From: Podaxis mareebaensis
Taxonomy: Eukaryota > Basidiomycota > Agaricomycetes > Agaricales > Agaricaceae
Assembly (NCBI GenBank): GCA_018524725.1
Contig: JAEUWP010000615.1
Location: 1-64,000 of the forward strand
Direction: 5' to 3'
DNA length: 64,000 nucleotides
Below the pieces are notes generated by a model. That model made no database searches. It was not told where the DNA came from and worked only from the letters and a program-made list of their open reading frames with translations. Positions 1 to 64,000 of this stretch are shown here, one piece after another; the stretch's first letter is position 1; every line of letters begins with the position of its first letter. Made by a program: the position numbers and the translations under genes.

Positions 1-941
1 TGGTAGTGCTTAGACATAACTTGTAGTCCTTATCCTGACTTGTATGACCTTGACAGGTCTGAGCCTTTTTACTGATGTACTTCCACGCTCATCGAGTAAT
101 CGTTTGACGTGATTATGCTTCCTGTATGATTTCAAGGCTCACGCGAGCCTTTCAAGAGAAATTCTTCATGCTCCCTTCATGGTTCCCCTAATCCGTCTCC
201 TCGTACCTGATGGCTAACGGCCAGTGCTCGGGATCTTGAGGTGCTACCGGCCTTTGATATGCATGGCCATCACACCTGAGGCTTAAGGCCTGAGAGCTGC
301 ATAAAGCACTAAAACAGTAGTACGCCTGCCGTGCATAGTCATCGAGGCGGAAGTCAAAGCTTGTCCTCGAAGGATCTTTGCACCAATGCTGAGTATGACC
401 GGGTATGATCTCTCTTTCAGCTCTGCAGACCAGGGAAACACGATGTCTGGAGAGAGCGATTATCGTAAAGGGATTTTGTGGCGCATGTTTCAGCGTTCCT
501 GTGCGTTTTTTAAGAAGATCTGGGATCGGGATGGAGAAAGTTACGATTCAGCGCATGCGCCGAAATGAGATAGGGGCTGCTATCATCGCAACTTTGCAAG
601 TTTCGATCAAGGTCATACTGACGAAAGGGTGTACTTTCCTGGAGCGATGGAGATGCATAGTACGTTTCATATCACCACCGATGCTTTGTAAGTGTGGGCC
701 CTGCGGGCATTGGGTTATGGAACCAATAGCTACGTCAGCCAGTCGACCCATCTGGTGGACAAAGTCCCGAAGGTGGCGCTCTACCTGCCCAGTCGGAGAA
801 TGCGTCAGGCCAGTTGCAAAATTAGAAGTAATGCATTTGGTACGTAGAGTTGGAACTGTAAGACCTGCGCGTATAAATTGCATTGAGGTGTAAAGCGGCC
901 CAATCCTTGCCTCTATTTCTTCTTTCGAGTGCTACAGAATC
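1..941. other. Upstream region without a recognised gene
   Basis: Short open frames occur on both strands but none has a start, splice pattern or composition that I can link to a protein family. The last 80 bases hold a TATA-like box for the aldehyde dehydrogenase that follows. I see nothing else here. Confidence 0.5.
872..878 (+). promoter_or_regulatory. TATA-like box of the first aldehyde dehydrogenase
   Basis: TATAAAT lies 64 bases before the ATG at 942, the usual distance in basidiomycete genes with short 5' leaders. Seen in the sequence; its function is inferred. Confidence 0.45.
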
Positions 942-3326
942 ATGGTGGCAACTTATACTCACAAGTTCGATACCCCAGTTTACAAGGGCAGTGTGACAGT
1001 CAACACAGAGTAAAGTATTCTCGGTATCTTCACAAGGATGCATCGGTCCTAATAAAATACTCGTAGCTTGTTCATCAACGGGAAATGGGTCAATCCCACT
1101 GAAGGAGGTGATGCGATTGAGTAAGTCGCCATCTTGCCCCTCAGCAGTCATTTTGATACTATACAACCATAGTGTTGTTGACCCAGGTAAGCATACCACC
1201 TCCCAAGCAGAACCGTCCGGCTAACGATCCTTGTGCGGACTTCAGCGAGCGGAAATGTTATCACTACTATAGCGGGCGGAGGTGCCAAGGACATCGATGC
1301 CGCTGTACAAGCTGCCAGAAAGGTTTGCATTAGACTTTTCTGACGAAGCTAGTCCGCTGACATAGGGATATGCAGGCATACAAGACAGCATGGGGTCTAA
1401 GGGTACCAGGAGTTGAACGCGGAAGGTTGCTTGGCAAGCTCGCGGATTTGATGGAGAAGTATCAAGACGAATTGGGTGCCCTCGAAGCCTTGAATGTCGG
1501 TGCGTGCGCAGCGCCATGTAAGTGGAATGGCAGTAGTAATGGGTAATGGATGTCTCAGGAAAACACTTCCATATTGCTCGGCATGTTGACGTCGCGGTGT
1601 CAATAACCACCATTAGATATTTTGCTGGGTGGGCAGACAAAATCCAGGGAAAGACCATTGAGGTAGGTACTACTGTTGATGCCCATGTGCGTGCGCAGGT
1701 CTAATAGGCATTGGTTAGACGAATGAAAAGAAGTTGGCATATACAAGGCATGAACCTTGGGGAGTTGTGGTGCGTTTTGGGTCGTCTTCTGTTGCAAATC
1801 ATTGTCGACTTCAGTTCTCAAGGGAGCAATTGTTTCATGGAACTTCCCACTTGTACGTCGCTTCACGAGTTTAGGGCTCGTTATAGTGCTCAGTAGTTGC
1901 ACAGATGATGGCGATCGCAAAACTAGGGCCAGCTCTGGCCACGGGAAATGTCGTGGTGCTAAAGGTACTCGCCTTCAAGACCCTTTCGTGACCATGAATT
2001 AAATGAGCGCAGCCATCAGAAGTCACACCTCTTACCACTCTCTATCTTGCCAACCTACTCAACGAAGCTGGATTCCCTCCTGGTGTTGTTAACATCGTCA
2101 CTGGATATGGTATGTACCTCTCTGAAGGCAAACCGCTATGTCGCCTGACCTCTGTGCAACCTAGGGAATACCGCTGGCTCCGCCATTTCTTCCCACCCCT
2201 CGATTGAGAAAGTCACCTTTACGGGCAGCACTCTCGTTGGACGAAAAATTCTTAAAGCCGCGGCCGATTCAAACCTGAAGGCAGTTACGCTTGAGTTGGG
2301 CGGAAAAAGCCCTACCATCATCTTCGACGACGTAGACGTGGATCAGGCCATCAAATGGGCTGCACGCGGCATTTTGTGAGTACATACCACGTTTGATGCG
2401 ACAACACACTCACGTTAATGTATCACCTAGCTTCAATATGGGTAGGTTGTCCTAGTTATGAGATGTTTGATTTTAACGCCAAGGTGTTCATTAGGCCAGG
2501 CTTGCACGGCTGGTTCGCGTATCTTCGTTCAAGAAGGGGTATACGACAAGTTCTTGCAAGGCTTCACCATGGTTGCAGAAGGGCTCACTAAAGCGACCGG
2601 TGGCCCTTTCGACGAAGGGGTGCAACACGGTCCCCAGGTATCCCAGGTGCAATACGATGTTAGTACCTTTCCTCTCCTAGAGTTAGCGCATCCTCATACT
2701 TCTATTCATAGCGTGTGATGGGTTACATTTCGTCCGGGAAGACCGAAGGCGCCAAAGTTCACATTGGAGGAGAAAGATACGGTGAACAAGGTTATTTCAT
2801 CAAGCCGACGATTTTTGTAGACGCGAAGCCGAATATGAAGATCATGCAAGAGGAAATCTTTGGTCCGGTTTGCTCAGTAGTCAAATTCAAGACAGAAGAA
2901 GGCGAGTATAACTTGAACAATGGTCTTAAGATACGCTATTTATGCCTTCTTCCATCAGAGGTGATCGAACTCGCAAACAATACGACATATGGGCTTGCAG
3001 CGAACATCCTCACTGAGAACTCGGGCCGTGCGATTCGAATGGCACATGCGTTGGAGGCCGGTAGCGTCTATGTAAGTTTGATCGTGGTTACGAGCCGAAG
3101 GAGGAAATAACATCTTTCGAATAGGTCAACTGTGCGCAGTCGGTCGAGATCAGTGTACCCTTCGGTGGGTACAAGCAATCTGGCCTAGGAAGAGAAATGG
3201 GTGAAATCGCACTTGAGACGTTGGTCTTGATTTCTCTTCTGCTCTGACTTGTATGATTAAGATGCCATTGTTTACAGATACACCCAAGTGAAGGCAGTTC
3301 ACGTCAATATTGGAGAGAAATTGTAA
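942..3326 (+). CDS. NAD(P)-dependent aldehyde dehydrogenase, multi-exon
   Basis: About 500 residues after removing roughly a dozen short introns. It would oxidise an aldehyde to the acid in cytosol or mitochondrion. Visible family marks: N-terminal [12 protein letters not shown] (oxyanion Asn), the cofactor segment [17 protein letters not shown] with the general-base Glu, and GQACTAGSR with the catalytic Cys. The C-terminus [18 protein letters not shown] is full length. The frame can be followed from ATG 942 to TAA 3324-3326. One intron (2902-2958) seems to start with GC (gcgagt) and another joins the last exon at 3278. An oddity: the usual ALDNGK motif reads ALNVGKHF, so substrate-side contacts may differ. 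It faces its paralogue tail to tail, 396 bp apart, and shares most intron positions with it. Family assignment is sure; the substrate is not known. Confidence 0.93.
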
Positions 3327-3722
3327 AGCGAAAGAGCGAAGAACGGGCTATTTTAGTACCTCCTTGCAACTCTGTACATATATTAGCTGTTTGCTATACT
3401 CGTCCCGTATGGTGCTTATCGATGGATTCCCAGTGGAGGAAGGCTTCCTTAAGGATATGTCTGATCTTCTCGTACATAGTAGATATTCCGCTACGGAATT
3501 GAAGCTCAAACGGCGATTCGCTGGGCCCACCGCTCAGATGCCCTGGCCGTCTTCTCGACGTGCGTCCTCGTCTGTCCAAGGTTCTCGTCTGCCCAGTTCC
3601 TTCCGGTTGGTAGTGCCTGGATTCCAACAATTGAGATTGACGAAGAAATACAGCGTCTCAGAAGGCCATAGATACAAATCAACGGTACAGATAAGTCCTT
3701 TCCCGACAGAAATGCTAACATT
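3327..3722. other. Spacer between two convergent genes
   Basis: 396 bases between the stop codons of two converging aldehyde dehydrogenases; it must hold both 3' untranslated regions. No further gene seen. Confidence 0.6.
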
Positions 3723-5720
<1,998 letters not shown>

Positions 5721-5773
5721 GGCGAATCAAGGGTATTTGTTAAAGTTCCCAAGCCCGACGCTGTCGCCTAACG

Positions 5774-5781
5774 TTTATATA
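5774..5781 (-). promoter_or_regulatory. TATA-like box of the second aldehyde dehydrogenase
   Basis: Read on the minus strand this is TATATAAA, 54-61 bases before the ATG at 5720. Spacing is typical; activity is inferred. Confidence 0.45.
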
Positions 5782-7063
5782 CCCGCTAGAGTCAGCTGGG
5801 CCACCTAAAGCACACCGATCGTTCTGCGGAACTTCTTTCATCCAAGATATGATGACAAACCGTGGTCAGCGCTGCATTGACGTCCTTTTCCGAACGTTCA
5901 CATGGGCTTCCCCTTTTATCGAGATTCTTGCAACCTCGCACCTTTCAGCACTTCTGATTGGCTTAGCGTCGATTGAAGTGGTGTATATTACCAAACATGG
6001 TTGAATGAAGGTTCTAGTTGAGAACTATGTGCGCTGATGGAGCAATCAGTGAGAATCGTCGCCACAAGTTTAAGCATCTGGGGAATCTACGTGGGCATTT
6101 GGGCTATTGTCGATCATGTGCACATACATTACAGCTTTAATTGTGTTCAGGTGCTCCGTCTCGATCACACTGCACAGCCCTTTACGCTCCTTGCGAGGAA
6201 TTTTCTAGCAAGGCGACAATCTTGGTCCAAGCAAAACTTTCGATCATAAGTTATTCAATTTCCACACTTCAAACTTTCTCCACGTGATACTGGCTCCAAG
6301 AGACAGGGACCAATAAAGCAGGCAAAACACCAATGTACGTCTTCACTGTCACAACAGAAATAGGGAGGGAGTCCTGCTCAACTTACCATCCGACAGACAG
6401 TATCAATTTATTAAGTACAAAAGCAGTAAAACTTTTAGAGCTCTAGTCGTGAACCGGGTCAGGGATTGGGCAGCCAGTGGCCTTCCCATATGCCAACGTC
6501 CTGAGGCATCTGAACATCTCCACTCCCACTCTCAAGCTTCTGTTCTACATCCCGGCGCCTAGGACAATCTGACAGCACAGATATTTCGAGCGCGCATACG
6601 GGAATTTTAGTCATGCCATATCTGCTTCGAACCATCCTATGGAGGTCAGACAAGAAGGCGGAGGTCATCACACGGATGTGACTGGGGCACGTGCTGTGAC
6701 CTCTTGGGCGAAACCAGTCCGTCTGAGCTCCGCCGCGTTAATTGTACTGGGAGGGGTATCAAACTTGCCCTCGGAGCTCCCTTGACACGAAGATTCAAGC
6801 TTGAACACTGACACCGAAGATATTTTTTCACGATCCTTATTGGAAACGTGACAACGACTGTGTAAGTTGTTGCTTTTATGTCGCTAAAAATAGCTTCATA
6901 ATGGATGGGAACGCAGACCTACCACTCTCATATGCATTCGCAAGCGACCGTAGATGGTTAACAGTATTCATGATGACTTGCAGGCTTCTTTGATGAAAAA
7001 GGTCTACATTATGATCGTTTCCAGAGAACGTTGCCCACCATCCTCCCCGTTCTTCATACTACA
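5782..7063. other. Intergenic region between divergent genes
   Basis: About 1.3 kb between the aldehyde dehydrogenase start (minus) and the first pseudokinase start (plus). Only short unsupported open frames. It should contain both promoters. No repeat or RNA gene recognised. Confidence 0.5.
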
Positions 7064-9670
7064 ATGTCCCTCCCAGGCCCCGAACCTTCAGATTTCCAAA
7101 ACTCGGATTTTGCTCCGCAATCACCACAATCGCCCCCCAAAGACAGCCTATTGTTGGGGTTATCAGAATCAACCAAGAGCAGCCCCGCGTGGTCTTTCAA
7201 GGAGTTGGGAAAATCTATGAAGAATCACTTCAGCCCAAAGGCCCAACCAAGGAAGCTATCAGCTTTATTCAATGAAAACGAAAACGTGCTACCAGATGAA
7301 GATGGGGATGGTGTGAGGTTCGCCTCAATCTGACCCAGAAGGACTAGTGCGCGCGTCTCATGGCATAATTCACGCTGTCCAGCTCATCACCAGCGTCTAT
7401 ATTGCCTTCCTTGAGGCAGGCAGACATGATTACCCAGAGCCCGAGGCCTCATCCGATAGTTTTGAGTGGACCTCCCTCCGTGACTTCCGATGCCGATTCG
7501 GCAGATTTCTCTCTCACTGGGAGACATGCTTCGGGTAGCAGGTCAAGCCATATGTTCAACAAAGTCCAGTCGACACGAGCTGTGCGTGGTATCCTTTTAC
7601 TAATAGAGCTGGCATCTCAATCCATTTATAGTTCGTCCTTGACACTGTCAAGAAAATAGCGAAAGGGGCGCTTGTTACGACGCATGGTGTCCTACAACTC
7701 CTAGATGGAGTTCTCCCATACGGGCTTGATGGCGTCACGAGGCTGTTGCTGAACATATGGGAAGCAGTTGAGAAAGTCAAAGTGAGTTTTACAGATTTGT
7801 CATTAGCGCATTGACCAACTGGTGGTAGACCAATAAAGAAGAATGTTTAACACTTGCTCGTCGTTGCGCTACGATTCTCAATGCACTATACGAGGACATG
7901 GAGCGTGAACTTACTCCTGCAGCAAGAGATCAGTTACAAATCCCGCGCGACCGTTTAGATTAGTGGGTACTCGCCCTAAGTACTTATCATAATCATACTT
8001 ACTATATTTGTGCAGTGCGTTCACCAAAGTTTTTGACGTCGCTCGAAAGCTTTCAGAGTATGCCTGGCACGAACGTTTGGGGCACAATGAGGAAATCCTC
8101 AGCGAAATTGACGCTTGCCACCAGGCCCTGGATGACTGCTTGCATAACTTCTCGGTAGGTTGTCCGCAGTCACTTGTTTTGGTGTTCCTGAGTGCATTCA
8201 ACACGATTTAACAGAGAGCTATACTCCTTTGTATATACAATTATGTCCATGAAATGCGGACTCCAAGTCCATCAACGAAACCACTCCCACGAGACGCACA
8301 AGAGGAGGCCGACATGAGCAGCTCGCTTAATAGCCTGCTGAGTCCAGAAGGCATTAAAAGGCATTCATCTAGCCTCAACTCTTCGACCGGTGTTCAAAGC
8401 TGGTCTGCGGAAGACTTGCGTGAGGTGATTCTTCGACTTCAGGCAGAACAGAATCGTAGAGATAGGGAGAGAGATGTCCAAGAATTAAAGCGCCGCGCCA
8501 GGAAGGCCTCAAGGAGCAAATCAATGTCGGTGGCAGAATCCGAGCTTTCGCATCGTTCACATCCTAAGGCTGAATCTTATTCGAAGGAAGTATCAGTGCC
8601 TTTGTGAGTTACCTCTGTGTTTCCCAAAATAGCCAAGCGGTGACACATTTTGTTGTAGTTCGGATATCCTCCTCATGCATGTCGTTGGCCATGGCCCTGT
8701 TTCACGAGTATACAAGGCTGTATGGAAGGGAGAGGTAGTCGCTGTCAAGATTTATGCTGGAATAGGCCCCACTGGAGCACAACCCGCAAGCAAATCCCAG
8801 GATTTTATAAAGAACGAGATCGAGATTTGGCGGAAACTCGAGCATCCTAACGTTCTGAGGTTTAGGAATATGGGAGTGGCTCCGGAAACCACAGAGGGTA
8901 CGAGGGCGGAGTTTGTGATCAGCCCTTTCCTACCTCATGGTAGTGTTTCCTCGTATCTAAGGCAGATGCGATGGAACTATCATGGAATACCGGGCAGACC
9001 AGAGAGGCTAGACGAGCGGAGGATGTTCTTTGATGTTGCAAAGGGTATGGAATACCTTCATTCTCAACGGATCCTGCATGGTAACCTCAAGGTACGATCC
9101 CATGTTCAATGAATAGTAGGATGAAAGCTGACTTCAGCAGGCATCGAACGTGTTGATAGACAGCCATTTAAATTGCCTGATTTCGGATTTCAAGTACAGC
9201 GAAGATCTTAAGAATCAACGAAAGGACAGTGGAAGTGTGTACTGTATGTCACCACGATCCCTTAGTGATAGCAATTGGCCTTGGGCTGAACTTTTCATAG
9301 ATGGTATTCGTTGGCAGGCTCCTGAAGTACTGAGGGACAGGTCCACATTGAGGGAATCGGTTGATATATATGCGTATGCTGTGTTTTGCACGGAAGTTAT
9401 CAATTCTGGGGAGATTCCATGGCCCTACTGGAGTGACGAGGAGATCCGTCGTGGTATTTTGGGTGAGTTTGATATCACACGATTGGCTGAGTCATTGATT
9501 GAACGTGTGCAACAGAGTACAATTTGCGGCCCGATTTCTCTCAGGAAAATGCATCGAAGTTGGGAATTCTTCCGATTATTGAAGACTGTTGGCATTCATC
9601 GCCTGACCTACGTCCACGCTTTAGGAGGATTGTGAAAACTCTCAAGAAAATATATAGTGATATCAACTGA
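7064..9670 (+). CDS. MLKL-like protein: N-terminal helical bundle plus C-terminal pseudokinase (copy 1)
   Basis: Ten exons (7064-7317, 7383-7581, 7632-7781, 7829-7962, 8016-8154, 8215-8603, 8659-9091, 9141-9243, 9301-9462, 9516-9670) give an unbroken 705-residue protein. Residues 1-150 are Ser/Pro-rich. Residues about 152-300 are helical; the stretch EAVEKVKTNKEECLTLARRC is of the sort found in fungal MLKL-N-terminal/HeLo-like four-helix bundles. Residues 300-420 are a charged linker with a likely coiled coil (EDLREVILRLQAEQNRR). Residues 422-705 are a kinase fold: VAVK Lys452, alpha-C Glu475 or 477, LEHPNVL, APE-type WQAPEVL. The catalytic loop reads HGNLKASN (no Asp), the metal motif DFK instead of DFG (582-584), and the Gly loop is GHGPVS, so phosphotransfer is unlikely. 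Mammalian MLKL is likewise a helical bundle with a dead kinase that switches membrane disruption. Function here is inferred; the architecture is seen. Confidence 0.88.
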
Positions 9671-10066
9671 CAGCCTGGTTGTAAATACGTTGAGTGTTGA
9701 TCCTTTGGCTAGCTACTTGCCATTACCTTGTCACGCCAGCTCGTAATAGTGCTTAGGTTAATATTTTATCTCTTCCTAGCCTATAGCGCTGCTGCCGTCG
9801 GACCGGTGTGTTGATTAATGAATGGAAGATGAGTGGAGTAGAGTGGAGAGTAGAGGGCGTCTGGATAGTGGTGGAGAGTGTGGCACATTTATTATAAGGG
9901 TAGCTGTCGTCAGGTCTCCGTGGAAGTCGCCACACCAAGAGGCATTCCCAAGCCATTAAGAGCGTTAACAAGAGATCATGGGGCTCCCTTACGTTCACAG
10001 AAAGACTCATATAACCGGTCCAAGAGAACCCTTGATACCATCTTCCCCTTTGCTCTCCATTTTGCG
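9671..10066. other. Spacer between tandem pseudokinase genes
   Basis: 396 bases holding the end of copy 1 and the promoter of copy 2. No other feature seen. Confidence 0.6.
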
Positions 10067-12675
10067 ATGTCGCTTCACGACCAAGAATCGCTAGAGGCAC
10101 CCTCCTCGGGCGCCATGTCACAATCATCGCAGTCACTCCCCAACGATAGCCTACTGTTGCAGGTTCCGAGCGCTCTCAAAAGCGGCCCGGTACGGAGTCT
10201 CAAGGGGCTCTCAAAATCGGTGATGGGTCGCTTCAATCAGAAAGTCAACTTTAAGGAAAGCGAAAACGAAAACAATGATCTGCCACCTTTGAGCGGAGAT
10301 GAGGAAGATCCGAGGTGTGTTTTAATCCAACTCCAACGTTCAAAGTACACTCTACCCTTGCTTTAGTTTATCCTCAGAGTCTTCGCTGTTGTCTTCCTTA
10401 AGGCAGGTTGACGAGATTACCGAAAGTGTGGAGTCTCCACAGGTGTATTCAAAGAGACCTTCTACGATTCGGGATTCTGCATCGGCTGTGTCCATTAGTA
10501 GTGTCCCGGACACATCCAAACATAGAATTAAAAAAGTCGAATCAACACGAACTGTACGTGGTGAGATTTTCGCAATGAGACAGATGATTTAATCTATTTG
10601 TAGTGTGTCCTTGATACTGTCAGAAAAATATCAAAAGGAGCTTTCGATGTCACACATAATGCCCTCCGGATACTGGACGGAGTTCTCCCGTATGGGCTTG
10701 ACGGCATCACAAGGCTTTTGCTGAACATATGGGAGACAGTCGAAAAAGTCAAAGTGAGTTGCCTACGAAGTTGTTGGAGTTTGGTGCACCTACTAGCCGG
10801 ACGATAGACCAACCAAGAAGAGTGCCTAACGCTTGTTCGTCGCTGCGCGATGATTCTGAATGCACTTTACGAGGACATGGAACGTGAACTAAGTGCTGCA
10901 ACAAAGAAGCAGATACAGATTCCATGTGAACGATTAGACCAGTGAGCATTCTTCTGTCATGCCCAGGTAAAATCATATTGACTACAGTCGTTCAGCGCAT
11001 TCACTAGAATCCTGGATGTCGTGCGGAAACTCCAACAGCATAATTTGTTCGAACGCTGGAGGCTCAGCGAGGAAATCCTCAGTGAAATAGACGATTGTCA
11101 TAAAGCTCTGGATGACTGTTTCTCTACATTCTCGGTAAGTCCTCTGTATGTGCATCCTCTTGGCATTTCAAGACGCACGAACAACGCGACATAACAGACA
11201 TCTATACTTCTTTGCATACTCAATTCTATTTGGGCAATGCGCACACCTAGTACATCCACGATACCACTCCCACTTGGTGTACACCAAGATCCTAGCATGG
11301 GAAACTCGCCTAGCGGCACGCCGAGTCCAACTTTAAGGACGAGAAGCCATTCACATAGCCTCGATTCGTTTGATGTTCAAGACATGTCTCCGGAGGACTT
11401 ACGTGACGCAATTTTCCGACTTCAAGCGGAGCAGAATCGCCGAGACAGGGAGAAAGATATCAAAGAATTAAAATGTCGTACCAGAAAGATGCCAAAAAGC
11501 AAGTCACTGCCAGTCGTGAAAACCTCGTCCTTACACGGCTCATACCATGAGGCTGAAACGTATCCGAAAGAAGTCGAAGTACCCTTGTGAGTTGCCTCCC
11601 AGTTTCAATTTAGTCAACGGATGTCACATTTTAAAATAGCTCAGATATCCTCCTCATACATGTTGTTGGGTATGGGCCCATTTCGTCGGTATACAAGGCT
11701 GTGTGGAATAGGGAGGTAGTCGCTGTCAAGATATATGTTCGTGTCGGTCCAAGCGGTCCTAAAACTGCGGGCAAAGTCAGGGGATTTGTAAAGAACGAGA
11801 TCGAGATTTGGAAGAAGCTTGAACATCCCAACGTCCTGGAGTTCAAGAATAGGGGAACAGCTTCAGGAGCCACCGAGGGTACGAGGGTGGAATTTGTGAT
11901 CAGTCCTTTCCTACCTCACGGTAACATCTCGTCGTATCTGAGGCAGATGCAATGGAACTACTACGGAATACCGGGCCGATCAGAGAGGCTAGACGAGCGG
12001 AGAGTTTTCTTTGATGTCGCAAAGGGCATGGAATATCTTCACTCTCAACAGATTCTGCATGGTAACCTCAAGGTACGATCTTACATTCGATGAAAAGCAG
12101 GGTGAGTGCTGACTTCGGCAGGCGTCAAACGTGTTGGTAGACGGCCATTTAAATTGCCTGATTTCGGATTTCAAGTACAGTGAGGATCTCAGAAAGCCCC
12201 AACGAAACGACAGTGGAGATATATATTGCACGTTTACATATTTGCCCTATGATCTAAACTAATCTCAGCTGAAAATTCTTTGACAGACGGCGTTCGATGG
12301 CAAGCTCCTGAAGTGTTGAGGGGAAAGTCCACGTTGAGAGAATCGGTTGATATATACGCGTATGCCATCTTTTGCACGGAGGTCCTTAACTCTGGGGAAA
12401 TTCCATGGGCTTGCTGGAGCGACGAAGACATCCGTCGTGGTGTTCTGGGTGAGTCGCATATTGTTACATTTGGGTTATTTGTTCGAAGTTCTCCAATAGA
12501 GGGCAATTTACGTCCCGACTTCACTCGAGATCATGCGTCGAAATTGGGCGTTCTTCCAACCATCGAGGCCTGCTGGAGCTCCTCACCAGATCTGCGCCCA
12601 CGCTTCAGGAGAGTTGTGAAGATACTCAAGAATATACTAGCGGCACCAATTAATGGACCAGCAGTTGAATGTTGA
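10067..12675 (+). CDS. MLKL-like protein: N-terminal helical bundle plus C-terminal pseudokinase (copy 2)
   Basis: Tandem paralogue of the gene just upstream. Ten exons (10067-10314, 10367-10553, 10604-10753, 10808-10941, 10996-11134, 11198-11586, 11640-12072, 12122-12227, 12287-12448, 12500-12675) encode 707 residues; six of the ten exons have exactly the same length as in copy 1. Helical bundle about residues 146-290 (LLLNIWETVEKVK, NQEECLTLVRRC), coiled linker, then a pseudokinase with VAVK Lys446, HGNLKASN for HRD..N and DFK (576-578) for DFG. The Gly loop is GYGPIS. The substitutions are shared with copy 1, so loss of catalysis predates the duplication. The intron after exon 8 begins gcacgt where copy 1 has gtatgt: a GC..AG intron, or an inefficient splice site. 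If it is kept, translation stops within it and the C-lobe is lost. The N-terminal 145 residues are the most divergent part. Confidence 0.88.
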
Positions 12676-13578
12676 ACAATAAGCGGTAGGCGTTCATCCG
12701 GATTGCTTATCACCGTCATGTTTGTCGAAGCAGCTTGTCAAGGACACGTAGTGGGGCTGGGGGAGCAAGCGAATGAGCTACAGATCATGTATATCGGCGT
12801 CTCGTGCTTAGTCTGCCCTTACCCGAAATTATAGAAGGTTTTCCTGGGCGGATATGGGCAACATATACCTATCAATGCCTGGCCGGGATTTAGCCAGGGC
12901 AGTGTGATACCTACCGCGGCGTTCAACGTTGTCTTGGAGATTCCTTTTCTGGAAGGATGCCAAACCCTTTCACACGTTTTGATTCAAAACTGTCACTATC
13001 CTCCCGCTTCCTCATGAACGGTTGCAATTACTGTGCATTCGACCCATGCAAGACCTCTGCTCAAATTATTTGTTGACCCACCTCAGGGGGCGATTTCTCG
13101 AGCCATGGACTGAGGGCCACCCCGGTTTCCCTTGGTTTTCCTTTGATAGACTTGCGACACAGCGATAGAGCCTGGAGACTGACATGGACAGTTGGTAACA
13201 AGGTCTTGAATTGTAGCTATGAGACGATGAATGCCAGTATGTATTATGATTCCACATGTTCTAACTTAACACCACATTGGCTGATTTCCTTCGTCTAGCA
13301 CTCGAGCACCTCTCATAGCAACCTCCATCGTTGGCTTGCATACACTGTCGTAACATACTGGGACCAGCGAGATGTTGTTGGAAGCCCATTGTCCATCAAT
13401 TCTTTCTCCCCATTGGTCGTCAATAATACAATGTTGAAGTATATATGTCTTCTTCCAAGCAAAACACCCTCTCCCTCTCACCCTTGCCGCCCGGCATCTT
13501 TTTCCGGCCTCTCTTTCGGTTTCATTCTTTGCCCTGGTTGGCCTCATTCTGTTTCTGTTTCGCTTTTAATTTCAAGCC
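12676..13578. other. Intergenic region
   Basis: About 900 bases between the second pseudokinase and a secreted-protein gene. I see only short open frames and no repeat. A TATATA run at about 13440 may belong to the downstream promoter. Confidence 0.5.
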
Positions 13579-15638
13579 ATGTTACACTTTTCCATTGCTG
13601 TTGGCTTCTCTTTCCTTATTACTTCTGCGCGCGCGTTGAATGACTGGTCTGTCCCTTGTTTCGGGGGCGAATGTTCTTATGATTTGCCTGTCACCTCCCA
13701 GTCGTCCGGCTCAGTTAAAATCGTAAGTCACCTTCCTCGACTTCATTTCACGAGTTTTAACCTGGGCGTTGCAAAGTGGGGCTCTCCGGATGCGATTACG
13801 GACATCACCAAGGCAGCTGGCTGGGTCATCTTGGGATGCGATGCGAACGCTATGACTCAAGATATTCGACTTGTTTGTTCCAGTGATGATACGGCTACCT
13901 CTGGGTGTGGTCATCTTTATCAAAACGGCGGGGCTGTCGGCAAGATCGTTCGCCTTCCTGAGAATGTGTGTTCCACTTTGTTCTTTCGCGTCGTCCCACG
14001 ACAACTGACGTTATTATGCAGTGCGGAGCGATGCCGTTTGCACGCGTTGCGAAAGCCTGGGTGGACGAAGACCAATCGATTCCCAGCAATGTTGCGAGAT
14101 CGCTCGTTCGAAGAGCTGGAACTCCCAAAGTCCGGGCTCTTTCCCTTGACACGAACTTTGCTGCCGTTGATCCTAAAACGTAGGCGCAGGACTAATCATA
14201 GGCTGAAGGACAATAAGCCCATCATTTGATAGGACAGGCAATGTCAGTATCGCTATTGAAGGTTCCAACGTCCCTGGACAAAATGGCAACCTTACTGTCA
14301 CTCCACCCGCTTCTCGTCGAAGAAGCCGTCTCGTTCGACGTGGGCTGATTTCATTCATTGAGGATTCTTTCAATAGTACGCGTCAGCCTCCTGCCTTGCA
14401 GTACCAGTTGTCTCAAATTCCGTTCCCAGAATTCAACTCCTTTGACGAAAATCTTACGAAAGATCTAGCTCCCATTGACATTGACAAGTCGTTTCCTATT
14501 TTCAGCGATTCCATCTCGTGCCCTGCCTCAGGAGCAATCCCTGCAGTGACCGCTTCGGTCAATATCGATGCCAGCACGAAGGCTCACTCACTTATTACCC
14601 TTGGAATTGCTGCAGCTGGAACCATTGTACCTCCTAAACTAACGGATTTCGGCGTTTATGTCAATATGGACGCTGACTTGACCGGGAGTGTTACACTTAA
14701 GGGGGCCGCAACGGTATGATTCTGCGTAATAAATCAAATTCAGTCGCTCATTCCATATTAGGGCGTCGTCGATTCCGGTCGGATTGGCTTATTCGAGGTT
14801 GGCATACCTGGACTCGACTTCCCAGGGTGAGATCACCTTAAACACCTCGTTCATCGAGACGCCCGCTGAAATACTTCAGTGTCTTATCCGTTGGTCCCAG
14901 CTTCAAGATCGAGGGCCAAACCAAAGCAACACTGGATATTGATGTCGATATGACGGTTGACCTCTCCTACTCGGTTAAGGGTGCCAAGCTATTCTTCCCA
15001 TCCTCTCAGAACCACGAGTCAGGTGGCAATTTTGTACCAGGAAATGCACGTGCGTCCATATCCACCTCTCATGGAGTTAGTGTTTTGTCTCTAATCTTGC
15101 GGAATATGTGTGTAGCTCTCCAGCTTTCGGTATCACCATCTGTCGCTTCTAAGGGGGTTGTCGAAGCCCACCTCGTGCCCAAACTTGACCTTGGCATCTC
15201 CGCTCTGGGGGGTGCCGAAGCGACGGTGTTCGTTGAGCTAGATAGCAGTGCCTCCGCTACCCTGACGCTCAATGGAAAAGCAAATGTTGGGGCCACCCTC
15301 GAGGACAACCAGGCCTCTACTTCGGCCGGCGCCAGTGTTGATGGATGCGCCAGTGTCGATGGTGGCATCGATGTCAACGCCGGTGCTGATGCAGCATTTT
15401 TCGATCTCTTCGACGCTTCTACCTCGGTCCCCCTCTTCACCAAGAAATACCAGATCTTCCAAGTACGTGAAAGTCTCCTCCAGGTCGATGGTTGTTAACT
15501 TCCTATCTGTAGAAGTGTTTCGGGGCTGCTACGACGAAGAGGGAAATTAGATCGAGTTTGCGTCATACTCACTTGAGCGCCCGCGCTCTGACTTGCCCCA
15601 CTTTTGCTCAGAAGGCGTTAGTTTCTCTTGCTGCTTGA
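13579..15638 (+). CDS. Large secreted protein of unknown function (family shared with 39161-42011)
   Basis: ATG 13579 opens a signal peptide (MLHFSIAVGFSFLITSARA) followed by a conserved Cys pair in NDWSVPCFGGECSYDLP. Introns at about 13723, 13965, 14180, 14715, 14829, 15049 and 15463 are all needed to keep frame. The middle has WGSPDAITDITKAAGW and a Cys-rich piece; the second half is beta-rich and repetitive: VDMTVDLSY, VEAHLVPKLDLGISALGG, VFVELDSSASATLTL, then VNAGADAAFFDLFD near the end and a short basic tail (KCFGAATTKRE), stop at 15636-15638. About 560 residues. It resembles big uncharacterised secreted proteins of fungi that I cannot name with certainty. Its closest kin are in this window: a truncated copy 450 bases downstream and a longer intact gene on the other strand. 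No enzyme motif or membrane anchor visible. Confidence 0.82.
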
Positions 15639-16089
15639 AGACCGGGGCCAGTAACATGATCTTATATTATTTTAATTGTTGGGTATCCCAGGACTGGGAT
15701 ATGCAAGACCGAGGAAACCTTCATGTGTCCAAGTTTATAGCGTTGGCTGCCAGATAAGTGCATTGGCTTTTATCTAATAAGATAGTCCGTCTTTTTTTCT
15801 TGAATCTATGAAGGTTAACTGAAGGCTTTGTTGGATACCGTCGGTTGGCGCATTCAATACCCAATGGTTCAATTTCCAATCCGGCATTTTTCGTTCCTCC
15901 CTGACTTTTTTCTCCCACTCCATCCAAAATGCAACCACTCTACTCAAGTTGTTATAGCTTTACCACCATTGGTCTAAGCCCAAGCAAAGGCAACGTCGGG
16001 ATATCCACGTCAACCTCATTGTCCATGTCGCCTATACTTTGATAGATGCCAGGCCGCCAAAGTTGAGCCTCTACTCCCGAGAGCAAGGC
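15639..16089. other. Spacer with possible eroded coding sequence
   Basis: About 450 bases between the secreted-protein gene and its broken copy. The last 100 bases may be part of the broken copy, but the frame is too damaged to follow. Confidence 0.35.
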
Positions 16090-16748
16090 GGCTTCGGACA
16101 TCAACGCCCAAATGTCCGTGGACCTCTCCTATTCCGCACGGTCCGCCACGATATATTGGCCCCCATCTCGAGGTCACCCTCCTACGGGGGTTTTCACTCC
16201 TACTTCCAGTGGTACGTCTAACCCTACTGTGATAAGCTGTATGAGTTGACCACAAAAGCAGCAGGCACCAAGCTCTTCATTCCGCCTCTATATAATGCAC
16301 GAGCTTCCATTGAGGCTCATCTGATCCCAAGGCTTGAATTCGAGATTTCAGCATTCAAAAACCGCGTGAAAAGTACTATATACATCCTTTTAGATGCCAG
16401 CGCTACAACCGCGTTAACGCTCTCATCGGGTACTACTCAGTCTCCCAGCAGATGCGTTGATGTTGTAGCTGGCCTGGACGTTCATGGCGGTGCCGATGTC
16501 GACTTTTACGGGTTATTCGACAAGTCTACGTTTTTGCCAATTTACCAGAGAAGCTACGATATCTTTAAGGTATATCGAGTCTCCGCGCATGAACTTGCCT
16601 TACTCACACGCCTTTCCTTAGAAATGTTTCAATCAAGCTTCCGTGCAGAGGGAAAACATAATTCAGGCAAAGCTGGAACCGAGGAGCCGAGGCCTTGTTT
16701 GTCCTTCTGGCAAACCACCGGTTTTGGTCTCAGTTACAGATCTTTGAG
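16090..16748 (+). pseudogene. Truncated copy of the large secreted protein (C-terminal part)
   Basis: From about 16246 the frame gives IEAHLIPRLEFEISAF, then ILLDASATTALTLSSGT, then DVHGGADVDFYGLFDKST, aligning in order with VEAHLVPKLDLGISAL, VELDSSASATLTL and VNAGADAAFFDLFD of the gene upstream. The same intron position follows (donor at about 16570, acceptor at about 16621) and leads to KCFNQA, matching KCFGAA, with a stop at about 16748. Upstream, 16090-16130 still resembles the VDMTVDLSYS segment but with frame breaks. The signal peptide and first half are gone. This is a partial tandem duplicate; expression would need a new promoter. Confidence 0.7.
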
Positions 16749-17209
16749 CAATGTGGCATGAGGTTCGAATATCTTCGTCTTCAAGCCTGGCTGTCTTCGG
16801 AAGTAAGGACCTAGGAGAATGAGGACTACAATTCGTGTATTGTAACGCAGCCACGACATTATCGTAAATATCAATTGTATGGCTAGGTGGCAGACGTACA
16901 TTGCGAAAAATTTTCATAGACGAATAACGCATGAGGACTCTCCAAGATAATGGTGTTGATAGATTCTTTTCTTCCCTGTTTCGTATCTGTAAAAGAGTTT
17001 CTTTCGACTGTCCCGACCTTTATTGGTATGTCTGGCATCAAAGCCCGAACTTGGGTGGTCACGCGGTGTAGTTCAATGGATAAATACGTTCTTAATATAT
17101 TGTTCAAAATCTATATCGTGGTGATATTAGACAAGCCCTTTGCATCACTATAGATACACAACCAATAAATTCGGACATTACCACGTTCAGTCTTTCCTAA
17201 AAGGTGTCA
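16749..17209. other. Intergenic region
   Basis: About 460 bases with no supported gene. A short stretch at 17064-17126 looks faintly like the 5' half of a tRNA but has no matching acceptor stem (see rejected list). Confidence 0.5.
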
Positions 17210-18953
17210 TCAGAAAATGGCGTGAATGGCGTAGGCGTTGAGAGCGGTCATAGAAATGAACATGAGGATATATTGAGGAATTAAGAAGGCAGCGAGGTGT
17301 TCTGCTGTTCCTGTACCACTGTATACCTGCGTGAGGTATACCTGCGTTGTGGCCGTCGGAAGGCAGGAGAAGAACCTATAGACACATAAACGCACTTTCC
17401 TTATTGGATTAATGGATGAGACTCACATGCAAACGAAGATTAACACTTTATCATCTTTGAAAAGAACCCCGGCATTGACCAAACCTTGGCAGATTAAGAC
17501 GCCAAGAACGGGTATGATAATCATCTTTCCAATGGCCAACCATGAAATGGCACCAACAGGTAGCTTCCGCCATTGGGCCACGGGGACGTTCAATCGTGCT
17601 AGCGAGGACCCGAGACAAACCAATCCAAGCGGAATCGATGCCGCCCCAATGAATGTAGCGATATCTTGGATAAATGCAAGCGGAGGCTGACCATCAGGCG
17701 CGGGGGGCATATGTACGCCGGGGACCTCAATGAAAAGAGCCTTGAGTTGAGGGATAAGTGAAATTGGCAATGCGATGTAGATCGCGATGGATACGGGGTT
17801 GAATAAACCTTTAATAAAAGCACGGGAATATGTATACAGAAGACGGGGATAATGCGAATATGAATTCTGCACTGGAGCGGTAGGAGACGACGGGGGTGGT
17901 GGTAGTGGTTGTTGCGTGACGGCACTGTTATCTTCCATCTGTTCCATCTGCGGGGATAGCACCTGAGAAGACCTAGATAGGGGCTTGGGGGCGTCATTGA
18001 GAGACGTCACTACGGTCGCGGAGTCGTCTTGGACAGAAGTATAGTTATTGGGGGTCAACCGAGGAATCTCAGGGTTAACGGCCTTCTCTTCGTCTCGTGA
18101 AGGGTCTTCAAGGGTGGGCAACGATGTGCCTTGGCGCTCTTTTAACAAGAAGCGGAAGAAACGTTTGCGTCGGGCCTTAATTTTGGCTTGCACGACCTCT
18201 GGTTCTACGTCCGGACCGACGAAATCCCACGCCAACCAACGGTGGAATCCAAAGGGAAACAGGGTAATCTATTCCAGAAGGATATGGTTAGGCCAATGAG
18301 CCGGGAAACTTCAGATAAACTCACAATAAATACGAGGATAAAAACAGAAATGTACGCCACCGACAGATTTTGATCGGATGTCCCTTGAAAAGGAGCATTC
18401 CCGGTGATGCTCAAGATCACGGCGGTCGCTGACGATATGACCTATTAATGGATAGCAGTAAACGAAGCCAAATGAACGCACCTAGGTCACCCACATTCCC
18501 CCATCCTCCAGCAATGAGAAGCCCATATCGGAATCGGTGTGGTACCCAAAAGAACTGCTTTACAACCCAGGCTAGAGCAATACCCAGTGCCTCGTATAAA
18601 ACAGCTACAAGTACCAGAGGTCCTATAATGCATTAATAATGAGTATTAGTCCTCCAATGCCACAAGCGCGATTACGGCTCACCCAAGGCCTTGATATTAT
18701 CCGTTGTGAACGCGGGTATAATTTTAGAGAATAGGAGGCAAGGTAATGTGATATTCAAGGCAATCTGCCCAGCACCTCGAGCAGCAACAGGAGGAAAGAT
18801 GTCCGCCCTTGTGATGATGAATCCACTTGCCACTCCGGCAGCTCTGCAAAACGGGTATTGGGTCTTCAGTCAAAGACTCGAGCAGCATTGAACGTACAGG
18901 CGGATTAGCGGCCTGCATGAAATCCAGATGAGGGTGCCTGCGGAAGGAGACAT
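17210..18953 (-). CDS. Auxin-efflux-carrier-like (Mem_trans family) transporter
   Basis: Spliced product of roughly 480 residues. ATG 18953 gives MSPSAGTLIWISCRPLIRL, spliced (18898 to 18843) to AAGVASGFIITRADIFPP and ARGAGQIALNITLPCLLFSK, the typical first membrane segments of fungal PIN-like carriers. Then follow GGWGN, SITGNAPFQG..DQNLSVAYISVFILVF and FHRWLAWDFVGPD. A long hydrophilic loop (about 130 residues, Ser/Pro-rich) precedes the C-terminal membrane half (NPVSIAIYIALPISLIPQL, FIGAASIPLGLVCLGSSLARL, AIGKMIIIPVLGVLICQG). The last exon ends MTALNAYAIHAIF, stop at 17210-17212. Fungal members are believed to sit in ER or plasma membrane and move small organic anions; the substrate here is unknown. 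Frame is intact through all introns. Confidence 0.9.
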
Positions 18954-21900
18954 GCATGGGAAGGGAGGACGAGTTTGAAATGTGAGTTTGCCTCATTCTT
19001 ATAGTCCGTTCGCAAGGTTATTTCAAGATTCGGAGCTTCTCCCGCCGGCCCGATCGTTCCTTAAGGCACCGCATCTGACTTCACCCATCCATTGCCGACT
19101 CTTACATTAAAACTTGGCAACACTGCGTATTGAATTGCGAGGAACCGATGGAATGTTCTGAAATTAGGAAGGACATTACCTCTAAACCCGCGGTCAGAGG
19201 GTTATGGTAGCTATTCCTTATCGTGTCCTCTTGGACAACCCTGGAAGGAAAAGAATATATGTTTTGGCGCTTCAACAAACGAAAACGTAATTCACAAGGT
19301 GTTGAACATTCAGAGGACACCAGTAGAGGTATACATCTCGCCTCTCCTTCCCCTTCCCCGAATAAACTAAGGCTTGGGAAACGGGAATCCTGATAGAAAT
19401 CATGGTTGCCCCGAGAGGGATTTTGGACAAGCCAAACGAGGACAGAGAAGATGGTCTATACGAAAACTCTGAGCAAAACAACTTTAGGCGGAGCGATGTT
19501 CGCGGCAGCCATGAGGCTAAGTTGACGTGCGCTCACACTCCTGGCAGCGGTGATGGTGATCACTATGAAGAATCCGCAATACTTATAAACGGTAGTCAAG
19601 CAAGTAAGTGACGGTGTAAGCGTGAACTTACGTTAAAACGACCGAAGATATCAATTTAAAGGGAAGGCAAGCATTCGCCTAGCGGGTAAAGAACAAGGGG
19701 ACGAGGTCGAGGCGGTTATAACCGATGTAGGCGCCAAAGCCGTACGGTAGCAGTGCGAATCCACCAGGTGTCTGTTACGGTGTCGCAAACCTATGTACAC
19801 TTCTTGACGGTCCGTTTTAATTCACGGAATGGCATATATTTGGCCATTATGAATGTAATCAACGGACACAGCGGCATATTCACCACCAGCTCGGAAATCA
19901 ACCGTAGTTTGTTCCTACAACCATTTGAAAAGACCGGTGACGAGAACCAGGGCAAATTTCTGGTAAGCTCAGATCAGCTCAGAAGCTTCCTTATGTCCCA
20001 TTTTCATGCATTTTCAGAAGCCTCTATCATCCAAATTGTGCTCACACGAGACCCGTCGACGTGCGATCGTTCGGCACAGTGTAATTGAGAAATGAGTAAG
20101 CAGAACCCTTATAATCCCAAGTACGGACAAGAGAAGACAGGATCAGGGAACTGTACGACAGGATCTGCTTCTCCTTCCACGGTTTATCTTGGCCGCTTTA
20201 GGAGGCTTACTATGGTGGGGACGAGTATACTAAATGGTATGATCACGCACATACAGAGACGCTACCAAAACTAAATTTAGAGACCACCTCATGGTGGTCA
20301 GAAGTTGAAGCAGTGCTATAGTCATCTCTCCCTTAGGCCTCCGCGGACCTCGCGATCCATTAGATCTATCATTTCTGATAGAGTACTGGCATTAAAAAGA
20401 GCATATACTATGTAATGAAGTGTAGTTTGTGCAGGTAAAGGGTAGGTCAGTTTCTTAAGTGAAGTAGCACAAGCAGCATGATCGTGTCGATGCTGGACAA
20501 TAAGCTCTTAAGTCCGTCGCATGGGAGGAAACCTAGTGAAAATCTCTGCAAAGGCTCTCGGTGATGACAGGCAGTGCCACGAAGTTGTACAACAGGCTGC
20601 ACTAACTCACCACGTCTCATCCGCTGCCGTCATCCCAAAACTAAGATGTACCAGATTTGGGCCAATCTCTTCCCGCAAAACTGCTTTATTTGCTAGTCAG
20701 GTGTCTTCAAAAACGACCTTCCTATGTCGCGAAACAGCGAGAAACTCAGAAACAAGTGTAACGATCGTCTTCGAGGATTCCGGGAGACCAATTTCTTTGA
20801 GGTTCAGAAGGCCGATCTCACCGTCGATACTAAAATTCTGCAATAGTTTCTTTACCCCCACACCTGTATACAATGCTTCTCGTGCAGGCTGCCTGGTATT
20901 TGGACACGACAAAGGTTGACGAAGTACTGGTGACCATCAGCCCCCCAAACGGTTCACAGGGGTACGTTCTCAACATTCCCAAACCCTGCATAAAACATTT
21001 CCACAACCTTTAAGGTTCCCAAGGAAAATTCTAGTAGTAAAAGCCAGTTGACCCTCAGCGAAAATGCGGTGTTCCAGCACACCATTTCTGAGTTTACCAG
21101 CATTCCAGCAGGATGTTGCAGCCATGACATAATCCTCTCGAGGAGGGGAATTCTCCATGTAACTTCAGCAAGTGGAACAGGAATCGACCAATGCACAAGA
21201 GGATTTCAGGATCATTCGGAGCCCATCGAAGGAGTTGAGCACTTACGATGTTTCATCCCTCTTTACGTGATTCCATGCCTTAATCAATGAGTGACAGTGG
21301 TAGCTTGTACTGGTATTGACTCTATTTCCATCTTGCATGCTCCCGCTCGATGACCCGAAGTCTCGGTGCAGCCTTTCGTGACCAACAAACATAGAACACA
21401 CAGTCACACTGGAATGAGCCTCCCTGTCACCTTAAAGTCCAATACTAAAGCCGGGTTGGCGGTTCAAAAGTAATATGTTGTTTTATCTGACCTCTCTTCA
21501 GATGTATGATGACTTTGGTGCATAATTGGAGAGAGTGGCGACACGCGGTGATGAGCGCTTCAGTCTCTAGCTTACGTTACTATATTTAGTTAGGCATTTG
21601 AAAACAGGTTTTCTGCGAGACGTACACCACCACCCACTTGCTTCTGGTCCCTCTCATGTCAAACACGAAAGTGGGAGGGTGTACTCTGCATGCTGCTAGT
21701 TATGAGCCCCCCGAATGGTAATAAAAGGCGTGAGAAAGACATGGTGGGAAATACTTATCGTTCTCGACTGAGGAGTCTTTAAACACTGGGGCAATGATAG
21801 TATTACCGGTTTCAACACATGTATTAGGCCTAGAAGCTTCGAATACCATCCACTCAGCTGGGGATGTTCCGTGCTCAATAGCTCCTTGTCCATTGTTGTC

Positions 21901-22089
21901 TAAACAGGTGCTCCAACAAGTCCCGTCGCCGACTCGAAGAGTGTCTATTTTAGTTGAGGATGGTGGCTACCATAACCACTCCAATACTCACAAAACCCGG
22001 ATACGAGACGGAGGTTGGTGCTGTGTAGCATGTACAAACACCTCAACACCTGTCCTGACGTCACTGTCTACTCTTGCTGCAAGAATATG
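18954..22089. other. Gene-poor stretch with eroded coding remnants
   Basis: Three kilobases without an intact gene. Several pieces have protein-like composition but are broken by stops: minus strand 19270-19775 (separate entry), plus strand 20895-20960 (DTTKVDEVLVTISPPNG) and plus strand 21040-21230 (NAVFQHTISEFTSIPAG). I could not assign any of them. The region is probably a graveyard of decayed genes beside the segmental duplication that starts at about 22090. Confidence 0.45.
19270..19775 (-). pseudogene. Relic of an unidentified membrane protein
   Basis: On the minus strand the frame reads YGFGAYIGYNRLDLVPLFF (about 19755-19690), then, after stops, a hydrophobic piece FFIVITITAARSVSARQ and IFSVLVWLVQ (about 19600-19420). 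Hydrophobicity and the aromatic-Gly pattern suggest former membrane segments. Stops and frame changes separate the pieces and no start is visible. I cannot name the family. Confidence 0.3.
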
Positions 22090-24665
22090 GAGATACACCT
22101 CCTCTCAAGCTCTCTATCGCTGTATGTTACTTTGCCTTATATGTCCACCCGGGACATCAGGATGATCGCATGTGACGGCTTCTTCTGTACGTTGCCACCC
22201 GGAAGCCACTGCTTCTTGATGCGGCACGTCAGGCGTATTTTAAAACACGGTGGTTTTTAATATGTCGCACCTTAGCTCACATAGGGTCTCCCGTTTCTAT
22301 GATCGCAGTAGGCAGGAGCGTAATGGATGAAGGAAGCCGACGACTCTATAGATTCTTTGCAGCACACTTTTTGGCTACTTTTCACAGACAAAATCCACGT
22401 CGTTTCAATCTAGAGGTCATACAGCTCCACAATCATGGATTATTCATCGATGGGCGTGAATTAATAATGGAAAACGTCTCCGTTGGTGGTGTCAGAAAAT
22501 GGAACTCGCTCAGGTGTGTTTATTGAAAGGTCCCCAGTGCAGAGGTCAAACTGACCGATATTCTGAGCGTTAGACCCTTCGGCGCTATGACACCACCTGC
22601 ACGAGGATATGGTGTGGGCGAACATTCGGTCACAACCCTGATAGATGTTTTATCAGGCAACACTCCTCAGCTTCAAAGTAAGAAAGATGTGTCATTAGAG
22701 TGTATATGCTACGCGTTTTCAGCGAGATTCCGGATATGGAACCAATTCGTTTTCAGTTCAGTCCTCACCGAAAACTCACCGAAAACAAGGTTGCGTATAC
22801 ATTCTATTCCTCCTTGCAATTTCTCCATAAACCACCTCCATTGTCATAGCATTGTTCGTCCGAAACATCCGTTGTTGACATTTTGACATGTGAGATGTTT
22901 GGTCCTACATGTCTATCATCATTGCTCCAAGTCTATGCGTATTCATGTCGCAAATAGCTGACAAAATCCTGGAGAACGACTGCCCGACAGCTACGGGATG
23001 GAGCGAGAAGACTCGTTGAGGAGTCATGCTATAATCTTCAAGATTACTGTCAACCTCGGCAAAGCAGCGCTGACCAGCTTCGGCCTCTGGTTTTCAGATA
23101 AATAGGCCAGAACCTCCAGAGGAACGAACCAACAGCCCAATTTCGATAACAAACGTTCAGCACTACTCTCTATTCGCTTAAACATGAAGTTCTCTCTCGC
23201 CGTCGTTCTCGCTCTCGCCGCTGTCGCCTACAGCTCTCCCAACGAGGCCAAGCGTGATGATGCTATCGCACTTGCGCAACGTGCTGCGGCCGCTTGTGGT
23301 GATGCTGCAAACACTTGCCATGGCTTTGGCGGAGAGGACCTTTGCAATGATCGTTGCAAGGGGTGTAAGGACGAGAACGGGGTAAACTACTCTCGTGGTG
23401 ATTGCTGTGGCACGTAAGTGTCATCTGTGTCTCTATTTTGGTCTTCACCGTAGCTGAGCTGCTTCGCTCTAGTCTCGAACAAGCTTGCTGCTGCTACCAC
23501 TAAACTTAGTCCCCGCTCCTTGAAAGCTCTTTGAAGGTGAGATTCCGGCATGTCTGGGTTCAAGTCTTGGAATCAGGGCTGACCACGCTTCTATAGAGTT
23601 ATCCTTAGTACCTAGTACTATATGTAAATTTTTGACCCAGACTCTGAACGATGTATTGAACTTGTTGTAATTGAATCGAAACGTGTATCAAGTTTGAATT
23701 GCATCATAAGGTTGTGACTCTGGGAAGGTTAGGTGTGTTATGGCACCACCGGTAACGAGTCTCCATATCGTTTCCTAACTCTCAGGGCTTGATACATGTC
23801 AACTTGATCTAGGAGTACTCTTATCTCCCGTTGGACGTATATTTTTTGAGAGCCGAAGGCTGGATGTCGAGTTGAGATGAATGGAATCTAGACCTTGGTA
23901 AAATCTTTGACATACGTATATAACATCTAACTTGCATTCCGCTGATTCTCGTTCCGAGCGATCCCAAGATTGTATCCAGAATCCACCCTAATCCCAAAGG
24001 GTCATTTTCACTAACAATCTAGTGATGGACGTTGCAGCGTTATCCAAGGCTTGGTGGTTGCCATTGAGCCGTCGCAGACCTTCTTTTTCGCCAGCTCCCT
24101 CTCATCGAAGACCACGAATCGTCCAGGCATTGGAAATTTTTAAAGGTCTGGTACAACTGGAAGAATGAAATGCAGACCGAGGTGAGATGGTTTGTACGCC
24201 TGCGGGCGAGCGCCATCGGTTTCCCAGGCAAAGATCACTAGTATTCCTTGCATTGCTTATCTTCTCATCGTCGGACCTCGAGTTAGTCACTCCCCATGCC
24301 TCTGTTCATTAGGTCGTGAGTCTCTTGTCCTGGTGCCTCGAGTAAATGATTCGAACTTTGCCCTGCCCCTCCTCATCGTAATGTTGGTACCATATCTGTC
24401 TTGACAAGTATGGAGTCGAAGCCAGTTATACTCACCTACCTTGAGGCTCGTAACCGATTTCCCCGACATCTTTATCCGGAATCTTCATATTTGCAATTGT
24501 CAAATCAATTGCAAACTACTCGTGTAGTATAAGAACGAAAAGGTAAGTACGTGGATATCATAACAAGAGTCTATGAGCAAATGTCTAGCAATTCTTGACG
24601 AAAAAAAAGAAGCGAAATGAACAAACGACGAGGAACACCAACTCACGAATATCGAAGCGATAGTT
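22090..24665. repeat. Tandem segmental duplication, unit 1
   Basis: This unit and the next (24678-26588) align in the same order and orientation. Landmarks: CTCAAGCTCTC..TATGTTACTTTGCCTTATAT at about 22105 and 24692; ATTTTAAAACACGGTG at about 22238 and 24818; the cysteine-rich gene at 23184 and 25580; GCATCATAAGG at about 23701 and 26021; GCAAATGTCTAG at about 24577 and 26502. Unit 1 is about 2.6 kb and carries the intact gene. Unit 2 is shorter because pieces are missing. Confidence 0.75.
23184..23503 (+). CDS. Small secreted cysteine-rich protein (copy 1, intact)
   Basis: Two exons (23184-23413 and 23473-23503) encode 86 residues. The first 18 or so (MKFSLAVVLALAAVAYSS) are a clear signal peptide. 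The mature part has ten cysteines in the order C, C, C, C, C, CC, CCC, with the core FGGEDLCNDRCKGC and the exon-2 tail LEQACCCYH. Without splicing the frame ends at a stop right after CCGT, so the intron is needed to add the last three cysteines and the CYH end. Small secreted Cys-rich proteins of fungi are often effectors, defence peptides or surface proteins; nothing here decides among these. It lies in unit 1 of a tandem duplication; the copy in unit 2 is damaged and a third, intact copy is at 43449-43769. Confidence 0.85.
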
Positions 24666-24677
24666 GAAATCAACGAG

Positions 24678-26588
24678 ATGCACCTCCCCTCAAGCTCTCC
24701 ATTGCCGTATGTTACTTTGCCTTATATATCCACCGGGGATATCAGGACGATCATATTTGACGGCTTCTGTACGTTGCAGCTCCGGAGCCACTGCTTCTTG
24801 ATGCGGCGCGCCCGGTATATTTTAAAACACGGTGACTTTTAAGTTTTACAGAACACATCACAGCCTAGCTCACATCGGGTCTTCTGTTTCTATGATCTCA
24901 ACGGGCAGGAGCGTAATGTATGAAGAAAGTCGATGACTCTATAGATTCTTTGCAGCACAGTTTTTGGCCACCTTTGACAGACAAAATCCACATCGTCCAA
25001 GTAAGACTCGTCATGCAACTCCACAATCATGAATTATTCATCCAAAATCAATTTATATTGGAGAACATCTCCGTTGGCGGCACCGGAAGCAATGTAACTG
25101 TCGCTCAGACGTGTTTGTTGAAGCGTCTCTAGTGCACAGGTCAAGCTGGCCGATGTTCTGAGCACTAAACCTTTCGGCGTTATGACACCACCTTCGCGAG
25201 GACATGGTGTAGACAAACATTTGGTCATCGCAACCCTGGCGTGGATAGATGTTTTATCAAGCGGCACTTCTCAGCTTCAAAATACGAGATATGTGGTATT
25301 TCCCCTTGCAATTTCTCCATAAATCGCCTCCATCGTAATAGCATTGTTCATCTGAAACATTCGTTGTCAACATCTTGACATATGAAATGTTTGGTCCTAC
25401 ATGTCCATCACTGGTGCTCCAAAATCTATGCGTATTCCTGCCGCAAATAGCTGATAAAATCCTGGCGAACGACTGTCCGGCAGCTACGGGTGGAGCGAGA
25501 AGACTCGTTGAGGGGTCATGCTATAATCTTCAAGATTACTGTCAACCTCGGCAAAGCGGCGCTGACCAGCTCCAGCGTTTAATTGATACTATCTCACTCG
25601 CGCAACGTGCTGCACAAGCTTGTGATGCTGCAAACACTTGCCACGGCTTTGGTGGAGGCGAACTTTGCAATGATCGTTGCAAGCAGTGCACAGACGACAA
25701 CGGGGTATATTACTCCCGCGGTGAATGCTGTGGCACGTAAGTGTCATCTGCACCTCTACTTTAGTTTTCAGTTAATTGAGTTGATTCGTTTTAGCCTTGA
25801 TCAAGCTTGCTGCTGCTACCACTAAACTTCGTTCCGGGCTTGGGAAGCTCTCGGAAGGTGAGAATTATGCATGTTTATATTCCCAGCTTGAGGTAGAGGC
25901 TGATCGCATTTCTACAGAGTTACTCTTAGTCTCTAGTGTTGTGTAGTTTTTGACATAGTCTCTGAACAATGTATCGAAGTTGTTATAATATCAATCGAAA
26001 TGTGCGTTGAGCATGGATTGCATCATAAGGCTTGTAAGGCCAGGGAGGTTAGATGTATTATTGCACCACCAACAGCGGTCCCCGAACCGTTTCCTAATCT
26101 CAATGCTTGATGCGCGTCATCTTCTTGATCAGGTTGAGGCACTCTTTGTCCCGCTGGACGTATACCTTTAAGCGGGATGTTGAGTTGACGCAAACAGAAC
26201 CAAGAGCTCAATTGATCTATGACATACATGCATAACGTCTAACTTGCACTCCGGCTAATTTTGGTTTCTGAGCGATTCCAGGGGTCAAGATCATATCGTA
26301 CTAACCCCAAGTCATTCTCACTAAATGTTGCGGTGCTGTGTTTTTTTCGCCAAGAGGACCGAGTCAAGGCCAGCATGACCTTGCTCATGATCCAGTTCTT
26401 CAGCCAAATCCTCGAGTTTGCGATTGTCGAATTAATTACGAGCTACTCAAGTAGTATAAAAGCAAAACGCGAGTACGCGAATAGCATAATAAGAATCTAT
26501 GCGCAAATGTCTAGTAACTCCTGGCGAAACAAGAGGCGAAACGAGGGAACGAACGAGCAATACCAACACACGAATATCAAAGCATTAG
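24678..26588. repeat. Tandem segmental duplication, unit 2
   Basis: Second unit of the duplication described at 22090-24665. It ends within a few bases of the stop codon of the F-box-like gene at 26595. Relative to unit 1 it lacks about 170 bases that held the start, the signal peptide and the proximal promoter of the cysteine-rich gene, plus several hundred bases downstream. Confidence 0.75.
25375..25825 (+). pseudogene. Small cysteine-rich protein, copy 2, signal peptide deleted
   Basis: The mature region is well kept: AQRAAQACDAANTCHGFGGG, LCNDRCKQC, SRGECCGT, the intron (25737-25794) and the exon-2 tail LDQACCCYH, stop 25823-25825. The deletion joins sequence that in copy 1 lies about 120 bases before the ATG straight to the mature peptide, at about 25575. 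By chance the former promoter strand is open in the same frame, so a 121-codon frame runs from 25375 into the cysteine domain before the intron. That chimeric product would have no signal peptide. It is either a pseudogene or a cytosolic derivative; no evidence of use can be seen. Confidence 0.7.
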
Positions 26589-26594
26589 CCAAAA

Positions 26595-28199
26595 TCATCC
26601 CTCTATCCAATCTCTCCAAACCTCTCCAACTTCTCCAGCATGGCAAGACACCTTCACTCCCTTCACTCTCAATCTCCAACTCCTTAATCCCTTCCCCCCG
26701 TGCGGGCCGACGCTTCCCTCCACTGCCGACTGATATTCTTCCTTGATTACCTCCCTCACGGCTTTGAAAACTCGCGTACTAGTGTACCTCAAAACGAACA
26801 CGACTCTCTTCACACTTTTCAGCGCGTCGATAGCAGATATAAAATCGCGCCACGGCCAGGTAAGGAGGTAGTCGCTGGTGTCAGAAGAGTCGATGTCGAA
26901 GGTGAGAGTGTGTATATTAGGTGAGGGTATACTGGAGATGAGAGGGGGGAGCCATGCGAGAGTGTTGACGGGTGTATAAGGGAGGGAGGAGGTTGAAGAT
27001 GAGGCGGACGCAGAGGATGTCGATGGGTTGATGGTATTGGTAGATGATGCGATAGGGGAATCGGGAGCAGACGGTGAGACAATGCACACATGTAGTGACT
27101 TGAGAGCCACGTTTTCCGATAACGATATTCCACAGCCTGATCCACCATCGTTAATAGAGGTAAACACAACAGCCATCGACGACTTACCCTCGGGAAGCTC
27201 AAGCACAAGCTCCTCTAACCCATCCGCAGCTTTCCCAACAAGCTCGCTAACAAGTTGCACCAAACTCTTCTCCCGCACAACTACACCCAACCTCTTCAAC
27301 CCACATACAGCCTCCTGCCGCACAAACCACCTCAACATGGACTCTTCCGGAAGCGAAAGATACAACGACTCGAGCGTCTCCGGAAGCCTCTGACGCCCAT
27401 TTCCTTCCCGCGAAGCTTCAAATCCATCCCGAGCGCCCACCCCATCCCGAATTTCTCCCGCATCCAACGGCATCAACCGCCCCAACCCACCACACCCACA
27501 CCCCATCCCACAATTCAACAACACAGAATCACACACCAAATGCCTAACCCCCGCAAACGACCTCGCACACACAAAATCCACAAACTCATCCACACACTCC
27601 CAATAACACGTCCCAACCCTCAACGACGTCACCAACCCCCTCCCTCCAGTGTCTCCACCAAAACCCTCCTTAACAGCCTCTGCAGCTCCCAAACCCAACT
27701 CGCTCCACGTCAAATTATACACATCCAACGCCTTTACGTTCCCCAACGCCCTCACCAACCTCGGAAACACGCCCGCAATCCACCGGTCCACCGTATACTC
27801 CCCCTCTCTCATCCTCAGCACCCTCACCGCATTTCGAAAACTACAGAGTGCCCCTGCATCGAGTAGTGCAAGAAACACGTGGATGTTGGTATATGTCAAT
27901 GTGATGGTGTGGAAGAGGTGGACGCGGGATGCGGGGAGCCAGGATGATGAGGCGAGTGCGCATGATTTGAGAGTGTGGTTGTCGAGGTGGAGAGCGATGA
28001 GGATGTAGAGTTCGGGTGGGAGGTGTGGGATGGTTTTGGTGTTATTGGTGCATGAAGCGGGTGTGGTGGTCGAGTTCCTGTTACGCGAGTGATAGATGGG
28101 TGATGCGTCATCCAAGCACGTCAGCGGCGGCGGATGTGGGTATGCCGGACGCGTGAAGAAGAGAACGCCAGAAAGGAGGGCAGAGACGACGACGTTCAT
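26595..28199 (-). CDS. F-box-like protein with an N-terminal hydrophobic segment
   Basis: The frame is open from about 28390 to the stop at 26595-26597, but the first in-frame ATG is at 28199, giving 534 residues (upstream codons are open yet lack an ATG, so an earlier exon is possible). The N-terminus is MNVVVSALLSGVLFF, a likely membrane segment. At about residues 55-90 comes IPHLPPELYILIALHLDNHTL, the F-box-like pattern of many agaricomycete proteins, then VRVLRMREGE and leucine-spaced repeats. Low-complexity Ser/Thr stretch at about residues 400-430. F-box proteins bring substrates to SCF ubiquitin ligase. The C-terminal 300 residues look like degenerate leucine-rich repeats. No intron needed. 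The hydrophobic start is unusual for this class. Confidence 0.7.
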   Translation of the reverse strand: MNVVVSALLSGVLFFTRPAYPHPPPLTCLDDASPIYHSRNRNSTTTPASCTNNTKTIPHLPPELYILIALHLDNHTLKSCALASSSWLPASRVHLFHTITLTYTNIHVFLALLDAGALCSFRNAVRVLRMREGEYTVDRWIAGVFPRLVRALGNVKALDVYNLTWSELGLGAAEAVKEGFGGDTGGRGLVTSLRVGTCYWECVDEFVDFVCARSFAGVRHLVCDSVLLNCGMGCGCGGLGRLMPLDAGEIRDGVGARDGFEASREGNGRQRLPETLESLYLSLPEESMLRWFVRQEAVCGLKRLGVVVREKSLVQLVSELVGKAADGLEELVLELPEGKSSMAVVFTSINDGGSGCGISLSENVALKSLHVCIVSPSAPDSPIASSTNTINPSTSSASASSSTSSLPYTPVNTLAWLPPLISSIPSPNIHTLTFDIDSSDTSDYLLTWPWRDFISAIDALKSVKRVVFVLRYTSTRVFKAVREVIKEEYQSAVEGSVGPHGGKGLRSWRLRVKGVKVSCHAGEVGEVWRDWIEG

Positions 28200-28462
28200 G
28201 GTCGCCGTCACAGCCAGGCCAGCTGCGGTGGGAGAACGCGGCCGACGCGCTATATCCGGACCTATGGCGAGGATAATTATAGAGATGAAAAAGAAGAGCA
28301 AAAGAAGCGCTAATAACGCCACCACGTCAGGCCCAGGGTCCTCTCTCAGGGTCAGTACAACCTCTCTATTCCAGCACGTAGCATAGCATTAGAGTAGTAA
28401 TAAAACAAACACACAACAATCCCAATCCTCAAAAATTAAGTACGAACATAGATTTCAAACAC

Positions 28463-31400
28463 TCAAGCACCCCGGATAGCCTCAGGCTCCTCAATAAATA
28501 TCTCCTCCACATCCTTCCACTGCACCTTGGGCCGTCCACCCTCTCTCCACACCCGCTCCCTCTCAACCCAATACTCCACCCTATCCTCCTCAACAACCTC
28601 CCCCTCCCCACCACCACCATTACCCCCATTCATCGACATCCTCGCCCTCACCCTCTTCGGCACCCAAACCCTCTCCCCCGTATCCCCATCCGTCTCCGCA
28701 CTAAACCACCTCGGCCTATGCCCCTCCCTCACACCAGCCTCCCTCGCTCTCCTCGTCGCCCTCTGCTTCTCCTCCTGCCTCCCCTTCAACTCATTCGCCA
28801 GATCATACTTACCCATCTCAAACGCCCTCTGATCCGGTCGAAGTCTACAATCCGTCGGACACAGATACGGGCGCAGCGTGTCCTTTGGACAGTGGTTGAG
28901 CGAGATCGCGAATGGGGTCAAGTTGAATGGTGAGCCGTGCGGTTTGGTCGAGTTTTTCCAGAGGAGGATGTATTCCGGTCCTGTGTTGGTGGAGGGGTTG
29001 ATCCCATTGGTGTTGGTGGAGGTACCATTGATTGTAGTGTCGGGGTTCAGAGCCCCATCATGACCCTTCCCCACCTCTCTCATAATCAACTGCGAATTCC
29101 ACCGTCCAGCAATCTCGTACACAACCCTCCCACGCGAATCCATAACCTGCCCCGAAATCTCATACGCATCCTTCCCCCTCCACCCACGCGGTTTAAAAGT
29201 CAATACACACTGCTCCCGCGTCCGATGATTCGTAATCTAACACCCCATCAGTAACGCACATAATAACCTCCAAAAAACGAAACGCACGATCATATCACCA
29301 TAATGATCAATCGTCGGACTGCCCAGAATGAACCCGGACACGTTCGTCGTCACTTTCTTCCACGTATAATGCTCCACCACTTTTCCCTTGCCCGTCACAC
29401 CAGGCGCTTTAGGGTACCTCGGCCCACCCCACGCTTCCGGAATCACAAGTTCCGCATGAGCCACACCCGTAGGTCTGATCTCAAACGACTTGCCCATAAA
29501 CTTGTTCTGCGCGTCGACCTACACAATCACGCTCATTACCCACATTGCATGCCGGGAGAGAGGGAAAGCAAACGCACCTCGCCAAAGTAATGCCACAAGG
29601 GCGACTCGGCCCAACAAGCCGATATAGGCGGATGATGGCTGACCTGTTCCGAAACATATCGATACTTTTTATCCAACCTCACATATTCAAACGTCTCGCT
29701 CTACAACCATACGGCCATTAACCACCAACGAATCATGACCAACAACCAACCAAAACTCACCAGCATAGGATTAAAAGGCTTCGCAATCCTCCCAATCGTA
29801 CTCGAATAATTGCTCATTGCAAACGCAGCAACAAACGCCAACCTCTTCAACGAATCCCTCTGCGTCGCAGCCGTATCCACTACCTCACATCCATAAACCC
29901 ACCAAACAAAAACGTTACAGGAGAGAAACCCCACTCACAGCACTCTGAAAACTCCATATCCTCCGCCATCCTCTGCAACATACTCGTCGGCTCGTTAAAA
30001 AACACCGGAAAACTAATCTTGGTCAAATCCTTCCCAATACTGTGCTTCAACACACTCCACAGACTCGTCGGTGGTCGCTCGTCAGCAGTATTCAACCGCG
30101 TTCTCAAGACTTCGTAGCCCTTGTATGGTTCCACCGAAACATACGGCGGGAGGTTCGCAGACGTGTTGGGCGAGGTCAGAGATGCCGGCACGACGAGGTT
30201 GGGTATGTTGTTCGAGTCGATCGCGTCAAAGAACTCGTCTTCCGAGTCCGCAGAGTCGTAATCTTCTTCGTCTTGCTCTTCTTCGTTGACTTGTAGCGTT
30301 GGCTTTGCGGGGGCGGTCTTGATGGTATCGGTCGTCCCGCTCCTCTTGGGCGTCGCTCTACCCTCTGCTTCCTCATTCTCTATCTGACGCGCAGGGGTCT
30401 GAGGATGAGACGGTATCTGCAGTTGAGGCTGGGGCGACGCCACAACCCCTCCTCCCTCCTCCTGCCCTCCCTTCCCCTCCACGGTCGCCGGTTCTTCAAC
30501 CACAACAGACACAGGCGCATGAACATTCCCCGTAGGCCTAATAGTCGAATACCGACTCCGACACGACCTCCTCCCCGCACTCCCCACACCCCCACCGCCC
30601 TCTCCAAACCCACCCCCACCCGCACGCAAAACACTCCCAAAAGCCTCACTAGGCCCAAACACCCTACTCCCCCTCCTCCGACTCCTCACCCTCAACTCTT
30701 GCTCCAACGCCGCACCCTCCTTGACAACCGTCGCAAGCGACTCTTCCCAAACGGCCTGCCTCGCACGCTCAGACGCAAGTTGCTTCTTGAACCACTGTTC
30801 CCTCTCCTTTGTCATAGATTGGTATTCCCCAAGTAGAGAATGAAGTGTCGTAAACGAATCCATAAGCGCCGTCTTCATTTCGTTTGTCGTGGTCGTAGAG
30901 GACGTAGTGGATCTGTTGGAAGTGATCGAACGCGCAGAGGAAACTACTTGTGGTAGGTTCGTAGGGATGGTGGATAAGAAACCAGTCAACAACTGCTGCG
31001 TCAACTCCAACTGCGCCATAGCCGAATTCGCATGCAACTCAAACGCAGCATCGTGCGGTGGGACTTGCCTCCCACCCGAATCCGCAGAAGAACTATCATC
31101 CTCTTGTTCATCCTCTCCTTCACCTTCCCCATCCCCATCTCTACCCCCCTCGGATAGGTTAGGATCACCACTCAACGCAGCATTAATCGAATCCGTATCC
31201 CCTTGCGCCGTACTCCTTCTACTCAAGGAAGGAGGAGGCTTCTTGACAACGGTATTCGAATACCCAGTTCCGGTGGTCGAATGTACAGACCGAGCATCAC
31301 TCTCGCCACTTCGTCTCCTTACTAATTCTGGCTCGCCTGGCCCCAACGATACATCGCGTTTGTACCATTCGATGCTTTTATTGATGGCTTGGATCCATCG

Positions 31401-32722
31401 TGAAGCTTCGACGGGGTGGTTAGCGCGGATGTACCATTTCTGGATGGAGCTGTTGCTGGTGGTGTGTTTGGATGTGGGGGGTAGGGATTGGATTTCGAAG
31501 CGGGTGCGGTCGGATGTTTTGAGGACGGCGTTTTTCATGGAGATGGAGCCGCGGGAGGTTATGGCTTCGTCGTCTTGGTGACGATAGTCTAACAATGGAG
31601 AGGTTGGTTAATGGGTGGAGGGGGGGGTGTAATGTGGGTGGACGTACAGGAAAGGACGCCGTGGTTGAGGACGAACCAGCGGGTGTTGTAGCCTTTGGCG
31701 ACGTTGGTGTATTTGTTGAGGTAGCCTTTGAGAGTGGGAGGTTCGGAGATGGGTGTTGGTGCTTGGATGAGGGTTCGGTCGTGGTTTGCGACTGGGTAAT
31801 GGTGGGGTTAGTTGTAAGTGATTGTTTGTGAGGGATACGCACATTGTCGTAGGAAGACTCGGACTTTGTCGTCCTTGCCCGCACTCTCGTAGGCCATCTT
31901 GCCTCTTCGGTTCCGTACAAAGACGTCCGCGCCAGCACGGACGGCTAGCTCAATCAGTCGTAGGTCTTTGCGCCTGGCAGCTTCGTGGAGGAGTGAAGAA
32001 CCGGTGTCATCGTCGAGGTAAGAGAGATTGACGAATGCTGCGCGGGGCGATTCGAGGAGTTGGATCAAAGCCTGGGAGGGTGGTTCAGAGATGGATGAGA
32101 GAATGTAAGAACGTAAGAGAGAGCGGAAAGAGGCGTTGAGGAATGATCTCGAGTCTGATAATTGAGAGTGAGGTAAGGATTAAGTATAGCACGGAACTCG
32201 GCGTACCATCGATGGCCTTGGCGACGTCCTTGCCCTTTGCTACGTCTCTGCATGTGCGGCCTTGAGCGTCGCGTATGCTGTCGTCAATTCCGTCTTGTTC
32301 GAGGAGGAGATTGACGATGTCAGCTCTGCCGAGGGAAGCAGCGAGGTGGAGTGGGGTTGTTCCTGATCCCGGGGGATGTACACCGTTTGGCGAGATGGCG
32401 CGATGGGAAAGAAGAAGCGCAACCGTTTGTGCTGTTTTTTGTGTTCAGATGAGAGTTTACTCTGTAGAATGCGAGGACGTACTTGAACCGCATCGGACAG
32501 CAAGATGGAGAGCGGCGGCAGCGGTGTCGATAGAGGCAGAGGAGAGGTCTGAAGAACGTCTGTCCTTGCCTATTTCGGTGAGAAAGGGGTGGATGAGGGC
32601 AGGGTCGCCTGTCTGGAGTGTGAGGACGGTGGAATTGTTCGTGAGAGGTGGGACGTACCACTGCGGAGAGCAGCCAGGAGCTTGACTTGGTAGACAGGCT
32701 CTATCTGGTCTGTCATGGACAT
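28463..32722 (-). CDS. Oxysterol-binding protein (Osh1/Osh2 type): ankyrin, PH, FFAT-like motif, ORD
   Basis: Begins at ATG 32722 (MSMTDQIEPVYQVKLLAAL) and ends at 28463; roughly 1,200 residues over about a dozen exons. Order of parts: ankyrin repeats (32700-31850; TPLHLAASLGRADIVNLLL and SLLHEAARRKDLRLIELAVR), a PH domain (about 31760-31350; LKGYLNKYTNVAKGYNTRWF and IQAINKSIEWYK), a long acidic/Ser linker, an FFAT-like motif EDEFFDAIDSN (about 30210-30250), and the lipid-binding domain with KISFPVFFNEPTSMLQR (about 29965-30020) and EQVSHHPPISACW (about 29605-29650). Such proteins exchange sterol and PI4P at ER contact sites, with FFAT binding VAP in the ER and PH/ankyrin on the other membrane. 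All hallmark residues are present. The F-box-like gene starts only 264 bases after its stop. Confidence 0.93.
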
Positions 32723-32929
32723 TGACAAGTGTCTCTACCACAACGAAACGTCACCCGACTTTGTTGTCACGCCTACCTGCATTAGGAAATCGGTTCGCCT
32801 GGGGCTGTGTTGCGTCATCTACTTAATACAACCCACTTTCAACTGCGAGCAACGGCACTTTTGCTGACGCGGATGGATTGAGCTGACGTAGTCTATTACT
32901 CCTCAGCGTGGATTTCCAACCATACGATA

Positions 32930-33110
32930 TCGGCGCACTCAGGCTTTCCCTGGAACAAGTTCAAAAACTGGCCTCCGCTACCGGAACGCCTGCCCAAGCC
33001 GGCCGCACCCACGGCGATGGACGGTCTTTGAAAGGGTCGTCGCCGCCTTACTGCCTTTGCTACTTCTGTATGCTGTAAAGTGCGAGAAGAGGACGTTGGG
33101 CAAGTTGGAA
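32930..33110 (-). pseudogene. Fragment of a small secreted protein (kin of 38153-38570)
   Basis: About 100 bases at 32932-33030 match 38162-38260 almost base for base in the same orientation. On the minus strand both give the C-terminal pattern AGLGR.SGS.GQFLNLFQGK.ECAD. Upstream the copy keeps DDPFKDRP, the repeat motif of the other copy, then falls apart. No start codon or signal peptide remains. Confidence 0.6.
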
Positions 33111-33235
33111 TAACGTGGAACGGTTTCGGACGAGAGAGAGGTTCTCAAGTCTTTTGACTGCGTTCTTCAAGGAGGCAGATACTGTGATACTGGTGCTCGA
33201 CTTGTAGAACTGGAAACTCCGGAAGCCTTGAAAAA

Positions 33236-33496
33236 ATGGTGACAGAACGGATATCGCGAGACCAAATTGAACGATTCCTCACTGGGCTGATGCCCCTTGA
33301 CGACCCACTGCCGTCTCCGAAGGCGAACATCATGCCTGTTAGCACGTCCATGATACAAGTACACAAGTCCCGGATAGTGGATGATCCTATATCCTTTGTG
33401 TTTTATGTAGTAATAGGTTTCTGGTTTCTAGGTATCTTTATCGTCTATTTCCCTAGCATTTGTATGCGACGATACAATCATGTATTCAATTACTAG
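33236..33496 (+). CDS. Possible 86-residue single-pass membrane protein
   Basis: ATG 33236 opens an 86-codon frame with one strong hydrophobic segment near the C-terminus (FVFYVVIGFWFLGIFIVYF) and a short basic tail. There is no recognised family, no intron, and nothing similar elsewhere in the window. It may be a small gene, a relic of a longer one (the preceding sequence also looks coding in another frame) or chance. Confidence 0.25.
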   Translation: MVTERISRDQIERFLTGLMPLDDPLPSPKANIMPVSTSMIQVHKSRIVDDPISFVFYVVIGFWFLGIFIVYFPSICMRRYNHVFNY

Positions 33497-33675
33497 TCGT
33501 TGATGTACATTCTCAAATACCTGTAATCACACGAGTGGGCGTTAACAAATGTTCAAGCAGTTAGCGGAGTTCTAAAAGGTGAGCCAATACAGTGATTGTT
33601 GTGATCTCGCTTGATGAACGCCACTTAGTCCTTTCAGTTCCCCTCCTCCCAGTTTTTCAATGACTACTTTGAATC

Positions 33676-36242
33676 ATGGTAAAGTCACTCTCGCCACTGA
33701 AAAATGCAGGAATTCTCATTCCGGGGGGTGACAATAACCTTCAATGGCGTGACTTTGCCAACTCCCCATCCAAGCTCAAGGACCCAGAAAAGAAGGTGTT
33801 TTCGGCCCTCGCTAAAATCGCGGATGCACTAGCTTCACATACCCCCTCTCTGAATGACCTGCAAGGTGCCTACTCCAAACCTCGCCTCCGGTACCGCGAT
33901 TGTCCAGAAGCCAGAGTCACTTCTGAGCTTGAAGGCGCCAATTTCAAGATGGATGGGCGTTTTGAACTCGCGGATGAATCCACACTCTCATCGTGTTCTC
34001 CAGACCTGACCACTGCGGATATTGTTGTCGTTGCCGAATACAAGAAACACGAGGCAGATACGCTTGACGTTAGTGGCCCTAATCCCTCATCCAGACCAAT
34101 CCTGAACGGCCCTTCATTAGAATCGCTTCAAGGTGGTTTCCGCAGCCAGCCATATCATGAACGACGATCCCCGGCGTATTTTCACATTTGGTGTATGTCT
34201 CACCAATCCATGGACACGAAGTAAACTAATATATGCTTAGATTACGATTGAAGACACTATGATGTCGTTGTGGTATTTCTCCCGCTCCCATTCCACCAAG
34301 TCTATCGCATTCAACTTCATTCAGGTATGGCTTAGTCCACTTCCCTGTTTCAGTGGTCTTACCGTATGGCCAGAACCCCAGATTGCTGATATCCGTTTTC
34401 CTCTCGTTCTTATTCGGGGATGAAACGAGGCTCGGATATGACCCCGCCGTGCGCCGTCACAACGGAAATCGCGTCTATTATGAGTACGAAATTTTGGAGC
34501 AAGGCCGCTCTAGGTATTACAGGACCATCGGGTCGTTGTCGAGCTACCGATCTCTTGGAATCACGGGTCGTATGACGCGGGTTTGGAGGGCGATAGAAAT
34601 CTCCGAATTCAATGGGTCGATTCTTTCTGGGAAGGAAGTTGCTCTCAAAGATGTGTGGCTGCAGAAGGACGCACGAACGGAACGCGACATTCAGCGACGC
34701 ATATTTCAAGCTGTCGAAGCGGAGAAGGCAGCTTATAACGGCGGCTCGGAACAATCGCGCCTTCATCTCATCAACTCGTGGCCTGATACCATGAGGAAGA
34801 ATATCCTAAAAAGTATCCTCGAGGGGTCTTATCGTGACTATTTCATGACCATTGAATGCGATCAGGAAGGCAGTGAGACAAAGGATAGGCCGCCAGGTGC
34901 TATTCCGCGGACCGGTCTCTTTTCGCCCAGTGAAGAAAAAAATGTTGGGTATCGGAGCCGACAGGTTAGAGGCTCAGACGCCTCGCGTAATCGCGGCACT
35001 CCCGTCCGTAGTTCCAAGCGCACCGCGGCTTCAAGCAATAAACCTCGCGAGGATAGAAGATACTTGCGAAGAAAACGATATTTACTCGTATTCACCGATG
35101 TTGGACAGGCGCTGCACGGTGTAACTGAGTTTCGAACATCGTTTGAGGCACTTCGAGACGTTGCGTTGGGTGAGTCAGCTTTGCACCGTTGTGTACCCAC
35201 GTACTGACCCACTCAAGCCCTGGCAATCTTATTCATTGCTAATTGGGTTCATCGCGACATTAGCACGGGGAACGTCATCGTCATAAGAGGAGACAAGACC
35301 CGCGGAAAGCTGAGCGACTTGGAGTATGCCAAAGAATTTGCTTCTGCATCCCCAACTTCAACAGATCCCAAGACGGTACGAAACGTTGCTATTTTCATTT
35401 ATAACTCCTGATAATTCGGATTGGTTTTGTAGGGCACGCCCTTTTTTATGGCATTTGAGCTATTGTCTCAGTCTCTGATATATGATGACCAATCCGACGA
35501 GCCCGAAGAACCCAAAGCATATAGTCAAGGCATTGATGCTATCTTTTCTTCTGATATCTTCAATATCAAGAAAGGACCCGCGCCTTCAATCGTGGATGTT
35601 TCTGACTCTGCGAAAAGCCCAGTCGTGATCATGTACAATTTCCAGTATGACTTGGAGTCCTTATGGTGGATTGTCTTGTGGATCCTGCTGGCCCGCGTCG
35701 ATTGGGCACCAGCACAAGATTACGCGAGGATGATCTTCATCAACGAGCTTGACAATTCGAGGGAACGACGACTCGCCTTCACCCAAAAAGGACGCTTGGT
35801 TTCCCAACTTCAGCAGGTACTACACCCGGATCTGCATCCTTTCATCAAATTCGTGGAACAGTCCCGCACGGAGTTGCGTAGCTCTTATATTTCCCGGGAA
35901 CGAAATGATCGCGTGCTCGACCCAACTTCTTATTTGGACATCTATTACAGGATGACCGCATTTCTGGGTTTATGCTTGTTGGAATCCTTGGAAGATTTGC
36001 CGACCCTGATTCACCTTCACCCGCGACAAGCCACAAAATCCACCAGATCGTCAGCAAGACCTCCCGCGATCATTCCCTCATCCGAATCATCTGCTGCCAA
36101 CCCTTCAAAACGTTCACTTTCCCCCAGTGCCAACGAAGATGAAAACAAGAGTCGTGGAGCCTCCATTTCAAAGAAGCCCCGCGTGGCTGATCAAGACCAG
36201 CCTTTGCACCCCGAACGCCTTCTCATTCATCATCCTGTATGA
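33676..36242 (+). CDS. FunK1-type protein kinase
   Basis: Six exons (33676-34068, 34133-34192, 34241-34324, 34374-35169, 35218-35375, 35433-36242) encode 766 residues. The second and third exons give HIMNDDPRRIFTFG and SMAFNFIQ-like text typical of the FunK1 N-lobe, followed by LLISVFLSFLFGDETRLGYDP. Catalytic marks: HRDISTGN in exon 5 (residues about 457-464), the metal Asp in LSDLEYAKE, and GTPFFMAFELL as the activation/P+1 region; ESLWWIVLWILL is the usual C-lobe helix. About 100 residues of low-complexity, basic C-terminus follow (KSTRSSARPPA, SKKPRV), perhaps a nuclear localisation signal. FunK1 kinases are expanded in agaricomycetes and linked to multicellular development; the target is unknown. 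Unlike the tandem pseudokinases of this window, its catalytic residues are intact. Confidence 0.9.
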
Positions 36243-36591
36243 CTTTCTCCCCGCCTTGACGATAATGTTGCCATTGATGTAAAAGTATACCCTGTGTAAT
36301 ACCCTCGTAATATCCTCGCAGAAAAATTCTTTTCTCCCACCTGAAAATGTTGCTCTTGATGTTGCTCCAGGAACCCATGGGCCTCGGGCCTTTTCTTCTT
36401 TTTTTCCTGTTGGGTGGTTCAGTTACATCTTTCCGGTTGTCTGATCATCATGATCACGCACTGTTCAAGATATCAGTAACAAAGGACTTAAGCTCAGAGC
36501 TAAGCTGCCGGAACTATAAAATGCGACAGAACTGGTCTGAGGCAACCTTCTCCCACACATCTGCAATATCCGCCTTCGGAACTTTCACCCA
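36243..36591. other. Spacer that may contain a first exon
   Basis: An ATG at 36347 opens a very hydrophobic stretch (MLLLMLLQEPMGLGPFLLFF) in a frame different from the next gene. It could be a spliced signal-peptide exon of that gene, but I could not find a donor of the right phase, so this stays open. Confidence 0.3.
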
Positions 36592-37677
36592 ATGTCTAGG
36601 ACTCTAACATTCACCACCACACTCCTTTCTCAAGAAACGCGAACCTTCGTTACTTCATTTACAACCCCCTTTCCCATATTCGTCTCGGCAATTGACCACA
36701 CCCAGTCTTTCACCGTCGAGACTCGAGAGGAAACAATAACGACAGTCGTGCAACTTACTGTGGTTTCAAAAGTCGAGTCTGTAATTACAATACCCGCCGA
36801 GGAGCGCACAGAAACTCCACTCACATCCTCTCATGAAGGGACACCAGGTGGCTCGACAAAACCCGGTGACCTGATAACATCAGCGCCCATTGTTTCAAGT
36901 TCTGATACACCTCTGCCTGCGTTGCCGACTTCTACGCCTCCTCCTCCGTTGCCGACTTCTACAACGCCTCATGAGTCACTCCAGTCAATCTCATCTCATC
37001 CCGGCGTTTCCACAATGTCACATTTACCAATACCTTCTGGAGTCCCTTCTATTACTGCCTCAGTCCCACCATCAACGATAACCGGTCCGAGCCTCAGTCC
37101 CAGCCCTGACTCAAGCGCCCAAGGGGAGAATCAACATCGCCTTTCCCAGATCCTTCCCGCAGTAATTCTTCCAACACTCTTCCTCGTAGCGCTGGGATGT
37201 TTTTTGCTCTGGAAGCAGTGGAAAAGGCCACGTTGGGAATATGTATCTAGAGTTGTCCCATTCACCACTTCCAACAACACTTCTCGTTTGATGCGCCCCG
37301 ATCGGAACCACTTCACAAAGTCCGAACAAACGCTGGTCGGCGCTATGGATAGGAGAACGTTCAAACTCCCTAATGTTCGACGAAGGTCTATTAGAGAAGG
37401 TCCTTCTGACAGGTCTGAGGGTGAGAATGTCGCCCTAGGTGTCGATAGCGACCGCCGCGGCAACGAAAGATCTGAAGAAATTCAGCCTGTTGCTCAACAG
37501 GAATCGCATACAAGAACTCCTGATAACGTGGCAATTGCTGCGACGCGGGATGAAATATTAACCTTACAAGCACGGCTCGCTGATATTGAGGCACGGCGAG
37601 TGTCACTGCCACCCCCTGAATACAGTTCGGAAGTAGGCGAATTGCATGAGGAAGGATTGAGGGTGGGAGAGATCTAG
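36592..37677 (+). CDS. Single-pass membrane protein with a Ser/Thr/Pro-rich outer part
   Basis: ATG 36592, 361 residues, no intron. Residues 1-180 are rich in Ser, Thr and Pro (TSFTTPFPIF, LPTSTPPPPLPTSTTPH), suited to O-mannosylation. Residues about 185-205 are a membrane segment (ILPAVILPTLFLVALGCFLLW) followed by basic residues (KQWKRPRW), the positive-inside signal for a cytosolic tail. The tail (about 155 residues) has RRRSIREGPSDR and ends in a likely coiled coil (LTLQARLADIEARR) and PPPEY. The layout is that of fungal wall-sensor or mucin-like surface proteins, but no WSC or other Cys domain is present. This start gives no signal peptide; an upstream exon is possible. Confidence 0.65.
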   Translation: MSRTLTFTTTLLSQETRTFVTSFTTPFPIFVSAIDHTQSFTVETREETITTVVQLTVVSKVESVITIPAEERTETPLTSSHEGTPGGSTKPGDLITSAPIVSSSDTPLPALPTSTPPPPLPTSTTPHESLQSISSHPGVSTMSHLPIPSGVPSITASVPPSTITGPSLSPSPDSSAQGENQHRLSQILPAVILPTLFLVALGCFLLWKQWKRPRWEYVSRVVPFTTSNNTSRLMRPDRNHFTKSEQTLVGAMDRRTFKLPNVRRRSIREGPSDRSEGENVALGVDSDRRGNERSEEIQPVAQQESHTRTPDNVAIAATRDEILTLQARLADIEARRVSLPPPEYSSEVGELHEEGLRVGEI

Positions 37678-37924
37678 GTAGGAAGTTCTGTTGTCCAGTC
37701 GGTGGAAGGTTATGGCTGACGTTCCTGTTCCTTCACAGTGGTAATCATCGATTGGGAAGCCACGAAAAAGGCCCGACGCACGTCAAGTCGGAATAATGCG
37801 AAACGGGATCCAATTGAGAGAAGAATGGTGAAGGGTTGAGCAAAATATTCACTAATATACGCCGCAAAATCCTTTGTCCCGTATCACGCCCACAGGGCAT
37901 CGGCCATTTCCTTCAATTATCATT

Positions 37925-38080
37925 TTTTTGGTGAAGCTATTCGGCTTTCGGCAGCTGTCCACAGCAGTCCCTGGACCCAGCTAGTTCCACTTAAGTTGCG
38001 CTTTTGGGAAGTCACTAAGGGAAATGCTTTTATGCACATCTTTGGGTCGTGTGGGACTCTGGTTACCCATGGTCTTCCAT
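37925..38080. repeat. Dispersed repeat, copy 1
   Basis: Shares with 59505-59650, in the same orientation, the blocks CTAG(T/C)T..TT(A/G)AGTTGCGCTT, GAAGTCAC and GGGAAATGC(T/A)TTTA(T/C)(G/A)CAC, then GTGTGGG(A/G)CTCTGG(T/C)TACC and GTCTTCCAT. About 150 bases, perhaps 75-80% alike by eye. No terminal repeats found, so its class is unknown. Confidence 0.5.
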
Positions 38081-38152
38081 GGGGAACCCTCACTATCATC
38101 GCACTCTGTTCTTTGGTATCAGTATGAAAAAAATAATAATCCATCCTCCCAA

Positions 38153-38570
38153 CTAACGTCGCATATCGGCGCACTCAAGCTTTCCCTGGAACAAGTTCAA
38201 AAACTGGCCTTCGCTACCGGAATGCCTGCCCAAGCCGGCCGCATCCACGGCCATTGGATGGTTTTTGAAAGGTTCATCGTTTGTGGGCGCTTCAAGCGAT
38301 CCTACCTTTGCTACTCCTGTACGCGTGTTCGCTGTTGCGACTTTTGGCCCGGCAGCTTCACTGACTATTGGACGGTTTTTGAAAGGGTCGTCGCTTGTGG
38401 TCGCCTTAATTGGTGTCGGCTTTGCTACTTCTGTGTGCGAGTTCGCTGCTGCGGCTCTTGGCTCTGCAGCTTTGCCTGTATCCAGGGAGGTTTCAACAGG
38501 CGTAGCTGCGGCGAACGTGGCACAGATGCTAACAAGGGACAAAATAGTAGAGGAATTTTATTTTCACTGT
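38153..38570 (-). pseudogene. Dead small secreted protein with internal repeats
   Basis: From about 38542 down to the stop at 38153 the frame gives SICATFAAATPVET, the end of a signal peptide, then two diverged repeats of about 38 residues marked by DDPFKNRP and DEPFKNHP, and a C-terminus GQFLNLFQGKLECAD. There is no in-frame ATG: the expected start reads ATAAAATTCCTCTACT, which looks like ATGAAATTC with the start codon changed and one extra base, followed upstream by stops. A spliced upstream start cannot be excluded. A shorter copy of the C-terminal half is at 32930-33110. Confidence 0.6.
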
Positions 38571-39160
38571 CTTGGAGACGTTGGGTTAGTAGGACACGTT
38601 GAAAGAAGACGGAGCTCCGCGTACTGGCAAGTCTAGAAGAGTGGGGATGCTCCGTGCTAGGGTCAAGCCAGCTCTTTAAGTCGATGGTGAATTTGACATT
38701 TGTCCAGGCCGTGTATGTCGAAAAGATGAGTCTAGAATGAGTGTCAGACTTCTAGCTGGGTGATCACAGCTCAAATCCCCATGTTTTGTTAGTCACAGAC
38801 TAAAGGGGACGTCCTTCGATCGGGGACGTCCTTCAGTCACGAATATCACAAACATGCTACTACCCAGGCGATCCTGCCAAAATAAGATAAGCTCAGGTTT
38901 GAGCCTAATCCGTAAACGTATCTGATGCCTTCCTTGAGTATCCCTTGTACTGATCGTCCATTGGCGTGGGTCAGACTCAAGAAATACTTGTAAATTATTC
39001 ACCATAGGTTTAGGTCCTTTGGCGAGAAAGGACGGACACCCACTGAGCGAAGGCTCACGCCCAGGCAAACGGCCCACTGCTGGAGCATCATACACCACTA
39101 GCAAGAGTCCTCACAAAACCCATACAATACATTCACCAGGTCACGACTACCTACAACAAA

Positions 39161-42011
39161 CTATTTAATCTGTGCTGCAGACACCACCTCATTCGCCAAC
39201 TCCGTCGCCTTCCCCACATTTACCCCGTTACACTGCAAATTCACCGCCCTCGCCTCCAATACACTCATCCTCCGTTCACTCGTATGACTTCCAAGCGCGC
39301 GACGTTGGGTCTTTGCATCCCCAAAACATTTCTATCACATGTCACATCAGTCATCATCCATCATTCCCAAAATACACAACTAGGGGACCCACCTTGAACA
39401 GCGAAAACTTTTTTGAGAACAGGGGTACCTTGGTTGATGGATTGAACAACTCAAAAAAGTTTGCATCGGCCCCGACGTTGACATCCAACCCCGCACCCAC
39501 TTCGAAGCACCCTCCAAATGAAGCATCACTCGTTGCAGGTGCGGCAGGAGCAGGTGCTGCCTTCTTGGTCGACTTGGGCGTTGCAGCCGTTGACGATGCC
39601 TTTGTTGACGTCGCCTTGGTTTTGGTCGTGGATGTCGCTTTGGCAGCTGCCTTAGAGGTCGACGGTTTCGGAGGAGCCTTTGCTAACGTTTTCGGATCCT
39701 TCTTGGGCTCGTCTTTTCCAGTGACGGAATTGACGACCGAGGAAGCTTTGTCTTTTACAGCTGATGCGGCATCCCCGATCTTGCTCCCTACGTTCTTCGC
39801 GGTGTCGACAACTTTGTTTCCGACGTTCTTGGCGGTATCAGCAACCTTGCTTCCAACGTTCTTTGCTGTGTCTACGACTTTATTCCCCACGTTCTTCGCA
39901 GCATCGCCAACAGCTGTTGCAGCATCCGAGACTTTATCCTTCACGGCCCCAAAGGCATCACCAATACTGAAAGGCGCCGGGGACCGCCGAGCAAAGTAAT
40001 CCTCTCCGATCATACCAGACCCACGAGGAATCATTATCCCACTAACTTTGTACCCAGAAGGCTTGTCTTCGTCGCTGAGGCCCGGAACTGCAGGATCTAA
40101 GGCACGAGGCTGGACGGTGACACTCTTCTCAGCACCCGTAGCCTCGACTGTCAAAGTCATGCTTGCCGACGCGTCCAAATCCACGAATACACCCGCTTCT
40201 ACTACCCCTCCCAATGCGGAGACTCCGAGGTTGAGACTTGGGATGAGGTGAGCCTCGACCGTACCTGTTGCTTTGCCCGACGGTTGTGCAGAGAGTTTGA
40301 GTGCTACGATACATGATGCAGGAATCAGCGAGTTGTAATGAAAGGGATAGTGAGGGACTCACGTGTATCGTTAGGAGTAAACGCTCCGCCCTTCTTCCCG
40401 CCCTTTGGAAACACAAACTCCGCTTTCTCAATGTGATAATTCACACCCACGCGCATGTCTACGTCCAAATTCAAAGTCGCCTTGGCCTGACCATTGATTT
40501 GGAACGATGGACCTATTGTCAACACACTGATCCCCTCACCAGTCAACACTTTAGCATCACCAGAAGCGACAAGACACTCACCCAGGGAAATCCAGTCCAG
40601 GAACCCCAATCTCGAAAAGCTTGATCTTCCCCGAATCAAGCGTCCCGCCAACTCCAGCACTCATCACGATCGCACCATCCAAATCCGCCGTCATACCTAC
40701 GAACCGTTCAGAACCCAACCCCCACGAAAAAAGGACAAGACCTGATACTCACTACTCGTAATCCCAAAGCTATCAACTTTAGGCGGTATAACCGTTCCAC
40801 TCGCAGCAACACCAACACTCACAACCGCATGCGCCTTCGCCTCCACATCAATCTTCATCTTCGCGCTTACACCTGCCGCTCCAGAACCGCATTTTATTTC
40901 CTCATTGACAAGATTGAACGTCTTGCTAACATCGAGCGGTTTAAGAGTTTGAGTCTTGTCGACGTCGAAATCGTTCAGAGAGGAAACTGTGTCTACGGCC
41001 CTATCGACGAAATCGCCTATCCCGCGGCGGCCATAAATCCTACTTGCTCTTCGGACGACGGCTGTGCCGTTCCCAGTGCCGGAGGTGATAGCGTCTGATA
41101 CGTCGAGGTCGCCTTGTGCGGCTGCGCCAGGTACGTTGGCGCCTATGATTGCAAAGTTGACTGGGCCATTCCTAGAGTTTCGTTAGCAACTGTGCAGGCG
41201 CATGAGAAGTGGAGGTGATACGCACTTTGTTGTATCCTCAGCACCAAAGTTTACATCGAGCCTTACAGCTTTTACGACGGGTGTTTCTCCATCGCGTCGA
41301 ACGAGGCGTTTAGCGATGTTTTGTGGGATGGATTGGTCCTCTGGGATCCAAGCTTTGGCTATACGTGCGAATGGGCCTTTGCCGCACTAAGGTTGAACAA
41401 AGAAATGCGGAAGGCAAGGATAAGTAGGTGAGAAGAAAGAGAGGGTAGGTGACGTACATTCTGTGGTAAGCGTACAATTTTACCCACAGCACCTTGTTCT
41501 TTCCCATCCGAAGGTAACGCAGAGACCGAAGGTTCCGGAGCAGCAGCAGAACTCGCACTCGCACTTGCACTTGCACTTGCACTCGGTACAGCCCTCACGG
41601 CCACACCCGCAGAGCTCGACCCACTCCCAGATCCAGATCCGGACGTATCAAACAAATGTGCACAATCAGACTTGACGCTATCGTCGCCACCTCGACATAC
41701 GATCCTCAAGTCTTGCTCCATCGCCTCTGGGTCACAGCCCAAGATTTCCCATCCTGCTGCTGGTGTTATATCTGCTATCGCTGTATTTGCTCCCCACTGT
41801 GTACATAAGACAAATATATGAATGTTTTGCTTGTAAGTTGTAAGGGAGGACGTACGATTTTGAGTGTCCCAGAAGGCCCATCTTGAGATGTTGGAAGATC
41901 GTAGGAGCACACACCGTTGAAGCAGGGTTTGGACCAGTCATTTGCTGCCCGTACTTGAACCTGAACGGAAAAAACGACAAGGGCAAGGAAGAGAGCGGAA
42001 AATTTGGCCAT
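39161..42011 (-). CDS. Large secreted protein of unknown function with a LEA-like insert
   Basis: ATG 42011 opens a signal peptide (MAKFSALFLALVVFSVQVQVR) and NDWSKPCFNGVCSYDLP, colinear with the protein at 13579-15638; stop at 39161-39163, about 800 residues, about eight introns. Shared blocks: AAGWEILGCD, AKAWIPEDQSIPQN, IPGLDFPG-type, IGPSFQINGQAKATLNLDVD, VEAHLIPSLNLGVSALGG, VDLDASASMTLTV, VGADANFFELFNPST, and the final exon starting KCFGDAKTQRR. Two additions are absent from the other gene: a Ser-Ala run (SASASASASA, about 41550-41590, GCACTT-type hexamers) and an insert of about 150 residues before the last domain. The insert has four perfect-phase 11-residue repeats (TAKNVGNKVVD type) like late-embryogenesis-abundant group 3 proteins, then a Lys/Thr/Pro-rich linker. 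Secretion is inferred from the signal peptide; function is unknown. Confidence 0.85.
39779..39911 (-). repeat. 33-bp tandem repeat coding LEA-like 11-mers
   Basis: Four 33-base units, each coding an 11-residue block of the type AAKNVGNKVVD / TAKNVGSKVAD, flanked by further diverged units (AVKDKVSDAAT, AASAVKDKASS). Alternating Asn and Ser at one position suggests a 66-base higher-order unit. Confidence 0.8.
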
Positions 42012-43448
42012 TATCGTAGATCAATACGAATAAGAAATCTCAATAGGATATAAAGATACACGCGTCAAGGAATGGTATCGTTGAACGTAGAAGAATTGGA
42101 AACCAGCCCGTAGCCTGAGACGGGAAGTCGTAGAAATGTTGTGTATAAAAAAACGAAGGTAAAAAACGGCGACGAAGTGTCGTTCGGTGCAGCGAAAGCG
42201 AAAGAGAAGAGGGAAGGGATGAGAACGAATGGAGAACTCCACTGTGCTCGGATGGAACCATTTATATACTCTTTGCCGTTATGCAATGTCGGTATGCTCT
42301 GTTTGTTTTCCGAGTTCGCCAAGTACTGAGGCATCACCGCGGTTAGTAACAGCCACAGATATGTACTTACAGCATTGTTACTAACAAGGGTGCGTTGTTG
42401 CGATTCGCATCGCTGGTTTCTATCATAGCAACAGACTTTGATGGACACCCGATCCCCTGTGTAGACATCCATGCGATTGATATATTGGTGTGAACCTTTT
42501 TGATGCAAGGTTGAGATGCGCATGAAGGGTGATGCACGGTCTATTTTTGTTGGAGGAGCATATGTACAACCCGGAATTGACCGTTGAATTGGGGTTGACT
42601 CAAGTGAAGCGACAGCGTATGCTGAAATGTCATTGTGCCCATACAAGACTACTTGTGAAAATATAAATCCAAAGAGAAATAGAGTCCACCCAAACTCGTA
42701 GATACCACACTGCATATGTACGTACACCTCTCGCCAGATTCCCTTTGCTGCCAAGCCTCGCAAACACGTATATCATTGTGCGATATCACCGAGACGACGT
42801 CTCACTCTCAGTCATCCCTCTCCACCAAGCAGAGGTTAGTCAAATGTGATATTGGTCAACTCGATCGAGTCTCTCCGCCACCCCTAAGACTACGTATCCT
42901 AGTACCTATGTACCTAGCATGCGCTGACGAGCATCCGATGGAGCAGGAACGGCAAAACTTGACATGATGCGAAAGTCGTTGTGATATTGTAGTGATCATT
43001 TTCATTGACGACGGCATGCCAGAGGCGTTTTGAGGGCAGTAGATAATGGTCTGTGCGTACGTTAATCATCTCCAATCTGACAGGAAAGTCTTGGCACGTC
43101 ACTTGATGTTGTTGGAGTTGATGGGTTGTGTCAGGAATGGATGCCCATCCGGAACGTCTAGAACTTCGAATTGTTTTCAAACCTGATTGAGAGTTCTAGT
43201 ACCTCTTAGCCGCTCAGATATCTAAACGAATTCAGACACTCCGCACACATCTCGATTCATCACAGAATGTTACAACACGGTGGATACATCTTTCACAGGG
43301 ATAAGGTCAAAAATACACGGATTCAAGAATAGAGACTAGGGAGAACTCCAGAGAAGCGTGATCAGCCGCTGTCCCGAGTCCTGAATCCACATGTTTCGGA
43401 AATCTCACCTTCAACAATTGTCCGACGGGTGAGTTGCATAGTTTGGTT
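42012..43448. other. Intergenic region
   Basis: About 1.4 kb between the start of the large secreted protein gene and the end of a small cysteine-rich gene. A TTTATATCC stretch about 40 bases before ATG 42011 may serve as TATA element. Sequence at about 43350-43430 resembles the 3' flank of the other cysteine-rich copies. A 232-codon open frame (42065-42763, minus) lacks a sensible start and is not accepted. Confidence 0.45.
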
Positions 43449-43769
43449 TCAGTGATAGCAGCAACACGTTTGCAACAGGCTGGAAGGAAGTAAAATCAGT
43501 TACTTCAAAGACTAAAATCGAGATGCAGGCGACACCCACAAGCCACAGCATTCACCGCGAGTATAACGGCTCCCGCTATTGTCTGAGCAATTCTCGCAAC
43601 GATCGTTGCAGAGTTCTCCACCACCGAAGCCAACGCATGCGTTATCGGCACCACAAGCTTTGGCTGCATTTTGGGCTAGTACAGTGGCAGCATCGAGCTC
43701 AGCCTCCTCCTTGGGCAAGGCGTATGCAACAGAGGCGAGAGAAAGAACGATTGCAAGGCAGATCTTCAT
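43449..43769 (-). CDS. Small secreted cysteine-rich protein (copy 3, intact)
   Basis: ATG 43769 opens a signal peptide (MKICLAIVLSLASVAYALP). The mature part has the same ten-cysteine plan as the copies at 23184 and 25375: FGGGELCNDRCENC, TRGECCG, then, after one intron at the same place (splice within the codon after CCG), LLQTCCCYH and a stop at 43449-43451. The residues between cysteines have diverged far more than the cysteines themselves (DNSGSRY for DENGVNY), a sign of selection on the fold. Opposite strand from the duplication at 22-26 kb, 17 kb away. Role unknown; effector-like or antimicrobial are both possible. Confidence 0.85.
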
Positions 43770-46375
43770 GTTAGAGAAAGTTAAACGGTAGTGCTGGTCC
43801 TTTGTTGTTGGGTAAAGGGCGTTGGCCGGGCTTCCTAGACGTTTTGAGCCTATTTATTCTGAAGGCGAGAGGCCGCAGCTGGGCGTCGTTGCTTTTCTTA
43901 GGGCTGGCGTTGACCTTAAGGATCATAGTATGGGCCCTAAACGAGTCTTCTCGCTTTATCCATGGCTGTCGGAACTTCTCCAGGTTTTGGTCTGTGTTTA
44001 CGACCTCAGTATGTATTAGACCTGTAGTGGAGGAATGCCGCCCGGTGAGACATCTATCTGTGGAAAGGCTGTGACACTCGACCATTTGTCAACGAGTTGT
44101 TCTGCGGAGTGACAGCACCGGATTTTCTCGGGCTCAAGTCATATGTGAAAGTGGGCGAGAGGTGTACACTACCAAAGGATGTGTGAACAGCTTTCTATGA
44201 CATGTTGCGCACTGCTTGCGCTGGGGCGGAGGCCCAAGACTAATGAGAGATCCAAATCCTGGTTTGTGTGTGAAAGAGACTCCCCAAATATCTGAGGCAA
44301 ATTCTCGTTCATCCGAGGGTTTCATTCTTCTGGCATCGTCAATGTAGAGTCTCCAGTCCTAAATTCGTTTTCGTGTTATGAAGAATACGCAATCATGTGG
44401 TTATGTGACTTCTTATTGGAGTACTGTGCATCCCTCCCTATGAAAATGATCAAAAGCAGGTTGCAAAAGATCTGTAAAGTTGTTGGCTTTCGTCATACAC
44501 TCCACTCTTACTTGGTTATATATCATAAAGAGCTAGGACTATAGGTTAAACTGTGATAATAAGATCAGGTACTCAAAATATACTGAACCTATCACATCAA
44601 GAAGCAGTGGCACCCACGCAGCGCATATTTACAGGGATCATGCTGAGTTTTCCGGTAGACATGCGTATGAGGAATGACATAATGCTAAAGAATTGAAAGC
44701 ACTTTAAAGAAGCATACCTTCTGTATCTCTGTGTCCCTGCAGCAAGAGTATGGAGATACAGAAAGAAAGGTAATATTGCCTGTGAAGTTTTTCTCCCAGT
44801 GGCGCCATAGAATTCCAAGATTGATCAGAATTGGCGAGTGCCATTAGTAGATTCCAATAGCCTCGGAAACTTCCCGCTGACATGTTCCACCACCCAACTT
44901 GTTCTTGATGACCACATATCAAATCGGACAAGCAAATCTCAAATGTCCCTCTGGTGGTGTGGCTAGGAGTAGCTCGAATGTGCATTCAGAAGCAGGAAAA
45001 CAATATCTTGCCGTGTTCATAGGATGAATGAACAGTGGGAAAGTTTACTTACAACTGATGGACCCACTTTTGTGACATCACAGAACTCTGCTGCTCAGGG
45101 AATGAACCATTAGCTCAACCAAGTTTAAACATTGGTAGTCCATCCCGAACGTGCTTCTCTTGTACAAGAAGAGTTAGTATATACTATTGAACTATTGAAT
45201 GTGGACGTCCATGAATAGAAGTTTTTTGAAAATACTAGCTTTATCCATAACAAACTGAGCTAGTCAGCCGTGTGGCTGGGAGGGTTATATTTTTGTACGA
45301 CGAGTTCAGCAATTCATAAACGCCACTGATGTAAATGAAACTTGCCCCCAATTGGTGTTAACGGATACACACAGTGTAAGCTCATGCGAGCAAATGGAGA
45401 ACTGAGGTCCAGTGCGAACGAGTTCAATTAGAATCATACCTATGACGTCTGGTTCTCGCCGGATTTGAGTACCTTTCGACGTAGTTTGGATTGACTCTCA
45501 GTCGTAGAATGCTTCTTCTCACGTCTGTTACTCTCTGGCTCAAGAGCTTCACCATTTGAAGGATGACAAGAGGAGGCGCAGGTCGGAGGAGCTTGGAGAG
45601 ACAGATGAAATGGAAGTGGCACGTCGGTGGAATGCCACCAGGGCTTTTGTTTTGATGCTAAATGTGATGTGGTGGGCCTATTACGAGTTGGGAGACTGCA
45701 GCAGGTAATTCGTCAGGCAATGCAATCAGAATCACGCCGGAAGCTTGCTGGCCACATATCCGCAACAATAGCGAACCCTCGAGTTATAACTGCGAGACAC
45801 AAGTTGCAAAAGCGCGTTCACTTTCGCAGTGGGGCCTTCTAATCTTCTTCTCCTTGACCATTATTGGACACGCGGTTTCACCAACCTCGGTTTCCTCCGC
45901 AATAGTCATTAATCCTGCGGTATAGTGAATGAAGATCTCAACAGCCACCCAATGCGAGTCAATTAGAATCGCTCAACGGCAAGAAATCTCTGAGATATAT
46001 CATGTATTCAACACCGACAACGTAACCTTAGGGTGTTTGTTATACATCAAACCATGTCAGTGCGTTTCTGTACAAGGCCGAGGTCGTCCTGATAGAAGTC
46101 AATAACAACGGCCATAAGGCCAGGGCTCTTAAGCATCCGAGCGTACATACCTACAAAAATTCCACCAGTTGCAAGCAATGTGAGTGCTCCCAAGTATGGA
46201 TAAACCAACCACTGCACTGCGACCTTGATTTAGACACGGATCTCCTTATACCCCCGTGTTCGGAGGAGCTTGCATTTCTTGTTTCACTTGTGACTGGTTA
46301 CAACATGTTTAGCCTGCCCCTAACTTCGCCTGAGCAATAATCGCTGGTCTTCACTACTCCCCACCACCAACCTCG
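43770..46375. other. Long gene-poor stretch
   Basis: About 2.6 kb. It starts with the promoter of the cysteine-rich gene (an AATAAATA box about 80 bases upstream). No intact gene found on either strand. A membrane-protein relic is at 46070-46235. Confidence 0.5.
46070..46235 (-). pseudogene. Relic of a membrane protein
   Basis: The minus strand reads VAVQWLVYPYLGALTLLATG, then GIFVGMYARMLKSPGLMAVV and FYQDDLGLVQKR in one open frame, a hydrophobic segment followed by an amphipathic tail as at the C-terminus of a membrane protein. No start, no upstream exons and no family that I can name. Confidence 0.35.
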
Positions 46376-47438
46376 ATGGCTCAATACACATTTCCCTATG
46401 ATATCCCGGCCCTCGCAGACATATGTCCTACTCTGCCTGGTATTGAAAATATACCGGCGGCCTTCGAACGCACTAACCGTGGTGATCCTCTTGATCCAAC
46501 TATCATCCTTAAGGCTGAAGGAGTGGTCAACTCCCTTCGGTTGTGCCAAGGTGTGTTCATAAAGGTTTCTGTAATGCAATTCTCTTACTCTCATCCGCAG
46601 TCCAGGGCGATGAGGGCATTAGCCGGGATCTTATTCGAGCCGCGGAAGCAAGGGTGGAGCTGTTGAAGCGGTGTGGTAAGAAATCTGTTTGCCATAATGT
46701 AATTGTTTTTTATCTTAGATTTTGACAGATACAGATGTCCGATTCCCGGTCAAAAATGGTACTAATGCTGTTCTCCGAGCCATCGAGGCCCTTCGCGAGG
46801 AAATACTTGGTCTTCGCGGGGGAATTCTTGGCCTTCGCGAGGAAATACTTGGTCTTCGCGGGGGAATTCTTGGCCTTCGCGAGGAAATACTTGGTCTTCG
46901 CGGGGGAGTTCTTGGTCTTCGCGAGGAAATACTTGGTCTTCGCGGGGGAATTCCTGGTCTCCGCAAGGAAATATTTGGTCTTCGGGAGGAAGTGCATGCC
47001 CTTTGTGGACGCGTGGACCATCTGGACAATCACGTGGACAACCACGACGCACGAATGGCTATTAATTTCAAGAATTTAGGTGTTCGATCTCAGAACCGGG
47101 CGCAGGTGGGCGTGATGCGTGCTCCAATGCAGCCGCTTTTCAAAGCTGTGGCTATGCTTCTTCTCTCCTTCTATTCCACTCTTACAAGTCCTTAGGTGGC
47201 TGGTCCAGGCACTGACCTTCTCGCCAACCTTGGCCATCAAATCCAAGAGCACCCCGGGAATGTCGACTTAAACGCTGCCATTGGAAGCCAGTTTGGGGAT
47301 GGAAATCCCATTGTAGCTTTGTCTCTCACCGAGCGAGAGATCAACAAACTAATCATTTTTTACAACGAATCTTTCGGTATCAATCGTGCCGATAACCTAG
47401 AGACGAGAAGGGGAAGGGTCTTCTCCTGGTTGATATGA
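46376..47438 (+). CDS. Coiled-coil protein with a heptad repeat expansion; agaricomycete-type C-terminus
   Basis: Four exons (46376-46550, 46601-46675, 46729-47105, 47196-47438) encode 289 residues. The N-terminus (MAQYTFPYDIPALADI) is globular. Residues about 105-170 consist of two alternating heptads, LREEILG and LRGGILG, repeated nine or so times from a 42-base DNA repeat, then REEVHALCGRVDHLDNHVDN and RMAINFKNLGVRSQNR. The end, EREINKLIIFYNESFGINRA followed by LETRR, resembles the conserved tail of a common agaricomycete family whose members carry a coiled coil and a FYN..FGI motif; I know no function for it. The repeats are nearly identical at DNA level, so their number may vary among strains. 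Confidence 0.75.
46794..46990 (+). repeat. 42-bp tandem repeat inside a coding exon
   Basis: Unit about GAGGAAATACTTGGTCTTCG plus CGGGGGAATTCTTGGCCTTCG, four to five copies, coding fourteen residues (two heptads). Few differences between units, so recent expansion. Confidence 0.85.
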
Positions 47439-48477
47439 GCCTGAGTGGTCACGGCCCATAAGGGTTAGACATCTTTTGGCCATTTCTCTTTTTTTCTGTT
47501 GTGATCCTTTTTTCTTCTATATTATATTTCAGACTGGGGATGCTCCCCCACCCTGTAATCGGTATCATAGATGAGGCTCATGTATCATGTAGAACCAGAC
47601 AGGTGCCTCCATCAATCGAGCATTTGTGTTTGTTTGTTGTGCTTCACTTGTGCAAGTTCTCACACTACCTTAATGTACGACCTGAGCGTCAGACACTGCT
47701 GGTGCGCGACTATATAAGACATGCAGATATCCTGTACTTACATGTCGAAATATCGGCGGACTTTATCTTAGAATCAGATATTTTTAATTTCTGACTGATA
47801 TCTTATCCCTTAATATTCAATAGATATTATACATTTCATACAGATATAAAAAGCTAAGGAAACTAACATATCAACTGATATATCTGGACAAAAGATATGT
47901 ATTGTATCTATGGGTTATATCAATAGTTCATATCAGAACTATTACCAAGTTACATATGACATGGACAATAAATAAGATATCTTGATGGGAGATATGCGAA
48001 ACAATACATTGTTGTTCTGTGTATCTCCTAACAATATATCTTACCTATCATTCACACCATATGTAACACGGTAATAATTCCAATATGGGCTGTTAATATA
48101 ATCAGCAGAGACAGTAAATATCTTTAGCACAAATATATTCGGGTGATATGTTGACTTCCTCAGCTTTTTATATTTGAGTGATATGTATGATATCTCTCGA
48201 ATATTAAGGCATATGATATTCAAGATATCTGGTTCGGAGATAAGGTTTGTTGATATTTTGACATGTAAATACAGGATATCTACTAGTCTTATGTAGTCGT
48301 GCTCCAGCAGTGAGAATGGTAGACTGAAAGGCACCATTTTGGACGGACTGTAGGAACTGAAGTTAAGTATAGAAAGGCGGGCCAATGGAAAGATGATCCA
48401 GCAAAGAGATACTGTACAAGCGAGTTGTGCGACGGATCTATGTTCACGACGGAGGGGCACATTTAACACTGGGAGGC
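47439..48477. other. Spacer between convergent genes, mostly one mobile element
   Basis: About 1 kb separating two 3' ends. 619 bases of it are a foldback element (47694-48312). The flanks show no gene. Confidence 0.6.
47694..48312. mobile_element. CACTA-like foldback MITE
   Basis: A near-perfect hairpin of two arms of about 300 bases (47694-47997 and 48012-48312) around a loop of about 15 bases. The ends are CACTGCTGG and CCAGCAGTG, and the element is flanked on both sides by AGA (47691-47693 and 48313-48315), a 3-base target duplication. CACTG ends plus a 3-base duplication are the marks of CACTA (EnSpm) DNA transposons. It codes no protein, so it would depend on a transposase made elsewhere. 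AT-rich, unlike the coding DNA around it. Arms differ by perhaps 20-25% by eye, so it is not very recent. Confidence 0.75.
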
Positions 48478-49852
48478 TCACACCCTATTGAAGCCCTCCC
48501 ATCGATTATGACGCCCATCAGTACTACCCACAAACTCTGCAATGAAGGAAAAGCAGACGCCGGCGCTCACAGTTGAGCCCGCGCGACTGAACCTCAAAAC
48601 GTATCGTGTCGCTGGGATACTTGAGCCACAGTATACCAATACCGGCGAAGTGAACCCTGAGGCTCGTAGGAATCTCAACGTCCATTCGCCGGCTGTCAGA
48701 TTCATAAATTCGCCTTTTCTGTCGTCTCTCTCCCAGCGTGCATTATCAGTGATGAAACGGAGTTTGTGCGCCTTCTCTAGTTGTTCAAGGTGGGCTATAG
48801 GTGTGACATGTTAGCTTGGGATAGTTTGATCGTAGATAGGCATACCATAGTTCTCCTCGATCCACATTTTTGCAACAGCAGTAGAAGGCAATTGAACAAC
48901 GGTTACACCTTGTCGTTGAGCTTCTAGGACCTCTCTCGTATTATTTCTCGGGTTGTCATCTATCCAAACAAGTGTTGGTGTCAAGTTGTCGCCCAAGGTC
49001 GTTGCAGATGAGACCAATTTACTACGGGCTAGTAGGGAGCATTGAGATTTGTATGTCATGAACGCATCCAGGTGAGGCGTACCATCAATACCGTTCTTCA
49101 ACGTCATTACAGCCTCTTTGATCGTCTTGTTTCCAACAAAAGTTGCAAGACTCTTTGGTGTTGTAACGCCAATATCCTTCGTATCAATCGCCCGTAGGAG
49201 AGCATTTCCGAACTGCTCATCAATGCCTTCGTTTGTCCATTTGCTGATAGCGGAAGGTACCGAGGAATCGAATACGAATATATCCTGAAAAATGAACGCT
49301 ATTAGGCCCGAAGAGAAGGATCTCATAGCGATGTACCTGTTGAAAATTCTGCTTCCAGAAGTTCCGGACATCCTCATTCTCTATTCCTTCAAGATAGTCT
49401 TCCGGACTTGCCGTAGCCATCGGCTCTTGTCCAGATCCTTCGACTTCGGTGTTGATGGAAGGCATGGCTGCTACTTGTAACGCCAGCGTGAGCAGTGTGA
49501 TCCGTTCCTTCAATTTTTCTTGATCATCTTTCAAGAAATCGATAACTTTGACAGGTGCCAGGAACCCAAGAATGGACATCAAGGACGTCGTCTTGGCCTG
49601 CCACAGGGCGAGATGTTCTTTGGTCGAAGTCAACGCCTCGGCAATTTCGAGTAGTACGGTGAGTACGTTCTTGTCGAGTTTTCGAGTGTTTTGTGTCTCT
49701 TGAAGTGGTTGGAGGATATCACAGAGCGTCTCTGTGACTTTGGTGAGGTCATCGATGATGGCTTGTTTGCGGTCCTTGTCCTTGAGCCATACATTTATTG
49801 CACGAGCAGTAGCGAGGACGGTTGTGAGAATGGCGATGGGTTCGACGGGCAT
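48478..49852 (-). CDS. N-terminal helical bundle plus receiver/TIR-like C-terminal domain
   Basis: Three exons (49852-49337, 49284-48846, 48794-48478) encode 423 residues. Residues 1-130 are all-helical (ILTTVLATARAINVWLKDKD, VLTVLLEIAEALTSTKEHL), like fungal HeLo-like/STAND N-terminal bundles that sense or cause cell death. Residues 165-260 form a second helical module (ISKWTNEGIDEQFGNALLRA, TPKSLATFVGN) reminiscent of EF-hand-like pairs. Residues 274-405 alternate strand and helix: LVWIDDNPRNN (acidic pair 281-282), GVTVVQL, LRFITDN (Asp335), SPVLVYCGSS (Ser376/377), GVCFSFI. This order fits a flavodoxin-like fold of receiver or TIR type; the DD..D..S pattern favours a receiver, but the Lys of true receivers is not obvious. 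Divergently paired with an ADP-ribosyltransferase-like gene. Function unknown. Confidence 0.75.
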
Positions 49853-50487
49853 TGTGTACGTGAGGAAAGAGAGGAGGGAGATGGAGTCGCGACGGAGGAG
49901 GGAGCGAGGATCAGGATGACTTGATAAGACAAATCAGTATAGTGATACTCGAGGATCTCAGTCGTTATGACGTACCTCATTTTGAACGATGAGTGAGGTT
50001 GTGAAGTACTGCTTGATGCTGGGACCGCCGTTTGGTGCCCTGGGTATATATATGATACATCGGAAGGCGCCCGGAAACCATCTCCTGGACATGACTATAA
50101 GAGTAACGGCATCGCTTCAAGGGCGGGGTTTCCCAGTCTGTCGATTAGAGGCCAAGGTAGGGCGAGGGGAAAAAAGCTATTCTCGTCATTGACTTGACAG
50201 TCTGGGCTGTGCGGGATAGAGCAGAAATGGTCATGCCCTGCATTTGTCATACGGGGATGATTGGCACTTCGCGGAAATGAAAATCCTTGATCGCTAAGGC
50301 AGGAAGAGGAAGGGCGTGATTGGATTGATTTGCCCACGGCTTGAGCGTAAGATAACAGTTGAATCAGTCAATTCGCACTGCCTTGACACTGACACCCCCG
50401 ACTGCCCACTAGGTAAACCCACCTCTGTGCCGTGTTGTGACATTCAGACTTACGACTGAACTGGAAAAAACTCGTCGAGCAGGATTT
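49853..50487. promoter_or_regulatory. Shared divergent promoter region
   Basis: 635 bases between two ATGs pointing away from each other (helical-bundle gene at 49852 minus; ADP-ribosyltransferase-like gene at 50488 plus). GTATATATATGA at about 50042 is a TATA-like run. The frame of the plus gene is open up to about 50437 but without an ATG. Co-regulation is inferred from the arrangement only. Confidence 0.4.
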
Positions 50488-51663
50488 ATGAGCATTATGG
50501 CCAACAGCGCCATAAATGAGACGCGCTTTAGCAATTGGAGCCATCTTGAGAGCTTCTCCCGTTTTGGCACACAGGACACATCAATACGATCATTCTTCAA
50601 CGGAGGAGACGTTTCACGGCGGATGAATCACATTCGGAAAGCGATTACATGGATCCGAACACACTGGGGGGATTATGACACGTTCATGGACGAATTAAAG
50701 AGATCTTTCCTGGAAAACGCCGCTTTGCCGAACGACGAGGGGTCTGATTTGCGGGTTGACATGTTGGAGTCGAAAGGTCCTAGGCAGTGGGCTGATCGGG
50801 CCAAGGGTGGAGCAATCGACGATGATTTTGGGTTCTTAAAGTTGTATACATCGGAGAAGGGGTATGACAAGATCTTCTCTGTGTTAAATGGTGCATTCCG
50901 AGCGAATTCTCTGGTGGAGGAAGAAGTGCGACTGCGCGCCGCAGTATTCTTGGTGGAGTTGTTGACAATCGAGCTGTTCAACTATACTTATCTGCCGAAT
51001 ACGAAGGCCAACATGGGATTTACGGGGGTCATATACCGTGGGATGTCGCTCTCGCGGGCTAACCTAGACGACTTCATCAATTTGATGACGAAACCTGTCG
51101 AGGAAAGGTATTGGAGTATACCATTAGCATTTATGTCTTGCACGGTGGAGAGGCGGATGGCAGTCGACTTTGCCGAGAGAGTCACATCGAAGAACCCTGA
51201 TCCTACGTACAACCGGGTTTTGCTACGGGTCCACGTGGCGGGCCTCGCTGACGAGAAACTGGCGATCTACTCCTCGCGATTTCCATCGAGTGTTGTGACG
51301 CCCATTTGCGCTGTGGATATCAGCAACCTTTCCGATTTTCCGGAGGAACGGGAAGTAGTACTGAGGGGCCCATTCTTTCAGCTCGTTGGCGTATCCGAGG
51401 AGAAAACGGACAAAGGACACCCACTTTTTGTGTTGGATGTCCTGGTGTTCAATACGAACCGGGACCACCCATCGACGATGGAAATGGAGGATGAGGAGGG
51501 CGACAAAGCCCGTGTTTTATTCGCATGTTTGATAGAGGAGGCGCGGGCGGAGAAGTGCCTCGAACTTGCGCCTCAGATTGGACGAGAACAGGATATGGAG
51601 GCGTATAGGATGATTTTGCAGAAATCGGGGGTGAAATTGGCGGAAATAATGAGTAGAATATAA
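50488..51663 (+). CDS. ADP-ribosyltransferase-like protein (R-S-E type)
   Basis: First ATG in frame is 50488, giving 391 residues without introns. Three motifs of the arginine-type ADP-ribosyltransferase fold come in order: GVIYRGMSL (Arg184), FMSCTVERRMAVDFAE (Ser217, S-x-T-like) and FPEEREVVLRGPFFQLVGV (Glu287 and Glu289, the E-x-E and the following beta strand). Residues 1-165 are helical and could regulate the enzyme. Such enzymes move ADP-ribose from NAD to arginine or another acceptor. No signal peptide, so it should act inside the cell, unlike secreted toxins of this fold. Divergent to the helical-bundle/receiver-like gene, and ending only 86 bases before the ATG of the SH3-TBC gene. 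Catalytic residues look intact; activity is inferred. Confidence 0.75.
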   Translation: MSIMANSAINETRFSNWSHLESFSRFGTQDTSIRSFFNGGDVSRRMNHIRKAITWIRTHWGDYDTFMDELKRSFLENAALPNDEGSDLRVDMLESKGPRQWADRAKGGAIDDDFGFLKLYTSEKGYDKIFSVLNGAFRANSLVEEEVRLRAAVFLVELLTIELFNYTYLPNTKANMGFTGVIYRGMSLSRANLDDFINLMTKPVEERYWSIPLAFMSCTVERRMAVDFAERVTSKNPDPTYNRVLLRVHVAGLADEKLAIYSSRFPSSVVTPICAVDISNLSDFPEEREVVLRGPFFQLVGVSEEKTDKGHPLFVLDVLVFNTNRDHPSTMEMEDEEGDKARVLFACLIEEARAEKCLELAPQIGREQDMEAYRMILQKSGVKLAEIMSRI

Positions 51664-51749
51664 AAGGCTGATCCGGAAACACGTGGAAGTGTTTGGACGT
51701 ATGTACAGTCTGCAACAAGTATCTCGGTTGTCTTCTCATCGTCCGCTCC

Positions 51750-54700
51750 ATGGACGCTTCCCAGCTCGCTCGCTGGACTCGTTTTGCTGCAAAGGGCGGC
51801 ATTGGAAAATGCACTGCTGTATGTGATTGTGTCGCACAGAATCCAGAGGACTTGATGTTCCTTAAGGTATGACCCCCCTTTCGTCCATCGGACCACAATG
51901 CTCATAAATGTTCAGGGCGACGAAATCGTCGTGTTGATGCGGATTTCAGACTCTGAGGATATATATCTCGTGCGTGTCATAAAGCCTACTATAAACGAAC
52001 CTCTCTGACAACGCGCAGGGTTCGTGTGAGGATATTATTGGGCGATTTCGCGGAAAAGACGTTCGCTTTCATGGAAAGCTCAAACGTCCTATCAAAACCA
52101 AACGTTCGTCCGTTTCGGCAACGAAATCGCCTAGTCCGCATGTTGGGCAGTCTACCCCCTCGCCGTCCCGATCCAACTCACTTACCCGCAAAGACAAGAG
52201 CCCCTCCGTTTCGTTCAGCCATCCCCCTCCTCTATCTGCTCCCAACCATGTTCTTTCGCTGCCCTCTACAGACGACGAGGGGCCTAATCCTCCTTCCACG
52301 TCCATCTCCGCGTCGGCCACGCCTCCAGACTCTATAGTTGCAACACCACCTCGAGCGCTTGGCGGCGCTCCAAAAGAATCACTTAGTTCGAATCCAGGCT
52401 GTTCCATAGAAAGCTCTCGTCACCTCTCGTCACCACCTCCACAGTCCCCTCGAATCGCCCTCCCCAATTCTCCACCTGTATTATCTCCTGTCATCTCGCC
52501 CTTGAATATCATCAAAAAGTCTCCCACATCCTCCCCTCTCCATCAATCATCATTTGCCGCCAGTCAAGAACAGCCCCTGGATACCCATAGCTCGATACCT
52601 CTAAATATACCTGACAACTCTTATTCGACCTACGCAGAGCGCCCATCTCAAGACGCTGATTCTGATGGGGAAGTTGGGATTGGCCTTTCCTTGTTGCAAA
52701 ATCTCGTACATGGAGCAGACTCGGACGAGGATTCCGTCATTGAACTTGCGAACGTTCGACATGATGATGAAAGTACCGTAGAAGGCTTAATGTATGATGA
52801 ACCAGACGACGAAGGGTACGCGCAATCAGGCCAACAAACACCGGCTCTCACTCCCCGCTTAAACGTCGAGTACGACGTATCCACATCCCACGGTCAACAA
52901 TCTCAAGTCCTTTCTTTACCCCCGCCTTCCTCGCCACCGCATTCACCGACATCACCGGCATCCTTCACCTCCCTCTCACCTCCTGCCAATCAACAACGTT
53001 TCTCCATTTCATCTCGTCGACCCTCCTTGCAGTCGTCTGGGTCATGGGAAGGCGCGGGTGATATTTATGATGACTACCGATATTCTAGGGCATCGATGAT
53101 GAGCGGAACCACGGGCAGAGCAAGAAGGACGTCCGTCAATTCGAAGATGTCTGCTAATTCGAAAGCATCGCACCGTGACCTCTGGGATGGTTACGTGTAT
53201 GAACAGCCGCCCCCGGTTCCCGACAGTAGACCGAGTATTGACTCGATAATTGCAAGTGAGAGTTCGACAAAGGTTGCGAATGATGCCGCACGGAGGAGCA
53301 TAGAGTCGAGGAAGAGCACTGAAACACGGAAGAGCACAGGCTCTCGCAAGTCAACTGAATCTGAATCACGTCGCTCGAGGCAGGAATTACTTTTCCCTCA
53401 ACCACCCACCAATGTGAATATCCAGCCCGACCTGCTTGACCACGCTGCACGGGAATCTCTTCGCCGATCATCTGAAGCTTCGCGAACCCTCACTCCAGCA
53501 GACTTCCGCCTTTCGGTCGAATCAGAGGCGTCTATCTACAGTCGTCTTTCTGTCATCGAGCAAGAAACTGTTGGAACTGCTGAAATTAACTCCTCTCTTC
53601 CTTCTGCTCCCGTACTACCTGAATCGCCTACCCAACAGAAGACAGGTTCGGCATCGGGTCTCCTGCGACCAATGCCCCTTGATCTCACTTCGAACGGTCC
53701 ACCACTTCTTCACACGACGTGGGCATCACCCATGTCATCTCCTTCTGAATCTGCTTTTGGTTCCACGTCAGCTACATCTCCCACCTCCTCCTTGCTCATG
53801 CCACCTGCACTGGCCTCGTTCACAGCTGGGATGGCGTCAGCGTTGAGGCAGAAGGTCGAGACAGATAGGAGCCCTGATGACCAACCGCAGGGGCGGGATC
53901 AAATTCGGGAGGAGGAGACACAGAGGGACATCGTAGTTGGGGATGAGGAAGAGATCCCGTCAGGAGTTATGCAAGAATCAACTTTCTCTACAGAATACTC
54001 GCAAGACACTGCATTAGAAGATTCAAAGGATACCATTGTTCTTCCTGAATCCGTAGAGGCTGCTCCAAGAGATGCCCCCAATCCACGGACGCCACCACCA
54101 GCGTCGCCCCTCGAGAGACCAAGCGTTCTGGGCGATCTTGAGCCTCCACCCAGTCCTATGGTACCTTCTCAACCCCCTATAATTGAGATCCACCACACAA
54201 ACGCACCCCCCGAACCTATGCCAACCTCGCCCACGTCGTCGGCACCCCCAGCCCACCTCCGTCCTCCACGGCCCACACTCGCTGATTTACGTGAAGGTGG
54301 GGGTGCCCCAATCCCAGGAACGGACCAACGGCAGTCGCTCTTTCTTCCTCATCCCAATGCTCCCAAAGCTCCTACTGTGTCAGGTCCTGGTCCAATGTAC
54401 ATTGCATTACAACAACGTCATCCTACTCAACATCAACAGGCAGCAAGCATAGCACCTAAGCAAAGCGTGATTGATGTGATCCATATGGCAATTCAGGCCT
54501 CTCAGACTCCTGCTATGCGGTCGAGGATGATGAGAGGTCCAACGATTTATGCCAGGACGGATATCGACCTGAGCACGTCAACTGGACCTGTACCAATCAC
54601 ATTCTCTATAGAACCCCCTCCGCGTCAACCTACCCCTTACCAATCGCCTCAGCATCAATCCTCTTTCCACCGTCAGTCTCCCCAACAAGTGGCTGCACAT

Positions 54701-57057
54701 ATAGCGCCTTCTTCTCCAACATCTGCAATCCCACTGCCATCAAATTCATCTGCACCGGCTGTTCCCGGCCCCGAACGAATCGAAACAGGCGCAGATACTG
54801 GTTCGAGCGTCCCGAAAACCAGTAGGCATAGCGAGACAGGTGAGGTCATTCCCAGGGCAAATTTCTTCCCTAAGGCGCCTGGTGTGCGGCCACGCAGTCG
54901 GAGCTTCTCGGCTTTCAATTCACACTCAACACAGCTGGAGGTCCCCCTGCCCCTCAGGTGAGCTTTATCCCGACAGACATACGTTTCGAACGCTCACTCA
55001 ATTCAATCAAGTCGAGAGGAAGGGTTCAAACCAGTTGACACTCCAACAGCCAACGAAGTTCGGCAAAGCCTCAAGCCTAGGGCTGGAAGTGGTGCTATTT
55101 CACCACCGGCCATGAACCAGACAGGGCCTAACAAACCAAGTTTGAAGACCTCGCCCCTCCATCCTTCTCCCCTTCACACAGGATCCTCCTTCCCCAGGTC
55201 CAATCCTCCGACAAGTCCCCTTGCCCATTCATTCCACCCTCCTTCGGTGTCGAGCACAGCACCGCCCTCTCCTACTGTTTCAGCCACTGGTCTTCGACCC
55301 CCACATCAGCTCCGACAAGTCACCTCCAGAGCTACCCTCAACGATGGCGCCCTATCGAAACCTTCCTTGTCCTCCACTAATCCTCCCGACGCTTCCGGTT
55401 CTCCAGTTGCTACTTCAGGAAACCTTCCTGGAGAGTCACACATCCCCCCACGCGACCCAGGTACATCTCCCCCACCTCGTGATCAAAATCCAGGGCCCGA
55501 GTCCGATTCCATATCTATGCAAAGTGACACTAACTCTCACCCTTTATCTCCGACCCCAGCTCTCAACCGACAAACTTCTCTTCGCGCGAAATTATCACTT
55601 CCAAATCTTCGTCGTAACCGAAGTAAGCCCGATGAAGGCCTGACCCTCGCGTCGCCAATAAAGGAGGACTTTAGCAATACAGTTCAAGTTCAAGACCTCG
55701 ATTTTGAACTTGTACGCCCAACGATCCAGCTCCAAAATGCGAGGTCGAGTGAAGACTCGGGTGTTCTCGGTCGAGACGCAAGTATGGAGCTGCCATCGCG
55801 GGATGCACTTCATCAACGTGCCATGAGCCCTTCGGGCTCATTGGGTGGACCTAAGTCACCCACCAGCGATAGCTTCAGCGCGTGGCCGCGTCCATCGATC
55901 TCTTCGAATATTGCACCAATCATTACACGTGCAACAGCGGATACAGAGTCGAATATGGACGCTCATCGTCAACGCGAATCCAAATGGATGTCCCTCATGG
56001 GTTCGATAGCCCCATCCCAGTGGCGCAAAAGCAAGAAAGTCAAGAAATTGATTCATGAGGGTGTTCCATCATCAGTTCGATACCTTGTGTGGTCGCATCT
56101 TACGGATGGGAAGGCGAAAGTTGTACCTGGAGTGTATTACCAGCTAGGCAACAGGGACAGGATCGCTGTTGCGAACACGATTGAAGGAGATATCAAGGCT
56201 TCTTTTCAGGATCAACCACACCTGCAGGGGAAGAGAGGACCTGTACTGGCCTTGTTGCAGGCGTACTTGACAATGGTTCCTGACGTGCACTACACAATGG
56301 GTGCGTTGGTGTAATTCGAATCCAAGTGTCTCCAGTGTTTAACTACTTTTCTAGGGCTGACTCTGATTGCTGGTCAATTGCTATTGCACGCTCCCGAGGA
56401 AGATGCATTCTGGATCTTCGTTTCGATCATGGATACGCATATCCGGCCGTACTTTTCTACCAGCACGATCCAGATGGAAGTCGATGCAACACTGTTCAGC
56501 CGCGTCGTTGAGAACAACGATCCTCAGTTGGCGAAAAAGCTGTATGTTGACATGGGTATTGAGCCGAGCGCCATATGCGACCCATGGTATGTCACCCTCG
56601 TTTCATTTCTCGGCGCCTCCCTCATTTGTGCTCCAATACCAATAGGTTCTCGACATTATTTGTTAGCACATTGCCGCCCGATTACGTCAACCGTGTCTGG
56701 GATTTGTTCCTTTACGAGGGTACGGGTATTTATCATGGTTCTGCCACACCGTCTGATTCCCCTCCAGGCGTTCCTTTTCTCCTTCGTGTCGGTTTCGCTG
56801 TCATGACCTGTTGTCGCCGCCAGATTCTCGGAGCAACTTCTCCGGAAGTCGTGCTCGATTACCTGCAGCACCCTTTGCCTGGATGGCTTCCTTCAACACC
56901 GGAAGGCTTCCTTACTCTTGCACACTCTGTCAAGATGAAGGATGATGACATACGCAAAAACCGGCTCAAGATGGAGGCACAAGTCAAGCGGCAGGCCCAA
57001 GCCCAGACCCCTCGCCACCTTCCTATCACCACCAGCATATCACTTCCTCGATCCTAG
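51750..57057 (+). CDS. SH3-TBC protein with degenerate RabGAP active site
   Basis: Seven exons (51750-51866, 51916-51969, 52019-54957, 55012-56300, 56355-56586, 56646-56719, 56768-57057) encode 1,664 residues. The first three exons form an SH3 domain (CTAVCDCVAQNPEDLMFLKG, IVVLMRISD, IIGRFRGKDVRFHG). About 1,150 residues of Ser/Pro-rich disorder follow. The C-terminal third is a TBC domain: GVPSSVRYLVWSHLTDGK, then AFWIFVSIMD, then PPDYVNRVWDLFLYEG. In active RabGAPs IxxDxxR gives the Arg finger and YxQ the Gln finger. Here the first reads IEGDIKA (Arg to Ala) and the second HYTMG (Gln to Met). It may bind a Rab GTPase without hydrolysing GTP, act as scaffold at sites of polar growth, or use other residues. 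Confidence 0.9.
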
Positions 57058-57563
57058 AGTAATTCCCTTTTCGTCTTATTCCCGTATCTGATACTTATCC
57101 TGTATACCCCCTTTTTGGGCCTGCGTCCACGGAAGATATTTATGCAAGTGCTATGAAATATAATGTAGATAATTTGGATGTCCTATATACTCGTATATAA
57201 TACCCCTATTGCCGTACACATTCAACCTTGACCGCCTGACAAATGCCGTCACATCCATCAACTTGGAAACGCCACTTGAGGATAAGATCTATGGTTGACA
57301 CTCAGGGTGTACAACATTTTCGAGTCGAACTTTGAGTCGTACCCTAACACTTGACCATCCGGTAGACCAATGCAATGATAAACCAGGAGACCCGATGCAG
57401 AAACGATTGTAACATTCATCTATTGGTGAGTAAATAAATCAGTACACCTTTCTGTGCTGGCGCCTCATCCTAATTTGTCATAGATGCAGACCCATATGGC
57501 AACTTCTCCGAACCATGCATCACTGTTGGCCCTGAGGCATTGTTGAGCCTTCGAGCTCCACAT
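57058..57563. other. Intergenic region
   Basis: About 500 bases, AT-richer than the genes at its sides; the 3' end of the TBC gene and the promoter of the next gene. Nothing else seen. Confidence 0.55.
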
Positions 57564-59409
57564 ATGCTGCCCAAAATTCGACTATTGATACCAGGGAGCA
57601 GGCGTCGCCGTTCAGCTTACTGTGTCCTCCTTCTGGCCGTACCTATCCTCATCATCTTCCGTTCCTCATATCCATCTCAAGTGCCAAACTACTTTCAGAT
57701 AGAAGATCCTCGTGTGCAAAGCGTCGAGCCACAAAAGGACAACCACGTCCTGACTACCCCGACAGATGATCTCAAGCTCCACTCAGGCCCTGTTGCCGAA
57801 CCTGACGACTCGCTATGCAAACCTACTGAATGTATGGATGGATTATGGGTGCCTCGTGACCCCCCATTCCGTTCCATCGCAGACTTTCGTAGGGAATATC
57901 CTCCGACACACCGAGGTATATTCAAGGTATGTGGTAGTGAGGAAACCAAGAGGGAGCAGGAGGATCGAGATGGGTTCCATAAAGCCCAGGAAGAGAGGTT
58001 GATACAGGCGATGAACTGGGTGTGGAAACCGACAAAGGGACGAATGAGGAAGTGGGACGCAGTTGAGTTTGTCGTGAGGTTGTTGAGGAGCCCTGGTGGT
58101 TTGATACTCTCTGGAGGTACGATATAAGGACATGCTTAACGTAGTTCAAGCCCATAATCTCTCCTAGACTCTATTACACGCCAACACTTCCAATGGCTGG
58201 AATACGCACTAGCCAGGGCTGACATCTACATTACCGAAGATCCTCCCCACCTACCCTCGTACTCTCACAAACGGCTACATCAATTTATCCTCCGACCAGG
58301 AGACCCCATGACAGCATATCTTCAAGATCGCGCTGGTGTACCTGCCTCGCGCCTTCAGCGGCCAATTTATACCAAGATTGATAATCATATTCTTATTGGA
58401 GAGAAAGAGGTTCGGGAGTTCAGCGTACCTCTGGGAGCCAAGGAGAACTTTCCATGGTTCGAGATATTCGAGTACTTCGAGGGCTGGGAGAGCTTTGTTA
58501 GGGATGCGGCAAGGCCAAGGGATGGGGAAGAGAATGTGAGGGAGGATACAATCCTCGTCTTGAACACCGGAGCCCATGTACGTTCCCTCTCTCGTTCGAT
58601 CCACCGGAATTTAATCACAAGATCCTAGTGGTCTCGCGGTTCCTGGTATATGCTTCCGAACACTGGAGGTGTGTCTGAACAGCAATTGCGCGTCACGTCG
58701 GCGTTCAAGAAAATGGTATGTCGAGTAACATGGCTGGCGGTGAACATCCCTCACAACTTCCAGATCGACCTGGTTACATCTCGGCTAGATCCTATTCCGC
58801 ACCTGTCGATATATTATCGCGCTACTGCTCCGGGACACCCAGCGTGTTCCTCTTCGACCTTCTACAAATCCTTCCGCGTTAACTCCACCATCACCGCTCA
58901 GCCAGATGATAGCAACAGGGAGACTGGACTATTCACAGAAAAGTCAACCTTCTACACGGACCCATACCCCAATGCGTCAATAGCTCAACTAGCCATGTCT
59001 ACTATAGGGCAGAGTTTAGAGGCATCTACCCTCGACAGCCAGCAGAAGGTCGTGCGATCGAGGTGGGACTGGGACCGTTTCGATGCTCACAATGCTGAGT
59101 GGAAGCATATCATTGAGGATATCGTGGCCCGCCAGAAGACATTAACCAATGCGAATGCATCGGAGCGAGCCAAATGGTACTACATGGACATCTGGGACAT
59201 GGCGCTTCAGCGGCCGGATGCGCACACACAGAACCTCGTTGATCCAGCCCATGAGAACTATGATTGCCTTCATTGTGCGTCAACTTTTGTCTGTCTCTGC
59301 GCAATTATTAACGCTCAACTGGGACTTAGGGTGTGTTCCGAGCGTTGTGGAACAATGGATGAAGTATCTCAGTCACCTCGTGTTCTGGGATAGTGATGGA
59401 CAACTGTGA
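57564..59409 (+). CDS. Type II membrane PC-esterase (SGNH/GDSL-like acyl-esterase or acyltransferase)
   Basis: Five exons (57564-58116, 58168-58577, 58629-58715, 58764-59274, 59330-59409) encode 546 residues. A short basic N-terminus (KIRLLIPGSRRRRSA) and one membrane segment (YCVLLLAVPILIIF, about residues 20-35) mark a type II Golgi or ER protein. The catalytic Ser lies in LSGGDSITRQHF, split by the first intron. LVLNTGAHWSRG forms the second block. The Asp-His pair lies in YDCLHWCVP near the C-terminus, split by the last intron. This is the PC-esterase layout of plant TBL and fungal Cas1-like enzymes, which add or remove acetyl groups on polysaccharides. The donor and acceptor here are not known. 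Confidence 0.88.
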
Positions 59410-59504
59410 CGGGGCCGTGTTTGAGCTTCGCGTTGAATATAAGGAATTTAAATTATTGAATGATTGAATGAATTGATTTTTTTTTTGGTGGAGCATATCG
59501 TTTT

Positions 59505-59650
59505 CGGCCACCGCCCATGGCAGCGCCTAGAACTAGCTGGTTGCGCTTGATTGACGCGGCGCTTGGTTTCAAGAAGTCACCTGGGGAAATGCATTTACAC
59601 ACGCCGGTGGCTAGTGTGGGGCTCTGGCTACCTGTTGTCTTCCATTTGAA
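59505..59650. repeat. Dispersed repeat, copy 2
   Basis: Second copy of the element described at 37925-38080, same orientation. It starts about 100 bases after the PC-esterase stop. Confidence 0.5.
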
Positions 59651-60589
59651 TGAATTGATTTATCGGGTCGCCTTTGGAGGTCTCGGCTATTGACGGCATA
59701 TGACTCGTTTTGAGAGCCTAGTGCCTGTAGCGTACATGCGGGGTCGCCCACCTGGGCAATTTGACAGAATCATTGACGTACGTAGGTTGGCTCGCACACG
59801 AGTCTTCGAATTTCAAGTGAGCCCTATAATCCGGCGTAGCTGGACGTCTTCGGCCGCTGTCTAGTTGTGGTTTCTCTGGACTCTCCAACAGACGTCCTAG
59901 CAACCCGTTGGCCCCGAGGAGCACTTCATCTGCGTATCGGACAACGACACGACTTAGGAACTTGGCGACGGAAGGCCAGGAATCAGTTGGAAAGTGATGC
60001 AGGAAAGTCCGAGCAGGGTTCCGAAAACCTTTTCTCGCGTTCACATGTACTCTCTGGCGACCTCGTGGAATGCTAATATAGTTCACATCGACCAATCCCA
60101 CAATCTTGCAAACGAGAATGGCTTCTCACTCTGCGCGGAATGCCTTCCTCGGTTTCAATCCTTTACAACATAGGATCCTAAGATTGCAAATAATTGATTT
60201 CCTATCTACTGGTTGGCTGCGACTCTATGACAATCCGTGCAACGCAGGGGTCCTGACTCGTATAATGTATATTTATGGAGCTAAATCTTAATAGTCAAGT
60301 GTAGCTGGGGTCCTTGAGGACCTTCGGTTATAGCCGACAGCGGGATCAAAGATTTTGGAGCTTTCCACTCCGGCTCACTATATTGCTTCATACCATCATC
60401 AGATTTCTCCTCTACCACCACGCGGGCATGGATCAGATTGCCACCCGAGCAACCCGCCAACATGTTTCTATCACTTTTTGTCCAAGACCTTGCCACATTG
60501 CCCCACGAAAATGGGCCGGCAGGGAGCTGTTGAAATCTGTGGCATCCTGTAATACAGAAAGATAGAGGAACTTCTACCGGAGCAATGGG

Positions 60590-60597
60590 TATAAAAG
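60590..60597 (+). promoter_or_regulatory. TATA box of the GH17 gene
   Basis: TATAAAAG, 68 bases before ATG 60658: a near-perfect match at the expected distance. Confidence 0.65.
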
Positions 60598-60657
60598 GCG
60601 AATCTCATGCCTGCACTTCCCAACTTCAGCTCTCTTGAAGACAAAGAAACATCTACA

Positions 60658-61992
60658 ATGAGGCCTTTCAGTTACTTCGTCTCTTCTCTCGCATTCCTCT
60701 CTGGCACTCTCGCCGTCACCAACTTTGCAGGTATCACAGCATCCAACGCCATTGGCAACACAGGCGCATATACTTGCCGTACACAAGCACAGGTTGGTCG
60801 CTCCTCCCCTATGAGTCGTTGAATGCTAGCTGACGAGCTCGACTCTGACCATTGGTGCATAATTTGAACAATAGTGGAATGGTCTGGCCAACTTTTCCAA
60901 GTCCAATGGGTTCAAGTCGATCAGGATTCTGGGATTTGATTGCGACGCGCTCAACAGGGCATCTTCAGCTGCTGCTGCTGCGGGGTTGCAAGTTCTCGCC
61001 GGGATTTACTTCGATGTGAGCCTTGAATTTTTATTCTTCTCGGTTGTCACGCGGAAACATGCTTATGACGCGTTGTGCTTGTACTCATGTAGGGGAGCGT
61101 CGCAGCCGCTAACGGTGCTATTAAGTGAGTTCCTTATGTTGCGAGGATGTGATAATATCTCGGCGCTCTGATGGGTTTCTGTGGAATGCAGTGACCAAGT
61201 CCAACAGTTCCAGGCCGCTGTCCAAAAATTTGGTGCGGGCCGCTATATTGGGCTGACCATTGGCAATGAGGTCGGGTCATCTTAGATTCCCATCCAGACC
61301 TTGCAGCTACTAATGTTGACCGCAGAACTCGGACAGTCCGAACAATATCATGAACAAGGTCGGCCAAGTACGGAGTAAGTTGTTATTTGATTTTGGACAA
61401 GCAACGCTCTCAATCCGATTTGCCCTACAGATACCCTCAGAGCCGCGGGGATTAGTACCCCTGTCTCAACAGTACACAACTGGGTACGCATCCGCGATAA
61501 TCCCGTGTTCTGCAATGGCGATTTCGTCGGCGCCAACGCCCAGTAAGCTGTTCCTCCCAAATGTTTTAGTTAACTCTGACCAGTGAGCCTGTAGTGCTTT
61601 CTATGACCCCAATACCACTGCGGAACACACAGGCGACTTTGTCTTCCGTACTGTCGTGCCCGCTCTCCGAGGTGCATGTGGCAGCAAGAAAATCATTATC
61701 ACGGAGTACGCGTCAACTTTACTTAGAATTTTCCGAGCACATTTGCTGATCAAGACATCTCATCAGATCTGGCTGGCCATCCCGGGGAGGCTCGAACGGC
61801 GCTGCTGTCGCTTCCTCTGCCAATGAGCGCTCTGCATTGTTGAACCTCAACTGCGCTTGCCGTGATGACCGCTCCATCTCGGTGTTCGCCTTCGAATACG
61901 ACAACCAGCTCTGGAAAGGGAACGACAATGAGAGAAGCTTTGGCATTTCTGGTAAATTCGACCTCAACGGAGACGTTTTTGCCCCGTGTTAG
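60658..61992 (+). CDS. Secreted GH17 beta-1,3-glucanase or glucanosyltransferase
   Basis: ATG 60658 opens a signal peptide (MRPFSYFVSSLAFLSGTLAV). Many short exons give about 290 residues: WNGLANFSKSNGFKSIRILG, DCDALNRASSAAAAAGLQVL, GAGRYIGLTIGNE with the acid/base Glu, VSTVHNWVRI, GANAHAFYDPNT, IIITE/SGWPSRGG with the nucleophile Glu (split by an intron whose acceptor is at about 61767), then SVFAFEYDNQLWKGNDNERS and a stop at 61990-61992. The order and motifs are those of family 17. It should act on beta-1,3-glucan of its own cell wall. Short for the family, with no Ser/Thr-rich tail or GPI signal, so probably freely secreted. Confidence 0.92.
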
Positions 61993-62951
61993 ATTAATGT
62001 ATACTACGTTGGCGCATTTGGAAGAAGAGGAGGTACGAAGAATCATGGTTAACTATTATTACTTATTAGAGGATATTTAACCAACAGTGACACAATCTCT
62101 AACGAATACGACCTTGCATAAAGTACATATACACTGCTTCCGGTAAGTAAATAGTTGATGTGTGAATGATTCCTGGACAGGGGTGAGAGTCTCGTTGCTT
62201 GGCATCACTGGGCAAAGGGCTATAATTGATTTCACTATCGTCTCACACCCAGCATCTCAGATAATATTGTATTCCTTGCTCCACGACGTCGAGTCCAACG
62301 TAAATCTTTACTATAATTAACATTTTTACAACGGTTATAATACTTTGCTTGAACCCACTTATGGTTGACAAACGGACATAGCCCCGCCTTGTAGCAGGTG
62401 CCATCACTCACAGACCTGGTTCGCATTCGTAGTGTTACGGACGCATAACTGCCGCACCATGCGAAGATCTCTCAACTCAACATAGGTCGCAACCTAGTAA
62501 TCAGGTCCCAGGCGACCAATTGTACCATGTTTCTCTTACTCTACATTTGATTTCCAGCATGTCCGCGTGGGGGCACTCGAGCGGTGATTGTCATATCTTC
62601 TCGATCGGAACAACAACTATCACAACTTTCCCAAACACAATACCCCGTTTATGTTCAATTTCACGCGTGCAAGAGACACTCTTGCTGACAGCTGTGGGGG
62701 ACAACAGAGACTGTCCTATCGCTACCTTTCTCTTTGCTAATCAGTCCACCCACGACGCGACATCAAGCATGCTTCTCGCAAAATACAACGCATCGGAATG
62801 GCCGTTTAGCTTGTACGACTGCAATGAATCGATATCAACGAAAATGACGGGCCCAGTCGTAAGCCATAGCAAATAGAGGACTAGTCGGATATAAAGGACG
62901 CATAAAGCTGAGGACAATCCTCACTATCCTTGCCTTTTCATCTCCTCTAAG
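61993..62951. other. Intergenic region
   Basis: About 960 bases. Only short open frames. The last 60 bases hold the TATA box of the laccase relic. Confidence 0.5.
62890..62897 (+). promoter_or_regulatory. TATA box of the laccase-like gene
   Basis: TATAAAGG, 62 bases before ATG 62952. It is well kept although the gene behind it is broken. Confidence 0.55.
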
Positions 62952-64000
62952 ATGAAACTCTTGGCATCTGCAGTTTGGTTCGCCCTCCTTAGGGTTGCTC
63001 TCGCGACTCAAAGACATTACACAATTGATGTTGTAAACGCCCAGCTATCCCCCGACGGCTTCTCTAGGAGTATGCAAAACTCTGAACCCTCACATTACCG
63101 TCCGCTAACGTCTTCATGCAGGTACCATTGTCGCTAATGGCAAATTCCCTGGTCCTGCCATGACTGCCTTCAAGGGTGACACACTGCACGTCACCGTTAA
63201 CAACAAATTGGTCGGGAGTCAACGTAGTTTATATCCCGAAGCACAGGACTGACGCATTGATTTTAGCATGACCCGGCTATGCGCCGCAGCACCGCCTTTG
63301 TATGCATTCTCGTACCGATGCCGCCACCTCTTTGCTAATTCACATCATTAGAATTTCGACGGCATCTTCTTCCAGACCCCGAACGCCTTTGAGGAAGCCG
63401 AGCCCTTTGTTAACGCCTGTCCCATTGCTCCCGAAGGCACCTTCACCTATGATGTCCCTTTGGGCACTCAGACCGGTACTCACTAGTATCATAGTGAATT
63501 GAGTATCCAATACATCGATGGTCTTCGTGGACCACTCATTATCTATGATCCTGCTGACCCTCACCGCCATCTTTACGATGTCGATGACCAGAATACGGCA
63601 AGTATTAGTTTTTATGGTCTAGCAACTGATCTGACTTTGATTCACTAGATTATCCAACTCGGAGACTGGTGGCACAATTCCACACTCCCAATGCTCGCCA
63701 ATTACGAGGCGACTGGTATTATTCCAGTTTCCGACTCGGGTTTGGTAAACGGTGTTGGCAGATACAACGGTGGTCCGGCGGTCCCTTGGCCCGTTATCAA
63801 TGTCGTCAAGGGCAAACGTTACCGTCTCCGCGTCATCAGCGAATCGGCCCGTAGTGTGTTCACCGTCTCCCTTGATAACCACGACCTCAGTATGTATGAC
63901 TAGCCATTGCAGTAGCTTCATCTGACTTGAATGGCGTCCAGCTATTATTGAGGCTGATGGCGAACCCACCCAACCCCATACTGTCAAGAAGCTCGATCTT
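62952..64000 (+). pseudogene. Laccase-like multicopper oxidase, decayed and cut by the window end
   Basis: Signal peptide at ATG 62952 (MKLLASAVWFALLRVALA), then [109 protein letters not shown]: a laccase in the usual exon order. Damage: the first copper motif, normally HWHGFFQ, reads NFDGIFFQ (both His lost); the second, normally WYHSH, reads TAG-YHSE, with a stop codon in place of Trp (about 63486) and the second His replaced by Glu. Other exons keep frame and splice sites, including one intron that seems to start with GC (gcaagt, about 63599). The type-3 copper centre could not form. It is either a young pseudogene or a non-catalytic relative that later gained a stop. The downstream half lies outside the window. 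Confidence 0.85.

Follow-up and report, generated by a model that had tools for sequence, protein, structure and literature searches.

Two adjacent genes of Podaxis mareebaensis, g1 and g2, encode proteins in which a helical bundle and a helical linker are joined to a kinase fold that is, judging by its motifs, catalytically impaired. In architecture and relationship, the pair very probably belongs, as a diverged branch, to a family of bundle-TK/TKL-type kinases found in Agaricomycetes. We lean towards an explanation in which an MLKL_N-like bundle is gated by the pseudokinase in regulated death or a related membrane response, and we place this explanation as a whole just on the likely side of even.

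The window is the 64,000-nucleotide stretch of DNA that was analysed, and all features described here lie on its + strand unless only a position is given. The spliced models of g1 (7064..9670, +) and its tandem copy g2 (10067..12675, +) each have 10 exons and encode bundle-linker-pseudokinase proteins of 694 and 695 aa, both with Pfam kinase matches. The earlier note had counted two adjacent proteins of 705 and 707 residues in this span; both genes are present, but their products are shorter. Splice sites are GT-AG throughout with the sole exception of a GC-AG intron in g2 (12228-12286), and the exon structure matches between the two copies. Across 686 aligned residues the two proteins share 63% identity, a figure that rises to 68% in the bundle and 78% in the kinase. 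Both domains are under purifying selection, with Ka/Ks between the copies at 0.144 for the kinase and 0.157 for the bundle. The ratio of ~0.14 in the kinase implies that the pseudokinase state is maintained.

Twenty ORFs of the window were also scanned with Pfam. The matches included an aldehyde dehydrogenase, a membrane transporter, an oxysterol-binding protein in two ORFs, one of them with a weak PH match, and sub-threshold F-box-like and esterase matches. A FunK1-type fungal kinase ORF lies at 34353-35204. No NLR was found among these 20 ORFs, a weak absence as introns were ignored in the scan.

Both proteins begin with a tail of ~135 residues, followed by the helical bundle, the helical linker, and the kinase fold. 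The earlier note had placed the bundle at the N-terminus, which is not so: in g1 the bundle (7632..8244, +; exons 3-6) covers residues ~141-291 and ~140 residues come before it. The g2 bundle lies at 10604..11227 (+; exons 3-6). Charged linker segments, recognised in the sequence, run between bundle and kinase at 8404..8508 (+) in g1, where the counterpart in the orthologue P0001 is a predicted helix at 312-347, and at 11387..11491 (+) in g2. The kinase-fold domain is encoded by exons 7-10 in both genes, at 8659..9670 (+) in g1 (PF07714, E=6.1e-42, residues 416-686) and at 11640..12675 (+) in g2 (PF07714, E=4.5e-37), and the proteins stop 8 and 16 residues, respectively, past the PF07714 match.

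Sequence and alignment bear out the loss of the catalytic Asp and of the DFG Gly in both copies, as well as the retention of the VAVK Lys and the loop Asn. In g1 the VAVK motif with the ATP-anchoring Lys lies at 8738..8749 (+), HGN in place of HRD at 9077..9085 (+), and DFK in place of DFG at 9186..9194 (+); the corresponding positions in g2 are 11719..11730, 12058..12066, and 12167..12175 (all +). The catalytic loop of both proteins reads HGNLKASN in the family alignment, and the VAVK Lys, alpha-C Glu, DFG Asp, loop Asn, and APE are all retained. To describe the HRD motif as lost is nevertheless only partly right. The change of Asp to Asn stands, but Gly in place of Arg is normal for the bundle-kinase family, with HGD in 62 of 69 aligned rows. 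The derived changes in g1 and g2 are thus only Asp to Asn and Gly to Lys.

In all, 64 homologues of this family were found across Agaricomycetes; the first homologue search covered the 7993 candidates sharing most words. Among its readable alignment rows, 63 of 66 retain the catalytic Asp and 62 of 65 have DFG. A search with the g1 bundle region returned P0001, from Leucocoprinus leucothites, as the sole match among 1039 candidates. DFK is common to g1, g2, and this only close relative found, and is the motif on which the comparison with P0001 relies, as its database model has no catalytic loop. Two paralogues from the same genome, c44 and c64, have the same domain order, keep the catalytic Asp, and read HGD and DFG. 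The state of the motifs in close relatives is therefore divided: the orthologue shares the altered DFK, while the paralogues and nearly all family rows keep the catalytic Asp, so that the architecture came first and the decay later.

Common introns and a profile match indicate that g1 and g2 share descent with these intact paralogues. In all four genes, the window pair as well as c44 and c64, six introns agree in both column and phase and a further two nearly coincide, with the intron ends of c44 and c64 chosen by script. The window bundle matches the family bundle with an hhalign probability of 99.7%, and the window bundles are 23-26% identical to those of c44 and c64. In a midpoint-rooted tree of 67 of 69 rows (P0064 and P0068 were excluded for length), the branch that leads to the window clade has a length of 2.98 changes per column and 100/100 support, which rules out a close, recent origin of g1 and g2 from c64. 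Alignment A1 held 61 of 65 proteins (P0053, P0059, P0064, and P0068 excluded), A2 held 35 of 65, A3 held 18 bundle rows, and A4 held three. The genome gave 55 kinase matches, and gene models were built for c44 and c64 only. A bundle search of the same genome recovered g1 and g2 alone at E<=10; as it missed c44 and c64, the copy number is a lower bound.

MLKL_N was the best Pfam family for all five bundles tested and was listed for none of five reversed controls. E-values were 0.015 for g1, 2.3e-4 for g2 (21.2 bits), 0.0041 for P0001, 1.9e-5 for c44, and 4.2e-4 for c64, with matches starting at profile positions 6-10, but all five score under the curated cut-off of 27 bits. Full-length g2 matched MLKL_N at E=0.0036, whereas full-length g1 had no MLKL_N match at E<=1. 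Across the proteins of alignment A2, 25 of 35 matched at E<=0.01 (best 8.3e-8), and the database's own labels place PF22215 in 10 of the 64 homologues. Searched against PDB sequences, a family bundle profile returned MLKL as the first five of 15 matches, at weak E-values of 0.15-0.27, and as seven of the 15 overall. MLKL was absent from the 5 matches of a window-clade profile built on three sequences and from the 8 matches of the single g1 bundle. An NCBIfam scan of the bundle gave nothing relevant, and a whole-genome MLKL_N search, which found no match anywhere, missed its controls too and is uninformative.

The helical bundle proposed from the sequence is predicted by AlphaFold2 in the orthologue. 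P0001 has predicted helices at 143-157, 163-186, 190-218, and 229-266, with block pLDDT of 80-96 over 141-260 except for one block of 64. Ahead of them is a low-confidence helix at 101-134 (pLDDT 52-71); none of the four helices that follow it is a separate hM. In P0063, a relative with an intact kinase, helices are predicted at 22-43 (hG-like), 67-83, 90-113, 123-145, 148-153 (hM-like), and 155-206. Structure searches with P0063 in Foldseek and VIA-align gave lists dominated by the kinase domain, and the best 50 matches listed in each included Src, BTK, and Abl and did not include MLKL. The kinase compared with PDB sequences likewise had no MLKL among the best 60 of 2027 matches, and so shows no specific sequence likeness to MLKL within them. 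The likeness to MLKL suggested by the earlier note is partly supported for the bundle and the domain order: MLKL_N as best family, though below its cut-off, the PDB matches of the family profile, and the predicted bundle of the orthologue point to it, while full-length g1 and the window-clade profile do not.

A gate of the following kind, proposed by analogy, has in our judgement an even chance of being correct. The pseudokinase would act as a conformational gate that holds the bundle at rest. One possible signal is phosphorylation of the activation segment, for which an intact paralogue of the bundle-kinase type (c44 or c64, for example) might be responsible; the other is binding of a ligand in the retained pocket. 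Once free, the bundle would oligomerise and, in the manner of MLKL and HeLo domains, act at the membrane, leading to regulated cell death or some related response of the membrane. Lytic death as the specific output would be a little less likely than even. A bolder version, which we consider unlikely, is that an MLKL-style executioner evolved independently in mushrooms. The Agaricaceae bundle-pseudokinase pair would then have arisen from an ancient intact bundle-kinase family, be restrained by its dead kinase, and be triggered by intact paralogues, so that one genome would contain an activator resembling RIPK3 as well as an effector resembling MLKL, with a pseudokinase state independent of those in animals and plants.

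The same proteins could instead be regulatory partners of c44 and c64, a possibility that we take seriously but hold to be on the unlikely side. The bundle would serve as an oligomerisation module and the pseudokinase would allosterically control the intact paralogues, or act as their decoy, in ordinary signalling with no membrane damage. This would suit the presence of same-order HGD/DFG paralogues with common intron positions in the same genome, and the similar constraint on bundle and kinase (0.157 and 0.144). It would also suit the family at large, in which 57 of the 64 Agaricomycete members exceed 1000 aa and many have a further C-terminal region, features that do not give it the look of a dedicated killer. 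The core string of that post-kinase region is common rather than universal (43 of 64 rows) and is absent from g1 and g2. However, the best family match of the bundle, although below the cut-off, is a membrane-acting domain, and only 23-26% identity to the c44 and c64 bundles weakens the case for a hetero-oligomer. Improbable in our view is an unusual kinase that is still active, with HGN and DFK reducing phosphotransfer without abolishing it. ErbB3, which has Asn at the position of the HRD Asp and retains weak activity, offers a comparison, and four kinase residues are still in place, namely the Lys of VAVK, the Glu of alpha-C, the DFG Asp, and the loop Asn. Yet the two positions that are nearly invariant in the readable family rows changed together in both copies, and the Gly to Lys change is found in P0001 too. 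That the genes are decaying duplicates or pseudogenes without function, as the lost catalytic residues and the long window-clade branch might suggest, is very improbable, and we reject it, given ten open exons per copy, Ka/Ks of 0.14-0.16 in both folded domains, and the same DFK in the orthologue.

If the gated-bundle explanation is correct, mushrooms join animals, whose necroptosis offers the best-known case of such a switch, and plants, where it has been recognised recently, and one genome displays the same bundle-kinase architecture in both an intact form and a form that has lost catalysis. This raises a testable question, whether loss of catalysis turns a bundle-kinase into an executioner and whether its intact siblings fire it. 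A widespread Agaricomycete kinase family would also be tied to the MLKL/HeLo bundle superfamily, whose basidiomycete members are described mainly in NLRs in the part of the literature considered here (PMC9815663).

Like animal MLKL, g1 and g2 combine a predicted helical bundle, putative linking helices, and a C-terminal pseudokinase that has lost the catalytic Asp and kept the ATP Lys. The killing helix of MLKL is N-terminal, and the tail and putative extra helix that precede the bundle set g1 and g2 apart from it. MLKL has GFE at the DFG position, whereas g1 and g2 keep the DFG Asp; they also have intact relatives in their own genome, and one simple RHIM-like pattern had no match in g1, g2, or P0001. 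With the Agaricomycete bundle-TKL kinases the pair shares a homologous bundle, the domain order, and the intron positions and phases common with c44 and c64. Those kinases differ in that almost every readable row retains HGD and DFG, and the window pair stops soon after the kinase and sits on its long separate branch; P0039 of Ephemerocybe angulata, labelled 'TKL/TKL-ccin protein kinase' in its source, continues for ~390 residues past the kinase.

The BaMLKL domains, which lie in the N-termini of basidiomycete NLRs, have an MLKL_NTD-like core of four helices, preceded by an additional helix, hG, and a short perpendicular hM (PMC9815663). An extra helix ahead of the core is also predicted in P0063 and, at low confidence, in P0001, but the g1 and g2 bundle is joined to a kinase fold and not to an NLR. 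Plants offer precedents: wheat Pm13 is an MLKL_NTD-kinase with complete kinase residues whose resistance was demonstrated genetically, the AtMLKL proteins are pseudokinases, and plant MLKLs are tied to immunity (PMC10951266). These plant proteins, both intact and pseudokinase, likewise pair a kinase fold with MLKL_NTD or its equivalent in plants, although the fungal pair belongs to another kingdom. Fungal HELL-kinase/pseudokinase proteins are already mentioned, in a passage without gene names, in a 2025 review (PMC12881547), and g1 and g2 may be among the proteins meant there.

The pair comprises two tandem plus-strand genes of ten exons apiece, g1 (7064-9670; 694 aa) and g2 (10067-12675; 695 aa), each spliced by homology to the other. 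This bears out the earlier note, which had placed two such genes within 7064-12675 and given them 705 and 707 residues, near the modelled lengths. All introns are GT-AG except one in g2, a GC-AG intron at window 12228-12286; the homologous place in g1 holds a GT-AG intron. The two proteins share 63% identity as a whole, rising to 68% for the bundle and 78% for the kinase, with dS of ~0.9-1.3. Ka/Ks (Nei-Gojobori) is 0.157 for the bundle and 0.144 for the kinase, and therefore both folded domains are under selection; the values for the linker and the N-terminal tail are 0.32 and 0.48.

Both kinase domains match PF07714 (g1 E=6.1e-42, g2 E=4.5e-37) and retain the ATP Lys (VAVK), the alpha-C Glu, the catalytic-loop Asn, the DFG Asp and the APE motif. 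The catalytic Asp is changed to Asn (HGN) and the DFG Gly to Lys (DFK), and from these motifs the kinases are predicted to be inactive. We placed the changes in a motif alignment of 69 rows, made up of 64 family proteins, g1, g2, P0001 (the Leucocoprinus leucothites orthologue) and c44 and c64, two paralogues from the same genome. At the HRD site, 62 rows have HGD, one has HSD and three have HGN (g1, g2 and P0073 of Suillus subalutaceus), with three unreadable; Gly in place of the HRD Arg is therefore the family norm. At the DFG site, 62 rows keep DFG and three have DFK (g1, g2 and P0001), the other four being gapped, partial or occupied by a non-kinase residue. The earlier reading of HGN as decay thus holds for Asp to Asn but not for Arg to Gly, and in DFK the Gly to Lys change is derived while the Asp is kept. 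Judged by sequence, the derived losses in g1/g2 are these two.

P0001 was the one close relative of g1 in the protein database search (49% identity over 87%) and the sole match among 1039 candidates when the bundle region was searched. It reads DFK, and the catalytic loop is missing from its database model. A kinase search of the window's own genome (37 Mb, 429 contigs) gave 55 matches, window ones included, and the two best places outside the window, on contigs C44 and C64, were both modelled as bundle-linker-kinase genes (c44 and c64) retaining HGD and DFG. In g1, g2, c44 and c64, six introns match in both alignment column and phase and two more nearly coincide, which points to a shared ancestry of the entire architecture. 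Bundle identity between the window pair and c44/c64 is only 23-26%, and the window-clade bundle profile (g1, g2 and P0001) matches the family profile with a probability of 99.7%.

A database search with the bundle of c64 returned 64 proteins, the named ones all from Agaricomycetes; 57 exceed 1000 aa, and one carries the source label 'TKL/TKL-ccin protein kinase'. A maximum-likelihood tree built from 67 rows groups g1, g2 and P0001 together with 100/100 support, and the branch that leads to them measures 2.98 changes per column. P0073 falls outside this clade on a long end branch, and catalysis may therefore have been lost more than once; a second loss is possible from this single sequence. P0073 has HGN and an Ala at the alpha-C Glu column, and the DFG segment is missing from its model. 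P0064 (Mycena latifolia, 661 aa), which bears no Pfam label, has the bundle and, by eye, the C-terminal region of the family but lacks a kinase between the two; either the architecture also exists without a kinase or the gene model is wrong. The conserved C-terminal region follows the kinase, from ~1166 in P0039 (Ephemerocybe angulata) and by eye also at ~4400-5700 in L038 and ~4300-5660 in L039. The region, whose consensus core is LGAVGYLSKPxGxFVTLFNA, is without a Pfam label in the 64 family rows; a core string is present in 43 of them and absent from both g1 and g2.

Upstream of the pair lies a minus-strand aldehyde dehydrogenase gene (Pfam match 4829-5362), and downstream are ORFs without a Pfam match and a membrane transporter. 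Pfam on the window ORFs names, farther along, an oxysterol-binding protein and a FunK1-type kinase (Pkinase_fungal, 34353-35204, E=1.7e-15). Window 13570-16761 holds several long open frames, by eye at least one multi-exon gene with similar stretches; a Pfam scan of three of these frames gave zero matches. No NLR was seen among 20 window ORFs, scanned as open frames only.

The likeness to MLKL, which the earlier note drew from domain order and motif pattern, was evaluated on the bundles. MLKL_N was the top Pfam family for all five bundle pieces (g1 0.015, g2 2.3e-4, P0001 0.0041, c44 1.9e-5, c64 4.2e-4), with matches beginning at profile positions 6-10, and none of the five reversed controls listed it. 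However, all five fell below the 27-bit curated cut-off, and full-length g1 gave no MLKL_N match at E<=1. Across the family, MLKL_N was found at E<=0.01 in 25 of the 35 members of alignment A2 (best 8.3e-8), and 10 of 64 proteins carry the database label PF22215. A profile of 18 family bundles gave 15 matches at E<=10 among PDB sequences, MLKL supplying the first five and seven in all (E from 0.15); searches of the PDB sequences with the single g1 bundle and with a three-sequence window profile did not find MLKL. In the PDB alignments the MLKL match begins at the segment reading NIWEAVEKVK in g1, so a further, predicted helix precedes it.

The earlier observation stands with these corrections, and g1/g2 are best read as a maintained pair of bundle-pseudokinases that form a branch of an ancient bundle-kinase family of mushrooms. 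The pair probably works as a gated bundle, for which we infer the gate, a trigger and a death output. The architecture is already of a known type; less expected is that intact and catalytically lost versions stand side by side in one genome. HELL domains were reportedly linked to MLKL in a 2016 paper. Among the titles listed by our search of open-access journal literature on fungal and mushroom MLKL-like pseudokinases, none was dedicated to the bundle-kinase family. A 2025 review mentions fungal HELL-kinase/pseudokinase proteins (PMC12881547), and another paper describes a fungal kinase lineage close to TKs and expanded in Agaricomycetes (PMC3937382). In wheat Pm13 an MLKL_NTD is fused to a kinase that has its full set of key residues, whereas mammalian MLKL and the AtMLKLs have pseudokinases (PMC10951266). 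The BaMLKL domains of basidiomycete NLRs are described as having an extra N-terminal helix, hG (PMC9815663), and the bundle of the g1 family would be similar in the predicted helix before its MLKL-matching part.
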